In this document: piece by piece, positions 1-64,000 of the stretch
How positions within the stretch are numbered: position 1 is the first letter of the stretch
How the letters are laid out: each line of letters opens with the position of its first letter
Assembly: GCA_016935555.1 (NCBI GenBank)
Contig: JAFGQR010000163.1
Coordinates: 21,963 to 85,962 of the forward strand
Reading direction: 5' to 3'
Source of the DNA: Verrucomicrobiota bacterium
GTDB taxonomy: Bacteria > Verrucomicrobiota > Verrucomicrobiia > Limisphaerales > JAFGQR01
DNA length: 64,000 nucleotides
Position numbers and translations under genes: made by a program
The notes under the pieces: generated by a model
Databases searched by the model: none
Told to the model about the DNA's origin: nothing
What the model saw: the letters and a program-made list of their open reading frames with translations, nothing else

Positions 1-3000
1 CTGCCGGGACCCACTTTCGCCCGGTTCCGGTTCAGCACCCTGGGACACCTGGGACCCGACGGGATCGCGCCCAACGGCGAGGTCGAAGATTATGCGGTCA
101 CGCTGGAACCGGCGGCGAACCTCATGCTGGCGATGGCCGCGCACACGGAGGAGGTCGCCCTGGGCCAGGATCTGGCCTACACGCTGGTCGTGACCAACGC
201 GGGCGCATCGGCGGCTTCGGGCGTCATGTTGAGCAACCGGCTGCCGGCGCACGTGACGTTCGTTTCGGCGGCGATTGGCCAGGGCAGCTGCACGGCGCAA
301 CAGGGGGTGTTGCTTTGCCAGGTCGGCACCCTGGCAGCCGGCCAAAGCACCGCCCTCGACGTCGTCCTCACCCCGCTTCAGGCTGGCCGCTACCCGCACG
401 AGGCGAACGTGGGGGCGGCCGAGCACGACCCCAACCCGGCCGACAACACGCTGACCAACTCGAGCGCCGTCTTCATCCCGGTGGCGCCCCTGGCGAATCC
501 CAACCGGATTGCGCTGCTCGACAACGGCCCGGCCGGCGTGTACCCCTCCACCATCTTCGTGTCCGGTCTTTCCGCGGCGGTTTACAGGGTGACGGTGACG
601 GTGAACAGGCTCACCCATTTGTTCCCGGACGACATCGACATGCTGCTGGTGGGGCCGACGGGCCAGGGCGTCGTGCTGATGTCCGACGCGGGCAGCGGCA
701 ACAGCCTGGACCAGGTCACGATCAGCTTCGACGACCGGGCGGCCCAGGCGATCAGCGACAGCGGGGTCATCGTGCCCGGCACCTACCGGCCCGCCAACCA
801 CGGCGGCACCGGCGACACCTTTCCCGCGCCCGCCCCGGCCCCGCCCTACGGCCCGAGCCTCTCGGCCTTCTACAACACCACGCCCAACGGGGTCTGGTCC
901 TTGTATTGCCTGGATGACGCCCTGGATGACGACGGGGTCATCGAGGGCGGATGGAGCCTGGGCCTCGACTTGATGAATCCGATGACCGACCTGCAGCTTG
1001 CCATGGACGGCCCGCCCGGCGCCGTGCCGATGGGCACCAACCTGCTCTACACGCTTACCGTCGGCAACGCCGGCCCCGCCACCGTCCCCGGCATTGTCCT
1101 CCGCGACCTGTTCCAAGGCCCCGCCCAGGTGCTCGAAGCCACCAGCACCCAGGGCGCCTGCACCCGGATTGATGGGGGAATCGAGTGCGCCATCGGCACG
1201 CTGGCCGGAGGACAATCCGCCACCATCACCGTCCTCGCCGCCCCCGTCGCCACCGGCAGCGTCACCAACACCGCCACCCTCATCGCCGACGTCGCCGACT
1301 CGCAGCCGGCCGACAACACAGCCCGCCGGGTGACCGTGGTGCTGCCCATCACAGACGTGGAGCTGCGCCACTCCGACCTGCCCGAAACCGTGCCCTTCGA
1401 CTGGTCCGGAACCATCACCCTCACCGTCGTCAACCGCGGCCCCAGCCCCGTCACGGGCCTCCACGTGGCAGACACGGTGCCGGCCGGAATCGAACTGGTG
1501 TCGGTCCTGCCCAGCCAGGGCGCCTGCGCGCCCGTGGACGGGGGCATCGACTGCGCCCTGGGCGCACTCGGGGTCGATGGCACGGCGACCGTGGCCCTGG
1601 AGGTGCGCTCGGTGCAGCTGGGCGTGTGGACCAACACGGCGCGGGTGTCCTGCCTGGAGATGGATATCAACCCGGCCAATGACACCGCCGCGGAGGTCGT
1701 CACCGTCGAAAGCCCGCCCATCATCCTCGCCCAGCCGGTGGGACTGACCGTCAACAATGGCGATCCCGCCACCTTCGCCGTGACCGTGATGGGCACCGAG
1801 CCGCTGAGCTGCCAGTGGCGCTTCAACGGCGCCGACCTTCCCGGCGCCACCAGCAACGTCCTCCACCTCCCCCACACCTCCGCCGACCAGGCCGGCGAAT
1901 ACCGCGTCTGGATCACCAACCGCCTCGGCGCCGTCCTCAGCGACCCCGCGCTCCTGCTCGTGCGCGAACCGCCTTCCCTCTCGGTGATCGGCGACCAGAC
2001 CCTGGCCGAAGACGAGCGGCGCACCGTCCCCTTCACCGTTGCCGACTCGGAAACACCCCCCGGCGATCTTGTCGTCACCGCCAGCTCCGCGAACCCCGAG
2101 CTGCTGCCGCCCGCTGGCCTCATTCTCGGCGGCGCGGGCGCGACCCGGACGTTGGACCTGGTGCCGGCAACCAACCGGGCCGGCACCACCACCGTCACCC
2201 TGACGGTCCGCGATGCGGACGGTTTCGAGGCGGCCCACACCTTCGCAGTGACCGTCACCCCCGTCAACGACCTGCCCGCCCTCACCCCGTTCGGCAACCC
2301 GGTGGCGGCCGAAGACGAAACGCTCGTGCTGCCGTTCGGGATTGCCGATGTGGAAACGCCGGCCGGCCAGCTGGGTCTGGCCGCGGTTTGCGCCAACCCG
2401 GCCCTGGTGGCGTCCGAAGGATTGATCCTCGGAGGCGAAGGCGACCGCCGGACCCTGACGGTCGTGCCCGTCGCGAACGCATTTGGCGAGGCCATGATCA
2501 CGGTGACCGTCACCGACGGCGAGGGCGGATCGGCCGGACAGAGCTTCCTGCTGACGCTGACGCCGGTGGACGATCCGCCCACCCTCGATCCCCCCGCCGA
2601 TCTCGTCCTCGACGAGGACGCCCCCGAACAAACGCTTGCGCTGACCGGCATCAGCCCGGGCGCCACCAACGAGAACCAATCCGTCACCTTCGAGGTGGTG
2701 TCGAGCCATCCGGCCCTCATCCCCACGCCCACGATCGCCTACGCCCCCCCCGACACCGCCGGCACCCTGCGGTTCACGCCCCAGCCCGAGCAGTCCGGCA
2801 CCGCCACCCTCACAGTCACCTTGCGCGACAGCGGCAGCCCCGGCCTCGTGACGGCCCGCGCCTTCCAGGTGGTCGTCCGCCCGGTCAACGACCTTCCCGT
2901 CGTCACCGCCCCCGGGCCCGTAACCCTCGAGGAGGACACGGCGACGGGCCCGCTGACAATTCTCGTGGGCGACCTCGAATCGGGGGCGGAGACGCTGGCA

Positions 3001-6000
3001 TTGAGCGGGTATTCCTCGGCGCCCGCCAAGGTGCCCCCGTCGGCGTTTGTGTTTGGCGGCAGCGGCAGCAACCGCACGGTCACCATCACGCCGCTGCCCG
3101 ACGCGGCCGGCCCGGTCACCGTCACCCTCACCGTCACGGACCCCGACGGCGGCCAGGGCACCGCGGCGTTCGAACTGAGCATCACCCCCGTGAACGACCT
3201 GCCCGCGATGACTGCCATCCCGGATCAAACATCGCCCGAGGATGTCCCCGTGGTCATTCCGTTCCATCTTTGGGACGTCGAAACGCCGCCGGAAGACATG
3301 CTCGTGGTGGCCGTGTCGGCGAATCAGAGCCTGATCCCGGTGTCGAACATTGCGTTTGAGGCTTCGGGCAGCAATTGGACGCTGACGCTCACGCCGCAAA
3401 CGAATCTGTTTGGCGAAAGCCGGATCACGATCAGCGCGGTGGATGCCGAGGGCGTGGTGGTGCGCAGCACCTTCATGCTGACGGTCGCCTCGGCCAACGA
3501 CCCGCCCACCCTCGACCCCATCCCCGACCTGGTGCTCACCGAGGACGCTCCCGAGCAGGTCGTGCTCCTGACCGGCATCACCGCCGGGCCCGCGAACGAG
3601 GACCCGGTCGTCACCGTCACCGCGGTCTCGGACCAGCCCGGGATCATTGCGGCACCCGCGGTGGTCCATACGCCGCCGTCCACCACCGCCGAGTTGCGGT
3701 TCACCCCCGTGCCCGACGCCTCCGGCATCGCACGGATCAGCGTCACCGTCGACGACGGCGCGCTGACCGACCGGTATTGCACCCGGATGTTGCGCGTGGC
3801 CGTCGGCGACGTCGACGATCCGCCCACCCTGGCCGGTCCTGCCGCCCAGACGCTCGACGAGGACGAAACCCGCGCGCTGTCCTTCACGATTGCCGATCCG
3901 GACACGCCCCTGGACGAGCTGTGGGTGCAGGCGGTGTCGACCAATCCCAACCTCCTGCCGGCGTCAAGCCTTCTCCTGAGCGGTTCCGGCGCCCAGCGCA
4001 CCGTCACGGTGGCGCCCCTGGCCAACCGGCACGGCTCCGCCACCGTCACCCTGAGCGTCGCCGATGACGGCGGCACCAACACCGCCACGTTCGACGTCGT
4101 CGTGCGGCCTGTCAACGACCCGCCCACGCTGGCGCCGCTGCCGGACCTCGTCCTGCCCGAGGATGCCGGGCCTCAGACGGTCGCGCTCACGGGCATCTCC
4201 AGCGGCGCCGACAATGAGCCCGAACCGGTCACCCTCACGGTGACGACGAGCGATCCCGGCGTGATACCGCAACCGGTGTTGACCTACCACAGCCCCGATG
4301 CCACCGGCACGCTCGCGTTCGAGGCGCCCCCCGAGAAGAGCGGCACGTCCACGCTCACCGTGACCGCGGACGACGGCCAGGGCGCCCAAACCCGGTGCGC
4401 CTTCACCGTCGCGGTCCAGTCCGTCAACGACCTGCCTGTGCTGTCGGCCATCGGCGACCAGTGGATCCAGGAAAACACCAGCACCGGCCCCCTCCCCTTC
4501 ACGATTGGCGACCTCGAATCTCCCGCACCCACCCTCGCCGTCACCGCCCGCGCCTCCAACCCCGCCCTGGTGCCCAATGCGAATCTTGTCTTCGACGGCT
4601 CCGGCAGCAATCGGACCCTGACCGTGACGCCGCTGCCCGGGCGCAGCGGGGCCGCGGCGATCGACCTCACGGTGATCGATGCGGACCAGGGCGCAACCGG
4701 GATCACCTTCCTCCTCTTCGTGGCCGGCATCGAGTCCATTCCCGTCATCGCCGGCGTCCCGGAACTGGCCATCGCCGAAGACGCCTCGACGGAGGTCCCC
4801 GTGGTGGTGGGGGACGACGAAACTCCCGCGGCGGAACTGACCGTCAGCGGGGTGTGCTCGGACGCGGCGCTGGTGCCGCCGGGCGGCCTGGTGTTTGGGG
4901 GGAGCGGGTCCAACCGCGTGCTGACGTTCACGCCGGCGCGGGACGCGTTTGGCAGCGGCACCCTCACGCTGTTCGTGGTCGACGCCCGGGGCAACGTGGC
5001 CCGCCAGGATGTCCCGCTCACCGTCACCTCCGTCAATGACGCGCCAACCCTCGACCCGATCGCCCCGCTGGAAGTCGAGCCGGACGCGCCGCCACGGGTT
5101 CTGCGGCTGACCGGCATCGGAGCCGGCGCCCCCAACGAATCCCAGCCCCTCACCGTCACAGCCGTCTCGAGTCACCCAGCCGTGGTGCCCGACCCCGTCG
5201 TCACTTATGCCTCCCCCGCCAGCCTCGGGCTGCTGACGATCGCGCCGGCCGCCGGCGCCACCGGCACCGCGGTCGTCACTGTCACCGTGAACGACGGCGC
5301 CCCCGAACACGCCGCGACGTCGCAAACGTTCCCCGTGACCGTGCACCCCGTCAACCAGCCCCCCACCCTCGAGCCCGTCGCCGACCGCCTCACCCTTCAA
5401 AACGCCCCCATCACCGTTCCCTTCGTCATCGGCGACGCCGAAACCCCCGCTGCCAGCCTCGTGGTCAGCGGCGCATCGTCGGACCCGCAGGTGCTGCCCG
5501 ACGCGAACTTCCAGTTTGACGGTGCGGGATACAACCGCACGGTCACGCTCACGCCGGCACCCGGTCAGGCGGGCTTCAGCACGGTGTCTCTCACCGTCAC
5601 CGACGAGGCGGGCGGCACCGCCACCGCGTCGTTCCTGTTGCGGGTCGACCCGTGGAACACCCCGCCCGTCCTCTCCACGATCGCCGACCAGGTCACCGAT
5701 GAGAACACGCCGGTGACGGTCGGCTTCACCGTGAGCGACCGCGACACGCCGGCGGCGAGCCTGCTGCTGGCCAGCGATGTCTCCGACCCGCTGCTGGTGC
5801 CCGCGACCGGGCGGGTGCTGGGCGGCAGCGGCACCAACCGCACGCTGACGCTCATCCCGACCCCGCACCGGGCCGGTTCAACCACGATCACGCTGGACGC
5901 CTACGACGAGCAGGGCTGGTCCAGCCAGGCGGTTTTTGTCCTCACCGTCAACGGCACCAACGACCCGCCTGCCATTGCGCCCCTGCCCGATGTCACCCTC

Positions 6001-9000
6001 CCGGCGAACGGGTCCGTCGCCTTGCCGTTCGCCGTCGCCGACCTGGAGACCCCGGCGGAAGATCTCGGGCTCGCGTGCGCGTCGACGGCGGCATCCCTGT
6101 TGCCGGCAAGTGGGATCATCTTTGGCGGCAGCGGCGCCGCCCGCACCGTCACCCTCACGCCGCTGCCCGGGCAGACCGGCACTGCGGTGGTCACCCTGAC
6201 CGTGGCGGACGCCGGCAGCCTGGTGTCGTCGACCACCTTCACCGTCACCGTCGAACCCGCCGGCACGCCGCCCCGCATCACGGCGCATCCTGAAAGCCAG
6301 ACGAACGCCATCGGCGCCGACGTGATGCTGACGGTCCGGGCTGTGGGCACCCCGCCGTTGCGTTATCAGTGGAAACACAACGGCATCCCCGTGCCCGGCG
6401 CCACGGAATCGATGCTGGTGTTGTCCAACGCGCAGCCTGCGGATGCGGGCCTGTATGGCGTCCGGGTTTCGGACGTCTTTGGTGCCGTGGCCAGCGAGAC
6501 CGCGCAACTCACCCTGCTGGAGCCGCCTCTGCCCGGCCAGGCGCCCACGATTCTCCGCCAGCCGGCATCACTGACGTTGCCTGCGGGCGAGAGTGCGCGG
6601 TTTGTGGTGATCGCTGCCGGGACCGCGCCGCTGTTCTACCAGTGGCAGCGCAATGGCGCCGACCTTGGCGGCGCGACGAGCGCCAGCCTCGTGCTGACGA
6701 ACCTCCAAGGCGCAGACCAGGGCACCTATGCGGTGCGCGTTCATAATGCCCACGGCTCGATCCTCAGCACCGCCGCCGACCTCGTCGTCACCGGCGCTTA
6801 TCCCGCCTCCAACACCGCCCTCGTCCCGCCCGGTGCCGTCTGGAAATATCGGGACACGGGCATCGACCTCGGCACGGCATGGCGGGAGCCTGCCTACGAC
6901 GACAGCGCGTGGGCCTCCGGGGCGGCCCAATTCGGTTACGGCGAGGGCGACGAGGACACGGTGGTCAGCTACGGGTCCGATGCCAACAACAAATACGTCA
7001 CCACCTATTTCCGCCACGCGTTTGTGGTCGAAGACCCGTCGGTGTTTGTGCGGCTCCAGGTCGCCCTGCTGTGCGACGACGGGGCGGCGCTTTACCTCAA
7101 TGGCACCGAGATCGTGCGCAGCAACCTGCCCGCCGGCCCCCTCGCCTATGCCACGCGCCCTGTGACCGCCATCACCGGCACCGCCGAAATCGCCTATGCC
7201 ACCAACGTGCTGGACGCCTCCCTGCTGCTGCCGGGCACCAACCTCCTGGCCGCCGAAATTCACCAGATCACTGCCGCCGACGCCGACCTGAGCTTCGACG
7301 GCGCCCTGGTCGCCGTGCCGTTCGGTCACGAACCTCCCGTGCTCGGCGCCTTCGCCAGCCAGACCATGCTTGAAGACGGCGTCCTGGCGTTGCCGGTGAC
7401 GGTCGACGATCCGGACACCGAGGTGTTTCTGGTCACGCTGGCCGGCACCTCGAGCAACCCGGCGCTGATCTCCGCCACCAATTGCTTGTTCGAGGGCACC
7501 GGCATCCATCGCACCCTCCGCCTCGTCCCCGCCCCCAACGCCTTCGGCACCGCCCAGGTGAGCGTCACCGCCAGCGACGGCACCGCCACCGCCACCACGA
7601 CGTTCAGCCTCACCGTGCAACCCGTCAACGACCTGCCCACCCTCCACCCCATCCCCGACCTCGCCTTGGCGGACAGCGCCGGCAGCTACACCGTCAACCT
7701 CACCGGCATCAGCACCGGCGCGACGAACGAAACCCAGACGCTGAGCCTGACAGTCGTTTCCGGCAACCCCACCGTCGCCGAAATGAAAGACCTGAGCTAT
7801 CTCAGCCCGGCGACCACCGGGGAGTTCGCCATCGATCCGCGGAGAAACAAATCCGGTGTGGTGCCATTCACTGTGACCATCACCGAAGCCAGTCCCACCA
7901 CCAACCACGTGACGACACAGACCTTCAATGTGTATGTTCGGGACCAGGCCAACACGGTGCCCACCCTGACTGCCCTCGCCGATCAAACCCTCGCCGAAGA
8001 TACCGCCACGGCCGCGCTGGCGTTCAGCGTCGACGACGCCCAAACCGCCGCCACCGCGCTGACCGTCACCGCCCGATCCTCAAACCCCAGCTTGGTGCCC
8101 CCCGCCGGGCTGGTTCTGGGCGGCACCGCTGCCGCCCGAACCCTGACGGTCACGCCCGCGCCCAACCAGTCGGGCACCGCGGTGATCACGGTGCAGGTGG
8201 TGGACGATGCGTTTGGCATGGCGCAGACCGAGTTTACGTTGACCGTGGCTCCCGTGAACGACCCGCCCGCCATCTCCGATCTGCCCGACCAGTCGGTGTC
8301 CGCAGGCCAACCCACCGCCCTGCTGCCCTTCGTCGTCGGCGACCCCGACACCCCAGCCCACACCCTCACCGTCACCGTCGCCTCCTCGAATCCCACGCTG
8401 CTGCCCCCCGCCCGCATCGAACTCGGCGGCACCGGCAGCAACCGCGTCGTGCGTCTCTGGCCGGTTCCGTCCGAGACCGGTTCCGCCACGGTCACCGTGT
8501 CGGTGAGCGACGGCGTGTCGAGTGCCAGCGACACGTGTGTGCTGACGGTGACGCCGTTCCCGGACCCGCCCGCCATTTCCAGCGTGGACAATCAAACCGT
8601 GCCGGAGGACACGGCCACGGCGGCCATTCCGCTGGTGGTGGGCGACGAACGCACCCCGGCCGCCGACCTGGCGTTGACCGTGCAAACCTCGGACGCCAGC
8701 CTGCTCCCGCTCGCCAATGTCCTGCTGCAGGGCAGTGGCTCGAATCGCACGCTGACGCTCACGCCGGCGCCCGACGCCTTCGGCAACGTGCGGGTCACCC
8801 TCACGGTCACCGACGAGGACCTCATGCCCGCCTCCACCAGTTTTCTGCTCACGGTCCAGCCCGTCAACGACCCGCCCACGCTCGATGCCCTGGCGGACCT
8901 GACCCTCGATGTCGACTCCGGTGCGCACGCAGTGCCGCTGACGGGGATCGGCTGCGGCAGCGCGCTGGAGACGCAGGTGGTGAGTGTCACCGCCACGTCC

Positions 9001-11181
9001 AGCCACACCGGCCTGCTGCCGCATCCGGACGTGAGCTACGCGCCGGGCGCGACGATCGGCAGCCTCGTGCTCCGCCCGCTGCCCGGCGCCTCGGGAACCG
9101 TCACCGTCACCGTGAGCGTCAGCGACGGCCAGGCCCACGCGGGCGCTGTCTCCCGCGAGTTCACCGTCACGTTCACCGAACTGATCGCCCTGTCCGCCAT
9201 CGCCGACGTCTCGCTTGACGAAGACGCCACGCTCGACGTGCCGTTCACCGTCAGTGTCGTCTCCGGCGACCCCGGCGCAGTGACTGTGGTCGCCGTCTCG
9301 GCCCATCCGTCGTTGCTGTCCGGGACGGGTCTGGGGATTCGCGGGGTTGGCGGGGACCGCATCCTGGCGCTGGCGCCCGCGCCGGACCAGTATGGGTATA
9401 CGGAGGTCACCCTCACGGCCACGGATGCGCAGGGGGCCTCCGCCAGCCGCACGTTCACCGTGGTGGTCCGCTCGGTCAACGATATGCCCACCATCGATCC
9501 GATAGCGCCGCTCGACCTCACCGACACGTCCGGTCCGCAGCGGGTGCCGCTGACAGGCATCAGCGCCGGTGCAGGCAACGAGCACCAGTACCTGGTCGTC
9601 CGCGCCGCCTCCAGCGACCCGGCAGTGGTCCCGGCGCCTGCCGTCGCCTACACCAGCCCGGACAGCACCGGCAGCCTCACGCTCGCCCCCATGCCCAACG
9701 CCTCCGGGACCGCCCTGATCACCGTCACCGTCACCGATCTCCAATCCCAAAACGCCGTCACCACCACCGCCTTCCCGGTCACCGTGACCGCGCAAAACGA
9801 GCCGCCCGTGATTTCCACCATCGCCGCGCAAACCACCACGCCGGGCACTCCCGTCACGGTTGGGTTCATCGTGGTCGACGCTGAAACGGCCGCCTCGGCG
9901 CTGGAGGTGACGGCGGTGTCGTCGGACACCGCGCTGGTGCCTGCGACCAACCTGGTAATGACGGGCATCGACAACCAATGGTTGTTGACCATCGTGCCGG
10001 CCCCGCTGCAGACCGGCACCGTCACCCTCACCCTGTCGGCCCGGGATCCGGAGGGCGCCGTCGGCAGCCAGAGCTTCCCCCTCACCATCGGCCTGCCCAA
10101 TCAACCGCCGTCCGTGACATCCCTGCCGGACCAGACGACCATTGAAGCCACGCCTCTCGAAGGACTGGACGTGCAAGTGGCCGACGCCGAAACCGCCGCC
10201 GACGCCCTCCTGCTGGTGGGCCATTCGTCCAATCCTTCCATCGTGCCGGACGCCAATATCGTCGTCGAAGGCAGCGGCAACCATCGCACCGTCCGCATCC
10301 TGCCCGCCCCCGACGGCGAAGGCACCGCATGGATCACCCTGACCGTCACCGACGACGGCGGAGGTGCCGCCAGCACGGGGTTCCTCCTCCGCGTGACGCC
10401 CGTGAACGATCGCCCCACGCTGCAGCCGCCGGGGAACCAGACCATGCCCGAAGACGGTTCTTTGACGGTGTCGTTCGAGGTGGGCGACGCCGAAACCGAG
10501 CCTGGCATGTTGCTGGTCACGGTGGCGTCATCGAACCCGGCATTGCTGCCGGCCACGGCGGCGGTGCTGGGCGGCAACGAGGCGCAGCGCACCGTGACGC
10601 TCACGCCCCTGCCCGACGCTCATGGCGAGACGACCGTCACGCTGACCGTGCACGACGGCCACGGGGCGAGCCGCCAGGCTGCGTTCTTGCTGGAGGTCGC
10701 CGGCATCCCCGATCCGCCCGTCATCCTCGAACAACCGCAGGACCAAGCCACCACGCTGGGCGGGACGGCGACGTTTGAGGTCAACGCGCTTGGGATTTCC
10801 CTGCGCTACCAGTGGCAGCACGACCAAGCCGATCTTCCTGGCGAAACCAATGCCACGCTCAGGCTGGACGACGTCCAGCTCGCAGACGCCGGCCTCTACC
10901 GGGTGATCGTCACCGGAGTCGACGGCTCGGTGGCGAGCGCCGAGGCTCGGTTGCAGCTGCTGGTGCGGCCCGAGGTCGTCAGCATGCGCCACGCCGACGG
11001 CTCGACCGAGATCGTCTTCACCACGGTTGCCGGCTGGACCTACGCCGTCGAATACAGTCCGTCCCTGGCTGACGCCGTCTGGCGCGAAGTCACCCGGGTC
11101 GTGGCCGACGGCGGAACCATGAGCGTCATCGACTCCGACGCCTCCGACACCACCCGCTTCTACCGCATCCGCATCCCGTGA
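1..11181 (+). CDS. Giant secreted/surface repeat protein, 5'-truncated by the window edge (GEVED-like motif, DUF11-like, proprotein-convertase P-like, Ig-like and many cadherin-like repeats)
   Basis: Listed ORF starts at 124, but the same frame is open back to base 1 (LPGPTFARFRFSTLGHLGPDGIAPNGEVEDYAVTLEP...), so ATG 124 is internal. Many repeats ending in TVxPVNDxP; Ig-like YQWxxNGxxLPGAT...DAGxYxV segments; C-terminus ...TRFYRIRIP. Confidence 0.9.
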   Translation: MPGPTFARFRFSTLGHLGPDGIAPNGEVEDYAVTLEPAANLMLAMAAHTEEVALGQDLAYTLVVTNAGASAASGVMLSNRLPAHVTFVSAAIGQGSCTAQQGVLLCQVGTLAAGQSTALDVVLTPLQAGRYPHEANVGAAEHDPNPADNTLTNSSAVFIPVAPLANPNRIALLDNGPAGVYPSTIFVSGLSAAVYRVTVTVNRLTHLFPDDIDMLLVGPTGQGVVLMSDAGSGNSLDQVTISFDDRAAQAISDSGVIVPGTYRPANHGGTGDTFPAPAPAPPYGPSLSAFYNTTPNGVWSLYCLDDALDDDGVIEGGWSLGLDLMNPMTDLQLAMDGPPGAVPMGTNLLYTLTVGNAGPATVPGIVLRDLFQGPAQVLEATSTQGACTRIDGGIECAIGTLAGGQSATITVLAAPVATGSVTNTATLIADVADSQPADNTARRVTVVLPITDVELRHSDLPETVPFDWSGTITLTVVNRGPSPVTGLHVADTVPAGIELVSVLPSQGACAPVDGGIDCALGALGVDGTATVALEVRSVQLGVWTNTARVSCLEMDINPANDTAAEVVTVESPPIILAQPVGLTVNNGDPATFAVTVMGTEPLSCQWRFNGADLPGATSNVLHLPHTSADQAGEYRVWITNRLGAVLSDPALLLVREPPSLSVIGDQTLAEDERRTVPFTVADSETPPGDLVVTASSANPELLPPAGLILGGAGATRTLDLVPATNRAGTTTVTLTVRDADGFEAAHTFAVTVTPVNDLPALTPFGNPVAAEDETLVLPFGIADVETPAGQLGLAAVCANPALVASEGLILGGEGDRRTLTVVPVANAFGEAMITVTVTDGEGGSAGQSFLLTLTPVDDPPTLDPPADLVLDEDAPEQTLALTGISPGATNENQSVTFEVVSSHPALIPTPTIAYAPPDTAGTLRFTPQPEQSGTATLTVTLRDSGSPGLVTARAFQVVVRPVNDLPVVTAPGPVTLEEDTATGPLTILVGDLESGAETLALSGYSSAPAKVPPSAFVFGGSGSNRTVTITPLPDAAGPVTVTLTVTDPDGGQGTAAFELSITPVNDLPAMTAIPDQTSPEDVPVVIPFHLWDVETPPEDMLVVAVSANQSLIPVSNIAFEASGSNWTLTLTPQTNLFGESRITISAVDAEGVVVRSTFMLTVASANDPPTLDPIPDLVLTEDAPEQVVLLTGITAGPANEDPVVTVTAVSDQPGIIAAPAVVHTPPSTTAELRFTPVPDASGIARISVTVDDGALTDRYCTRMLRVAVGDVDDPPTLAGPAAQTLDEDETRALSFTIADPDTPLDELWVQAVSTNPNLLPASSLLLSGSGAQRTVTVAPLANRHGSATVTLSVADDGGTNTATFDVVVRPVNDPPTLAPLPDLVLPEDAGPQTVALTGISSGADNEPEPVTLTVTTSDPGVIPQPVLTYHSPDATGTLAFEAPPEKSGTSTLTVTADDGQGAQTRCAFTVAVQSVNDLPVLSAIGDQWIQENTSTGPLPFTIGDLESPAPTLAVTARASNPALVPNANLVFDGSGSNRTLTVTPLPGRSGAAAIDLTVIDADQGATGITFLLFVAGIESIPVIAGVPELAIAEDASTEVPVVVGDDETPAAELTVSGVCSDAALVPPGGLVFGGSGSNRVLTFTPARDAFGSGTLTLFVVDARGNVARQDVPLTVTSVNDAPTLDPIAPLEVEPDAPPRVLRLTGIGAGAPNESQPLTVTAVSSHPAVVPDPVVTYASPASLGLLTIAPAAGATGTAVVTVTVNDGAPEHAATSQTFPVTVHPVNQPPTLEPVADRLTLQNAPITVPFVIGDAETPAASLVVSGASSDPQVLPDANFQFDGAGYNRTVTLTPAPGQAGFSTVSLTVTDEAGGTATASFLLRVDPWNTPPVLSTIADQVTDENTPVTVGFTVSDRDTPAASLLLASDVSDPLLVPATGRVLGGSGTNRTLTLIPTPHRAGSTTITLDAYDEQGWSSQAVFVLTVNGTNDPPAIAPLPDVTLPANGSVALPFAVADLETPAEDLGLACASTAASLLPASGIIFGGSGAARTVTLTPLPGQTGTAVVTLTVADAGSLVSSTTFTVTVEPAGTPPRITAHPESQTNAIGADVMLTVRAVGTPPLRYQWKHNGIPVPGATESMLVLSNAQPADAGLYGVRVSDVFGAVASETAQLTLLEPPLPGQAPTILRQPASLTLPAGESARFVVIAAGTAPLFYQWQRNGADLGGATSASLVLTNLQGADQGTYAVRVHNAHGSILSTAADLVVTGAYPASNTALVPPGAVWKYRDTGIDLGTAWREPAYDDSAWASGAAQFGYGEGDEDTVVSYGSDANNKYVTTYFRHAFVVEDPSVFVRLQVALLCDDGAALYLNGTEIVRSNLPAGPLAYATRPVTAITGTAEIAYATNVLDASLLLPGTNLLAAEIHQITAADADLSFDGALVAVPFGHEPPVLGAFASQTMLEDGVLALPVTVDDPDTEVFLVTLAGTSSNPALISATNCLFEGTGIHRTLRLVPAPNAFGTAQVSVTASDGTATATTTFSLTVQPVNDLPTLHPIPDLALADSAGSYTVNLTGISTGATNETQTLSLTVVSGNPTVAEMKDLSYLSPATTGEFAIDPRRNKSGVVPFTVTITEASPTTNHVTTQTFNVYVRDQANTVPTLTALADQTLAEDTATAALAFSVDDAQTAATALTVTARSSNPSLVPPAGLVLGGTAAARTLTVTPAPNQSGTAVITVQVVDDAFGMAQTEFTLTVAPVNDPPAISDLPDQSVSAGQPTALLPFVVGDPDTPAHTLTVTVASSNPTLLPPARIELGGTGSNRVVRLWPVPSETGSATVTVSVSDGVSSASDTCVLTVTPFPDPPAISSVDNQTVPEDTATAAIPLVVGDERTPAADLALTVQTSDASLLPLANVLLQGSGSNRTLTLTPAPDAFGNVRVTLTVTDEDLMPASTSFLLTVQPVNDPPTLDALADLTLDVDSGAHAVPLTGIGCGSALETQVVSVTATSSHTGLLPHPDVSYAPGATIGSLVLRPLPGASGTVTVTVSVSDGQAHAGAVSREFTVTFTELIALSAIADVSLDEDATLDVPFTVSVVSGDPGAVTVVAVSAHPSLLSGTGLGIRGVGGDRILALAPAPDQYGYTEVTLTATDAQGASASRTFTVVVRSVNDMPTIDPIAPLDLTDTSGPQRVPLTGISAGAGNEHQYLVVRAASSDPAVVPAPAVAYTSPDSTGSLTLAPMPNASGTALITVTVTDLQSQNAVTTTAFPVTVTAQNEPPVISTIAAQTTTPGTPVTVGFIVVDAETAASALEVTAVSSDTALVPATNLVMTGIDNQWLLTIVPAPLQTGTVTLTLSARDPEGAVGSQSFPLTIGLPNQPPSVTSLPDQTTIEATPLEGLDVQVADAETAADALLLVGHSSNPSIVPDANIVVEGSGNHRTVRILPAPDGEGTAWITLTVTDDGGGAASTGFLLRVTPVNDRPTLQPPGNQTMPEDGSLTVSFEVGDAETEPGMLLVTVASSNPALLPATAAVLGGNEAQRTVTLTPLPDAHGETTVTLTVHDGHGASRQAAFLLEVAGIPDPPVILEQPQDQATTLGGTATFEVNALGISLRYQWQHDQADLPGETNATLRLDDVQLADAGLYRVIVTGVDGSVASAEARLQLLVRPEVVSMRHADGSTEIVFTTVAGWTYAVEYSPSLADAVWREVTRVVADGGTMSVIDSDASDTTRFYRIRIP

Positions 11182-11285
11182 TGACCCCGAGAAGTTTGAA
11201 CTTGGCGCAGTTCGGGGCTGTCCATTGGGTGTTCACCCTGCACGGCTGTGGCATGCCGTAACCGCTTGCGATCCAACGGCCGCAT

Positions 11286-11310
11286 CGACGACACGCCCGG
11301 CGTGCCGTCG
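11286..11310. terminator. Possible hairpin between the two giant genes (no T-tract)
   Basis: CGACGACACGC-CCG-GCGTGCCGTCG, 11-bp arms with one mismatch, about 105 bp after the stop at 11181. Confidence 0.35.
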
Positions 11311-11381
11311 TGAGTTGCGCTGGCTTCGCAGGCACGGGTGTGATACGGTGACGTCACGTTTCTCACTGACTATGGTTCATC

Positions 11382-14300
11382 ATGAATAGACGCCTGCCTG
11401 CTCGATCGGTCCGGACTTGTGCGGCGAACCGGCGCGGTGCCTGCCCCGTTCCCATCCGCCTGGCGCTGGCTCTCCTCGCGGCCGCCTCCCCCGCCCCGCC
11501 CCTCCGAGCCGACATCCTCCCGGTCCCCGTCCATGTCACGGCCGCCGACACCGTCCCTTTCAGCGAGCTCGCCACCCGCGCCGCCAGCAGCCCGAGGCCG
11601 GCCGGAAAGTATGCGGCTTCGGCGGCGGCTGAGTCGGACGGGGCGCTGCCGCCGGAAGACGGCCAAGCGGCGCCGGCCCGTGTGGCCAGCGCGCCGGCGC
11701 CACTCCAGGAACTGGAGTCGCCGATGCCGAACGCGAACTTCGCGGCGCTGCTGGACGACGGGACGGCGTTCACGCCGGACATCGCGGCGGCGGTGGGGGT
11801 GCAGCATTTGATGGTCGCGCTCAACAGCCAGGTGCGAATCCAGGACCGGCAGGGCCACGCGCTGAGCACCGTCACCCTGGACGGGTTCTGGGCGGGGCTG
11901 ACCAACGCGGTGCTGACGAACCTGTTCTGCAGCGAACCCCGGCTGTTGTTTGATCCGCACGCCCAGCGATGGATCTTCACCGCCAACGCCAACCTCGGCA
12001 CCAACAACGCCGGCGTGCTCCTGGCCGTCAGCGGGACGCCGGACCCCACCGGCACCTGGCACCGGCGGTTCATCGCCACGACCAACGTCGTCGTCACCCC
12101 CGCCACCCCGCCCGCCACCAACACGATCGAACTCTATGCCGAACGCCCCACGCCAGCCTTTAACAAGGACTGGATCGTGGTCCAGGCCAACCTGTATTAC
12201 CGGACCGACGACACCTTGTGGGCGTCCGCGGTCTATGTCTTCAACAAGACCAACCTCTACGCGGGCGGCACCCTGTCCCCCCTGCGGTTCGAGTTCGTGG
12301 ACCCGGTGGAGGGATTGCTCGACATCAACCACGTGCCTGCGGCGGCCTACGACGCGGCCGCGTCGAGTCTTTATTTTGTGCAGGTCTGGGCGGGCAATTA
12401 CCAGGAGTATGGGTACCTGCGGATTTACAGCCTGGAGCATTCCCCCACCAACACCCCGTTCCTGAAAACCACCGACGCCACCGGCGACCCGGGGCCCTTC
12501 GCCGAAACGTGGTATGCGTGGGACAGCGGCCCGCCGGCAGGCGTCACCAACCTGGCGCCCCAGTGGAACAGTCCCCACCGGATCGACGCGGGCGACGACC
12601 GCATCCAGAATGTGGTCTATCGCAGGGGATTGCTTTATGCGGTGCACACGGTGTTTCTGCCCACCAACGCTCCGACCCACACGGCGCTCCAGTGGTACGT
12701 GATCACGCCCGGGCTGGGCGAAAGTCTCGTGACGCGTTTCGATGCCGGCGTGGCCGACCCTGAAGGGCGGTCGTTTGCGTTTCCGAGCATTGCGGTCAAC
12801 CGCGACGACGACATCCTGGTGGGCTACACGCGCTTCGACTCGAATCACTACCCGTGCGCCGGCTACGTGTTCCAGGGGCGCAAGGACCCGCCCGAAACCC
12901 AGCGCGGCGACATCATCTACCGCTACGGCGAAGCCCCCTATTACGTGCCCGACTGCTACGGCGTCAATTTGTGGGGCGCCTACAGCGCCTCCATCACGGA
13001 TCCGGTCAACGACACCGACCTGTGGACCGTCCAACAATACGCTGAACTGCCCGCACCCCAAGGCAGCCGCTGGGGCACCTGGTGGGCCCGCGTGTCCCCC
13101 GACGTCGACCTCGCCCTCGCCGCATCCGTCGCGCCCGACCCCGTTTATGCCGGCAACCCCCTCACCTGCACCCTCACCGTCACCAACCTCGAACCCAACC
13201 GCGCCAGCGGCGTCGTCCTCAGCAACCGCCTGCCCCCGGGCGCCGTGTTCGTGTCCGGGACCGTCCCCGGCGGGGCGTGCGCGCTGACCAACGACTCGGT
13301 CATTTGCGATCTCGGCATGCTGGACACGGGGCAAAGCCGCGCGGCGACGATCGTGATCCTGCCGTTCACCCAGGGGCTCATGTCCAACGCGGTCAGCGTG
13401 GCCGCCAACGGGCGCGATCTCAATCCCACCAACAACACCGCGACCTCCGTGACCACGGTGCTGGAGTCGGCCGACCTGGCGCTGCTGGGTTCCGACGACC
13501 CCGATCCCGTCGGCGTCGGACAGGATCTCGTCTATGCCCTCACCGTCACCAACCAGGGCCCGTTCGCCAGCGTCGGCGTCTGGCTCACCAACATCCTGCC
13601 GTCCGGAGTCACCCTGGTTTCCAGTGTCGCCAGCCAGGGCGCCTGCACCCTCAGCGGCACAACGCTCAAGTGCAGCCTCGGGCCCATCAACAGCAACCGC
13701 ACAGCCACCGTCACCCTCGTCCTGCGCCCCACCACCGCAGGCACCCTCACCCACCGGGCGCGCGTCGCCGCCGGCACCTTCGACTACAACCCCGCCAACA
13801 ACAGCGTCACCAACACCACCCGCGCCCACCACCTCCCCACCCTCTCCGCCATCGGCCCCCGCACGATGAGCGAGGACACCGTCCTGGGGCCGCTGGCGTT
13901 CACCGTTAGCGACGCCGAAACCCCCGCCGCCTCGCTGACCGTCACCGCCGCCTCGTCGAACCCGGCTCTCGTGTCCCCGGAGGGCCTCGGGCTCGGAGGC
14001 AGCGGCCCCAGCCGCACCCTGACCCTCACGCCGCTGCCCGACCAGTTCGGCACCGCCACCATCACGCTCACCGTCGCCGACTTGGACCAGGGCATCGCCA
14101 CCCACAGTTTTCTGCTCACGGTCACCAACGTGAACGACCCGCCTTCGATCAACAGCCTGCCGGACCAGACGATTCTCGAGGACATGCCCATGCCCGTCAC
14201 CCTGCTCATGCTCGCCGACCTCGAGACGCCCGTGGACAGCCTCTTCCTGGCCGCCACCTCCACCAACACCACCCTCGTCCCCCCCACCAACATCGCCTTC

Positions 14301-17300
14301 CTGGGCACCGGCGCCAGCCGCATCCTGTCCGTCAAACCCGCCCCCAACCAGCACGGCACTGCGCGGATCACGGTGACAGTGGCCGACGGCGGCCTGGAGG
14401 TGAGCACGTCGTTCGTGTTGACGGTGCTGCCGGTCAACGATCCGCCCTTCGTCACCGTCAACACCAACCTCACCCTCGACGAGGACACCTCCACCGGCCC
14501 CCTGCCGCTGACGCTCAGCGACGACGACACCCCGGCCAGCAACCTCGTCGTCCATATCCGCTCCAGCCTCCCCTGGCTCGTCGGCACCAGCGAGATCGTC
14601 CTCGCCGGCACCGGCACCAACCGGACCCTCACCCTCACCCCCGTGCCCAACGAAGCCTGGTGGGAACCCGCCCAGATCACCCTCGCCGTCTCCGACGCGA
14701 CGCCCCTCACCAACACCGTCATCCTGTTCGTGACCGTCAACCCCGTCGATGACCCGCCCACGCTCAACCCCATCCCGCCCCGCAGCCTCACCGAGGACGA
14801 CCCCCTCCAAACCGTGCCGCTGGGCGGCATCGGCACGGGCGCCTGGAACGAAGACCAGACCCTGACCGTGACCGCCGTGTCCGGGAACACGCGCGTGGTG
14901 CCGGCGGTCCACGTGGACTACAGCAGCCCGAACCCCACCGGCACGCTGAGCTTCACTCCCCTTCCCGACGCCAGCGGCATCGCCGCCATCACCGTCACCG
15001 TCGCCGATGGCGGTCTGGCCGGCAACACCGTCGTCCGCACCTTCAACGTCATCGTGACTCCCGTCAACGATGCCCCCACGCTCGACCCGCTGGGCGAGCT
15101 CGACGTGCTCGAGGATAGCGGAGTGATCCGCCTCCCGCTCAGCGGCGTCAGCACCGGCGCCACCAACGAATTCCAAACGCTCGTCGTGACCACCGCCTCC
15201 AGTGCGCCCGCCATTGTCCCGCCGCCCACCGTCTCCTACGTGTCGCCGAACCCCTCCGGCCAGCTGAACGTCTCGCCCGCCACCAACGCCGCCGGCACCG
15301 CCGTCCTCACCGTCACCGTCAATGACGGCGGCTCCTCGAACAATCTCGTGACACGCTCGTTCCCCGTCACCGTCCGCCCCGTTAACGATCCCCCCACCAT
15401 CCACCCCGTCGGCGACCGGACGGTGAGCGAGGATTTCGGCGACTACCAGGTGGAGCTGGCGGGTCTGAGCGGCGGGCCGCCCGATGAAAGCCAGGCCCTC
15501 ACCCTGACGGCGCTGTCCGACAAACCGAACCTGGTGTCCCACCCCGTCGTGCTCTATACAAACCCCGCCGCCACCGCGATCCTGCGTTTCACCTCGCTGA
15601 CCAACCAGGCCGGACTGGCCACCCTCACCCTCACTCTCCAGGACGACGGCGCCTCCAACAGCATCACCACCCACACCTTCACCCTTGCCGTCAACCCCGT
15701 CAACGACCCGCCCACGCTCAACCCCATCGGGCCGTTCAGCATCGACGAGGATTCCGGCGGCTTGAACGTTCCGTTCGCCGGCGTCTCCAGCGGCGCCCCC
15801 AACGAAAAGCAGGAGCTCACCGTCACCGCACTGTCCAGCAATCCCGCCATCCTGCCGCACCCGGCCGTCACCTACACCAGCCCCAACCCCGGGGGCAGCC
15901 TCCATCTCCGGCCGCTGACCAATGCGTTCGGCAACGTCACGATCACGGTGACGGTCCGGGATGACGGATCCGGTACCCACTCGACGAGCCGCAGCTTCGA
16001 GGTCAACGTGCGATCCGTCAACGACCCGCCCGCCATCAGCCAGGTCCCCGACGCCACCCTCCTCGAAGACGGCGTCACCGATCCCCTGCCCTTCACCGTG
16101 AGCGACGTGGAAACCGCCCCCGCCGGCCTCACCCTGTCCGCCGATTCCTCCAACCAAGAACTCGTCAGCCGCGACGATATCGTCCTCGCCGGCACGGGCG
16201 TCCAGCGCAGCGTCACGGTGCGCCCGCGCCCCAACCAGTTCGGCTCCGCTCAAATCTCCCTGATCGTGTTCGACGCCGACGGCGGCTACGCCATCACCGA
16301 GTTCGGCGTGAACGTGCAGTCCGTCAACGACCCGCCATGGACCGCCCCCGTGCCCGATCAGACGATGCGCGAGGACGGTGTGCTGAGCGGGGTGCCGCTG
16401 ACGGTTCTGGACGACGACGTCCCGGCCAGTCCCTTTACCCTCACCGCAACGGCGTCCAATCTCATCCTGCTTCCTCCCGGCAGCCTCGTCCTGGGCGGCA
16501 CGGGCACCAACCGCACCCTGCGGATCCAGCCCGCGCCGGGCAAGTATGGCGAGGCCACCATCGTGGTGGGCGTCAACGACGGGATCACGAACGTGACCCG
16601 CGCCTTCACGTTGACCGTGCTGCCCAACAACCGTTCGCCGGTGATGACCGCGCTTGGTCCCCAAACCACGGCCGAAGACCTGCCCCTCGGACCGCTCGCC
16701 TTCGACATCGGCGACCGCGAAACCCCCGCCGGCGACCTGCGCCTCACCGCCTCCTCCTCGAACCCCGACCTTATCCCCGCCGCCGGCATCGTGTTCGGCG
16801 GCTCCGGCAGCAACCGCACCGTCACCCTCCACCCTGTCACCAACCAGTTCGGCACCGCGTTCGTCACCCTCGGCGTCGAAGACGCCCACTTCGTCTGGAC
16901 CCCCGTCCCCATGGTTCCCACCGTCGAAAGCAACCGGCAATGCGTGCTCTGGCCCGCCTCGGAACCCCTCGAAGTGTTCCGGCTCACCGGCATCGAAAGC
17001 GCCCCCCCGCCCCCCCCCCTGCGCATCGAACCCGCCGGCCCCCACGTCAAAATCTCCTGGCCACACCCCGCCCCCGACTGCGTGCTCGAGCGGGCCCTTC
17101 ATGTGGCCGGCCGCGCCCGGGTGACGTTCCTGCTGACCGTCACCCCGGTGAACGACGCGCCGCTCATTTCGATCGTGCCCGACGCGGTGATACCCGAGGA
17201 CGGCAGCACGGGCGACCTGCCGTTCACGCTCGAGGACGTCGAAAGCCCCGTCACCAACCTGGTCCTGACCGTGGCGTCGTCGGACCCGGGGCTTGTGCCG

Positions 17301-20300
17301 GCCGGCGGCCTGGTGCTGGGCGGCACCGGCACCCACCGCACCGTGCGGGTGACGCCCGCCGCCGACCGTTTCGGCGCAGCCACCGTCACCCTGACAGCTC
17401 GCGACCCTCAGGGCGCCCAGAGCACCCGCGCGTTCACCGTCACCGTCTTCTCCGTCAACGAGCCGCCCACGTTGCACCCGCCAGCGGACGTGGTCCTCGA
17501 CGAGGACGCCGGCCCGCAGAACGTCATCCTGACCGGCATCAGCAGCGGCGAGCCCAGCGAAGTGCAAACGCTGGCCGTCAGCGCCGAGTCGAGCGACCCT
17601 GTTCTCCTTCCCTCGCTCACCATCGCCTACACCAGCGCCCACACGAACGGCATCCTCACATTCGGGCCGCGCGCCAACGCCTTCGGCAGCGCGACGATCA
17701 CCGTCACGGTCAACGACGGCGGCCTGAGCAACAACCTCGTCCGACGCACCTTCACCGTCACCGTACGCTCCATCAACGACCTGCCCGCCCTGGCCGGCAT
17801 CCCCAACCAGATCCTCCTCGAAGACACCTCCACCCCCGCCCTCCCGTTCGCGGTCAGCGATGTCGAAACCGCCGCCGACGCGCTGGCCGTCACCGCCACG
17901 GCATCTCCGCCCGGCCTGGTGCCCGGCGCCGGCCTGGTCCTGCAGGGCACCGGCACCAATCGCACCCTGGTCGTCACGCCCGCCCCCGACCAGCACGGCA
18001 CCGCCATGATCACGCTGCGGGCGGCCGACGCCGACCAGGGCGAAACCACCGCGTCGTTCACCCTCACCGTGCTGCCCGTCAACGACCCGCCCACCCTCGA
18101 CCCCATCCCCGACCTCCAACGCGATGAGGACGACGGCCTCCAAACCGTCAGCCTCACCGGCTTGTCCGTCGGCGCCCCGAACGAGCCGGACACCCTGACC
18201 GTGTCGGTTGAAAACGACAACCCGGCCCTGCTCACAGATCTTGTCGCAAGCTACACCTCGCCCGATCCGTCCGGAACCCTCCGCTTTCGCACCGTGACCA
18301 ACGCCCACGGCACCGCCACCCTCACCGTCCGCGTCAACGACGGCGGCGCCTCCAACCAGCTCGTTTCCCAGACGTTCACCGTCGTCGTCCGGTCCGTGAA
18401 CGACCTGCCGATCCTCAGCGCCCTCGGCCCCCAGACCACCGACGAAGACGTGCCGGCCGGCCCCCTGGCCTTCACGGTGGGCGATGTGGAAACCGGCGCC
18501 GCCAGCCTCATCGTCAGCGGCGCCTCGTCGAACCCCGCCCTCGTGCCCCTCTCCGGCCTGAGTTTCGCCGGCACCGGAAGCAACCGCACCCTGGTGGTGC
18601 GCGCCGCCACGAACCAGTTCGGCACGGCCACGCTCACGCTCAAGGTCGCCGACGCCGATCGCGGCGAATCCACAACCGCCTTTCAGCTGACCGTGAACAG
18701 CGTCAACGACCCGCCGGTCATCACCTCCCTGCCGCCCCAAACCACCGACGAAGACCTCACCCTCATGGTGCCGTTCGTCGTCGGCGATGTCGAAACCCCC
18801 GCCGGCGCACTGCGGGTCGGCATCACCAACACAGACCCCGGGTTGCTTCCCGACGCGCAGCTCGTCCTGGCAGGCACCAACTCGAGCCGGACGCTGGCGA
18901 TCACCCCGGCGTTCAACCGGCACGGCACCGCGACGCTCACCCTCTCCGTGCAGGATGAAGGCGGCGCCATGACCGAAACCCGGTTCGCCGTCACGGTGCG
19001 GCCCGTCAACGACCCGCCCACCCTCGACCCGCTCAGCGACCTGACCCTCGACGAGGATTCCCCGGCCCAAACCGTCGCGCTCTCGGGCATCTCGTCCGGC
19101 GCGTCCGACGAAGTCCAGACGCTGGTGCTGAGTGCCGCGACGGCGCAGCCGTGGCTGGTGACCAACCTGGGTGTGACCCACACCCACCCCGCCACCACCG
19201 CCACGCTCCGGTTCGAGCCGGTCCCCAACGCCGACCAGCCTGCGGTCATCACCGTGAGCGTTGACGACGGCGGCGCCTCCAACAATGTCATCCAACGCAG
19301 TTTCACCGTGAACCTGCGGCCCGTCAACGATCCGCCCGCCATCGCCCCCATCGCCCCCCAACTCACCTCCGAAGATCTCCCCGCCGGCCCCATCGCCTTC
19401 ACCGCCGCCGACCTTGAAACCGCCCCCGCCGCCCTGACGCTGTCCGTCAGCTCGTCGAACCCCACCCTGGTCAACAGCCAAAGCGCCGTGTTCGGAGGCG
19501 ACGGCACCAACCGCACCCTCACCCTCACTCCCCTGCGCGATCAAAGCGGCAAGGCCACGCTCACCCTCATTGTCACCGATGCCGGCCTCGCCACCGCCAG
19601 CACCACCTTCGACCTCGTCGTCCTGCCCGTCAACGATCCGCCCGCCATCGCCGGCCTCCACGACCTCTCCATCCCCGAAGACAATCCCCCGGCCGACATC
19701 GCGTTCACGGTCGCCGACATCGAATTCCCCGGCGCGCAGCTGCTTGTCCTGGCCACCTCGTCGAACCCCACCCTGCTCCCCCCCGCGGGCGTCACCGTGG
19801 GCGGCGCGGGAACCAACCGCACCCTCCGCCTCGCCCCTGCGGCCAACCAATACGGCATGGCCACCGTCACCGTCACCGCCACAGACCCCGACGGCGCCAC
19901 CGGCACCGCCCATTTCGATTTCACCGTCACCCCGGTCAACAACACGCCCGTGGTGAGCGGCATTCCCCCGCAAACCGTCCTCGAAGACACTCCGAACGGG
20001 CCGCTGACGTGGCTGGCGGACGACCGGGAAACGGCGGGAGGCGCCCTGAGCATTGTTGCAAGCTCCTCCAACCCGGCCCTGGTGGCCCCCGGCAACATCG
20101 CCGTCAGCGGCACCGGCGCCCTCCGGACCGTCGTCGTCACCCCCATGCCCAACCAGTCCGGTGCCGCCACGATCACCCTCACGGCCAACGACGGCCAGAA
20201 CGGCATCGCCCAAACCCGGTTCCCCATCACCGTCACCCCCGTCAATGATCCCCCCTCCCTCGATCCCCTCCCCAACCTCACCGTTCCCGCCAACAGCGGC

Positions 20301-23243
20301 CCCCAAACCGTCCCCCTCTCCGGCATCAGCCCCGGCGCCCCCGACGAGTCCCAAACGCTGGCCATCACCGCCCTCTCCAGCCAGCCCAACCTCGTGCCGC
20401 AGCCGGCCCTCCAGTACTCCCCCGGCAACACCACCGGCAGCCTGACGTTTGCTCCCGTCGCCGGCGCGTCCGGCACCGCCACCATCACTGTCACCGTCGA
20501 CGACGGCGGCGACGGGCTCAGCACGGTCGTTCGCGCGTTCACGGTGACCGTGACGGCCGTTAGCGGGCCCCCCAGCCTGAGCAATCTCGCGGACCAGACC
20601 CTTCTGGAAGACACGCTCCTCGCGTTGCCCTTCAGCGTCGGCGACTCCGAAACGGATCCTTTGCGACTGACGGTCACCGCCGCGTCGTCCAACCCGGCGC
20701 TTCTGCCCCTCACCCACATCGCCTTCCAGGGCGCGGGCGCCGACCGCTGGGTTCTGCTCCAGCCCGCCTCGAACGCCTGGGGCGCCGCGACGGTCACGCT
20801 GACCGTCAGCGACGGGGTGAATACTGCGTCCGACGCGTTTGACGTCACGGTCGTGCCCGTCAACGATCCGCCCGCCGTGACTCCCGTCAACGACGTGTTG
20901 CGCAGCGAGGGTTTCTCGCTTTTCAGCGTCGGCTTCATCGGTGTCAGCCCCGGCGCCCCCAATGAACCGCAAACCAACACCATCACCGCCACCTCCAGCA
21001 ACCCCAGCCTCGTCGCCGTCGATTCGGTCGTCCACACCCCCGGCGCCAGCAGCGGCACCGTCCGCCTCAACAAGGGAACCACTCCGATCGGCATCGCGGA
21101 AATCACGCTGAGATTGGACGACGGCGGGGCGTCGAACAACGTGGTGCTCAGCAGCTTCCTGGTGTATGTGAAACCCACCACCAACACGCTGCCCACCCTG
21201 TTCGGCCTCACCGCCCGCACCATTGCCGAAGACACCTCCACAGGGCCGCTCGCGTTCACCATCAACGACACCGATACCCCCCCCGACCAGCTGACGCTGA
21301 CTGCCGAATCGTTCGATCCCACCCTGTTCCCGCCCGCCAACATCGTCCTCGGCGGCTCCGGAACCAACCGCACCCTCACCGTCACTCCCGCCCCCAACCG
21401 CCATGGCAGCAACATCGTCCGGATCACCATCGTCGACAGCACCTGCGGCCTCCGCTATGCCAACGTCCCCATCACCGTCACCCCCGTCAACGACCGGCCC
21501 ACCCTCTCCGCCATCACCAACCAAACCGCCACCAGCGGCATCCCCTCCAGCCTCATCCCCTTCACCGTCACCGACCTCGAAACCCATCCCGACCAGCTCG
21601 CCGTCACCGCCACCTCCGCCCACCCCGCCCTCGTGCCCCAAGCCAACATCGTTCTGGGCGGCAGCGGGACGAACCGCGCCCTGCGCATCACCCCGGCCGC
21701 CGGCCAAACCGGCAACGCCACTCTCACCGTCACCGCCCGGGACGGCACCCTGGGGAGCACCCAGACTTTTGTGCTCACGGTCACCGCCCCCAATACCCCG
21801 CCCACTCTCAGCGACATCGCCGACCAAACCACCGCCACCGGCACCCCCACCCCCGCGCTCGCCTTCACCATCGCCGACGCCGAAACCCCCGCCGCCGACC
21901 TCACGCTCTCCGCAGCTTGCTCCAACCCGCTCCTCATCCCCACCCGGCAGATTGTCTTCGGCGGCAGCGGCAACGCCCGCACCGTCACCGTCACCCCCGT
22001 CGCCGGCCAGATCGGCACCGCCAACATCACCATCACCGTCAGCGACGCCGGCGGCGCCACCGCCAGCGACAGTTTCCTGGTGACCGTCAGCGCCCTCAAC
22101 CACGCCCCCACCCTCGCCCCCCTCGCCAACCTCAACCTCACCCCAAACGCCGGCCCCCAAACCGTCAGCCTGACCGGCATCGGCGTCGGTTCGTCCGACC
22201 AGAACCAGACGCTGTTCATCGTGGCCAGCTCCGGCAATCCCGCCCTCGTGCCGCACCCCGCCGTCACTTACACCAGCCCCGATCCCGCCGGCACCCTTGT
22301 GCTGCACCCCGTCCCCGGCGCCAGCGGCATCGCCGTCATCACCGTGACGGTCAATGACAGCCAGCCGCAGAACACCACCGCCACCCGCACGTTCACCGTC
22401 CGCGTCAACGGCGCGCCCACGCTGGCCATCACCCCGCTGCTCATCGTCGACGAGGACACCGCCGTGCCCGCCATCCCGTTCACCCTCGGCGATCCCGAGA
22501 GCCCGCTCGCCAGCCTTCAGGTCAGCGCCACCTCCTCCAACCCTGCCCTGCTCCCCGACACGCGCCTGGTCCTGGCCGGCACCGGCGCCAGCCGCACCCT
22601 GAGCGTCACGCCGCTGCCTGACCAGTTTGGCAGCACATTCGTCCGGCTCGTGGTGGCCGACGACACCGGCCTGGCCTGCACCAACGGGGTTTATCTGTTC
22701 GTGCGCTCCGTCGACGACCTGCCCACACTCGACCCCATCAGCGCCCAAGTCGCCTACCTCGACGTGGGCACCCTCACCGTGCCGCTCACCGGATGCAGCG
22801 CCGGCCCCGCCGAACTCGGCCAGGTCCTGCGCCTCCACGCCAGCTCCGACAACCCAGCCGTCGTTCCCCACCCTTCCGTTCTCTACACCAGCCCCCAACC
22901 CGCCGGCCAACTCATCCTCACCCCGGCCGCCCAAGGCACCGCCACCATCACCGTCACCGCCGACGACGGCGACCTTCTCAGCCACGCCATCACCCGCGCC
23001 TTCACCGTGACCGTCACCACCACCCCCGTGCGCCTGACCCTCCGGCGTGACGCCTCCACTGTCGTCGTCTCCTGGCCCTACCCCGCCCCCGGCTACATCC
23101 TCGAACGGTCCTACGCCCATACCTCCCCCTGGACTTGGGCCGCGGTTCCCGACGCCGCCGCCGTGTCCGGCAACCAACAGTCCGTCACCCTCCCCGCCAC
23201 CGGCCGCATGGAACTCTACCGGCTCAGGAAAAGCGTTCCCTGA
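11382..23243 (+). CDS. Giant secreted repeat protein: signal peptide, ~550-aa N-terminal globular domain, DUF11-like repeats, then many cadherin-like repeats
   Basis: 3953-aa ORF; N-terminus with basic region and hydrophobic stretch (IRLALALLAAASPAPPLRA); periodic VNDPPTL...EDT and SSNPxLVPxxxLxLGGSGxNRTLTLTP motifs; C-terminal VVSWPYPAPGYILERS...ELYRLRKSVP. Confidence 0.9.
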   Translation: MNRRLPARSVRTCAANRRGACPVPIRLALALLAAASPAPPLRADILPVPVHVTAADTVPFSELATRAASSPRPAGKYAASAAAESDGALPPEDGQAAPARVASAPAPLQELESPMPNANFAALLDDGTAFTPDIAAAVGVQHLMVALNSQVRIQDRQGHALSTVTLDGFWAGLTNAVLTNLFCSEPRLLFDPHAQRWIFTANANLGTNNAGVLLAVSGTPDPTGTWHRRFIATTNVVVTPATPPATNTIELYAERPTPAFNKDWIVVQANLYYRTDDTLWASAVYVFNKTNLYAGGTLSPLRFEFVDPVEGLLDINHVPAAAYDAAASSLYFVQVWAGNYQEYGYLRIYSLEHSPTNTPFLKTTDATGDPGPFAETWYAWDSGPPAGVTNLAPQWNSPHRIDAGDDRIQNVVYRRGLLYAVHTVFLPTNAPTHTALQWYVITPGLGESLVTRFDAGVADPEGRSFAFPSIAVNRDDDILVGYTRFDSNHYPCAGYVFQGRKDPPETQRGDIIYRYGEAPYYVPDCYGVNLWGAYSASITDPVNDTDLWTVQQYAELPAPQGSRWGTWWARVSPDVDLALAASVAPDPVYAGNPLTCTLTVTNLEPNRASGVVLSNRLPPGAVFVSGTVPGGACALTNDSVICDLGMLDTGQSRAATIVILPFTQGLMSNAVSVAANGRDLNPTNNTATSVTTVLESADLALLGSDDPDPVGVGQDLVYALTVTNQGPFASVGVWLTNILPSGVTLVSSVASQGACTLSGTTLKCSLGPINSNRTATVTLVLRPTTAGTLTHRARVAAGTFDYNPANNSVTNTTRAHHLPTLSAIGPRTMSEDTVLGPLAFTVSDAETPAASLTVTAASSNPALVSPEGLGLGGSGPSRTLTLTPLPDQFGTATITLTVADLDQGIATHSFLLTVTNVNDPPSINSLPDQTILEDMPMPVTLLMLADLETPVDSLFLAATSTNTTLVPPTNIAFLGTGASRILSVKPAPNQHGTARITVTVADGGLEVSTSFVLTVLPVNDPPFVTVNTNLTLDEDTSTGPLPLTLSDDDTPASNLVVHIRSSLPWLVGTSEIVLAGTGTNRTLTLTPVPNEAWWEPAQITLAVSDATPLTNTVILFVTVNPVDDPPTLNPIPPRSLTEDDPLQTVPLGGIGTGAWNEDQTLTVTAVSGNTRVVPAVHVDYSSPNPTGTLSFTPLPDASGIAAITVTVADGGLAGNTVVRTFNVIVTPVNDAPTLDPLGELDVLEDSGVIRLPLSGVSTGATNEFQTLVVTTASSAPAIVPPPTVSYVSPNPSGQLNVSPATNAAGTAVLTVTVNDGGSSNNLVTRSFPVTVRPVNDPPTIHPVGDRTVSEDFGDYQVELAGLSGGPPDESQALTLTALSDKPNLVSHPVVLYTNPAATAILRFTSLTNQAGLATLTLTLQDDGASNSITTHTFTLAVNPVNDPPTLNPIGPFSIDEDSGGLNVPFAGVSSGAPNEKQELTVTALSSNPAILPHPAVTYTSPNPGGSLHLRPLTNAFGNVTITVTVRDDGSGTHSTSRSFEVNVRSVNDPPAISQVPDATLLEDGVTDPLPFTVSDVETAPAGLTLSADSSNQELVSRDDIVLAGTGVQRSVTVRPRPNQFGSAQISLIVFDADGGYAITEFGVNVQSVNDPPWTAPVPDQTMREDGVLSGVPLTVLDDDVPASPFTLTATASNLILLPPGSLVLGGTGTNRTLRIQPAPGKYGEATIVVGVNDGITNVTRAFTLTVLPNNRSPVMTALGPQTTAEDLPLGPLAFDIGDRETPAGDLRLTASSSNPDLIPAAGIVFGGSGSNRTVTLHPVTNQFGTAFVTLGVEDAHFVWTPVPMVPTVESNRQCVLWPASEPLEVFRLTGIESAPPPPPLRIEPAGPHVKISWPHPAPDCVLERALHVAGRARVTFLLTVTPVNDAPLISIVPDAVIPEDGSTGDLPFTLEDVESPVTNLVLTVASSDPGLVPAGGLVLGGTGTHRTVRVTPAADRFGAATVTLTARDPQGAQSTRAFTVTVFSVNEPPTLHPPADVVLDEDAGPQNVILTGISSGEPSEVQTLAVSAESSDPVLLPSLTIAYTSAHTNGILTFGPRANAFGSATITVTVNDGGLSNNLVRRTFTVTVRSINDLPALAGIPNQILLEDTSTPALPFAVSDVETAADALAVTATASPPGLVPGAGLVLQGTGTNRTLVVTPAPDQHGTAMITLRAADADQGETTASFTLTVLPVNDPPTLDPIPDLQRDEDDGLQTVSLTGLSVGAPNEPDTLTVSVENDNPALLTDLVASYTSPDPSGTLRFRTVTNAHGTATLTVRVNDGGASNQLVSQTFTVVVRSVNDLPILSALGPQTTDEDVPAGPLAFTVGDVETGAASLIVSGASSNPALVPLSGLSFAGTGSNRTLVVRAATNQFGTATLTLKVADADRGESTTAFQLTVNSVNDPPVITSLPPQTTDEDLTLMVPFVVGDVETPAGALRVGITNTDPGLLPDAQLVLAGTNSSRTLAITPAFNRHGTATLTLSVQDEGGAMTETRFAVTVRPVNDPPTLDPLSDLTLDEDSPAQTVALSGISSGASDEVQTLVLSAATAQPWLVTNLGVTHTHPATTATLRFEPVPNADQPAVITVSVDDGGASNNVIQRSFTVNLRPVNDPPAIAPIAPQLTSEDLPAGPIAFTAADLETAPAALTLSVSSSNPTLVNSQSAVFGGDGTNRTLTLTPLRDQSGKATLTLIVTDAGLATASTTFDLVVLPVNDPPAIAGLHDLSIPEDNPPADIAFTVADIEFPGAQLLVLATSSNPTLLPPAGVTVGGAGTNRTLRLAPAANQYGMATVTVTATDPDGATGTAHFDFTVTPVNNTPVVSGIPPQTVLEDTPNGPLTWLADDRETAGGALSIVASSSNPALVAPGNIAVSGTGALRTVVVTPMPNQSGAATITLTANDGQNGIAQTRFPITVTPVNDPPSLDPLPNLTVPANSGPQTVPLSGISPGAPDESQTLAITALSSQPNLVPQPALQYSPGNTTGSLTFAPVAGASGTATITVTVDDGGDGLSTVVRAFTVTVTAVSGPPSLSNLADQTLLEDTLLALPFSVGDSETDPLRLTVTAASSNPALLPLTHIAFQGAGADRWVLLQPASNAWGAATVTLTVSDGVNTASDAFDVTVVPVNDPPAVTPVNDVLRSEGFSLFSVGFIGVSPGAPNEPQTNTITATSSNPSLVAVDSVVHTPGASSGTVRLNKGTTPIGIAEITLRLDDGGASNNVVLSSFLVYVKPTTNTLPTLFGLTARTIAEDTSTGPLAFTINDTDTPPDQLTLTAESFDPTLFPPANIVLGGSGTNRTLTVTPAPNRHGSNIVRITIVDSTCGLRYANVPITVTPVNDRPTLSAITNQTATSGIPSSLIPFTVTDLETHPDQLAVTATSAHPALVPQANIVLGGSGTNRALRITPAAGQTGNATLTVTARDGTLGSTQTFVLTVTAPNTPPTLSDIADQTTATGTPTPALAFTIADAETPAADLTLSAACSNPLLIPTRQIVFGGSGNARTVTVTPVAGQIGTANITITVSDAGGATASDSFLVTVSALNHAPTLAPLANLNLTPNAGPQTVSLTGIGVGSSDQNQTLFIVASSGNPALVPHPAVTYTSPDPAGTLVLHPVPGASGIAVITVTVNDSQPQNTTATRTFTVRVNGAPTLAITPLLIVDEDTAVPAIPFTLGDPESPLASLQVSATSSNPALLPDTRLVLAGTGASRTLSVTPLPDQFGSTFVRLVVADDTGLACTNGVYLFVRSVDDLPTLDPISAQVAYLDVGTLTVPLTGCSAGPAELGQVLRLHASSDNPAVVPHPSVLYTSPQPAGQLILTPAAQGTATITVTADDGDLLSHAITRAFTVTVTTTPVRLTLRRDASTVVVSWPYPAPGYILERSYAHTSPWTWAAVPDAAAVSGNQQSVTLPATGRMELYRLRKSVP

Positions 23244-23254
23244 AACACGGGCGG

Positions 23255-23297
23255 CGCCTTCCGGATCCGGCCCCGCCCGCACCGGGGCGGAAGGGCG
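23255..23297. terminator. Putative bidirectional terminator between convergent genes
   Basis: Outer arms CGCCTTCC / GGAAGGGCG and inner arms GCCCCG / CGGGGC around loop CCCGCAC, with a 7-nt bulge (GGATCCG) on one side; between stops at 23243 (+) and 23398 (-). Confidence 0.4.
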
Positions 23298-23397
23298 CGC
23301 GTGGCGGGGAAACGGTTCCGGGATCGTCCTGGCGCCGGCATCGGCGCGCCCCTCCGGGCATGCGCGGGCGTTCGGCGGTTTCTGGTGAACGCGGCGC

Positions 23398-25713
23398 TCA
23401 GGCGGGCGCCGGCGCAGGAGACCTGCGGGATCTGGCCGGGGCGTCCAGGGCGTCGCGGACCACCTGGGCCAGCGTTTCCGGCGCATACGGCTTTTGAAGG
23501 AAGCTGCAGCCTTCGGCCACGAGGCCGTCGGGGCTGAAGGCGTCGAGACTGTAGCCGCTGGTGTAGATGACTTTGAGGTCGGGTTTCTCAGCCAGCGCGT
23601 GCTGGGCGAGTTCGCGTCCGGAGATGCCCATGGGCATCATGACGTCGGTCAGAAGAAGATCGATGCGCTCCTTGGCGGACGGCCAGAGGCCGAGGGCGTC
23701 GACGCCGTTGGCGGCCTCGAGGACGGTGTAGCCCTTGTGTTCGAGGATTTCCCGGACCAGTTCGCGGAGCGCCGGCTCGTCCTCGACCACCAGCACGGTC
23801 TCGCGACCGCCCGGCGCGCGGACGGGGCTGACGTCCTTGGCCATGAGAGGCGCCTTGGACTTGATGGGGATGAACACGTGAAAGGCGGTGCCCTTGTCCA
23901 GTTCGCTCTCCACTTCGACCCACCCCTGGTGCTGCTTGACAATCCCATACACCGTCGCCAGCCCCAGACCGGTTCCCTTGCCGATTTCCTTGGTCGTGAA
24001 GAAGGGCTCGAAAATCCGGCTCATGGTTTTCGGGGGCATGCCCACGCCCGTGTCGGTCACGGTCAGACGCACAAAGGCGCCCGGACGCGCCTCCGTGCGG
24101 TTTTGGACATGGGCGTCGTCCAGGGTGACGGCGTCGGTGGCGATTGTCAGGCGGCCCCCGTGCGGCATGGCATCCTTGGAGTTCACCGCGAAATTCACCA
24201 GCACCTGCTCGAGCATCCCGGGATCCCCATACACGGCCGGCAGATGCTCGTGAAGGTCGCGCTCGAGAACGATCGACTCGCCCAGCAGGGTGCGCAGCAT
24301 TTTGGTAACGTTGTTGATCACGTCGTTCAAGTCGAGCAGATGCGGCTGCATGACCTGCTTGCGGCTGAACATCAGCAGCTGGCGCGTCAGGTTCGCCGCC
24401 CGCTCCGCCGCCATCGTGATCTGCCGGGCCGAGTCGCGGACCTCGCCCGCCAGGGCGGGATCGGACTGGAGGAGGCCGGAGTGGCCCTGGATGATCGTCA
24501 GGATGTTGTTGAAATCGTGGGCCACACCCGCCGCCAGCTGCCCCACCGACTCCATCTTCTGAATCTGGCGCAGCTGGTTCTCCAGGTTGAGCCGCTCCGT
24601 AATGTCCTCGGCGTAACAGTGCACCACCTGCGCCCCCAAAATCGGGAACAACGACCACGACAGCGTGCGTCCGCCCACGGTGTTCTGCAGCCGCAGCCTG
24701 CTCTGCCCCGTCGACAAACACATCTTCACCGTCGCCGACACGTTCAACGGCAGGATCGCCTGCGGATGCTGCCGCTTCAGCGCGCGAGCCATGTTCAGCG
24801 CCGCATCGTTGAAATACGTCAGCGAACCGTCCGCCGCGAACTCCAACACCGGGTTGGGGTTGTAGCGGGGAAAGGCCGCCAGCTTGCGGATCTCCTTCTC
24901 CGCCCGCTTGCGCTCGCTCAGGTCGCGGGAGATGATCAACGCCCGCTGCGGCCGGCCGTTCTCCTCGTAGATGTAGTTGACGGCGGACTCGAACACGAGC
25001 CAGTGCCCCTCGCGATGCCGAAAACGCAGCTCCGCCTGCCGGCTGGCATGAAAAAACCGCGCTTCGTCCAGCGTCTCGTGCAGGAGCGGCGCGTCATCGG
25101 GATGAATGTGCGCAAGGCAGTCCTGCTGCAAAAGGCTCTGGGGCTCGTGGCCCAGAACGGCCTGGTGCGAGGGGCTGACATACAAAAAGCGGAAATCCAA
25201 ATCCACCAGGCAGATCAGGTCGCGCGTGTTCTCCGTGATCAGCCGGAACTGCTCCTGGCTCCGTCGAAACGCCGCCTCCGTCGCCAGCCGCCCCCGTTCC
25301 GCCCGGGCCTTCCGACACACACGGTGCACCGCCGCAGGCAACAAACGCAGGGACGACTTCAGAATGTAATCCTCCGCCCCCTCCCGCATGCACTCGACCG
25401 CCGCCTCCTCGGAATGCGCCTCGGTGACAAGGATCAGCGGCACGAGCCGCGGCCGCGCCCGCAGCAGCCGCAGCGCCTCCAGCGCGCTGAACCGCGGCAG
25501 GCTGTAGTCCGCCAACACCAGGTCCGGATCGAACTCGTCCAGCGCCCGCACGTAGTCGTCGCGCCCCTCCACGCGCAGACTCACAAATGCCAGCTCGGCC
25601 CGCCGCAACTCGCGCTCGATCACCCCGGCGTCCTCGGGGGCGTCTTCCAATAACAGCAGCTTCAGCGGGGCGATCCCGGGCGATTCCCCGGATTCGACAA
25701 CGGCAGTGTTCAT
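23398..25713 (-). CDS. Hybrid sensor histidine kinase: receiver - PAS - PAS-like - HisKA/HATPase - receiver
   Basis: Start MNTAVVESGE at 25713 (longer ORF is an upstream extension). REC (LLLLEDAPED...LADYSLP), PAS (FRLITENTRDLICLVDLDFRFLYVSPS), H-box (AAGVAHDFNNILTII), G-boxes (DTGVGMPP, GKGTGLGLATVYGIV), C-terminal REC (VLVVEDEPALR...LLLTDVMMP...QKPY). Confidence 0.92.
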   Translation of the reverse strand: MNTAVVESGESPGIAPLKLLLLEDAPEDAGVIERELRRAELAFVSLRVEGRDDYVRALDEFDPDLVLADYSLPRFSALEALRLLRARPRLVPLILVTEAHSEEAAVECMREGAEDYILKSSLRLLPAAVHRVCRKARAERGRLATEAAFRRSQEQFRLITENTRDLICLVDLDFRFLYVSPSHQAVLGHEPQSLLQQDCLAHIHPDDAPLLHETLDEARFFHASRQAELRFRHREGHWLVFESAVNYIYEENGRPQRALIISRDLSERKRAEKEIRKLAAFPRYNPNPVLEFAADGSLTYFNDAALNMARALKRQHPQAILPLNVSATVKMCLSTGQSRLRLQNTVGGRTLSWSLFPILGAQVVHCYAEDITERLNLENQLRQIQKMESVGQLAAGVAHDFNNILTIIQGHSGLLQSDPALAGEVRDSARQITMAAERAANLTRQLLMFSRKQVMQPHLLDLNDVINNVTKMLRTLLGESIVLERDLHEHLPAVYGDPGMLEQVLVNFAVNSKDAMPHGGRLTIATDAVTLDDAHVQNRTEARPGAFVRLTVTDTGVGMPPKTMSRIFEPFFTTKEIGKGTGLGLATVYGIVKQHQGWVEVESELDKGTAFHVFIPIKSKAPLMAKDVSPVRAPGGRETVLVVEDEPALRELVREILEHKGYTVLEAANGVDALGLWPSAKERIDLLLTDVMMPMGISGRELAQHALAEKPDLKVIYTSGYSLDAFSPDGLVAEGCSFLQKPYAPETLAQVVRDALDAPARSRRSPAPAPA

Positions 25714-25772
25714 GATCGCTTGCGGCAAACGCGCATCGCGCCCGGAGTTGCCGGCCTGGGAACCGGGCGTGG

Positions 25773-26252
25773 CTAGCCAAGCCGGGCGAGGATTTCCTGG
25801 ATGGCGTGGAAATTGGGAAGGTCGTTGGGCGTGGGGGTCTGCTCGCTGTATTGCACCACGCCCTCCTTGTCCACGACCAGGGCGGCCCGCGCGCTCACCG
25901 ATCCCAGCCCCATGAGGTCGGGCAGCAGCGTGCCGTACGCCTGGGCCGTCTTCTTGTTCAAGTCGCTCGCCAACGCAATGCCAATGTGCTCCCGCGCCGC
26001 CCACGCCTCCTGCGCAAAGGGGCTGTCCACACTGATCCCAATCACCTCCGCGTTGAGCCGCGCATACGCGGCGAGGCCGGCGGTGACGTCGCACATCTCC
26101 TGGGTGCAAGTGCCCGTAAACGCCAGCGGGAAAAACAACAGCACCGTGTTCTTCTTTCCAAGGTTGCTGCTAAGCCGGATGTCCACCAGCCCGGATGCCT
26201 GTTTGGATTTCAGCGTGAAATCCGGCGCTCGAGTGCCCACGGGAATAGCCAT
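25773..26252 (-). CDS. Peroxiredoxin (AhpC/TSA family)
   Basis: 159 aa; MAIPVGTRAPDFTLKS, PLAFTGTCTQEMC active-site region, ALVVDKEGVVQYSEQTPTPNDLPN. Confidence 0.93.
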   Translation of the reverse strand: MAIPVGTRAPDFTLKSKQASGLVDIRLSSNLGKKNTVLLFFPLAFTGTCTQEMCDVTAGLAAYARLNAEVIGISVDSPFAQEAWAAREHIGIALASDLNKKTAQAYGTLLPDLMGLGSVSARAALVVDKEGVVQYSEQTPTPNDLPNFHAIQEILARLG

Positions 26253-26370
26253 ACGTCATCCTGAGTTGCGTTGTTGCCATTGGGGACTATCCGATAGTCC
26301 GAACGGCTCGCTTTATAATGGCCGCGCCACCCCGTGTCAAACAGTGAGTTCGCCCCCTCCACGCCCCCGC

Positions 26371-26952
26371 TCACTGCCGCGGCGCGGGGCCGCTCGTCGG
26401 GCTCGCACTCAACTGGCGGACGCCGTCGAACACATAGATCAACCCCGAGACGCCCGTGAACACCGCCGCGCCCGCCGACCCGATCAGCAGCCCCACAGGC
26501 CCAAGCTTCAACAGCCCCCAAACCACGCACGCCATCTGCAACACCGTTGCAATCTTGCCCAGCCACACCGGCTGCACCATCACCCGCCCGCACGTGTAGT
26601 AAATCACCGCCAGCCCGATCAACAACAACACGTCCCGGCTCAGAATCGTCGCCACCAGCCAAAGCGGCAACTGCGGCAAGTGCGGGTCGTTCCGAAAACT
26701 CAGCAGGATGACGCCCGACACCAACAGCAGCTTGTCCGCCAGCGGATCGAGGATCGCCCCCAGTTCGCTGCGCTGATTGTAGCGGCGCGCAATGTAGCCG
26801 TCGATCCCGTCGCTGATCGCCGCCACCCCAAATGCGGCCAGCGCCAGCCACCGGTGATACTCCACCCCCGCCTGCACATAGTAGATCACCTGCGTGATGA
26901 ACAACGGCACCAGCAGGATGCGAATAATGGTGATCTTGTTCGCCGTGGTCAT
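26371..26952 (-). CDS. pgsA: CDP-alcohol phosphatidyltransferase, probably CDP-diacylglycerol--glycerol-3-phosphate 3-phosphatidyltransferase
   Basis: 193 aa; CDP-OH-P motif SDGIDGYIARRYNQRSELGAILDPLADK; N-terminal NKITIIRILLVPLFI. Confidence 0.88.
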   Translation of the reverse strand: MTTANKITIIRILLVPLFITQVIYYVQAGVEYHRWLALAAFGVAAISDGIDGYIARRYNQRSELGAILDPLADKLLLVSGVILLSFRNDPHLPQLPLWLVATILSRDVLLLIGLAVIYYTCGRVMVQPVWLGKIATVLQMACVVWGLLKLGPVGLLIGSAGAAVFTGVSGLIYVFDGVRQLSASPTSGPAPRQ

Positions 26953-27098
26953 GCGTCGCCATGCCCCGCCACCGCCAGTGTCTTCGGCTCCGCCCGGCCC
27001 GTCAACCGTTTAACCCCCCCCGCGGGCTGTGGGCTGTGAATAACTTTCTTTTGACTCCACCCGCCACCCTTGCAGGGTTGCCCCAAAACACCACCCTA

Positions 27099-30000
27099 AT
27101 GCCCCCCCACAACCGCCATCCCAACCCTCGCATCGCCAGGAGCACCCCGCACGCATGCTGGCTCCTCGGCACCCTCCTGCTCGCGGGGTGCTCGCCCGAA
27201 CCGGGCCCCTCCCACGGCGTCCACTTCGTCGTCCACTCCGGCGAGGCCCGCCCCACCTCCACGTTTGAACTGCGCTTTGACACGCCCGCCGTCGCCCCTG
27301 CCCAGGTGGGCGTCCCCGCCGCCCCATCGCCCCTGCTCATCATCCCCCCGCTGCCGGGCCGCTTCCACTGGCTCACCACCCGCAGCGGCGTGTTCACCCC
27401 CACCACCCCACCGGCGCTCGACACCCCCTACCACTTCGCACTGCGCCCCGGCTGGCGAGGACCGGACGGCCGCCCGCTGCGCGCCCGCCTGGCCGAAGTG
27501 TGGCGCACCCCGCCATTTTCGGCATGGAACCTCGCCGCGCCGACGGGGTCCACGACCGACGCGGGCGCCGAACCGGTGCTCAAGCTCCAGTTCAACGCCC
27601 CCGTCGACCCCGCCAAAATCAACCCCTTCGTCACGTTCCGCAGCCGCGCGGGACTCGTGATCCCGGCGCGTTTCCGGCCCCCGGACCGCGAGGACCACTT
27701 CCCCGAACCGCCCTTGCCTGAACTTGAATGGGACGGCGCCGGCACGCTCGCTTCAACGCCGTCGGTGCACCGGGGCACCCGGGAAGTCGCCGCCTCCAGC
27801 CGCCCGGCGCCGGCCGGGCCTCCGTGGTTTCCGCGCCGGCTGGTGGTGTGGCCGGCACGACCGCTGTCGGCCGGGGAAGGATGGCGGCTGGTCCTGGCCA
27901 GGGGCCTTCCCGCAGCGCGGCGCGATCTGCGCCTCAAGGCGAATCTCGAAATGCCGATTGGCGATGTGCGCCCCTTCGAGGTGGTCAGTGCGGACGCGGA
28001 AAACGTCATCCACCACGGCCCGAGCCTGTCGCTGCACTTCTCGAAGCCGCTCGACCCCAAGGTCACCTCCACCAATGTCATGCGCTGGATCTCCGTTGAT
28101 CCCACCCCGGACGACCTTGCCGCCCGCGTCCAATACAACCACGTCCGGCTTCGCGCGCGCTTCAAACTCGGGCAATCCTACGCCGTTACCGTCCACCCCG
28201 GGCTGCCCTCGCGCGAACCCTTCCTGCTGGCCGCCGCCTGGACCCGCCAGGTCAGCTTCGACCCCATTCCGCCACGGCTCTATTTCCCCGCGTTCGCACG
28301 CGACCAGCTCGCCGGCGGAAACCGCCACTTCCACCTGCTGACCGTCAACGTGCCCCGGTTTCGCCTTCGGGCCAAATGTCTCGACCGCCACACCCTGGTG
28401 CACGCGCTGCAAGGCTACGAAAGCTATTTCAGGCGCCACCGCACCGCGCGCGACTGGCAGGAGCCGTTCCAGGCCGTCGACTTCAACATGGTGCCCGGCC
28501 AGGTCGTCCACGACCGCGAGTTTGCGCCCCGTCATGACATCGACGTGCCCGAAACCCTCCAGCTGGACTGGGATGAAATCCTGGGCGGCCGCCGCCACGC
28601 CGCCGTGTTCCTGGCCGCCGACCGCATCACGCGCGCGGACCCGCTGCGTCCCCAGCCGGGCACACAAACCCTCATCCAACTCACCGACCTCGGCCTGCTC
28701 TGGAAAGGCGGCCCGGACCGCCTCCACGTGTTCGTCTTCTCCCACGCGCGCGCCACGCCTGTGCCCGGCGTCACGGTGCGCCTGCTGGCTGCCGACAACA
28801 CCACGCTGGCCGAGGCCCAGACGGATCGCGAAGGCCAGGCCCGCCTGCCCGCCTCGCGCACCGGCGCTTACCTCATGGCCGAGGCCGGCGACGACCTCCA
28901 CGCCGTCGCCTTGTCCGACGCCGGCACCCGGCTGCGCCATGACCCCGACCCGCCGGACGGACCCGACAACCAAGGCGACCACGGCTTCCGCTTGCTGCTG
29001 TTCAGCGACCGCACCGTGTACCGCCCCGGCGAAACCCTCCATCTCAAAGCCTTCGCGCGCGACTGGACCGACCACGGCTTCGCCATCCCCGCCCGCGCCC
29101 GCGGCACCCTCCAGGCGTTCGACGCCAAAGGCCGCATGTTCCTCGAAACCCCGTTCGCCCTGAGCGAATTCGGCGCCTTCGACCACGACCTCCGCGTGCC
29201 CGAGGGCGTCCGCGGCCAATATTGGCTGCGCCTCAACGTGCGGCGCTCCGAGTTCCAGCTCGCCTTCGACGTGCAGGATGTTGCCGTCAACACCTTCGAG
29301 ATCGACGTTCCCGCCAAACCCAGCTACCTCGCCGGCGAACCCGTTGCCCTGCCCGTCACCGCCCGCTATTACCTGGGCAAGCCGCTCTCGCGCGCCCAAC
29401 TCACCTGGGCGCTGGATGCCACCGACACCGGGTTTGCCACCACCAACTTCGCCGATTACCACTTCTGCGGAGGGGAAGCGCTGACGCCGGAACAATACGG
29501 CCCGGCCTCCACCGTCCTCCACGGCCACACCCTCTACACCGCCGCGTCCAACGTTGTGATCGCACCCGCCATTCCCATCAACCCCCAGGCGCCCCAGCCG
29601 CGCCGAGTCGACCTGCTGGTCTCCCTCACGGACCTCAACCAACAGACGCTCACCAAAAGCACACGGTTCACCGTCCACAGCTCCGCATTCTACCTCGGCC
29701 TCAACCCGTTCCCCGGCGTCGTGAGCGCCGGCGCGCCGCTGGCCGTCGACGCCGTCGCGGTGGGCGCCGATGGCCGGCGCTGGCCGGAACCGGTGTCGGC
29801 GCAGATTCATCTTCGGCAGGTCCAGTGGCATGCCGTGCGGGTCGAGGGAGCCGGCCGGGTTCATGCCTACCGCAACGAGGCGCACCTCACCAACCATCTC
29901 ACCCACTCCCTGACCCTGTCGCCCACCCCAGGCCCCCTCGAACTGCCCGCCCCCATCGTCCCCTCCACCCCTGGCCAATACCTGCTGGTCCTCACGGCCA

Positions 30001-32846
30001 GCGACCCGGCCGGCCGCCACGTGCTCACCGCGCTGTCCTTCCATGTCGCCGGCAAGGATGAGTTGGCCTGGAACTACCGCAACGACGTCCGCCTGGACCT
30101 CGTCCCGGACCGCCCACGTTACCTGCCCGGGCAAACCGCCGAAATCCTCGTGAAAACCCCCCTCAGCGGCCTCGCGCTGGTCACCCTCGAGCGCGACCGC
30201 GTCCTGCGCTCGTTCCTCACCCGCCTCGAAGGCAACGCCCCCACCGTCCGCGTGCCCCTCGAAACCAACGACGCCCCGAATGTGTTCGTCGCCGTCACCC
30301 TCCTGCGCGGCTATGAACACAGCCCCACAACCCATCCCATGCCCGAATTCCGCCATGGCACCTGCCGCCTTGACGTCGACCGCCCCGAAGGACGCCTCGA
30401 CGTCCGCGTCGCCCCCGACGCCCCCGCCTACCGGCCCCGCCAGCCCGTCCACGTCGTCACCACCATCCTCGACAGCCAACACCGTCCCGCCGCCGGCGCC
30501 GAAGTGACGCTCTATGCCGTGGACGAGGGCATCCTCAGCCTCCAAAATTACCGGGTGCCGGACCCCTGCACCCTGTTCCACCGGCCACGCCCGCTCGAAG
30601 TCGTCACGCGGCTCTCTCTCCCCAGCCTGCTCCCCGAAGCCCCCGACCAACAACGCTTCCACAACAAAGGCTACCTCGCCGGCGGCGGCGGACGACCCCA
30701 CCCCACCCGCCAGGACTTCCTCCCCTGCGCCTTCTGGCAGGCCACCCTGCTCACCGACACCCAAGGCCAAATCGCCGCCACCTTTCCCGCCCCCGACAGT
30801 CTGACACGCTACCGGATCATCGCCGTGGCCCAGACCCGCCATAGCCGGTTCGGCACCGGCCAGTCCGCCTTCGAAGTCAACAAGCCCCTCATGATCGAAC
30901 CGGCCCTGCCGCGCTTTGCCAACGTCACCGACCGCCTCGCCGCCCGCGCCCTCGTGCTCAACCACACCGACCAGGCCGGCACCGTCCTCGTCACCCTCCA
31001 GCTCGACACCAAAGCCGCACCGGATCCGCCCCCCACGCCCGCCTCCTCCACTCCGCCCGTCCTCACCAACGCCCTGCACCTGCCCCCCCATGGCTCCGCC
31101 CCCGTCGAGTTCCCCCTCCGCGTGGTCGCCCCAGGCGACGCACGCTGGACCTGGAACGTCCGCTTCACCCAGCCCCATGCCGCCGACTTCGTGGATTCCG
31201 TCCTGTCCACATTGCCCATCGGCATCCTCGCGCCACTGCTGACCGAGATTCACCTCGAACGCGCCCCCGCCACAGCCACCAACCTCCTCGCCCGCGTCAA
31301 CCCCCTCCTGCTCGAAGGCCAGGGCACGGCCACCGTCCGGGTCGCCAACACCCGCCTGATCGAATTGGCGCCGGCAGTCGCGCACTTGCTGCACTACCCC
31401 TACGGCTGCCTCGAGCAAACCAGCTCCAGCCTGCTGCCCTGGATTGTCCTCGGCAACCTGCCCGGGCTCGCGCCCTTCCTGGACAGGCCGCCCGCGGAAA
31501 TTCGCGAGGTCATTCGCACCGGGCTGGACCGGCTGTTCGCGATGCAAACGCCCTCGGGCGGCCTGGCCTGCTGGCCGGACTGCAGCACGCCCACAGGCTG
31601 GGGCAGCGCTTACGCCGCCCTCATCGTGGCCCTCGCCCAACGCCACCACATCCCCGTCCCCGCATCCCATTTCGAGCCGCTCCGGCGCTACCTGAGCGGC
31701 CGGTTGCGAACAGCTGCGGGCACCCCCGATCCCGTCCCGGCCGGCGAACGCTCTCTGACCCTCTACGCGCTGGCCGTCGCCGGCCATGCCGAACCCGCCT
31801 ACCATGAGCAGTTCTTCCAACAACGCGCCCTGCTCTCCGCCCAAAACCGCGTTCTGCTCGCGCTGGCCATCCTCGAAAGCCGCGGCCCCGCCGCCATGGT
31901 CGATGAACTGCTCCAGCACGCGCCAGGATCGTCTGCCCCCGAGAACGATGGGTTCGACAGCCCCGCCCGCGACGCCGCCCTGCAACTGCTCGCCTGGTGC
32001 CGGCACCGGCCGGCCGATCCACGCGTCGATGTCCTCGCCGCCGAATTGGCCCGATCGCAAACCGGCTCCCACTGGGGTACCACCCAAGGCAATGCCTGGG
32101 CCATCTACGCCCTCGCCGAATACGCCGTTCGCATCGAAGGACGCCCCAAACCCGCCCGCGGCCAGATCGTGTGGGGCGCCGACACGGTGGCCTTCACCCT
32201 GGACAACCAGCCGGCGGTCGTCGAACACGCATTCGCGCTCACCCCTGAGCGCGCACACTCGCCGCTCGCCGTCCTGAATCCGGGCGGCCATCCCCTCTAC
32301 CTCCAAACCACCATCCAGACCCGCTCCGCCTCCCCGGCGCAGCCCCGCCAGGACCGCGGATTCCATCTCACCCGCCGCTATGCCCGCGTCGATCCCGACG
32401 GCCACGTCCATCCCCATCCGCAGGACCTGCGCGTCGGTGATCTGCTCGCCGTGACCCTCCATCTCGCCACGCACGCGCCCGCCCACTACGTCGCCCTCGA
32501 CGATCCCCTGCCTGCCATCCTCGAGGCCGTCCACCCCCGCTTCGTATCCCAGCAAGCGCAACCGGCCTCCACCGCCGCTTCCGCCACGCTCGACGCCCAA
32601 CCCTTCGAAACCGATTTCCATGAATTGCGACGCGACCGCGCCCTGTTTTTTCGGGATCATCTGCCGGCCGGCACCTACGCCGTCCGCTACCTGGCCCGCG
32701 TGCGCGCCGCCGGCACCGCCACTGCTCCTCCAGCCAAAGTGGAGGAGATGTACCACCCGGACCGTTTCGGGCTGACCGACACCGTGCAACTCACCAGCCG
32801 GCCGCTCGATGCCGACAGCCCGAAACCCGCCAACGCCCGGCAATGA
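27099..32846 (+). CDS. yfhM: Bacterial alpha-2-macroglobulin-like lipoprotein (YfhM type)
   Basis: Lipobox-like LLGTLLLAGCSPEPGPS after ATG 27099 (ORF-track start 26961 is upstream); MG-domain motifs; thioester motif YPYGCLEQTSS; overlaps pbpC by ATGA. Confidence 0.9.
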   Translation: MPPHNRHPNPRIARSTPHACWLLGTLLLAGCSPEPGPSHGVHFVVHSGEARPTSTFELRFDTPAVAPAQVGVPAAPSPLLIIPPLPGRFHWLTTRSGVFTPTTPPALDTPYHFALRPGWRGPDGRPLRARLAEVWRTPPFSAWNLAAPTGSTTDAGAEPVLKLQFNAPVDPAKINPFVTFRSRAGLVIPARFRPPDREDHFPEPPLPELEWDGAGTLASTPSVHRGTREVAASSRPAPAGPPWFPRRLVVWPARPLSAGEGWRLVLARGLPAARRDLRLKANLEMPIGDVRPFEVVSADAENVIHHGPSLSLHFSKPLDPKVTSTNVMRWISVDPTPDDLAARVQYNHVRLRARFKLGQSYAVTVHPGLPSREPFLLAAAWTRQVSFDPIPPRLYFPAFARDQLAGGNRHFHLLTVNVPRFRLRAKCLDRHTLVHALQGYESYFRRHRTARDWQEPFQAVDFNMVPGQVVHDREFAPRHDIDVPETLQLDWDEILGGRRHAAVFLAADRITRADPLRPQPGTQTLIQLTDLGLLWKGGPDRLHVFVFSHARATPVPGVTVRLLAADNTTLAEAQTDREGQARLPASRTGAYLMAEAGDDLHAVALSDAGTRLRHDPDPPDGPDNQGDHGFRLLLFSDRTVYRPGETLHLKAFARDWTDHGFAIPARARGTLQAFDAKGRMFLETPFALSEFGAFDHDLRVPEGVRGQYWLRLNVRRSEFQLAFDVQDVAVNTFEIDVPAKPSYLAGEPVALPVTARYYLGKPLSRAQLTWALDATDTGFATTNFADYHFCGGEALTPEQYGPASTVLHGHTLYTAASNVVIAPAIPINPQAPQPRRVDLLVSLTDLNQQTLTKSTRFTVHSSAFYLGLNPFPGVVSAGAPLAVDAVAVGADGRRWPEPVSAQIHLRQVQWHAVRVEGAGRVHAYRNEAHLTNHLTHSLTLSPTPGPLELPAPIVPSTPGQYLLVLTASDPAGRHVLTALSFHVAGKDELAWNYRNDVRLDLVPDRPRYLPGQTAEILVKTPLSGLALVTLERDRVLRSFLTRLEGNAPTVRVPLETNDAPNVFVAVTLLRGYEHSPTTHPMPEFRHGTCRLDVDRPEGRLDVRVAPDAPAYRPRQPVHVVTTILDSQHRPAAGAEVTLYAVDEGILSLQNYRVPDPCTLFHRPRPLEVVTRLSLPSLLPEAPDQQRFHNKGYLAGGGGRPHPTRQDFLPCAFWQATLLTDTQGQIAATFPAPDSLTRYRIIAVAQTRHSRFGTGQSAFEVNKPLMIEPALPRFANVTDRLAARALVLNHTDQAGTVLVTLQLDTKAAPDPPPTPASSTPPVLTNALHLPPHGSAPVEFPLRVVAPGDARWTWNVRFTQPHAADFVDSVLSTLPIGILAPLLTEIHLERAPATATNLLARVNPLLLEGQGTATVRVANTRLIELAPAVAHLLHYPYGCLEQTSSSLLPWIVLGNLPGLAPFLDRPPAEIREVIRTGLDRLFAMQTPSGGLACWPDCSTPTGWGSAYAALIVALAQRHHIPVPASHFEPLRRYLSGRLRTAAGTPDPVPAGERSLTLYALAVAGHAEPAYHEQFFQQRALLSAQNRVLLALAILESRGPAAMVDELLQHAPGSSAPENDGFDSPARDAALQLLAWCRHRPADPRVDVLAAELARSQTGSHWGTTQGNAWAIYALAEYAVRIEGRPKPARGQIVWGADTVAFTLDNQPAVVEHAFALTPERAHSPLAVLNPGGHPLYLQTTIQTRSASPAQPRQDRGFHLTRRYARVDPDGHVHPHPQDLRVGDLLAVTLHLATHAPAHYVALDDPLPAILEAVHPRFVSQQAQPASTAASATLDAQPFETDFHELRRDRALFFRDHLPAGTYAVRYLARVRAAGTATAPPAKVEEMYHPDRFGLTDTVQLTSRPLDADSPKPANARQ

Positions 32847-35284
32847 ACCGCGCCACCCCCGCCGCGCAGACGCCTCGCCCGTCGCGTCGCCGCCGGCTGC
32901 TCAAGCCGCTGGCCGCGCTGTTGGGGACGGCGGCCCTCCTGGGGCTGGGCGGCGGGGTGGCCCTGTCCCTGGTGCCGGTGCCTGCCGCCCTCACCCACTC
33001 GCCCCCGCCCAGCTGCGAACTGCTCGACCGCCATGGCCAATCCCTTCGCCACGTCCGTGAGGGCGACTGCGGCTTTTCCGCTCCGGCCGCCTTCGCCGAG
33101 ATTCCCCTCGCCTTGGTCCATGCCACGCTGGCCGCCGAGGACAAACGGTTCTGGCAACACCCCGGCATCGACTGGCGAGCCACACTCCGCGCCACCGCCA
33201 GCCTCGTCCGCCATCGCCGCGTGGTGTCCGGCGGCTCCACTCTCACCCAGCAGCTCATCAAACTCGCCCAGCCGCGACTCCGGACCTTTCGCACCAAAAT
33301 CGTGGAAGCCGCCCAGGCCTTGCGCCTCGAACACCTCTGGACCAAACGCCGCATCCTGACCGAATATCTCAACCGCCTCGACTACGGCAACCTCAACACG
33401 GGCTGCGCCGCCGCCGCCGCGTTCTACTTTCGCAAACCCCTGCGCGACCTCAGCACGGCTGAATGCGCCTTCCTGGCCGCGTTGCCCCAGGCCCCCACCC
33501 GCCTCAACCCCCACCGCCATCTCGAACGCGCCCGCGCCCGCCAGCAATGGATCCTTGCCCGCATGCGGGCTTGCGGTTTTCTCACCGACGACGAATGCCG
33601 GCGCGCGCGATCCGAGCCGTTGCGGCTGGCCAGCCCCGCCCGGGCCTTTCAGGCACCGCATTTTGTGGACTTGGTCCTGCAGCAGTGGCAACCGGAGCCT
33701 TCCCAGCCCCCTGCCCCGAGCCTCCACACCACCCTGGATCTGGAACTGAATCGCTTCGCCGAACGCGCCCTCGCCCGCCACCTCGCCGGCTTGCGCCCGC
33801 ATCACGTCGGCAATGGCGCCGTGGTCGTGCTCGACAACCGCCGCGGCGACGTGCTGGCGCTGGTGGGATCCGGCGATTACTTCGATCCCCGGCACGGCCA
33901 GGTCAATGGCGCCTGGGCCCCCCGCTCCGCCGGTTCCACCCTCAAACCCTTCACCTACCTGCTTGCCTTCGAACAGGGCGCAACCGCCGCCAGCCTCGCG
34001 GCCGATGTGCCCACCGAGTTCGCCACCCCCACCGGCCTCTACCGCCCCCACAATTACGACCGCCGATGCCACGGCCCCGTGCGCTACCGTTTGGCGCTGG
34101 CCAACTCCCTGAACATCCCCGCCGTTAAGGTGCTTCAGGCCATCGGCGGACCGGCCGTGCTGCAGCAACGCCTCCAGCAATGCGGCCTCACCACGCTGGA
34201 TGAGCCCGCCGACGTCTACGGCCTGGGCCTCACCCTCGGCAACGCGAACGTGCGGCTGATCGAATTGGCCAATGCCTACGCCTGCCTCGCCCGGCTCGGC
34301 CAGTTCCAACCGTATCGCCTCTGGAACGCCAACCCTCCCAACCCCCAGCCCGCATCCCCCGATCCCCACCCAGCCCTCCGGCCCCCCTCCCCAATCCCGC
34401 CCCCGCCAGCCCAAGTCTGCCCCCCCCACGCAGCCTGGCTCGTCACCGATATCCTCAGCGACAACCACGCCCGCGCCCAAGCGTTCGGCCTCGACTCCGA
34501 CCTCCGCTTCGATTTTCCAGTCGCCTGCAAAACGGGCACCAGCTCCGATTTCCGCGATAATTGGGCCCTGGGCTACACGCCCGAATTCACCGTCGGCGTC
34601 TGGATGGGCAACTTCGACGGATCGCCCATGCGCCAGATCAGCGGCGTGACCGGCGCCGCGCCGCTGCTGCACGAACTGTTCGAACACCTCCACCGGCGAT
34701 TCGGCACCTCATGGCCCGCCCCTCCCCCCAACCTCGTGAAACTCCCCATCCACCCCATCACCGGCAAACAACTCGCCCCGCCAACGCCCAAAACCCACCC
34801 TGCGCCCGTCCTCCATGCCGCAGCGGCCGCACCGCCGTGCCTAGTCCCCACCAGCAAACTCCCGGGGCCATCCCTCCTGGAGACGTTCTTCCCACCCCAC
34901 TGCCCCCCGCTCGAACAGCCCGGCGATTACGATGACCAGGGACGCGTCCGGCTGCCGGCGGAGTATCGCCCCTGGCTGGCGGGTCCGGACAATGACCTGG
35001 GCGATCAGGCCGTGGCCGTGGAACCGCCCCCCACCCTGCGCATCCTCTCGCCGCTGCCAGGCACCGTGTTCTTCCTCGATCCCGACCTGCCCCGGGCCAG
35101 CCGCCGCATCCCCCTGCGGGCTGCGGGAAACAGCGCCTTGCGCTGGCAAAGCGATTCGCTCACGTGCGAAACCTCCGGCACCGACACCTCCGCATGGCTC
35201 GCCGAAGGCCGGCACCGGCTCGTCGTGACCGATCCCGCCACCGGCGCCCAGCGCGACACCTGGATTGTGGTCAAGGCGCTCTGA
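32843..35284 (+). CDS. pbpC: Penicillin-binding protein 1C (bifunctional transglycosylase/transpeptidase)
   Basis: GT51 motifs (AAEDKRFWQHPGID, SGGSTLTQQLIKL); transpeptidase STLK, SLN, KTGTSSDFRDNWALGYTPEFTVGVWMGN; downstream of yfhM as in known A2M-PBP1C operons. Confidence 0.94.
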   Translation: MNRATPAAQTPRPSRRRRLLKPLAALLGTAALLGLGGGVALSLVPVPAALTHSPPPSCELLDRHGQSLRHVREGDCGFSAPAAFAEIPLALVHATLAAEDKRFWQHPGIDWRATLRATASLVRHRRVVSGGSTLTQQLIKLAQPRLRTFRTKIVEAAQALRLEHLWTKRRILTEYLNRLDYGNLNTGCAAAAAFYFRKPLRDLSTAECAFLAALPQAPTRLNPHRHLERARARQQWILARMRACGFLTDDECRRARSEPLRLASPARAFQAPHFVDLVLQQWQPEPSQPPAPSLHTTLDLELNRFAERALARHLAGLRPHHVGNGAVVVLDNRRGDVLALVGSGDYFDPRHGQVNGAWAPRSAGSTLKPFTYLLAFEQGATAASLAADVPTEFATPTGLYRPHNYDRRCHGPVRYRLALANSLNIPAVKVLQAIGGPAVLQQRLQQCGLTTLDEPADVYGLGLTLGNANVRLIELANAYACLARLGQFQPYRLWNANPPNPQPASPDPHPALRPPSPIPPPPAQVCPPHAAWLVTDILSDNHARAQAFGLDSDLRFDFPVACKTGTSSDFRDNWALGYTPEFTVGVWMGNFDGSPMRQISGVTGAAPLLHELFEHLHRRFGTSWPAPPPNLVKLPIHPITGKQLAPPTPKTHPAPVLHAAAAAPPCLVPTSKLPGPSLLETFFPPHCPPLEQPGDYDDQGRVRLPAEYRPWLAGPDNDLGDQAVAVEPPPTLRILSPLPGTVFFLDPDLPRASRRIPLRAAGNSALRWQSDSLTCETSGTDTSAWLAEGRHRLVVTDPATGAQRDTWIVVKAL

Positions 35285-35362
35285 CCCCTTTCGCCCCCGC
35301 CCCACCCCCGGACGGCGCTCCCGGGAATTCGAGAGCGGTGCCGTCTTTCGGTTGCTGAAGCC

Positions 35363-35396
35363 GTCCCGCATGGCGCGCATGCGCCTCAGGCGGGAC
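35363..35396 (+). terminator. Hairpin downstream of pbpC (possible terminator or REP-like element)
   Basis: Outer arms GTCCCGC (35363-35369) / GCGGGAC (35390-35396) enclosing palindrome GCGCATGCGC (35375-35384). Confidence 0.4.
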
Positions 35397-36070
35397 TGCG
35401 TTCCGGGCGCGCTCCACAACGGGGGGCATGCCCTGCGGCGGCCGGCGGTTTAGCCCAAGTTCGTCAGTGGTGGAAGGAATTTCGGTTTTTTGACCAGGGG
35501 GCTAATCGGTTTTGCTGGGGATTTTGCATTTGGATCCCTCAAAACGGCCTGTAGTGGAGAACAGCCCTTTGAGCGGCGTTGTAAGAGTGCGGTATTCTGG
35601 CGGGCATGTTCCTGCGGCGAAATCGTCGGACGGTTAATGGCGAGTGCTATGCTGGGCAAACCAATGGGGTCAGCCCTCGAAATAATACTTGACAACTGGC
35701 ACCGACTACACGAACTCCCGGCGCGCCGACCCTGAGAGGTCGCGAGTTTGCGGAGGATTCACCGACCCATGTGCAGAGGTGATGTCTGTCCTGGCCTTTT
35801 CCTGCACAAAAACGGGAGGCAGAACAATCGAGGGCAAAAACATCGAAGCCATTGAGCCCGCTGGTTTCACGGGGCGCAGCCAATGCCACCGACACCGGCC
35901 TGCAGGCGCCCAAAACTGCGGTCGGAGAACTCCTGGGGCACAAAGCCTAGGGGCACAAGGCGCGGTTGGGGTTCGCAAGTCTGCCATAGGGGCGGCGGCA
36001 GGGGCGGCGTTTTTTCTGGCCAAGGGCGGCGGTTTTGCCTATGTCCAGTCGCATTTAAGGGTGTGATGGT

Positions 36071-37423
36071 GTGAACATTGTCATTGTAGGTTTGGGCGAA
36101 GTCGGGCGGCACCTGGCCGAAACGCTGGCGCAGCAGCAGCACAGCCTGAGTATTCTCGAGTCGTGCGAGCCGCTGGCGCACGAATTGGACGAGCAGCTGG
36201 ATGCGCGCGTGATCTGGGGCAACGGGTCGTCGGTGGCGGCATTGGCGGAGGTGAACGTGCCCGAGGCGGAGGTGTTCCTGGCCCTGTCCGGGGACGACAA
36301 CGCGAACCTGGTGGCGGCGTCCCTGGCGAAGGCGCTGGGGGCGCAGCGAACGATTGCGCGGGTGCACGCGCGGGTGCAGCGGGAGGAGTGGCTGTTTGAT
36401 CTGCGGAGCCACTTTCACATCGACCATTTGTTCAGCACGCAGCGTCTGGCGGCGGTGGAGCTGGCGAAGTATGTGCGCAACCCCGAAGGTCTGCTGGTCG
36501 AGGAGATCGCCCGCGGCCGCATCGAGGTGCAGCAGATTCTGCTGGCGGCGGACCGTCCGGTGATTGGCAAGCCGTTGCGGGAACTGGGGCTGCCGGCGCG
36601 GGTGAGGATCGGATCGATCCAGCGCGACGGCCGCCTGTTCATCCCCACCGCCGCGGACACGCTGGCCGCCGGAGACCTCATCACCGTGTTCGGCGCGCCG
36701 GCGAAACTCACCGAGGTGCTCCCCCAGTTCCGCGCCGACGCGCTCCCGGAGAGCGAGATCAGCGTGGTGATCTTCGGCGGGGGCGAATACGGGTTCTCGC
36801 TGGCGCAGATGCTTGAAGGCCACCGCTACCGGGTGCGGATCATCGAGCGGGACGAGCGGGTGTGCCGGCAGCTCTCGGGGCTGCTGAACCGCACGGTGGT
36901 GATCCAGGGCAACGCCACTTCCATCCAGCAGCTCAAGGAGGAACAGGTCGGCGACGCGGATTTTTTCATCGCGGCGAGCGACGACGACGAGGACAACGTG
37001 ATGACGTGTTTGCAGGCGAAAAACCTCGGCACGAAGTATTGCCTGACCCTCGTGCACCGGCGCGATTACGCGGACGTGATTTCCCGGAACAGCCAGCAGC
37101 TGCAAATCCACGCCGCCGTCAGCCCTCGCCAGGCCACGAACCGGGACCTGATGCGCTACATCACCCACGACCGCGTCACCAGCGTTCTGCCGCTCGCCGG
37201 AGGCGCCGAGGTGCTGGAAGCGGTCCTGCCGGCGCAGTGCGCCCTGACAGGCCGGGCGGTGGGCGCCATCCAATGGCCGGAGGGCAGCGTGCTGGTGGCG
37301 CTGTTGCACGGCTCGGAAGCGCTCGTGCCCCGCGCAGAGGACGTCATGCAGGCGGGCGACGTGGTCTACGCCCTGGTGGCGTCGCAGGCCAAGTCGGCTT
37401 TTGTGCGGCTGCTGAAATCCTGA
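36071..37423 (+). CDS. trkA: Trk system potassium uptake protein TrkA (two NAD-binding/RCK modules)
   Basis: 450 aa, GTG start; MNIVIVGLGEVGRHLAETLAQQQHSLSILE; second Rossmann-like start SVVIFGGGEYGFSLAQML; adjacent trkH. Confidence 0.93.
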   Translation: MNIVIVGLGEVGRHLAETLAQQQHSLSILESCEPLAHELDEQLDARVIWGNGSSVAALAEVNVPEAEVFLALSGDDNANLVAASLAKALGAQRTIARVHARVQREEWLFDLRSHFHIDHLFSTQRLAAVELAKYVRNPEGLLVEEIARGRIEVQQILLAADRPVIGKPLRELGLPARVRIGSIQRDGRLFIPTAADTLAAGDLITVFGAPAKLTEVLPQFRADALPESEISVVIFGGGEYGFSLAQMLEGHRYRVRIIERDERVCRQLSGLLNRTVVIQGNATSIQQLKEEQVGDADFFIAASDDDEDNVMTCLQAKNLGTKYCLTLVHRRDYADVISRNSQQLQIHAAVSPRQATNRDLMRYITHDRVTSVLPLAGGAEVLEAVLPAQCALTGRAVGAIQWPEGSVLVALLHGSEALVPRAEDVMQAGDVVYALVASQAKSAFVRLLKS

Positions 37424-37432
37424 GCGGCGCGC

Positions 37433-38905
37433 ATGAATTACCGGCTGTTGAGCAAGTTGCTGGGGCTGCTGCTGCTGCTGCTGGGCAGCGCGATGCTGCT
37501 GTGCCTGGCCTACGCCTGGTGGGACCAGGAATGGCAGGACGGCCTCGACGCCGTCGAGGGCTTCATCGCGTCCGTCGCCGCCGTGACGGTGGCCGGGGCG
37601 ATCCTCCTGAGGCTGGGACGCGGCTCCGGGCGCGAGATCCTGCGGAAGGAGGGCATTGCGGTGGTGGGGGTGGGCTGGCTGATGTGCGCCACGTTTGGCG
37701 CGCTGCCCTACCTGCTGTGTCCGCCCGGCCTCAACCCGGTGGAGGCCTTCTTCGAGTCCATGTCCGGCTTCACCACCACCGGGTCGACCGTCATCGTCGA
37801 CCTCCGGCAGTGTCCTCCCAGCCTGCTGCTGTGGCGCGCGCTGACGCAATGGCTGGGCGGGTTGGGCATCCTGGTGCTGTTCGTGGCGCTGCTCTCGACG
37901 CTCGGCGTGGGCAGCAAAGCGTTGTTTCACCACGAGTCCTCCGCCAAGACCGGCGGTGGCGTCCAGGCCCGAATCCAGGACGTGGCGATGCGGCTTTGGG
38001 AGATTTATCTGGGGCTTTCGGTCGCCTGTTTCGCGGGGCTCATGGCGCTGGGCATGAACGTGTTCGACGCCCTGTGCCACAGCATGACCGCCCTCTCCAC
38101 CGGCGGCTTCAGCACCCGCAACGAAAGCATCGCCGCTTTCGGCAGCACGAGCATCGAGCTGTGGCTGACGCTGTTCATGCTGCTGGGCGGATGGAATTTC
38201 ATGCTCTACGCCTGGCTGCTGCGCGGACGCTGGGCCCGTTGGGTCGCCGAGGAGGAAGGCAAGGTCTATCTCGCCGTGCTGCTTGGCGTGACGGCCTTCG
38301 TCGCCGCCAACCTCGTCCTGGTCAAAGGCGGCTACTCCTGGAGCGCCGGCTTTCGACACGCCTCCTTCCAGGTCGTGTCCCTCATGACCACCACCGGATT
38401 CGGCACCGCCGACTTTGACCAGTGGCCGCCCCTGTCGCGGCTGCTCCTGTTGCTCATCATGGCCGTCGGCGGCTGCGCCGGGTCCACCGCGGGCGGCATC
38501 AAGCTCGCCCGCTGGATCCTGTTCCTTAAAATCATCCGCCACGAAATCGTCCGCGCCTTCCGCCCCAACCAGGTCTTTTCTCTGCGCCTCAACGGCAACC
38601 CGGCCGACGACGTGATGAAGGTGCAAACCGTGTTCTTCGTCGCGCTGGCGGGGGTGACCGTGTGCGCCGGCACGGTGTTGGTCAGCCTCATGGAACCCGC
38701 GCTGGGAATGGACAGCGGATTGTCGGCCGTCATGGCCACGCTGTTCAATGTCGGCCCCGGCCTGGGCGCGGTGGGCCCCGCCAGCAACTTCGCCGGCTTG
38801 CACCCGGGCACTCTCCTGCTGCTGAGCCTTTTCATGCTCCTGGGCCGCCTCGAGTTCTTCGCCGTCCTCGTCCTCTTCATGCCGTCCCTCTGGCGAAAAT
38901 ACTGA
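37433..38905 (+). CDS. trkH: Trk-type potassium transporter membrane subunit
   Basis: 490 aa polytopic protein; P-loop-like SMSGFTTTGSTVI, SMTALSTGGFSTRN, SLMTTTGFGTADFD; follows trkA. Confidence 0.93.
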   Translation: MNYRLLSKLLGLLLLLLGSAMLLCLAYAWWDQEWQDGLDAVEGFIASVAAVTVAGAILLRLGRGSGREILRKEGIAVVGVGWLMCATFGALPYLLCPPGLNPVEAFFESMSGFTTTGSTVIVDLRQCPPSLLLWRALTQWLGGLGILVLFVALLSTLGVGSKALFHHESSAKTGGGVQARIQDVAMRLWEIYLGLSVACFAGLMALGMNVFDALCHSMTALSTGGFSTRNESIAAFGSTSIELWLTLFMLLGGWNFMLYAWLLRGRWARWVAEEEGKVYLAVLLGVTAFVAANLVLVKGGYSWSAGFRHASFQVVSLMTTTGFGTADFDQWPPLSRLLLLLIMAVGGCAGSTAGGIKLARWILFLKIIRHEIVRAFRPNQVFSLRLNGNPADDVMKVQTVFFVALAGVTVCAGTVLVSLMEPALGMDSGLSAVMATLFNVGPGLGAVGPASNFAGLHPGTLLLLSLFMLLGRLEFFAVLVLFMPSLWRKY

Positions 38906-41202
38906 TGCCGTCATCCCGTCTCATGGCCGCCCTGGCGCTGACCACCAGCCTCGGGCTCGCACCGCCGCCGCGCCCGGCAGGCCCCAACGAGCCGGCCACA
39001 CCCGCGTCGATCGCGTCCCGAGCCGATGCCCTCGCCCACATGCGCCGGCTGTTCCCGCCGAGCGAACCCTGGGAACAGTGGCTGCGCCAGTCGCGCGAAC
39101 TGCCGCCCGATTTCAACCTGCTGCCCAGCACCCCGTTTCTGCCGGACCCGCTGCGCTTTGCGGACGGCGGGGAGGCCAGGAAGGAGGAGTGGCCCAGGCG
39201 CCGGCGGGAACTGCTTGTGCTGATCCAACATTACCTCACCGGAGTGGCCCCTCCGTCGCCAGCCAACGGGCGCCCTTCAACCCTCCAGTCGCGCGAGGAA
39301 CCCGGGGCGTTCATCGACGAGGTGACATGGGCGTTCGGACCCGGGCACGCGGCGCGGCTCCGCTTCGAGCTAATCCTTCCCAAGGCGCCCGGACCGTTCC
39401 CGGTGTTTCTCACCCCGAGCAATCACCGCGCCTGGGCGCTCGTGGCGGTCAGCCGCGGCTATTTGGCATGCGTCTACGCGGCGGCCGAGCCCCGGGATGA
39501 TACGGCGGCATGGACGAACGTCTGGCCGAAAGCGGACTGGACGACGCTGCGGCGGCACGCATGGGCGGCGTCCCGCGGTGTGGACTACGTGTCGAAGCTG
39601 CCCGTGGCGAACACCAACCAGATGGCGTTGGCAGGACACGGGCGGGACGGCGCCGCGGCGCTGGTCGCGGCAGCAACGGACCCGCGCATCGGCGCCGTGA
39701 TCGCGAGCAGCTCCGGCGCCGGGGGCGCCTGCCCCTGGAGACTGTTTTCCGAAGCCCGCTTCGGCGAAGGCATCGAAGCCGTCACCCGCGCCTTTCCAGG
39801 CTGGCTGCATCCGCGATTGCGCTTCTTCGCCGGACGCGAATCGAAGCTTCCGTTCGACCAGTCCGGGCTCGTCGCGTGCATCGCGCCCCGGCCCTGTCTG
39901 ATCTGTTCGGCGGTGAACGACGGGAAGGAGAGCCTTTGGGCGATCGAACACAGTCACCGCTCCGCCCGCCGCGCCTACGCGCTGCTGGGCAAGCCCGGCC
40001 AGCTCTATCTTCGCTACCGCCCCGGCGGCCATGAGACGTCGTCCGAAGACATCGAAGGCTGCCTGGACTGGCTGGACGCCGTGTTCGGCCGGGCGCCGTT
40101 TACGTTTCCGGATGTGACCACGTTTCCGACGTATGACCTTTGGGAGAAGACAAGTCGCGACAAGGTGGATCCCATGGCGTTTCGGACCAACGAGCCGGCC
40201 GCCCTCCTCGAAACCACCAACCGCACCCGCATCACCACCCCGCTCCAGTGGATGCAACACCGTCACGACATCCGCCAACGCCTCCTGTGGAGCCTGGGCG
40301 AGGCGCCGCCCTTCGCCGAAAGCAGCGCCGGCTTTTGCGACGACGAACCAGCCCCTCGGGCCCTGTTGCTGGGCCGCCACCACGTGCCGCCGGGCCTTGC
40401 CAAACGCAGCCTCCATTTCGGCAACGCGCTCGCCGGCGACCTCTACTTCCCCACCCGTGCCGACACCTCCGGCCGCCGCCTCCCGGCCGTCATCTGGCTG
40501 CACCCGGTCCCGGTCGCCACAGGCTACGTGCCCGGGTGCCGGGACGGCGAGCCGCCGCACCTGGCCCTGGCGCGGCGGGGCCTGGCCGTGCTGGCCTTCG
40601 ACCAGATCGGCAGCGGCGCGCGCGTCGAGGAGATACGGCATTTTTATTTTCGCTACCCGCGGTGGTCCCTGCTGGGGAAGATGGTGGAAGACGTGCTGGC
40701 GGGGGCCGAAGCGTTGCGCAAGCTGCCTTTCATCGATGCCGGGAAGATCGGCCTGCTGGGCTACGCCACCGGGGGAATGGTCGCACTGCACGCGGGCGCC
40801 CTCGACGACCGGATCGCCGCAGTGGTGTCGGTGGCCGGGATCACCCCCATGCGCCTGGACACCGCGGCCAAAGGCACCGGCGGCATCGCCCGGGTGTCGC
40901 GCTGGCTGCCGCTGCAACCCCGCCTCGGCGCCTTCGTCACCCATGAAACCCGCATCCCCTACGACTACCACGAGGTGCTCGCCATGATCGCCCCCCGCCC
41001 CGTGTGGCTGTTCGCGCCGCGCCTTGACGCTTGCGCGACGCCGGCCGACGTGCAGGCATGCGTCGACGAAGCCCGGAGCGTGTTTGCGCTGCTCAAGGCC
41101 AAGGCCCACCTGCGCCTGGATGTCCTGGACGATTACAACCGTTTCCCGCCGGAGACCCAACAGGTCGTGTGCGATGCGCTGGCGGCGTTGCTCCGCCGCT
41201 AG
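38905..41202 (+). CDS. Secreted protein with two consecutive alpha/beta-hydrolase-like domains (acetylxylan/glucuronoyl esterase-like)
   Basis: In-frame ATG 38905 overlaps the trkH stop (ORF-track start 38662 is inside trkH). Domain 1 ...IAPRPCLICSAVNDGKES...GGHETSSEDIEGCLDWL; domain 2 ...YATGGMVALHAGALDDRIAAVVSVAG...MIAPRPVWLF. Nucleophile elbows read GHGRDG and GYATGG. Confidence 0.75.
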   Translation: MPSSRLMAALALTTSLGLAPPPRPAGPNEPATPASIASRADALAHMRRLFPPSEPWEQWLRQSRELPPDFNLLPSTPFLPDPLRFADGGEARKEEWPRRRRELLVLIQHYLTGVAPPSPANGRPSTLQSREEPGAFIDEVTWAFGPGHAARLRFELILPKAPGPFPVFLTPSNHRAWALVAVSRGYLACVYAAAEPRDDTAAWTNVWPKADWTTLRRHAWAASRGVDYVSKLPVANTNQMALAGHGRDGAAALVAAATDPRIGAVIASSSGAGGACPWRLFSEARFGEGIEAVTRAFPGWLHPRLRFFAGRESKLPFDQSGLVACIAPRPCLICSAVNDGKESLWAIEHSHRSARRAYALLGKPGQLYLRYRPGGHETSSEDIEGCLDWLDAVFGRAPFTFPDVTTFPTYDLWEKTSRDKVDPMAFRTNEPAALLETTNRTRITTPLQWMQHRHDIRQRLLWSLGEAPPFAESSAGFCDDEPAPRALLLGRHHVPPGLAKRSLHFGNALAGDLYFPTRADTSGRRLPAVIWLHPVPVATGYVPGCRDGEPPHLALARRGLAVLAFDQIGSGARVEEIRHFYFRYPRWSLLGKMVEDVLAGAEALRKLPFIDAGKIGLLGYATGGMVALHAGALDDRIAAVVSVAGITPMRLDTAAKGTGGIARVSRWLPLQPRLGAFVTHETRIPYDYHEVLAMIAPRPVWLFAPRLDACATPADVQACVDEARSVFALLKAKAHLRLDVLDDYNRFPPETQQVVCDALAALLRR

Positions 41203-41256
41203 CGAGCCCCCATCTCCGCCGCGGCGGCGGAGCTTCCCTGGGTGAGAAACTGCGAC

Positions 41257-41476
41257 GAACATCGAACGCCGAACGTCGAACATCCAACATCGAATGGCGA
41301 AGCCAATGGGCAACCAATGGATTGTGCCGTGTCGCGTCTGGCGTTGAGCGTTGAGCGTTGAGCGTTGGGCGTTGAGCGTTGGGGGTTCGGTGTTCCTCCG
41401 CCCCCATCTCCGATCTCCGCCATTCAGCATTCGGTGTTCGGCGTTCAGCGTTCGGTGTTCAACACTCGGAATTCCA
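41257..41476. repeat. Heptamer (7-nt periodic) repeat cluster in both orientations
   Basis: 41257-41298 gaacatc gaacgcc gaacgtc gaacatc caacatc gaatggc; 41341-41396 gcgttga x3, gcgttgg, gcgttga, gcgttgg, gggttcg, gtgttcc; 41421-41476 cattcag cattcgg tgttcgg cgttcag cgttcgg tgttcaa cactcgg aattcca. Confidence 0.85.
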
Positions 41477-41546
41477 TGGCTCTGATCATCAGCCACTTAA
41501 CCCTCGAGTTTCTGGAGAGGGTCAAGACCTCCAGCCGCCTCTGAAA

Positions 41547-42905
41547 TCAGGCGCCGGGCAGGCGGTAGGGCGCGCGGTAGGCGGTGTCGAGCAGGCGGTT
41601 GGCCTGGGGATGGTTGGTGAACCGCTCGGCCCGGGCATCCCACTCAAGCAGGGCGCGGGTCTGGTGGGCGATATTGGCGAGGAGCGTGGCCGACGTGCTG
41701 CGGTGGCCGGTTTCAATGTCGCAGTGGCAGGCGGCGCGGCTCTTGACGCAGTCCAGGAAGTTCCGGGCGTGGAAGGTGGTGTCGCCTTCGCCCTGGCTGC
41801 CGAAGGTGGCGGCTTCGATCATGGGCTTGGCGCCCTTGCGGTATTGGGCGTCCGTCTTGCGAGTGAGTGGGGAGCGGGCGGGGAACTCGTTGGGGGTGAT
41901 GGCGTCGGGGAGGACTTCGGCGCGGTTGCCGAAGAGGCAGAGGGTGCCCCGGGTGCCGCGCAGTTCGACCTGGCAGCCGGGAAGGCCGGCGGGGGCGGCG
42001 GTGGCGTTGAACTGGGAGAAGGTCACGAGGGTGCCGCCGGGGTATTGCCACAACACCTCGAGGGTGTCGGGGATTTCACGGTTGTCCTGCATGCCCGCGA
42101 ACCGGCCGCCGAGAGCGGTGACGGCCAGGGGCGCGTCCTGGCCGAGAGCCCAGTGGATGAAGTCGAGGTAATGGACGCCGAAGTTGGTGACCTGGCCGCC
42201 GCTGTAGTCGTAGAACCATCGGAACCGATAGAAGGTCCGGTTCTTGTTGTAAGGCTTGGCCGGCGCCGGCCCCTGCCACGCCTCCCAATCCACGTCCGAC
42301 GGCGGCTCCGTGTCGGCAGGGTTCCCAATGCCCTTGGGCCACTCGTTCTGGACATGAAACGCGCGCGCGACGGTGACCTTGCCCAGGCCGCCGCGCCGGA
42401 CGAATTCGGCGGCCTGGCGGCAGAAGGGCAGTGAGCGCCGGTGGATGCCCACCTGGCAGACGCGCTGGTGGCGGCGCACGGCTTCGACCATGCGGCGTCC
42501 TTCGGCCACGCGCAGGGACAGGGGTTTTTCGACGTAAACATCCTTGCCGGCACGGGTGGCTTCGATCGTTTGAAGCGCATGCCATTGGTCCGGCGTGCTG
42601 ATCACCACCGCGTCCACATCCGGCAGCTCGAGCAGCTTGCGGTAGTCCTTGAACTGCCTCGGGCGCGTGCCCGCCTTCGCCGCCGCAAAATCCAGGTAGG
42701 GCTGGTAAAGGTCGCACACGGCCACCACCTGGGCGTCGGGCTGGGCCAGAAAGGCGTCGAGCACCTGGTCGCCGCGGTTGCCCAGGCCGATGAAACCAAG
42801 GCGGACGCGTTCGTTGGCGCCCGCCGCGCGGGCTGCGCCAAGCGCGGTCGTGGCGCCGGCAAGAACAACGGTGCGTGCGAAATCTCTGCGGGTCCAGGTG
42901 TTCAT
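41547..42905 (-). CDS. Gfo/Idh/MocA family oxidoreductase with Tat-type signal
   Basis: Start [29 protein letters not shown] at 42905; [50 protein letters not shown]. Confidence 0.92.
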
Positions 42906-42934
42906 GGGCAACGGGGATGGGATGGAGGCCGGGG

Positions 42935-44008
42935 TCAGGTGAGTTCGCTGATGGGGTAGGAGCCGAGGACTTTCACGAAGACACAATGCTGCTGCAGCAT
43001 GGCGATGGCCTTGGCGACGGGACGATCGAGATAATGCCCCTCGCAGTCCACGAAAAAATAGTACTCCCACGCTTTGCGCTTGCTCGGGCGCGACTCGATC
43101 TTGGTCATGTTGACGCCGTGCTTGCGGAAGGCTTCGAGCGCGCTGTAAAGGGCGCCCACACGGTGGGCGACGCAGAACATCAGGCTGGTGCGATCGTAGC
43201 CGGTCGGCGGGCTGCACGTGCGGCCCAGGACCAGGAAACGGGTGGCGTTGGCCGCGTTGTCCTGGATGTCGTGTTCGAGCACGGGCAGGTTGTATTTCTC
43301 GGCGGCGAGCAGCCCGGCGATGGCGCCGGCGGAGGGATCGGCGGCGGCCAGTTCGGCCGAGCGGGCGTTGGAGGAGGTTTCGACGATTTCAGCGGCGGGG
43401 AAGTTGCGCTGGAGCCAGTTTCGGCACTGGGCCATGGTTTGCGGGTGCAGGTAGAGCTTGCGGATGCGGTGGCGGGGCACGCGGCTCAACAGACAATGCT
43501 GAATGGGCAGGACCATTTGCGCCACGATTCTCAGGTCGCTGTCGGCAAACATGTCCAGCGTGTGGGTGACAATTCCCTCGGTCGAATTCTCCACGGGCAC
43601 CACGCCGAAATCGGCGGTCCTTTTCGAAACCTCGTTGAAGACGTCGGTGATGGTCTTGAGGGGCAGGTAGCGCAGGCTGTTGCCGAAACGTTGCAGGGCG
43701 GCTTCGTGGGTGAAGGTCGCCTCCGGCCCCAGGTAGGCGATCCTCATGGATTTCTCGGCCGACAGCGCGCTGGACATGATTTCGCGATAAATGGCCCGGA
43801 GCGACTCGTTCGAGATGGGGCCGCGGTTGCGCTTGCAGATGCTGTCCAGCACCGCGCACTCCCGGTGAGGCGCGTAATACTCCTGGCCCGCCTTGTGTTT
43901 GATGCGCCCGACCTCCAACACATGGCGCGTGCGTTCGTTGAGCAGCTTGATGATTTGGCTGTCCAGACGGTCAATGGTTCGCCGAAGGGCGGTCAGCTTC
44001 GCAGTCAT
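42935..44008 (-). CDS. pheA: Bifunctional chorismate mutase/prephenate dehydratase (P-protein)
   Basis: 357 aa; chorismate mutase [34 protein letters not shown] domain [40 protein letters not shown]-like [21 protein letters not shown]. Confidence 0.95.
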
Positions 44009-44041
44009 GCGGGCGTCAGGAATCAGGGTGGCGGCAACACG

Positions 44042-44878
44042 TCAATCAACACGAGGAGGCATCTCGGCCCCGGACGACGGCAGAACACCCCGCCGCGCAG
44101 CGTCCGGGGTTCCGGACTCAAGGCGCGACGAGTCGGCGGCGCCCGCCGCCTCGGGCCGCTGCGGGGCATCGGCGCCGGCGTCGGCCGGCAGGACGGTGTC
44201 GGGATGCCCGGACCCCGGAGACAGGGGGCGGAGCGCCTCGGCGAGCCGGAGCTGTTCGGGAGGTGCGGTGGCCAGGCCCGGGTCGACCGTGAGCAGAGCC
44301 TCCGGCTTGGTGACGGGAATCCGGCGCAGTTCGTCGGCCGCGGGCAGGTCCTCCAGGCTGGCCAGGCCGAAATGCTGCAGGAACAAGCCGGTCGTGCCGT
44401 ACGTCATGGGCCGTCCGGGAACCTCCGCGCGCCCAACATGCTCAATCAGCCCCCGCTCGAGCAGCGTTTGCAGAACGCCATCCACCGCCACGCCCCGGAC
44501 CTGTTCGATTTCAGACCGGGTGACGGGCTGGCGATAGGCGACGATGGCGAGGGTTTCAAGGGCCGGCTGGGAGAGGCGGGGCAGGCGCGCCTTGTGGCCG
44601 ACGAGGGCCTTGATCCAGGGGGCGTATTGGGGCTGGGTCACGAATTGCCAGGCGCCGGCGACGCAGGCAAGCCGGTAGCTGCGCTGCGCCTCGTCATGGT
44701 CCTGCCGCAACCGGATCAGGGCGGCTTCGATGGTTTCCAGGCCCGACTTTCTGAAGGACTTGACCTCCGGATCCTCGGAGTGCTCGACCGCCCCGGCAAG
44801 CAGTGCGCGCAACTCCTTCGGAGCCAGCGGCTGCTGGGCCGAAAACAAAAGGCTCTCCAAAATGAACTTCAGTTCCAT
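44042..44878 (-). CDS. scpB: Segregation and condensation protein B
   Basis: 278 aa; LKFILESLLFSAQQPLAPKELRALL; LPRLSQPALETLAIVAYRQPVTRSEIEQVRGVAVDGVLQTLLERGLIEHVGRAEVPGRPMTYGTTGLFLQHFGL; adjacent to scpA. Confidence 0.94.
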   Translation of the reverse strand: MELKFILESLLFSAQQPLAPKELRALLAGAVEHSEDPEVKSFRKSGLETIEAALIRLRQDHDEAQRSYRLACVAGAWQFVTQPQYAPWIKALVGHKARLPRLSQPALETLAIVAYRQPVTRSEIEQVRGVAVDGVLQTLLERGLIEHVGRAEVPGRPMTYGTTGLFLQHFGLASLEDLPAADELRRIPVTKPEALLTVDPGLATAPPEQLRLAEALRPLSPGSGHPDTVLPADAGADAPQRPEAAGAADSSRLESGTPDAARRGVLPSSGAEMPPRVD

Positions 44879-44880
44879 GT

Positions 44881-45720
44881 CTACGTCGAGGAGGAATCAG
44901 GCGCGGAGGTTTCGGTTGCCGCCGCCGGAGCGGCGGGCGCAACCCGCGGCGGATCGCTTGCGGGCGCTTCGGAGCCGGCCGGCAGCGGAGCCGTTCGGGG
45001 CGGCTGCATGATGCGGATGTCGCCAAAGGGCTCGGACTGCGTCGCCACAATCTGGCGGAGGCGGATGAGTTCGAGCAAGGCGAGGAAGGTCACGACGACT
45101 TCGGAGCGGCTGGTGAGGTGGGCAAACAGTTCGGAGAACAGCACCGACGACCGTTCGCGGGTCACGCGCAGCAGGTGGTCGATCTTCTCCGTGACGGTCC
45201 ACCGGTCGTCGAAAACGTCCCGAAGCTGCTCGCGCTCGCCAACGCGTTTGAGAACGGCGTTGACGGCGTTGAGAAGGTCGAACAGGGAAACGTCGGCGCG
45301 CGCCAAGGCGTCCTGCACACCGAACTCCGGCTTGGCGGGCAGGCGGGGAAACGTGTTCTCCTGGTCGAGTTCCCGCGCCTGGAGCTTCACAGCGGCGTCC
45401 TTGAACTTTTTGTATTCGACGAGTTTCCGGATCAGTTCCCATCGGGGATCCTGGAGGTCATCGTCGCCTTCCGCGAGGACTTGCTGATCCCTGGGGAGCA
45501 GTTCGCGGCTCTTGATGTACATCAGGGTGGCGGCCATGACGAGGAACTCGCCGGCGATGTCGAGGTCGAGCAAGCGCATGACCTCGAGGTATTCAAGAAA
45601 CTGCGTCGCCAGCCTGGTCAGGTTCACCTCATAGATGTCCACCTCCTCCTTCTTGATCAGGTAAAGGAGCAGGTCCAACGGCCCTTCAAAGACCTCAAAT
45701 TTGACTTTGTATTCGATCAT
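44881..45720 (-). CDS. scpA: Segregation and condensation protein A
   Basis: Start MIEYKVKFEVFEGPLDLLLYLIKKEEVDIYEVNLTRLATQFLEYLEVM at 45720; upstream of scpB. Confidence 0.95.
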   Translation of the reverse strand: MIEYKVKFEVFEGPLDLLLYLIKKEEVDIYEVNLTRLATQFLEYLEVMRLLDLDIAGEFLVMAATLMYIKSRELLPRDQQVLAEGDDDLQDPRWELIRKLVEYKKFKDAAVKLQARELDQENTFPRLPAKPEFGVQDALARADVSLFDLLNAVNAVLKRVGEREQLRDVFDDRWTVTEKIDHLLRVTRERSSVLFSELFAHLTSRSEVVVTFLALLELIRLRQIVATQSEPFGDIRIMQPPRTAPLPAGSEAPASDPPRVAPAAPAAATETSAPDSSST

Positions 45721-45839
45721 GCAATCGCTCGCGCGACGTCCCATTGCACCGGAAGCCCCACTCTAAAACCTCCCCCGAACGGTTGGCAACGGTATAGTCG
45801 AAACGAATCACACGCCCGCGCCCTCCCCCGGGGGCCGGC

Positions 45840-45869
45840 CGCCTGCGGACACGGGGCCGGCCGCAGGCG
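45840..45869. promoter_or_regulatory. Perfect inverted repeat in the scpA/LOG divergent intergenic region
   Basis: CGCCTGCGG (45840-45848) and CCGCAGGCG (45861-45869), 9-bp arms, 12-nt loop; GGGCCGGCCGC also repeated directly nearby. Confidence 0.35.
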
Positions 45870-45905
45870 TTTGCATTTGGCAAGACACTCGCTACGTTCT
45901 GCGGC

Positions 45906-46937
45906 ATGGACAAAGCGGACAAGCCCCCGCTGGACGCCGGGGTGCGGCGGCGGATTCAGGAACTCATTAAGGTCCGGGGCGACGGTTACAACGCGGATCT
46001 GGTGGCGGACATCATCGACAATGCCTTGAAAATCCTCAAAGACGTCAAGGACCGCGGCGATGTCCGCGTCATCCAGACGGCCGTCCGCGAACTGCGCTAT
46101 GCGTTCAAGCTCTTCGCACCCCATGCGCAGGTGCGGAAGGTCACGATGTTCGGCTCGGCGCGGACACCCGACACGAAGCCGGAGTATGTCCAGGCTCGGG
46201 AGTTCGCAGCCCAGATGGCCAGTGCGGGCTGGATGGTGATCACCGGGGCGGGCCCCGGCATCATGCAGGCCGGACACGAAGGCGCCGGGCCGGCGAACAG
46301 TTTCGGCGCCAACATCCGCCTCCCCTGGGAGCAGGCGGCCAACCCCGTCATTTCCAACGACAAAAAGCTGATCACCTTCAAGTACTTCTTCACCCGCAAG
46401 CTGACCTTCGTGCGGCACTCCGATGCGATTGTCCTGTTCCCGGGCGGGTTCGGAACGATGGACGAGGGCTACGAGGCGCTGACGCTGATGCAGACGGGCA
46501 AGAGCCGGATGATGCCGCTGGTGCTGCTGGATCGTCCGGGGGGGGTCTATTGGCGGACATGGGACAAGCATGTGCGCGAGCATTTGCTGCGCAACGAGTT
46601 CATCTGCCGCGAAGATTTGCACCTCTATCACATCACCGACAGCGCCGAACAGGCCGTCAGAATCATCACCCGGTTCTATCGCAACTTCCATTCGATGCGC
46701 TTCGTGCGCGACCTGCTCGTGATCCGGCTCACGCACCTGCCCAGCCCCTCGGCCATCCGCGGGTTGAACGAGGATTACGCCGACATCATCCAAACCTCCA
46801 ACGTGCAGGTGATCCAGCCCACGCCCGAAGAGCGCGAGGACAACCAGTGCCTGGACCTGCCCAGGATCGCCTTCGGATTCAACCGGCGCGATTACGGGCG
46901 GCTGCGCCAGATGCTGGACACGCTCAACTGCCTCTGA
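45906..46937 (+). CDS. LOG family / TIGR00730-type Rossmann nucleotide-binding protein
   Basis: 343 aa; MFGSARTPDTKPEY, VITGAGPGIMQAGHEGA, PGGFGTMDEGYEALTLMQTGK. Confidence 0.88.
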   Translation: MDKADKPPLDAGVRRRIQELIKVRGDGYNADLVADIIDNALKILKDVKDRGDVRVIQTAVRELRYAFKLFAPHAQVRKVTMFGSARTPDTKPEYVQAREFAAQMASAGWMVITGAGPGIMQAGHEGAGPANSFGANIRLPWEQAANPVISNDKKLITFKYFFTRKLTFVRHSDAIVLFPGGFGTMDEGYEALTLMQTGKSRMMPLVLLDRPGGVYWRTWDKHVREHLLRNEFICREDLHLYHITDSAEQAVRIITRFYRNFHSMRFVRDLLVIRLTHLPSPSAIRGLNEDYADIIQTSNVQVIQPTPEEREDNQCLDLPRIAFGFNRRDYGRLRQMLDTLNCL

Positions 46938-47283
46938 TGGGTCGGCCTCGGATTGGTCTTGATCCGCCGGGCGAAGCCGGGTAGTATACGTGCTGGTGCG
47001 CGGGCCAAAAGTTGCGCTCAGTTCAAAGCTAAATTCCGCGTAATATCCTGGCTGGCAAAGGTTTAATTGCATCCCGCCAGACATCAAAAGACGCCGTTCC
47101 GGACGTCGAAGGCGATTTGCAGACAGACGCCGGGAGAATGCAATTTTGAATAGTCGAACGATTTTGACGGTCTATGAGTCACAAATTGATCAGAAGTCTT
47201 CGCCAAACACCGAACTTCCCATTGCATAGGGTGGCAAATCACCGCCCAGTGACCAGCGCCTGAGCTGCTGTTTGACGAAACCA

Positions 47284-49128
47284 ATGAAACGAACACAGAA
47301 GAAAGTGAAACCGAACGGAGCCAAGCAAGCCGCCCTGAAGAGCAATGAACTGGGTTCGAGGCACTTGGACAGCACACCCGTTCCCAGAACATCGTTGCAT
47401 CTCCGGCGCACCGTGCGCCACAGGAAACCCGTCATTGCGTTGCCCAAAGTCCCCGCGATTGCCGTCGAGCCCGCATCCTCCACTCCCCCCATCAGAACCC
47501 AGAGCGGCCTGGACATCACTGAACGCATCGCCGAGTTGACAAACATCGCGCAAACCAAGGGCTGCCTGACGTTCGAAGACGTGCGCGAGGCGTGCGCCCT
47601 CGAGGATCTGACTCCGGATGAGTTCGTCGACATTTACAGCGCCCTGGCGCACGCCGGGGTGGAAGTGGTCGAACGCGCGCCTGCTGCTCCCGCCACCGCC
47701 GCTTCATCCAAAGATGCCGCCGAACCCGAAGATGTGCGGCTGGACATCCTGGACGATCCCATCCGGCTTTACCTCAAACAAATGGGCCGCACACCCCTCC
47801 TGAACCGCGAGGGCGAAGTGTCGATCTGCAAGCGCATTGAAGAGGCAGAAAACGAGGTGCGCCACATCCTCTACGGATTCGGCTTCACGGCCAAGGAACA
47901 CATCGCGCTGGCGGAGAAACTCTATTCCGAACCGCCGAAGGAGCGCTTTGACCGCGTCATTCTCGACACCAAGGCGCCCGTGCGCCTCAAGCATCTGCAG
48001 AACCTGCGCACACTCGTCAAACGGGTCGGCGCCCTGGACCGCAAGGCCGACCTGAAATACGCCGAGTGGCGCAAGACCGCCGGCGCCATTGCCAAGGAGA
48101 GGCGACTCCACGAATACCGGAAACTGGACCGGTCTCTGCAAACCATGTTGCCCGCGTTCTGCTATCAGCCCCGCATCGTCGAGGAAATGGCCGTCGTTGC
48201 CGCCAACGTCGAGGAGCAAATGCAGAACTGCCTGCGAACCTTGCAGGAGACCAAGGGCCTCCGCCCCTCCGCGCGCCACGACACGCTGGTGACCGGGGCC
48301 CGGGAGAAACTCAAGAACCTGGAAAGCTTCGTGCGCATGCCCGGAGAGGATTACCTGCGCGCCTGCAGCCTCATGAAACAGGCAGCCGCCCGCGCCCGCA
48401 ACGCCAAAACGGAAATGGTCGAAGCCAACCTGCGCCTCGTCGTCTCCGTCGCCCGCAAATACTCCAATCGCGGCCTGTCGCTGCTGGACATGATCCAGGA
48501 GGGCAACCTGGGCCTGATGCGCGCCGTGGAGAAGTTCGAATACCGCCGGGGCTACAAGTTCTCCACCTACGCGGTCTGGTGGATCCGGCAGGCGGTGACA
48601 CGCGCGCTGGCCGACCAGGCGCGCACGGTGCGGATTCCGGTGCACATGATCGAGGTCATCCACAAGGCGGTCCGCGTCCAGCAGCAGATCGTCCAGGAAC
48701 TGGGCCGCGAAGCCACCCCGGAGGAAATCGCCGACGAAATGCAAATGCCCGTCGAGCGCGTTCGCGCCCTGCTTAAGATGTCCCAGCAGGCGGTCTCCCT
48801 CCAAACGCCCGTCGGCGACGAGGCCGACGCCAGCCTCGGGGATTTCATCGAGGACAAGACGGCCGAGGACCCGGCGGAGAAAACCGGCTACCTGCTCCTG
48901 AAAAGCCGCCTGGCAGGGGTGCTGTCGACACTCACCGAGCGCGAGCGGCGCGTGCTGGAATTGCGGTTCGGCCTCAAAGACGGCGACGAATACACCCTCG
49001 AGGAAGTCGGCAAACAATACAAGGTCACCCGCGAACGCATCCGCCAGATCGAAGCCAAAGCATTGCGGAAATTGCGCCACCCGACCCGCGCCCGCGAATT
49101 GCAGGGCTTCCTCGACACGGAAGACTGA
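47284..49128 (+). CDS. rpoD: RNA polymerase primary sigma factor (RpoD/SigA-like)
   Basis: Region 1.2 [22 protein letters not shown]; region 2 [74 protein letters not shown]; region 4 [15 protein letters not shown]...[19 protein letters not shown]. Start at 47272 or 47284. Confidence 0.93.
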
Positions 49129-49135
49129 GGCCCCG

Positions 49136-50425
49136 GTGCGATCCGGCAATGCTGATGGCCCCCCGCTGCCGGCTCGGCCCGTCCACTACGCATGGGTGGT
49201 GCTGGGATTCGTCGTCCTGGCCGTGTTCAGTTCGCTCGGGCTGGCGCGGTTTGGCTACACCGCGATCCTGCCGGCCATGCAGGACGCGCTGGCGCTCTCC
49301 AACCTCCAAACGGGCATGCTCCAGTCGTCAAACCTCCTCGGCTACATGCTCGCCGTGGTGTTCGCCGGCGTCCTCGCCACGCGGTTCGGACCGCGCCTCG
49401 TCGTGTCCGCATCCCTCCTGCTCACCGGCGCGGCAATGCTCCTCACAGGCTGGATCCCCACCTTCGGCGGCGCCCAAGCCGGCCGCTTCCTCGCAGGCGT
49501 CGGCGGCGCCGGCGGCAATGTCCCCGCCATGGCCCTCGTCTCCGCCTGGTTCGGCCCCCGACGCCGCGGCGTCGCCACGGGCATCGGCGTCGCCGGATCC
49601 AGCGTCGGCCTGATGGTCACGGGCCCGCTGATTCCACGCCTCCTGGAGCGGCACGATTGGCGGGTCTGCTGGTACGTGCTGGGAGCCCTCGCCGTCGCCA
49701 CCGCCGCGTTGTGCCTCGCATTCCTCCGCAACCGCCCCGCCGACCACGGGCTCCTGCCCCTGGGCGATGCCCCCCGCGACGCCGCCCGCCCCAATGCCAC
49801 CCGGGGCGCGTCCGCCCTGGATTGGGGCTCGGTCTACCGCTCGCGCCGGCTCTGGCACCTCGCAGTGGTGTATTTCGCCTTCGGATTCTCGTACATCATC
49901 TACTCGACCTTCTTCATCCGCTACCTGTCCAGAGAAGGCGGCTTCACCCTGGCCGGTGCCGGCCAACTCTGGTTCCGCATCGGCCTGGTCTCGATCGTCA
50001 GCGGCTTCCTCTGGGGCGGCGTTTCCGACCGCTGGGGCCGGAAGCTGGCCCTGTTCGGCGTGTTCCTCGTTCAGGCCATCGCCTTCGGCATCCTGGGAGT
50101 GGGCCACCGCGTGGGCACCGTCTATGCCTCGGCCGCCCTGTTCGCCCTGACGGCCTGGAGCATCCCGGCGCTCATGGCCGCCCTGGCCGGCGACCTCTTC
50201 GGAGCGCGGCTGGCCCCTGCGGCGCTCGGGCTGATGACGATCGTGTTCGGCCTGGGGCAGGCGCTGGGGCCGTTTGTCGCAGGGAAAATGGCGGACGCGG
50301 CGCAATCCTTTGCGCCGGCTTTCCTGCTCGCAGGCGCCGTGGCGTTGGTGCTGGGCGGCGGCGGCACGCTGTTCCTGCCGGGCAAGGAAGCGTCCGCCGC
50401 GCCGGCGCAATCGCCGGCGGGCTGA
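49136..50425 (+). CDS. MFS transporter (YbfB/YjiJ-like)
   Basis: 429 aa polytopic; HYAWVVLGFVVLAVFSSLGLARFGYTAILPAMQDALALSNLQTGMLQSSNLLGYM. Confidence 0.85.
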   Translation: MRSGNADGPPLPARPVHYAWVVLGFVVLAVFSSLGLARFGYTAILPAMQDALALSNLQTGMLQSSNLLGYMLAVVFAGVLATRFGPRLVVSASLLLTGAAMLLTGWIPTFGGAQAGRFLAGVGGAGGNVPAMALVSAWFGPRRRGVATGIGVAGSSVGLMVTGPLIPRLLERHDWRVCWYVLGALAVATAALCLAFLRNRPADHGLLPLGDAPRDAARPNATRGASALDWGSVYRSRRLWHLAVVYFAFGFSYIIYSTFFIRYLSREGGFTLAGAGQLWFRIGLVSIVSGFLWGGVSDRWGRKLALFGVFLVQAIAFGILGVGHRVGTVYASAALFALTAWSIPALMAALAGDLFGARLAPAALGLMTIVFGLGQALGPFVAGKMADAAQSFAPAFLLAGAVALVLGGGGTLFLPGKEASAAPAQSPAG

Positions 50426-50597
50426 AGCGGCAGCCGGCCAAGCCTCCGGAACCACCAGGCCGTGCCGCCGGCGCGGGGTGTCGTGCCCCCCCTTGGCTTC
50501 GCGCTGCCGCGCTGCCGCCTTCAATGCTTCCTCCCTTGGCATCAGGGCCGGAAAGGCCTAAAGTAGTGGATTGTTTGGACGCGGCGATTGGCAAGTC

Positions 50598-53500
50598 ATG
50601 GCGAAGGAATGGATCCGGATCGGCGGCGCGCGTGAGCACAACCTCAAGAACCTCACGCTGGCGATTCCGCGCGACAGGCTGGTGGTCATCACCGGCCTGA
50701 GCGGCTCGGGGAAGTCGTCGCTCGCCTTCGACACCATTTATGCCGAAGGCCAGCGCAAATACGTCGAGTCGCTCTCAGCCTACGCCCGGCAGTTTCTCGA
50801 CCAGATGCAGAAGCCGGACGTGGACTACATTGAGGGCCTGTCGCCGGCCATCGCCATCGAGCAGCGCAATGCCGGCAGCAACCCCCGATCCATCATCGCC
50901 ACCACCACCGAAATCTACGATTACCTCCGCCTGCTCTACGCCCACGTCGGTCAGCCCCACTGCCCCGTCACCGGCCTCCCCATCACCTCCCAAACCACCA
51001 CCCAAATCGTTGATGCCATCCTCGCCCTCCCCCCAAAAACCCGCATCCTCCTGCTCGCCCCCGTCGTCCGCGACCAGCGAGGCGAGTTCCGGGACGTCAT
51101 CGAACGCCTGGCCCGCGAGGGGTTCGTCCGCGCCCGCGTCGATGGCACCCTGGTCGAACTCGAAAGCAATGTCCGCATCAAACTCGACCCCAAAGAACGC
51201 CACCACATCGACGCCGTGGTCGACCGGCTCGTCGTCGACGAAAAAATCCGTGTCCGGCTCAGCGACAGCGTGGAGACGGCCCTCAAATGGGGAGAGGGGC
51301 GGCTGCTGGTGCTGCACCAAGGCCCGGACGCCGTGGAGGGAAAAAGCCGGAACGCGACCGTGCCGGACGGACCCGGAGCCGGCGCGAGTTCGCGCGTCGT
51401 GACGCTGGGCGGGTCGGTTTGGCGGGAGACGCTTCACTCGAACCGGAACTACAGCCCCGCCACGGGGCAAAGCTACGAAAAACCCACCCCGAAACATTTC
51501 TCCTTTAACGCGCCTGCGGGAGCCTGCACGGTCTGCCACGGGCTGGGACAGAAAATGGTGTTCGACGAAGGGCTGGTCGTGCCGGACCCGGCGCGATCGC
51601 TCGAGCAAGGCGCGGTGCTGCCCTGGCGGCGGGGCGGCAAGCGCATGGTGGCCTACTACAAGGCAATGCTGCGCGCCGTCGCCGCCCATTACCGCCAAAG
51701 CCTCGACACTCCTTACGCCAAACTGCCGGAGGACTTCCGGCGCGTCCTGATGCGCGGCAGCAGCGCCACCGAAATCCAATTCCACTTCTGGCGCGCCGGG
51801 AAACCCTGCCCCGTGCGCCGCCCCTTCGAAGGTGTCCTGCCGAACCTCGAACGCCTCTACCAGGAAACCGAAAGCGAATTCACCCGCAACCGCCTCAAGG
51901 CCTTCATGAGCCCTCAATTCTGCGACGCCTGCCGCGGCAAACGCCTGAAACCCGAAATCCTCGCCGTCACCCTCTCCAGCGCCCCACGCAAACCCCAAAG
52001 CCCGGAAACCACCGCCCCTGACCCGGAACCCGCCGGCAGCGGGCGCCCTGCCCCGAAGCCGGCCCCGGCCGATCCCAATCCCGCCAACCAACGCGAACAG
52101 GCCCCACCGTCGGATCCCCACACCGCCCCACCCCCCGCCCTTCACCCTCCTCAATCCCGCGTCCCCGGCCTGTCCATCATGGACGTCTGCGACCTGTCCA
52201 TCGACGAGGCCGACGCCTTCTTTGCCAACCTCACACTGACCGAGTTCCAACGCCAGATTGCCGCCGAACCCGTCAAGGAAATCCGCTCCCGGCTCCGGTT
52301 CCTGAAGGACGTCGGGCTCGGGTATCTGACGCTGAGCCGGGAAAGCGGAACGCTTAGCGGCGGCGAAGCGCAGCGAATCCGCTTGGCCACCCAAATCGGC
52401 GCCGGCCTCGTCGGCGTGCTGTACATCCTCGACGAACCCAGCATTGGCCTCCATCAGCGCGACAACGCGCGCCTGCTCCAAACCCTCAAACACCTGCGCG
52501 ACCTCGGCAACTCGGTGCTCGTGGTCGAACACGACGAGGACACCATGCGCCAGGCCGATTACCTCGTCGATCTCGGCCCAGGCGCCGGCGTGCGCGGCGG
52601 CGAGGTCGTCGCCGCCGGATCCCTCCCCGAAATTCTCGCCCACCCCAAATCGCTGACCGCCAAATACCTCGCCGGCGAACTGGCCATCCCCGTCCCGAAA
52701 CACCGCGTCGCCCCCGACGCCACACGCGGCTGGCTCGAAATCGTCGGCGCCACCGAAAACAACCTCAAGAACATCGACGTCCGCATCCCCCTGGGCACCC
52801 TCACGTGCGTCACCGGCGTGAGCGGTTCCGGCAAAAGCACCCTCGTGGACGACATCCTCCGCCGCGCGCTGTTCCGCTTCTGGCATGGCTCCAAAGAACG
52901 CCCCGGCGCCCACCGCACCATCCTCGGGAAAGAGCACCTCGACAAGATCATCGTCATCGACCAGACCCCCATCGGACGCACCCCGCGCAGCAACCCCGCC
53001 ACCTACACCGGCATGTTCAACGAAATCCGCGACCTCTTCGCCCGCCTGCCAGCAGCAAAAATCCGCGGCTACGGCGCCGGCCGCTTCAGCTTCAACGTCA
53101 AGGGCGGCCGCTGCGAAAAATGCCAGGGCGACGGCCTGATCAAGATTGAAATGCATTTTCTGCCCCCGGTGTATGTGACCTGCGAAGCCTGCGGCGGACG
53201 CCGCTACAACCGCGAAACCCTGGAAATCAATTTCAAAGGCGTCAATATCGCCGATGTCCTCGACATGACCGTCGACGAGGCCGTCGTCTTCTTCCGTGCC
53301 GTGCCCCACATCCACGATACCTGCCTCACCCTCGCCGAAGTCGGCCTGGGGTACCTGCGCCTCGGCCAGGCGGCAACCACGTTGAGCGGAGGCGAGGCCC
53401 AGCGCCTCAAGCTCGCCTCCGAGCTGACCCGCAAAACCACCGGCCGGACCCTCTACCTGCTCGACGAACCCACCACAGGCCTGCACTTCGCCGACGTCGC

Positions 53501-53720
53501 CAAACTGCTCGAGGTCCTCTTCAAACTCCGCGCCCCGGGCAACACCCTCGTCGTCATCGAACACAACCTCGATGTCATCAAAACCGCCGACTGGATCATC
53601 GACCTCGGCCCCGAAGGCGGCGACGCCGGCGGACGCATCGTTGCCCAAGGCACCCCCGGAACCGTCGCCGCCTGCCCCGAAAGCCACACCGGCCGCTTCC
53701 TCAGGCGCGTGCTGAAGTGA
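50598..53720 (+). CDS. uvrA: Excinuclease ABC subunit UvrA
   Basis: Start [140 protein letters not shown]. Confidence 0.97.
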
Positions 53721-53750
53721 CCCATCGGCGTTGGTGACCCCTTTGCAGTC

Positions 53751-53896
53751 GGACCGACCTCAGGGCATATTCCCGATCATGATTCGCCTCTTTGCAAAGC
53801 TCCTCCTGTTGACGACGCTGCTCACACTGACGGATCGTCTCTTCGCCTCCACAGGCATGGCCAAGTCCGTCCGGACCACGGCCGATCTGGTCAGCG
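53751..53896 (+). repeat. Copy 1 of a duplicated ~146-bp leader/signal-peptide segment
   Basis: ggaccgacctcagggcatattcccgatcatgattcgcctc...ctggtcagcg; about 10 mismatches to 56360-56505 by eye. Confidence 0.88.
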
Positions 53897-54345
53897 TGGA
53901 TGCGGTCATCTCGAACTGCGTCATCAATCTGTCCCCCGACAAGCCGCAGGTCTGGCGGGAAATCGCCCGTGTCTTGAAGCCCGGTGGTCGTGTCCCGGTG
54001 TCTGATCTTGCTCTGCTCAAGCCCCTGCCGCCCGCCGTTGCGCACAGGGTCGAGGCGCTGGTCGGGTGCGTGGCTGGGGCGGTCCTGGTGTCCGACACCG
54101 ACCGGATGGTCCGGGAGGCTGGTCTGGGTGATGTGGTGCTCAAGGCCAAGCCGGGCTACGTGGACGGCATGGTGGATTGGCAAGACCCGCTCTATCAGAA
54201 AATCATGGCTTACTTGCCGGCGGGCACGACGCCCTCGGATTACATCACCAGCCTCGAAGTCACCGCGCAGAAACCATCAGTGCCAGTGGCATCGGCGCCG
54301 GCCGGCGTCCCCAAATCCGTGGCCAAAGCAGGTCAAGGATCCTAG
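53779..54345 (+). pseudogene. Chimeric ORF: duplicated signal peptide fused in frame to the C-terminal half of an ArsM-like arsenite methyltransferase
   Basis: [39 protein letters not shown] joined to [84 protein letters not shown]; no N-terminal SAM-binding motif I. Confidence 0.8.
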
Positions 54346-54395
54346 ATTTTCCTGCTCGCGCGTTGTGTAACAATCTAGTAGCTTGACACGTTGAA

Positions 54396-55301
54396 ATGAG
54401 CAGCGGCCGGACATTCTTCGCAAAAAATCGCCGGTCCTCCGGAAAACCAAAGGGCACTTCGCCCGAAGTGATCCTGCGCAAGATGTGCATTTTCTGCGAA
54501 AAGCGGGGCAAATCCTATCCTGTCCCGGCATTGCTGATTCTGGCCAACCGGGCGGGATTTTTGTGGCTGTCCAAGTTATTTGCCCGATGCGCCCTGAAAA
54601 CCAGCGAGACAAAGCCGCCATTCGGCGATCCAGATGACTACGAACTCGTTGACCACATCGGCCACCCCGAGATCAACTCCATTCACAGCGACGAACTTCC
54701 CCTTCGCTTGGGTGTTCTGACCGCGAAAAACCGGCGCGCTGTGTTCAAGAGATACAGCATTAGGGCGCACAAGCCTTTCAAAGGCGATTTGATCCGTCAG
54801 TATCAACGGCAGATCGCCGAGGTTAGGCCCCAGTGGCGACAAGAGCTGGCGTTCGATCGACAATGCGCGAAGGACCAGGAGAAGGGGAAACGGCGATGGA
54901 AGAAGGTTTTCGATCAATTACGACGAAAACAAATGCGGGAGGTGAACCAACCGGAACGCTCCCGATCAGGCAAGCCGCCACTCATCCGCCGTCTTTTCTT
55001 CGGCATTGCGGAGCTTGAGGTTTGCAGTGGATTTCGGCGTCCGCAGTATCTCGGGTGTCGCAAGCCATTTCCTGATGGCAGTTTCTTCGGTGCGATCTAT
55101 GTGTTTGCGCGAACTCGGCGCGAAGCCGCCCGGCGTTTTCGCGATGACCTCGAGGCTGCCGGTTACAAAGTCACGAACATATCCGATGTTGCGCCGCATC
55201 GTTCCAATCGGCCCGCCCCGACGCATATCCAACCGGAGGATGTGCTGCGGGCCTGCGACAGCCAGGAGGTTCTTTACGATGGGTTTAGACGGTGGGGTTA
55301 G
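54396..55301 (+). CDS. Hypothetical protein of unknown family
   Basis: 301-aa ORF (MSSGRTFFAKNRRSSGKPKGTSPEVILRKMCIFCEKRGKSYPVPALL...); CxxC near N-terminus, basic central region; lower-GC sequence than flanks by eye; family not recognised. Confidence 0.55.
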   Translation: MSSGRTFFAKNRRSSGKPKGTSPEVILRKMCIFCEKRGKSYPVPALLILANRAGFLWLSKLFARCALKTSETKPPFGDPDDYELVDHIGHPEINSIHSDELPLRLGVLTAKNRRAVFKRYSIRAHKPFKGDLIRQYQRQIAEVRPQWRQELAFDRQCAKDQEKGKRRWKKVFDQLRRKQMREVNQPERSRSGKPPLIRRLFFGIAELEVCSGFRRPQYLGCRKPFPDGSFFGAIYVFARTRREAARRFRDDLEAAGYKVTNISDVAPHRSNRPAPTHIQPEDVLRACDSQEVLYDGFRRWG

Positions 55302-55342
55302 CTGATTGAACGGGCTGCGCAGGAATCATCGGATCAAGCTTG

Positions 55343-55507
55343 TCAATGGCGCCCAATTCCGCCTCCTGGTCTTCGCGGGGGGCACCCGCCATCGGCGTGC
55401 GGGTTCCGGCCCACGTCAATCGTCAGGTCATCGGAATCGACCTCGTAGTCGCGCAGTTCGTAGCGGATGCCGAGGGTGTCGAGTATTCGGATGGCGTTGG
55501 TTTTCAT
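55343..55507 (-). pseudogene. Truncated YbaK/EbsC-type (Cys-tRNA(Pro) deacylase-like) N-terminal fragment
   Basis: Reverse strand from ATG 55507: MKTNAIRILDTLGIRYELRDYEVDSDDLT, then unrelated sequence IDVGRNPHADGGCPPRRPGGGIGRH and stop. Confidence 0.7.
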
Positions 55508-55963
55508 TCAATCGGCAACGAACACGGCGAAGAATCCGCTTTTGGGTGGGGCTTCGGTTTGAATCGCGTTCCGAGTCCAGAAAGGCTCCGGCTTGGCGCT
55601 GGTCGTGCCGCCGCAGACGATTACCGTCCTGCCCCGGATCGGGCGCGCGTCCACCGCGTGCGTCTCGGCCCCGGCTTGGAGGCGGACGCAGAACACGTGT
55701 GGTTGTCGTTGATGCAGTTCAAGCATCACCGAGCCGTCAGACAGAATGCGCGCACCACGGACGGAATCATTGCTGCCGCCGAGCAGCGAGCAGGTGGTGA
55801 AGCTCGTTTCGGTGATGGCCGCGCTCACGGAGCCAGCCGCGCCCAGGATGAGAGGAAGAATGCTAGGCGTTTTTTCCTCCCCGCGCGCCGTGGCGAGCGC
55901 ACCCGCGGAGAGGGCGAGTATCTTGAGCGCCGTGCGGCGCGGGACCGCGTTGGTGGGTTTCAT
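55508..55963 (-). pseudogene. Internally deleted paralog of the protein at 59592-60317
   Basis: ITETSFTTCSLLGGSNDSVRGARILSDGSVML then directly VFCVRLQAGAETHAVDARPIRGRTVIVCGGTTSAKPEPFWTRNAIQTEAPPKSGFFAVFVAD; the 59592 paralog has about 95 extra residues between these blocks. Confidence 0.7.
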
Positions 55964-56092
55964 GACTGCGATACGGCTTACATGGAGACGTCTTCACCGG
56001 TCAAGGACGATGCGGGACTCCGTCGAATGCGAGCTGGCGAGCGGAGGCGAGCAAGTCAGGGTCGCGCAGGGGCAAGACCGCGGCCACGGCGC

Positions 56093-56259
56093 GTGTCTCC
56101 CAGTCCATCGTCCCCATTCAACTCAAGCAGGGTTGGAATGAAGTGCTCGTCAAACTATCCCAGCGCGGCGGCCATTGGGGTTTCGAACTCGAAATCACCG
56201 ATGCCCGCTTGAGCCGGGCGACGGAGGACCTTGAAGCCAGCGCAGTCCCGAGACATTGA
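56093..56259 (+). pseudogene. Orphan C-terminal fragment of a larger secreted protein
   Basis: Frame reads VSQSIVPIQLKQGWNEVLVKLSQRGGHWGFELEITDARLSRATEDLEASAVPRH*, resembling the VPVxLKxGWNxLLVKVxxxxxxWGFxLRxTD ending seen in some secreted Verrucomicrobiota/Planctomycetota proteins; no plausible start upstream. Confidence 0.6.
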
Positions 56260-56359
56260 GATGCGCTAAGAAAGCTCGGGGATGGCCGAGGCAAAAGAGC
56301 GCCGACAACGGGTGAATGCACTGAGGCACGGCCAAGGCATTGAAAATGTCTTCCCATCT

Positions 56360-56505
56360 GGACCGATCTCAGGGCACATTCCCGATCATGATTCGCCTCC
56401 TTGCAACACTCTTTCTGTTGACGACGCTGCTCACACTGACGGATCGTCTCTTCGCCTCCACAGGCATGGCCCAGTCCGTCCGCACCACGGCCCATCTGGT
56501 CAGCG
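56360..56505 (+). repeat. Copy 2 of the duplicated ~146-bp leader/signal-peptide segment
   Basis: ggaccgatctcagggcacattcccgatcatgattcgcctc...ctggtcagcg; matches 53751-53896. Confidence 0.88.
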
Positions 56506-57833
56506 CGGTGCGTGAGGGCGCGGAAGGCGCCACCATCGAGATTGCCGCGGGAACGTATGCGCTGGCCGCCCCGCTCGAGCCCAAAGCCGGAATGACTCTC
56601 AAGGGCGCCGGGATAAACCAGACCGTGCTGACACACGTCGCGTCCTGGAAACCATCCACCAAGACTTTGCCCGACCCGGAAATGAAGACCCAGGGAATGG
56701 ACACCCACGCCTATCTCCTCCGCCTGCAAGACAAGGCGCCGGGCATCACGATTTCCGATATGACGCTGCGCGGTCCGCAGCTTCACGGCGCCATCTACGG
56801 GTGGGCGAACAACGAGCTTCACCTCCACCATCTGCGCGTTGAAGATGTTTTGTGGGCGGGCATCCGAACCTTTCTGATGAAGGGCGCCAGGATCCACGAT
56901 TGCGAATTCATCGACGCGGGCGGTCGCTGGCAACGCGGTGAACCCGGACTCAAAGGAGGCATCACTGGCGGCGCCATTTTTGCGATTTGGATGTCCGATA
57001 CCGAGATCTCTCACAATCGCTTTCGGCGCACCCAACTGGGCAAGGCCGACGAATTCTACGGGATCAAAGGCCGCCAGGGAAAGCGCTGTCGGCTTCACCA
57101 CAACACGATTGAAGTGAACTTCTCGATGGAATTCCCCTTTGAGAACGACGAGGACATGGAGATCGACCACAATATCTGCCACGGCACGGTCTCCATTCCC
57201 AAGTACGCGGGCGGGCCGGTCCCGGCCAGTGGCCGCACGTTCCATATTCATCACAATTGGTTTCGGGACAGCTATTCCATCGAGTTCGTCCGGAACGGGG
57301 TCGAGATCGATCACAACCTGTTCGACTTCGACGCCAAGAAGGATCACGGCAACCTGATTTCCGGCTTTGGAAAAGCGCCGGCGAACGGTCCGGCCAGCTT
57401 TCACAACAACCTGGTCAGCAACCCGGGTCGCGGCGTGATGTGGATCCATGAGCCCTACCGCAATCTCGACATCCGCAACAATCATATCGTGGCCCGAACC
57501 ACGGCCACGCCGCGGCAGGATGGCTTGTTTGGCTTCAATCCTCAGTGTGATTTCCCAACCATTCGCATTCGAAACAACTTCATCGCCTGCGAGGGCCGTT
57601 CGCGCCCGCTGCTGCGCAATGATCCCAGCTGCGGCGCTAGGATTGAGAACAACAGGCTGGTGAACGTGTCCGACACTGAGCGCTACAAGAACCCGAAAAC
57701 CGACGCACCCTGCGGCCTGGAGTCCCCACTCCAATTCGAGTGCGGCGTCCATGGCGAAGCCCGTGTGGATGGGTGGAAGGCGCGAACACCGCCAGGAATG
57801 GATTCCATGTCTGGCGCGTCACCCGCGGGGTAA
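56388..57833 (+). CDS. Secreted right-handed parallel beta-helix protein (pectate lyase-like)
   Basis: Signal peptide [61 protein letters not shown]; repeated IHHNWF/IDHNLF/FHNNLV/IRNNHIV rungs. Confidence 0.85.
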   Translation: MIRLLATLFLLTTLLTLTDRLFASTGMAQSVRTTAHLVSAVREGAEGATIEIAAGTYALAAPLEPKAGMTLKGAGINQTVLTHVASWKPSTKTLPDPEMKTQGMDTHAYLLRLQDKAPGITISDMTLRGPQLHGAIYGWANNELHLHHLRVEDVLWAGIRTFLMKGARIHDCEFIDAGGRWQRGEPGLKGGITGGAIFAIWMSDTEISHNRFRRTQLGKADEFYGIKGRQGKRCRLHHNTIEVNFSMEFPFENDEDMEIDHNICHGTVSIPKYAGGPVPASGRTFHIHHNWFRDSYSIEFVRNGVEIDHNLFDFDAKKDHGNLISGFGKAPANGPASFHNNLVSNPGRGVMWIHEPYRNLDIRNNHIVARTTATPRQDGLFGFNPQCDFPTIRIRNNFIACEGRSRPLLRNDPSCGARIENNRLVNVSDTERYKNPKTDAPCGLESPLQFECGVHGEARVDGWKARTPPGMDSMSGASPAG

Positions 57834-59551
57834 AGCACCGTGACAAACTCGTGCTTGGCGCCGGTGGTCAAAAGCCGCACGCCCACGGTGCGCTCGCCGT
57901 AGCCTGAATCACCGCCGCCGCCCCGGCCCTTCTTTCGGAAGCTCCAGTCCAGGCGCTCCACCTTAAACTCACGCGGCGCGGCGCAGAAAAGCGTCATGGT
58001 GCCGAACGTGAAACGCGGCCCGTCCTGCCGGCACTCCTTGCTTTCGACGTGCAGACAATAAGCCGCGTTGAGCATCGGCCCACTCGCCTGGTCGCGAATG
58101 ACAACATAGTCGAGCGGGCCCGCGGCTTGTGCGGACGCGCGGGGATGCTTCACAAACACGATGGTCCGGGTGTATTGCAGTTCCTGGTCGAGCGGGTGAT
58201 ACGGACCGCGCGGATTCCAGGGGACGTCCTCTGGGGTGCGCGGTTGTTGGCGCAGGCGCCGGCGCGGAGCGCGCCGAAAGGGGCGCGAAACGACGGTGAT
58301 GTCGAGGGCGTCCTTGCCGCGCGTGTAATTGGTGTGCGCCCAGTAGCCGCCGTTGGTTTCGCGGGTGAGCCGCCGGAACGCCTGGGTCTGGCCGGCGAAC
58401 GTCACCTTGGTTCCAAGCTCCGGCCGGGCCTGGGCGGCGCCACCCAGCGCAGCCAGTGGATCGCCGGTTTCTTCCCACGGCAGCGGGCTGAGACAGAGCC
58501 AGTCGTTGGGCATCTCATCGGATTGAAAACGGACCACCGGTACGCCGTTACCGGGACGGTAATCAGTGGCCGGGGGAATGTCCGCGCCACAATGAGGTGC
58601 TGGCGGCTGGAGCGGTTCGGCGCCGGGTTCGCCCCACAGAGCGAGACCGGCGATGCCGATGCCAGAGTGGATCGGCGCCGACCAGTTGCTGCAAAAGTGC
58701 CAATTGATGCCCTGATGCATCTTCTTGTGGTGATGCCAGACGTTGTCCGCCACGAACAACAAGTAGCGCCGCACCCGCCGCTTGAAATCCGCCGGCCAGG
58801 CGCCATAGCAAAGGTCGAAGGCCAGTGCCATTTTGGCGGCACGATCGCCCACGTTGTTTCCGTATTGGTCGCAATGCAGCCAGCCGGCCATCAACTTCTC
58901 GACGCCTGGAATGGCTTCTGCGGCAAATGTGCGGTCACCGGTGAGTTGGTATTTCACACCCAGGCCGACTACATCCGATTCCTTCTGGTTGCTCCAGCCC
59001 ATCCTGGCCAGAGCCGCTTCGCCCAACGGCGTTTTGGCCTTCTCGCGCAAGGCGGCCAGCTCGCTTTTGCGGAACAACAGGCGTGGGTGTTCGCCGGGCT
59101 GGGGCGTAACAAAGCCCGTGGGCAACGCGGATGGTTGCGGCTTGCGAGCCGCCGTCGCCTGGCCCGAGACCGGCACGCCGCGAAACGCGCCGGTGTAGGT
59201 TCCAGCGTAGGCGCCATCAGGCAGGCGTTTCAGGTCCATTTCGTAATGCGCGCGTCCGCCGCGGGCCCACGAGCCGCTCTGGATGTCCATTTCCAACCTG
59301 AGTGAGATCTGGTCATCGGTGATCTGGCCGGCCACCACGCGTCCCGGATGCGGGCTGTTGATGTGGAAATCGCCGGCGAACCCCCACACCCGCTCCCAGT
59401 GGTCACGGCTCTTCGTCACATCCAGCACCAGCGTTGGGCCGTCCGGAATGGGCGCATCACGCAGAAAGAGCGCGCCGGGGAGAGTGACCGTTAGCGAGGC
59501 GCCGCTGGCGGCCAACGCGGACTGGGCGGCAAGCAGGGCGGCTGACCACAT
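57683..59551 (-). CDS. Heparinase II/III-like or other polysaccharide lyase-like secreted protein, probably 3'-truncated
   Basis: Start MWSAALLAAQSALAASG at 59551; GEHPRLLFRKSELAALREKAKTPLGEAALARM; QGINWHFCSNWSAPIHSGIGIAGLALWGEPG; last ~35 codons antisense to the + strand lyase. Confidence 0.65.
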   Translation of the reverse strand: MWSAALLAAQSALAASGASLTVTLPGALFLRDAPIPDGPTLVLDVTKSRDHWERVWGFAGDFHINSPHPGRVVAGQITDDQISLRLEMDIQSGSWARGGRAHYEMDLKRLPDGAYAGTYTGAFRGVPVSGQATAARKPQPSALPTGFVTPQPGEHPRLLFRKSELAALREKAKTPLGEAALARMGWSNQKESDVVGLGVKYQLTGDRTFAAEAIPGVEKLMAGWLHCDQYGNNVGDRAAKMALAFDLCYGAWPADFKRRVRRYLLFVADNVWHHHKKMHQGINWHFCSNWSAPIHSGIGIAGLALWGEPGAEPLQPPAPHCGADIPPATDYRPGNGVPVVRFQSDEMPNDWLCLSPLPWEETGDPLAALGGAAQARPELGTKVTFAGQTQAFRRLTRETNGGYWAHTNYTRGKDALDITVVSRPFRRAPRRRLRQQPRTPEDVPWNPRGPYHPLDQELQYTRTIVFVKHPRASAQAAGPLDYVVIRDQASGPMLNAAYCLHVESKECRQDGPRFTFGTMTLFCAAPREFKVERLDWSFRKKGRGGGGDSGYGERTVGVRLLTTGAKHEFVTVLYPAGDAPDMESIPGGVRAFHPSTRASPWTPHSNWSGDSRPQGASVFGFL

Positions 59552-59591
59552 TGCGCGGATGCACTCCGTGTTTTCCAAAGCGCTTCTGGAC

Positions 59592-60317
59592 TCATTCCAT
59601 CGTGAACACCGCGAAGAATCCGCTGTTCGGTGGCGCCTCCGATTGAATGGCGTTTTGGGTCCAGAATGGCTCGGGCTTCGTGCTGGTGGAACCGCCGCAA
59701 ATAACCACGGTCTTTCCATTAACCAGGCGCACATCCACCGCGTGCGTCACCGCGCCCGGTTGCAGTCGAGCGCAGAACAGGCGGGTGTCCAAGGCGGGAT
59801 TCAATCCCAGCAGAAATCCGCCACCCGCATAATCCCCAGTGCCCGGCGGCGTGAATGAAACGGGCAATCCGGAAGCGGCAGTACCACCGACAAACAGACT
59901 GCCATCCGCTCCGGCAGCAATGGTGCCATTTTTCACCCGCACCGCGTTGGCCCGGCCACTGGAGAGCCGCCCGGTAAATTCCTGTCCGCGCAGATCCTTA
60001 TCCTGCGCATCGAGCGCTAGATCCCGCACCTCGTCTGCCACGGGCCGAGCCGACAGCAGTCGGGTTCCGCCGGGCGTGAGGCGCACGACCATTCCCTTGC
60101 CGGCGGTTGTTGCGCCACTCGCCGAAACGGCCACCGGCCCGGCGGAAACATTGGCCGCCAGCACGATGGAACCGTCCGATTGAATTCGAGCGCCGCACAC
60201 GGAGTCTGCGGCTCCGCCCAGCAGCGAGCAGGCGGTGAAATGGTTTTCGGTGACGGCGGCGCCGGCCGTGATACCAGCGACAAGCGACAGCAGGAGGATT
60301 CGTGGAAGGCGTTTCAT
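59592..60317 (-). CDS. Secreted protein, beta-propeller-like fragment
   Basis: 241 aa; MKRLPRILLLSLVAGITAGAAVTENHFTACSLLGGAADSVCGARIQSDGSIVLAANVS...AAGADGSLFVGGTA; shares termini with 55508-55963. Confidence 0.65.
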   Translation of the reverse strand: MKRLPRILLLSLVAGITAGAAVTENHFTACSLLGGAADSVCGARIQSDGSIVLAANVSAGPVAVSASGATTAGKGMVVRLTPGGTRLLSARPVADEVRDLALDAQDKDLRGQEFTGRLSSGRANAVRVKNGTIAAGADGSLFVGGTAASGLPVSFTPPGTGDYAGGGFLLGLNPALDTRLFCARLQPGAVTHAVDVRLVNGKTVVICGGSTSTKPEPFWTQNAIQSEAPPNSGFFAVFTME

Positions 60318-60583
60318 GGCAAAGTGGAGACTGCTCGCGTTTTCCGTTGCATCGTGATCTGAAGCGATCGTTGCTCCGTTTCCCTTGGTGGCGCAAGTCT
60401 GGACCGCAGCGGTTGGTTGTTTTCGCGATCGCAGTTTTTGGTGCTTTGATTAATAATCGTCAGCGCTTGCTGACCCGCGCGGCTCTGCTGGGAACCTCCG
60501 CCAAACCGAGCGGCAACCGCGACATTTGCGAATTGAGTAAAGCGCCGTTCTCGGAACATAATCCCGACGTGAACGCGAACCCG

Positions 60584-62434
60584 ATGATGCAAAAGCTCAA
60601 GCCCTTTCTCGTCCGCTCCTCGCTGGCCGTCTGGCTTGCCAGCACGCCTGGGATGGCCGCGGAACCCGCCAATCCCGACCTCATCCCCGAAGCCCGCAAG
60701 GTGCTGGAGTATCTGGAGTCGGCCTACGGCGAGAAGACACTGACCGGCATGTCGAGTTACGGCGGCTGGCGGCCCGTTTATGAAATGAGCGGACGCGCGC
60801 CCGCCATTTATGGCAACGACGCCTTCGGCTGGAACAAGCCCAAGTGGGGCGCCAGTTATTGCAAAGTGCTCCAAGGCGCCATTGACTCGACTCGAGACTG
60901 GTGGCTGGTGAAAGGCGGCATTCCCCAGATGCAATTCCACTGGGGCAAGCCCGGCGATCCCGACGGTTCCGCCTGGGTAAGTGGCAATAAGGGCACCGGA
61001 CCAGTGGACATGAGCAAGTTCATCACCCCCGGCACCACCGAGCACACGGCAGCCATGGAGGACCTGAAGCGGACTGCGGATTACCTTGAGCAACTCACCC
61101 GGGCGCGCGTGCCTGTGCTCTGGCGGCCGTTCCATGAAATTGACGGCGGCTGGTTTTGGTGGACGGACAAGGAGAACCCCGAGAACACGGCAGCCGCCTG
61201 GCGAATGATGTTCGACTACTTCGTCAAGGAACGGCGGCTGCACAATCTCATTTGGGTCTTCAACCCCGGCGTTCACGCCGGCGGTTATCAGCAATGGCTG
61301 CGGAAGGAGAAACGCGCCGCCACGCTGGCGGACGAAATCGCCTTCCGCAAACGCTATTATCCCGGCAGCGACTACGTGGACCTCGCCGGCATCGACATCT
61401 ATCCCAATCCCGGCCAGGGCTACGGTAACCCGACCCATGACACCTATCGCAAGGCATGGGATATCATGAAACAGGTTGCGCCCGGCAAGGTCCTGGCGCT
61501 CTGCGAGACCGCCGCGCTCGTGGACCCGGACACGCTGCAACAGGACGGCCCAGCCTGGCTGTATGTGTTGCCTTGGTTTGCCGGTGGCGCCAATCCGCCG
61601 GAGTGGATTCGGTCGTCGTTCAACCACGCGCAGTACCTCACGCTGGATGAACTGCCACTGCTCTCCGTGCACAACGTCGCCCCCCACGTCCGCCTGGTTG
61701 AGCTCATTGACGGCTTCGAAGCAGGGAGCAGTCTCGACCTCAAAGCCGTGGCCGGCGATCGCAACGGGAATCTGGCAGGAGTCGAGTTTCGCGTGTTGCC
61801 CGGCCCGTGGAAGGACTGGGCGATGCGGGACGGCGACGACCTGGAGGAGGCATTGTCCAACGCCACCAGGCTCGGCGCAGGCGAGATTCGCGGGAAGGGC
61901 GAATACACCTTCACCTGGTCCGGCATTCCGACCGGGCTCCATGATCTGGCGGCGGTGGCGCGAGACACGGAGGGCCGAACAACGGTTTCGCGCATCGCGC
62001 GCGTTGCCGTTGGCGTCACCAATGTGGCGCGTGCCAAGCCGGTCACCAGCTCCTCAGCGGCCAAATCCAATCCGGGCCGCGCTGTGGATGGGGACCTGTA
62101 CCAGGGCTGGAGCGGCGACAAAGAAGGTGAGCAATGGCTTGCGGTGGACTTGGGCAGCGAATTGAGCGTTGGCGCGGCGACCATCACCTGGTGGAAAGCC
62201 TATGCGCGGGTGTATGCCTTCGAAATATCCTCCGACGGCTCGCAGTGGCGGGAAGTGTTCCGCCAACCGAAAAAGACCGGGTATATCGGCGACACCGATA
62301 TTATCCGCTTTGCGCCCGTGACAGCCCGTCACGTGCGGTTGAAGTGCCTCGAACGCGCGACCGACTGGGGTGGTTATACCGTCTATGAGCTGGGTGTTTA
62401 TGAATCCCTGCCCGAACGAGATTCAGCCAGATGA
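60584..62434 (+). CDS. GH26-family beta-mannanase-like glycoside hydrolase with C-terminal F5/8-type C (CBM32-like) domain
   Basis: ATG 60584 then signal-like sequence; GH26-like VLWRPFHEIDGGWFWW and VLALCETAAL (candidate catalytic Glu residues); C-terminal ARAKPVTSSSAAKSNPGRAVDGDLYQGWSGDKEGEQWLAVDLGSE...WGGYTVYELGVYE. ORF-track start 60302 is probably too early. Confidence 0.88.
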   Translation: MMQKLKPFLVRSSLAVWLASTPGMAAEPANPDLIPEARKVLEYLESAYGEKTLTGMSSYGGWRPVYEMSGRAPAIYGNDAFGWNKPKWGASYCKVLQGAIDSTRDWWLVKGGIPQMQFHWGKPGDPDGSAWVSGNKGTGPVDMSKFITPGTTEHTAAMEDLKRTADYLEQLTRARVPVLWRPFHEIDGGWFWWTDKENPENTAAAWRMMFDYFVKERRLHNLIWVFNPGVHAGGYQQWLRKEKRAATLADEIAFRKRYYPGSDYVDLAGIDIYPNPGQGYGNPTHDTYRKAWDIMKQVAPGKVLALCETAALVDPDTLQQDGPAWLYVLPWFAGGANPPEWIRSSFNHAQYLTLDELPLLSVHNVAPHVRLVELIDGFEAGSSLDLKAVAGDRNGNLAGVEFRVLPGPWKDWAMRDGDDLEEALSNATRLGAGEIRGKGEYTFTWSGIPTGLHDLAAVARDTEGRTTVSRIARVAVGVTNVARAKPVTSSSAAKSNPGRAVDGDLYQGWSGDKEGEQWLAVDLGSELSVGAATITWWKAYARVYAFEISSDGSQWREVFRQPKKTGYIGDTDIIRFAPVTARHVRLKCLERATDWGGYTVYELGVYESLPERDSAR

Positions 62435-62508
62435 CCCATGCCGCATGATGTCTGAACCCGGACATGCGCGCTCGAGCTCGGCGCCTCCATGTGCTACAAG
62501 CCCTGACC

Positions 62509-63756
62509 ATGCAACGACGACGGTTCAAGCGCTTCTTTCCTTTCGGGTTCGTTGGCCTCCTGATTTGCGGGAGCGCAATTCGAAGTGACGGGGCAACGCG
62601 GTCCGGTCATCCGGTGGCTTTTCCCGACGATCCATCGGTGCTGAATGTCCAGCGGGATTTAAGCGCCGCAGGCGATGGCGTGGCCGATGATACGGTCGCC
62701 CTTCAGAAAGGTCTGGAAGCCAGCTCAAATCGCGGTCGCGGCGGCACCACCAAAATCCTGTTCATTCCCAATGGCACTTACCGCCTCACCAGCAACCTCG
62801 TGGTCCGGGCGGGGGTCGGGCCGTGGGTGTATGGCCAGTCGCGCGACGGTGTCATCATCCGCTTGGACGATGGCGTGCCCACCAACATCACCGCCGTGAT
62901 CCGCACGCACCCGAGCGACACCAAGGCCAGTTCCGCCGATTTCTTCATGCGCAATTTCCGCAATCTCACTCTCGACGCCGGCAACAATCCCACAGTCGAT
63001 GGCATTCACTGGTATGGCAACAACAGCAGCATCCTTCAAAACGTGCGCGTGATCGGCACCGGTCGTGTCGGCATCAATTCCGGCTTTCTCGGTCAGAACG
63101 GGCCGAACCTCATCCAGGATGCGCTGGTGGAAGGCTCGTTTGAAACGGGCATTCGTTGCGCGTGGAGTTGGGGGCAGACGTTGTCGCGGGTGACGGTTCG
63201 CCATGCCCGCCAGGAAGGCGTGTATGTCAACGCCACCGCGGTCGGCATTGAAGATCTGATCGTGGAAGCCACGCCCGTCGCGCTCCACAACGAATACCCG
63301 AACGACTGGACCTGGTGGGGCGGAGTGGTGGCGCTGGTGGGCGCACGATTCACCGGCGGGAATGCGCAGCAACCGGCCGTCACCAACACCAGCGTGCTGT
63401 GGGCGCGGCAATTGAATCCGGAAGGCGACAGCGACGTTGGTCTCGTGCAAAACCATGGCGGCAAGCTGTGGGCGTTGGGCCTCAAGCACGAAGGCCGCGG
63501 GGCGCGCTTCCTTACCGACAAGCATGGACAGACGGAAATCCTGGGCTTGTTTAATTACGCGCCCGACATCGCCAAAGACGACACCCGGCCCGCGTTCGAC
63601 ATCGTCAAGGGTGGATTCAGTGCCGCCGGCGTGCGGGAGATTTCCTTTGGCAACACCTATCCGGTGAAAGTGCGCGAGGTGCGTGGCGACGATGTGCGCA
63701 CCGAAAAAGGGGGTGGCTGGATTGGTTGGTCGCTTTACAGCGGGTGGAGCGAATGA
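62509..63756 (+). CDS. Secreted pectate lyase superfamily beta-helix protein
   Basis: MQRRRFKRFFPFGFVGLLICGSAIRSDGA; VLNVQRDLSAAGDGVADDTVALQKGLEAS...KILFIPNGTYRLTSNLVV. Confidence 0.85.
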   Translation: MQRRRFKRFFPFGFVGLLICGSAIRSDGATRSGHPVAFPDDPSVLNVQRDLSAAGDGVADDTVALQKGLEASSNRGRGGTTKILFIPNGTYRLTSNLVVRAGVGPWVYGQSRDGVIIRLDDGVPTNITAVIRTHPSDTKASSADFFMRNFRNLTLDAGNNPTVDGIHWYGNNSSILQNVRVIGTGRVGINSGFLGQNGPNLIQDALVEGSFETGIRCAWSWGQTLSRVTVRHARQEGVYVNATAVGIEDLIVEATPVALHNEYPNDWTWWGGVVALVGARFTGGNAQQPAVTNTSVLWARQLNPEGDSDVGLVQNHGGKLWALGLKHEGRGARFLTDKHGQTEILGLFNYAPDIAKDDTRPAFDIVKGGFSAAGVREISFGNTYPVKVREVRGDDVRTEKGGGWIGWSLYSGWSE

Positions 63757-64000
63757 AGCTGATCTACTCGACCAAGCCCGCAAGGACAAATGGGCACAGA
63801 ACTTTTTCATCCATACGGCCGTGCAGCCCGATGGCAGGGTGAACACCTGGAGTCGTTGGGACGAAGGCGGGCGACGCTTTGGTGTTTACAAGAACGGCGA
63901 CGTCGTCGGCAACCAGGATGTCAAAGCCAACAGCCTGGAGATCAAGGACCGAGCCGGATCTATTGACGATCCCTTCCACCGCCCCACTCGGGGCGGTCGA
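63755..64000 (+). pseudogene. Start-less fragment directly abutting the lyase stop and open to the window end
   Basis: Frame from 63755: EADLLDQARKDKWAQNFFIHTAVQPDGRVNTWSRWDEGGRRFGVYKNGDVVGNQDVKANSLEIKDRAGSIDDPFHRPTRGGR, no stop and no clear start; reads like the inside of a larger secreted protein. Confidence 0.55.

What the first reader, a model, noticed from the sequence alone, without database searches (positions are those of the whole stretch)
41257..41476. Heptamer repeat locus in both orientations
Three clusters of 7-nt units (gaacatc-like on one strand; gcgttga and cattcgg-like on the other) lie between convergent genes. The first cluster is the reverse-complement class of the third, so they could fold into an imperfect hairpin. 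The strict 7-nt period creates artificial ORFs of the type LNAQRSTLNAQR / FGVRRSAFGV. Similar heptad repeats occur in some other Verrucomicrobiota and Planctomycetota genomes (recalled, not checked), but function is not known to me.
Basis: partly seen in the sequence, partly recalled or inferred. Interest (0 to 1): 0.62.

Follow-up and report, generated by a model that had tools for sequence, protein, structure and literature searches.

The report
Gene-less mobile element with heptamer arms
The three clusters of 7-letter repeats are the arms of a small repeated DNA element sitting exactly at a gene's stop codon, and in several other bacterial phyla the same kind of inverted heptamer arms flank a small gene of unknown function (the four-helix-bundle or S23/IVP protein), which suggests where the puzzling 7-base repeats of many bacterial genomes come from.

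Summary
All three clusters are one class, unit TTSRRYR, reverse-complemented on the left. They lie inside a discrete 320-bp repeat (41200-41519) whose ends recur 31-46 times in this genome; a 24-base array pattern occurs 707 times genome-wide, control 0. The copy starts on the stop codon of the upstream gene; in 23 of 26 left ends beginning with a stop codon, that codon is the in-frame stop of a long ORF.

The order reverse array, spacer, forward array holds across phyla (58 vs 4). In several genomes a PF05635 gene (23S rRNA-intervening-sequence protein, IVP) lies between the arms. Conversely, IVP genes of this order and on plasmids of other phyla are flanked by 7-bp-periodic arrays, mostly inverted (best lag 7 in 21/30 and 17/19; Y1-transposase flanks show no excess). 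Nostoc plasmids give empty sites: IVP elements, arms included, sit at stop codons inside an operon, and a gene-less heptamer element has entered one IVP gene.

Best explanation: a gene-less derivative of an IVP element. What moves it is unknown; integron integrase and RVT_1 reverse transcriptase are not associated. The only earlier link I found is tandem heptamers in the Coxiella rRNA insert.

The parts
41200..41519 (+). Whole interspersed element: left end, minus heptamer array, spacer, two plus heptamer arrays, right end
   Evidence: Ends conserved in 46 (left) and 31 (right) places of the genome, common outer boundaries
41200..41202 (+). TAG, first codon of the element and in-frame stop codon of the upstream gene
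   Evidence: ORF of 890 codons ends at offset 0; same in 23 of 26 left ends that begin with a stop codon
41200..41257 (+). Left end (LE) of the element
   Evidence: 46 matches in own genome at E up to 0.01
41214..41232 (+). Terminator-like hairpin CTCCGCC...GGCGGAG in the left end (T-rich tail CTTTCTT in most copies, CTTCCC here)
   Evidence: Sequence and fold; terminator function inferred, not tested
41257..41301 (-). Heptamer array, left arm
41341..41395 (+). Heptamer array TTGAGCG type, right arm part 1
41423..41467 (+). Heptamer array TTCGGYG type, right arm part 2
41460..41519 (+). Right end (RE) of the element
   Evidence: 31 matches in own genome, most with the same outer boundary at 41519; absent from 58 genomes of other families
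38899..41202 (+). Upstream gene, esterase-type alpha/beta hydrolase; its stop codon is the first codon of the element
   Evidence: Pfam GCE_fung, Peptidase_S9, AXE1
41547..42905 (-). Convergent downstream gene, Gfo/Idh/MocA oxidoreductase; its stop lies 27 bases beyond the element
   Evidence: ORF list and Pfam

Best explanation
The locus is a gene-less (non-autonomous) copy of a mobile element whose arms are inverted arrays of degenerate heptamers. Complete relatives carry between the arms one small gene of the 23S-rRNA-intervening-sequence / S23 / four-helix-bundle family (IVP, PF05635). Such elements insert at stop codons or gene junctions and leave the neighbouring proteins intact. Gene-less copies arise by loss of the IVP gene and persist as dispersed inverted heptamer arrays that grow and shrink. 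In this genome the copies also carry a left end with a terminator-like hairpin and a conserved right end. Shown: the repeat family, the arm order, IVP genes and IVP remnants between arms of this heptamer class, 7-bp period at IVP genes in several phyla, and empty sites for two IVP insertions and one gene-less insertion in Nostoc. Inferred: that the window copy descends from an IVP-bearing element, that the IVP protein takes part in movement, and that the left hairpin terminates transcription of the upstream gene.
For: 707 array matches vs 0 control. Conserved ends with sharp boundaries. Stop-codon placement, 23 of 26, p 9e-9. Arm order 58 vs 4 in own genome, relatives and other phyla. Full IVP gene between TTSRRYR arms in L278, L328, L377 and in G010 of the same order (L227); 3' part in L384; remnants in L275, L332, L372. 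Own genome: IVP C-terminus running into TTGAGCG units in L049 (E 2.6e-4). Lag-7 period at IVP flanks, 21/30 in order relatives (p 1e-6) and 17/19 on plasmids, none in Y1 controls. Empty sites in Nostoc plasmids. Array counts follow IVP counts, rho 0.48. Tandem heptamers GACAGAT beside the S23p ORF of the Coxiella 23S rRNA IVS (PMC4990558).
Against: No IVP gene or remnant was found inside the left-end/right-end copies of this genome. Copies with both ends but no heptamers exist (L190, L191, L203), so the ends may be a separate mobile unit. Only about 8 of 119 array loci from other genomes still hold IVP sequence. Two relatives have arrays but no IVP match. Empty sites are for other heptamer classes in Nostoc, not for this class. 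No recombinase is known for any of them.
Confidence: 0.7

Rival explanations
1. The mobile unit is a MITE-like element defined by the left and right ends and moved by an unidentified transposase; the heptamers are microsatellites that grew inside it by slippage.
For: Ends are the best conserved part of the copies; end-only copies without heptamers exist and also start at stop codons (L190, L191, L203); long pure TTGAGCG runs point to slippage.
Against: The same heptamer class with the same arm order occurs without these ends in 26 of 58 relatives and in other phyla, so it is not a by-product of this genome's ends. No gene was seen between left and right ends in 1.74 Mb.
Confidence: 0.2
2. Plain slippage-grown microsatellites tolerated in intergenic DNA, with no mobile element behind them.
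For: Array lengths vary widely and units are homogenised within arrays; heptamers are over-represented among bacterial simple repeats (PMC4692102).
Against: Slippage does not explain conserved non-heptamer ends in dozens of places, the fixed arm order, the reverse association with IVP genes, or the empty sites.
Confidence: 0.05
3. REP/BIME-like element moved by a Y1 (RAYT) transposase.
For: Small gene plus inverted repeats plus dispersed gene-less copies is the REP/RAYT plan; the own genome has 3 Y1_Tnp matches; Y1 genes of the order do have inverted flanks.
Confidence: 0.03
4. Integron-related arrays: the unit read as GTTSRRY resembles the core site GTTRRRY.
For: Sequence resemblance; integron integrases above the cut-off in 19 of 58 relatives.
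Against: No association of integrase and arrays (9 of 19 against 17 of 39, p 1.0); many units have C where the core site needs R; other heptamer classes at IVP genes do not resemble the core site.
Confidence: 0.01

Closest known systems
23S rRNA intervening sequences (IVS) encoding S23p/IVP, e.g. Coxiella burnetii (PMC4990558)
   Same: Same protein family between inverted ends; Coxiella has three tandem heptamers (GACAGAT) just before the ORF, with copy number varying between strains; the ORF decays
   Different: Those sit in a helix of 23S rRNA and are cut out by RNase III. The elements here lie between protein genes, at stop codons, in many copies, mostly without the gene, and with heptamer arrays as both arms
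Intergenic heptamer repeats: Xanthomonas GGGAATC and Nostoc GGGGAYT (PMC4692102), Beggiatoaceae TAACTGA (PMC4679880), Chloroflexus GATAGRA (PMC6749651), Calothrix tandem heptanucleotides
   Same: Period 7, intergenic, many loci, patchy over phyla; some Xanthomonas arrays lie as convergent pairs
   Different: Other unit sequences; no IVP gene, element ends or empty sites were reported in the passages I read
REP/BIME with RAYT (REP-associated Y1 transposase)
   Same: Works alike in plan: small gene with inverted repeats, plus many dispersed gene-less copies at gene ends
   Different: No Y1 transposase tied to the arrays; arms are heptamer arrays
MITEs
   Same: Short, gene-less, dispersed, inverted arms
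   Different: No transposase-bearing parent found; arms are tandem arrays

Membership tests
IVP/S23 (IVS-type) element | PF05635 ORF between the arms | tested here: not met
   Not in the window copy or other left-end/right-end copies; met for the same heptamer class in L278, L328, L377, L227
IVP/S23 (IVS-type) element | Located in a 23S rRNA gene | tested here: not met
   Lies between two protein genes
IVP/S23 (IVS-type) element | Inverted ends able to form a stem | tested here: met
   Fold z -4.2 and -3.9; arm order 58 vs 4
IVP/S23 (IVS-type) element | Excision of the transcript by RNase III | not testable with these tools
   Needs RNA data
Bacterial heptamer simple-sequence repeats | Tandem 7-bp units, intergenic, many loci | tested here: met
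REP/RAYT | Association with a Y1 transposase | tested here: not met
   No 7-bp period at Y1 genes; heptamer-rich G018 has no Y1 match
Integron attC/core site | GTTRRRY core and an integron integrase | tested here: not met
   Units with C at the R position are common; no association with integrase
MITE | Transposase-bearing parent with the same ends | tested here: inconclusive
   None seen in 1.74 Mb of the genome; the rest of the genome was not read
MITE | Target-site duplication at this copy | not testable with these tools
   No close relative with an empty site is held

The most novel reading that the evidence does not exclude
IVP (S23/four-helix-bundle) genes with inverted heptamer arms are a widespread, unrecognised class of bacterial mobile elements that insert at stop codons without any known recombinase, and much of the heptamer repeat content of Verrucomicrobiota, Desulfobacterota and Cyanobacteriota genomes is their gene-less debris.
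Probability: 0.5. Interest if true: 0.92.

Novelty: new variant of a known kind. Interest (0 to 1): 0.8.

Why it matters
Heptamer repeats between genes have been noted in cyanobacteria, Xanthomonas, Beggiatoaceae and Chloroflexus without a settled origin, and the four-helix-bundle/S23 protein has no known function. Linking the two gives a testable story: a tiny element slips between genes at stop codons, leaves the neighbours intact, spreads, loses its gene and leaves heptamer arrays that break assemblies. If the IVP protein takes part in movement, it would be a new way of moving DNA or a partner of one.

Tried and rejected
Integron hypothesis (GTTSRRY vs GTTRRRY): no association. Reverse transcriptase: no RVT_1 match in the own genome and no correlation. 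RAYT/Y1: weak correlation, 0.25 once genome size is allowed for; a heptamer-rich genome lacks it. Period 7 as an all-frame stop signal: 13 of 36 left-entering arms hold no stop codon, so not general. Arm complementarity kept by selection in this genome: not seen; weakly seen in the genomes from the collection scan. Rfam: nothing. DNA matches of the element in phages or plasmids: none. Right end in 58 relatives: none. Gene-end preference of two-armed elements in other genomes: only slight, with many near gene starts too, so the exact stop-codon placement is shown for the left ends of this genome and for the Nostoc cases, not for all arrays. Inverted arms alone are not special to IVP: Y1 genes have them too; the 7-bp period is what sets IVP flanks apart. 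Literature searches found the Coxiella heptamers but no general link; most subscription journals are not held.

Full report
1. Observation. The window holds three arrays of one heptamer class. Written as TTSRRYR, they lie at 41257-41301 (minus), 41341-41395 (plus) and 41423-41467 (plus); 100 shuffles give none. The whole genome (5.29 Mb, 200 contigs, 93.6% complete) has 707 matches of a 24-base pattern against 0 for the reversed pattern. Long arrays often lie at contig ends.

2. The feature is larger than the heptamers. Similarity between copies extends to a left end, 41200-41257, with 46 matches in the genome, and a right end, 41460-41519, with 31 matches; the best right ends are 90-98% identical and most share one outer boundary. 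Complete copies have the order left end, minus array(s), spacer, plus array(s), right end. Right and left ends also meet head to tail in L047, L183, L188 and L194. The right end was not found in 58 genomes of other families of the order, while 26 of those 58 have the arrays, as do 101 of 289 genomes across the phylum. Different genomes favour different units.

3. Placement at stop codons. The left end begins with TAG, TGA or TAA in 26 or so readable copies, and in 23 of these that codon is the in-frame stop of an ORF of about 170 codons or more, most with coding-like third-position GC (p 9e-9 against one third). TAG is used in 19 of about 24 such cases, against 22% of stops in the genome. In the window it is the stop of an esterase-type hydrolase. 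A G+C hairpin follows 14 bases later, in most copies with a CTTTCTT tail. It could terminate transcription; this is inferred.

4. Arm order is conserved far outside this order. A scan of the genome collection fetched array loci from Desulfobacterota, Lentisphaerae, Verrucomicrobia, Chlamydiota, Nitrospinota, Acidobacteriota and others. Neighbouring arrays of opposite strand within 150 bp are reverse-then-forward in 58 cases and forward-then-reverse in 4, over own genome, two relatives and the scan.

5. A gene between the arms. In L278, L328 and L377 a full ORF lies between the arms, and in L384 its 3' part lies beside one. It belongs to PF05635 / TIGR02436, the 23S rRNA-intervening-sequence or four-helix-bundle protein, with solved relatives 2rld and 2gsc. 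The same holds for L227 of G010, a relative in the window's order. L275, L332 and L372 keep fragments of the gene between the arms. IVP genes occur about once per Mb in this order (252 matches in 58 genomes, my sum over), so by my estimate about 0.1 such coincidences would be expected among 119 array loci. In the window's own genome, contig C40 (L049) begins with an IVP C-terminus, LVETEELIRIFAASLRTAKRKSGSG-stop, running straight into TTGAGCGTTGAACG units (E 2.6e-4).

6. Reverse test. Starting from IVP genes rather than arrays, 30 loci of the order's relatives show raised identity at lag 7 (0.615, other lags 0.41-0.49; best lag 7 in 21 of 30; p 1e-6), while Y1-transposase flanks (0.43) and random positions (0.45) do not. 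The sequence classes differ between loci (GTGGYCA, GTCGAGG, GTTGCAG and so on), and in most loci left and right arms are reverse complements; inverted flanks as such also occur at Y1 genes, so the period is the distinguishing mark. On plasmids, 17 of 19 IVP genes, from Cyanobacteriota, Chloroflexota, Spirochaetota, Bacteroidota and Bacillota, have 7 as best lag (0.82 against 0.51 for other lags; 0.49 in far windows of the same loci). Many sit between operon genes: cas6/cas4, cas2/cas1 (two cases), cas10/cmr3, drmD/pglX, hsdS/hsdR. The Coxiella 23S rRNA insert has three tandem heptamers GACAGAT before its S23p ORF (PMC4990558).

7. Empty sites. A three-gene operon on Nostoc plasmids is uninterrupted in L561, L562 and L563. 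In L564, L567 and L568 an IVP element lies at the A/B junction: empty GGTTCTAGGTTATGCAA, filled GGTTCTA-AATCAGGAGTCAGAAGTC...GACTTCTGGA-TTCTAGTTATGCAA, with TTCTA on both sides. In L541 a different IVP element lies at the B/C junction: empty GTGAGGTAATGGGATTTG, filled GTGAGGTAATG-TTAGGGG...GTGAATT-ATGGGATTTG. The heptamer arms are inside both insertions, and the proteins A, B and C are unchanged at the junctions. L568 also has a gene-less insertion of about 180 bases, with inverted arms of the same class, inside its IVP gene; it is absent from L564 and L567. So a gene-less inverted-heptamer element enters as a unit. A third comparison (L548) is a replacement and not a clean site. In such tight operons selection alone could confine survivors to junctions; the exact placement of left ends at stop codons in the window's genome argues for targeting too but does not prove it.

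8. What moves it. Array counts over 58 genomes follow IVP counts (rho 0.48, p 1.5e-4; 0.39 given genome size), less so Y1 (0.25 given size), not RVT_1 (0.02), not integron integrase. These genomes are related, so the p-value is optimistic. Two genomes have arrays and no IVP match. The own genome has no RVT_1 match. Several IVP matches of this genome lie at contig ends, as repeats do, and one IVP family recurs in at least four contigs. No recombinase was identified.

9. Structure. The element folds into a long hairpin on either strand (z -4.2, -3.9). In this genome the arms of one element are no more complementary to each other than to arms of other copies, so I do not claim a selected RNA structure.

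10. Verdict. Gene-less derivative of an IVP-type element, confidence 0.70. The main uncertainties are whether the left and right ends of this genome's copies are a second mobile unit that merely holds the heptamers, and what enzyme acts. I found no description of the class as a whole in the papers I could search.

Noticed in passing
own genome: L139 1-181 (-), L155 13672-13881, L199 18335-18514, L128 2827-3006: A second IVP gene family in at least four contigs, sharing a 5' flank with six-base units (TAATCC) in place of heptamers; copies break at contig ends.
   Followed up: partly
own genome: L045 16804-17449: An IVP gene flanked by a different inverted heptamer class (GAAATYT before, TYTCARA after).
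   Followed up: partly
own genome: L175 10300-10800 (-): IVP-like fragment with inverted six-base arrays (CTCTTG before, GAGTAA/GAGCAA after).
   Followed up: no
own genome: L183 9751-9800, L194 9146-9195, L201 1113-1160: Related hairpin modules, the palindrome AGCCCCCATCTCCGCCGCGGCGGAGATGGGGGCT next to AAAACCGCTGCGCGGTTTT, mixed and matched with left and right ends like a mosaic repeat.
   Followed up: no
L180 38-110, L189 10095-10108, L197 11259-11272: A further tandem heptamer, RATCTCC, inside the same elements.
   Followed up: no
viral contigs L446 1-750 and L495 9900-10371: IVP genes, in L446 two near-identical tandem copies, each ending in AACGTTG heptamers that supply the stop codon; contigs are IMG/VR predictions.
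   Followed up: partly
L543, L550, L551, L552, L545, L559 (plasmids): IVP genes sit between CRISPR, DISARM/BREX or restriction genes in several unrelated plasmids.
   Followed up: no
own genome G000:C32:3-305: An IVP match (55 bits) at the very start of the window's contig, outside the window; could not be fetched.
   Followed up: no
relatives: Integron integrases above the curated cut-off in 19 of 58 families of this order, and a partial one in the own genome (C124).
   Followed up: no
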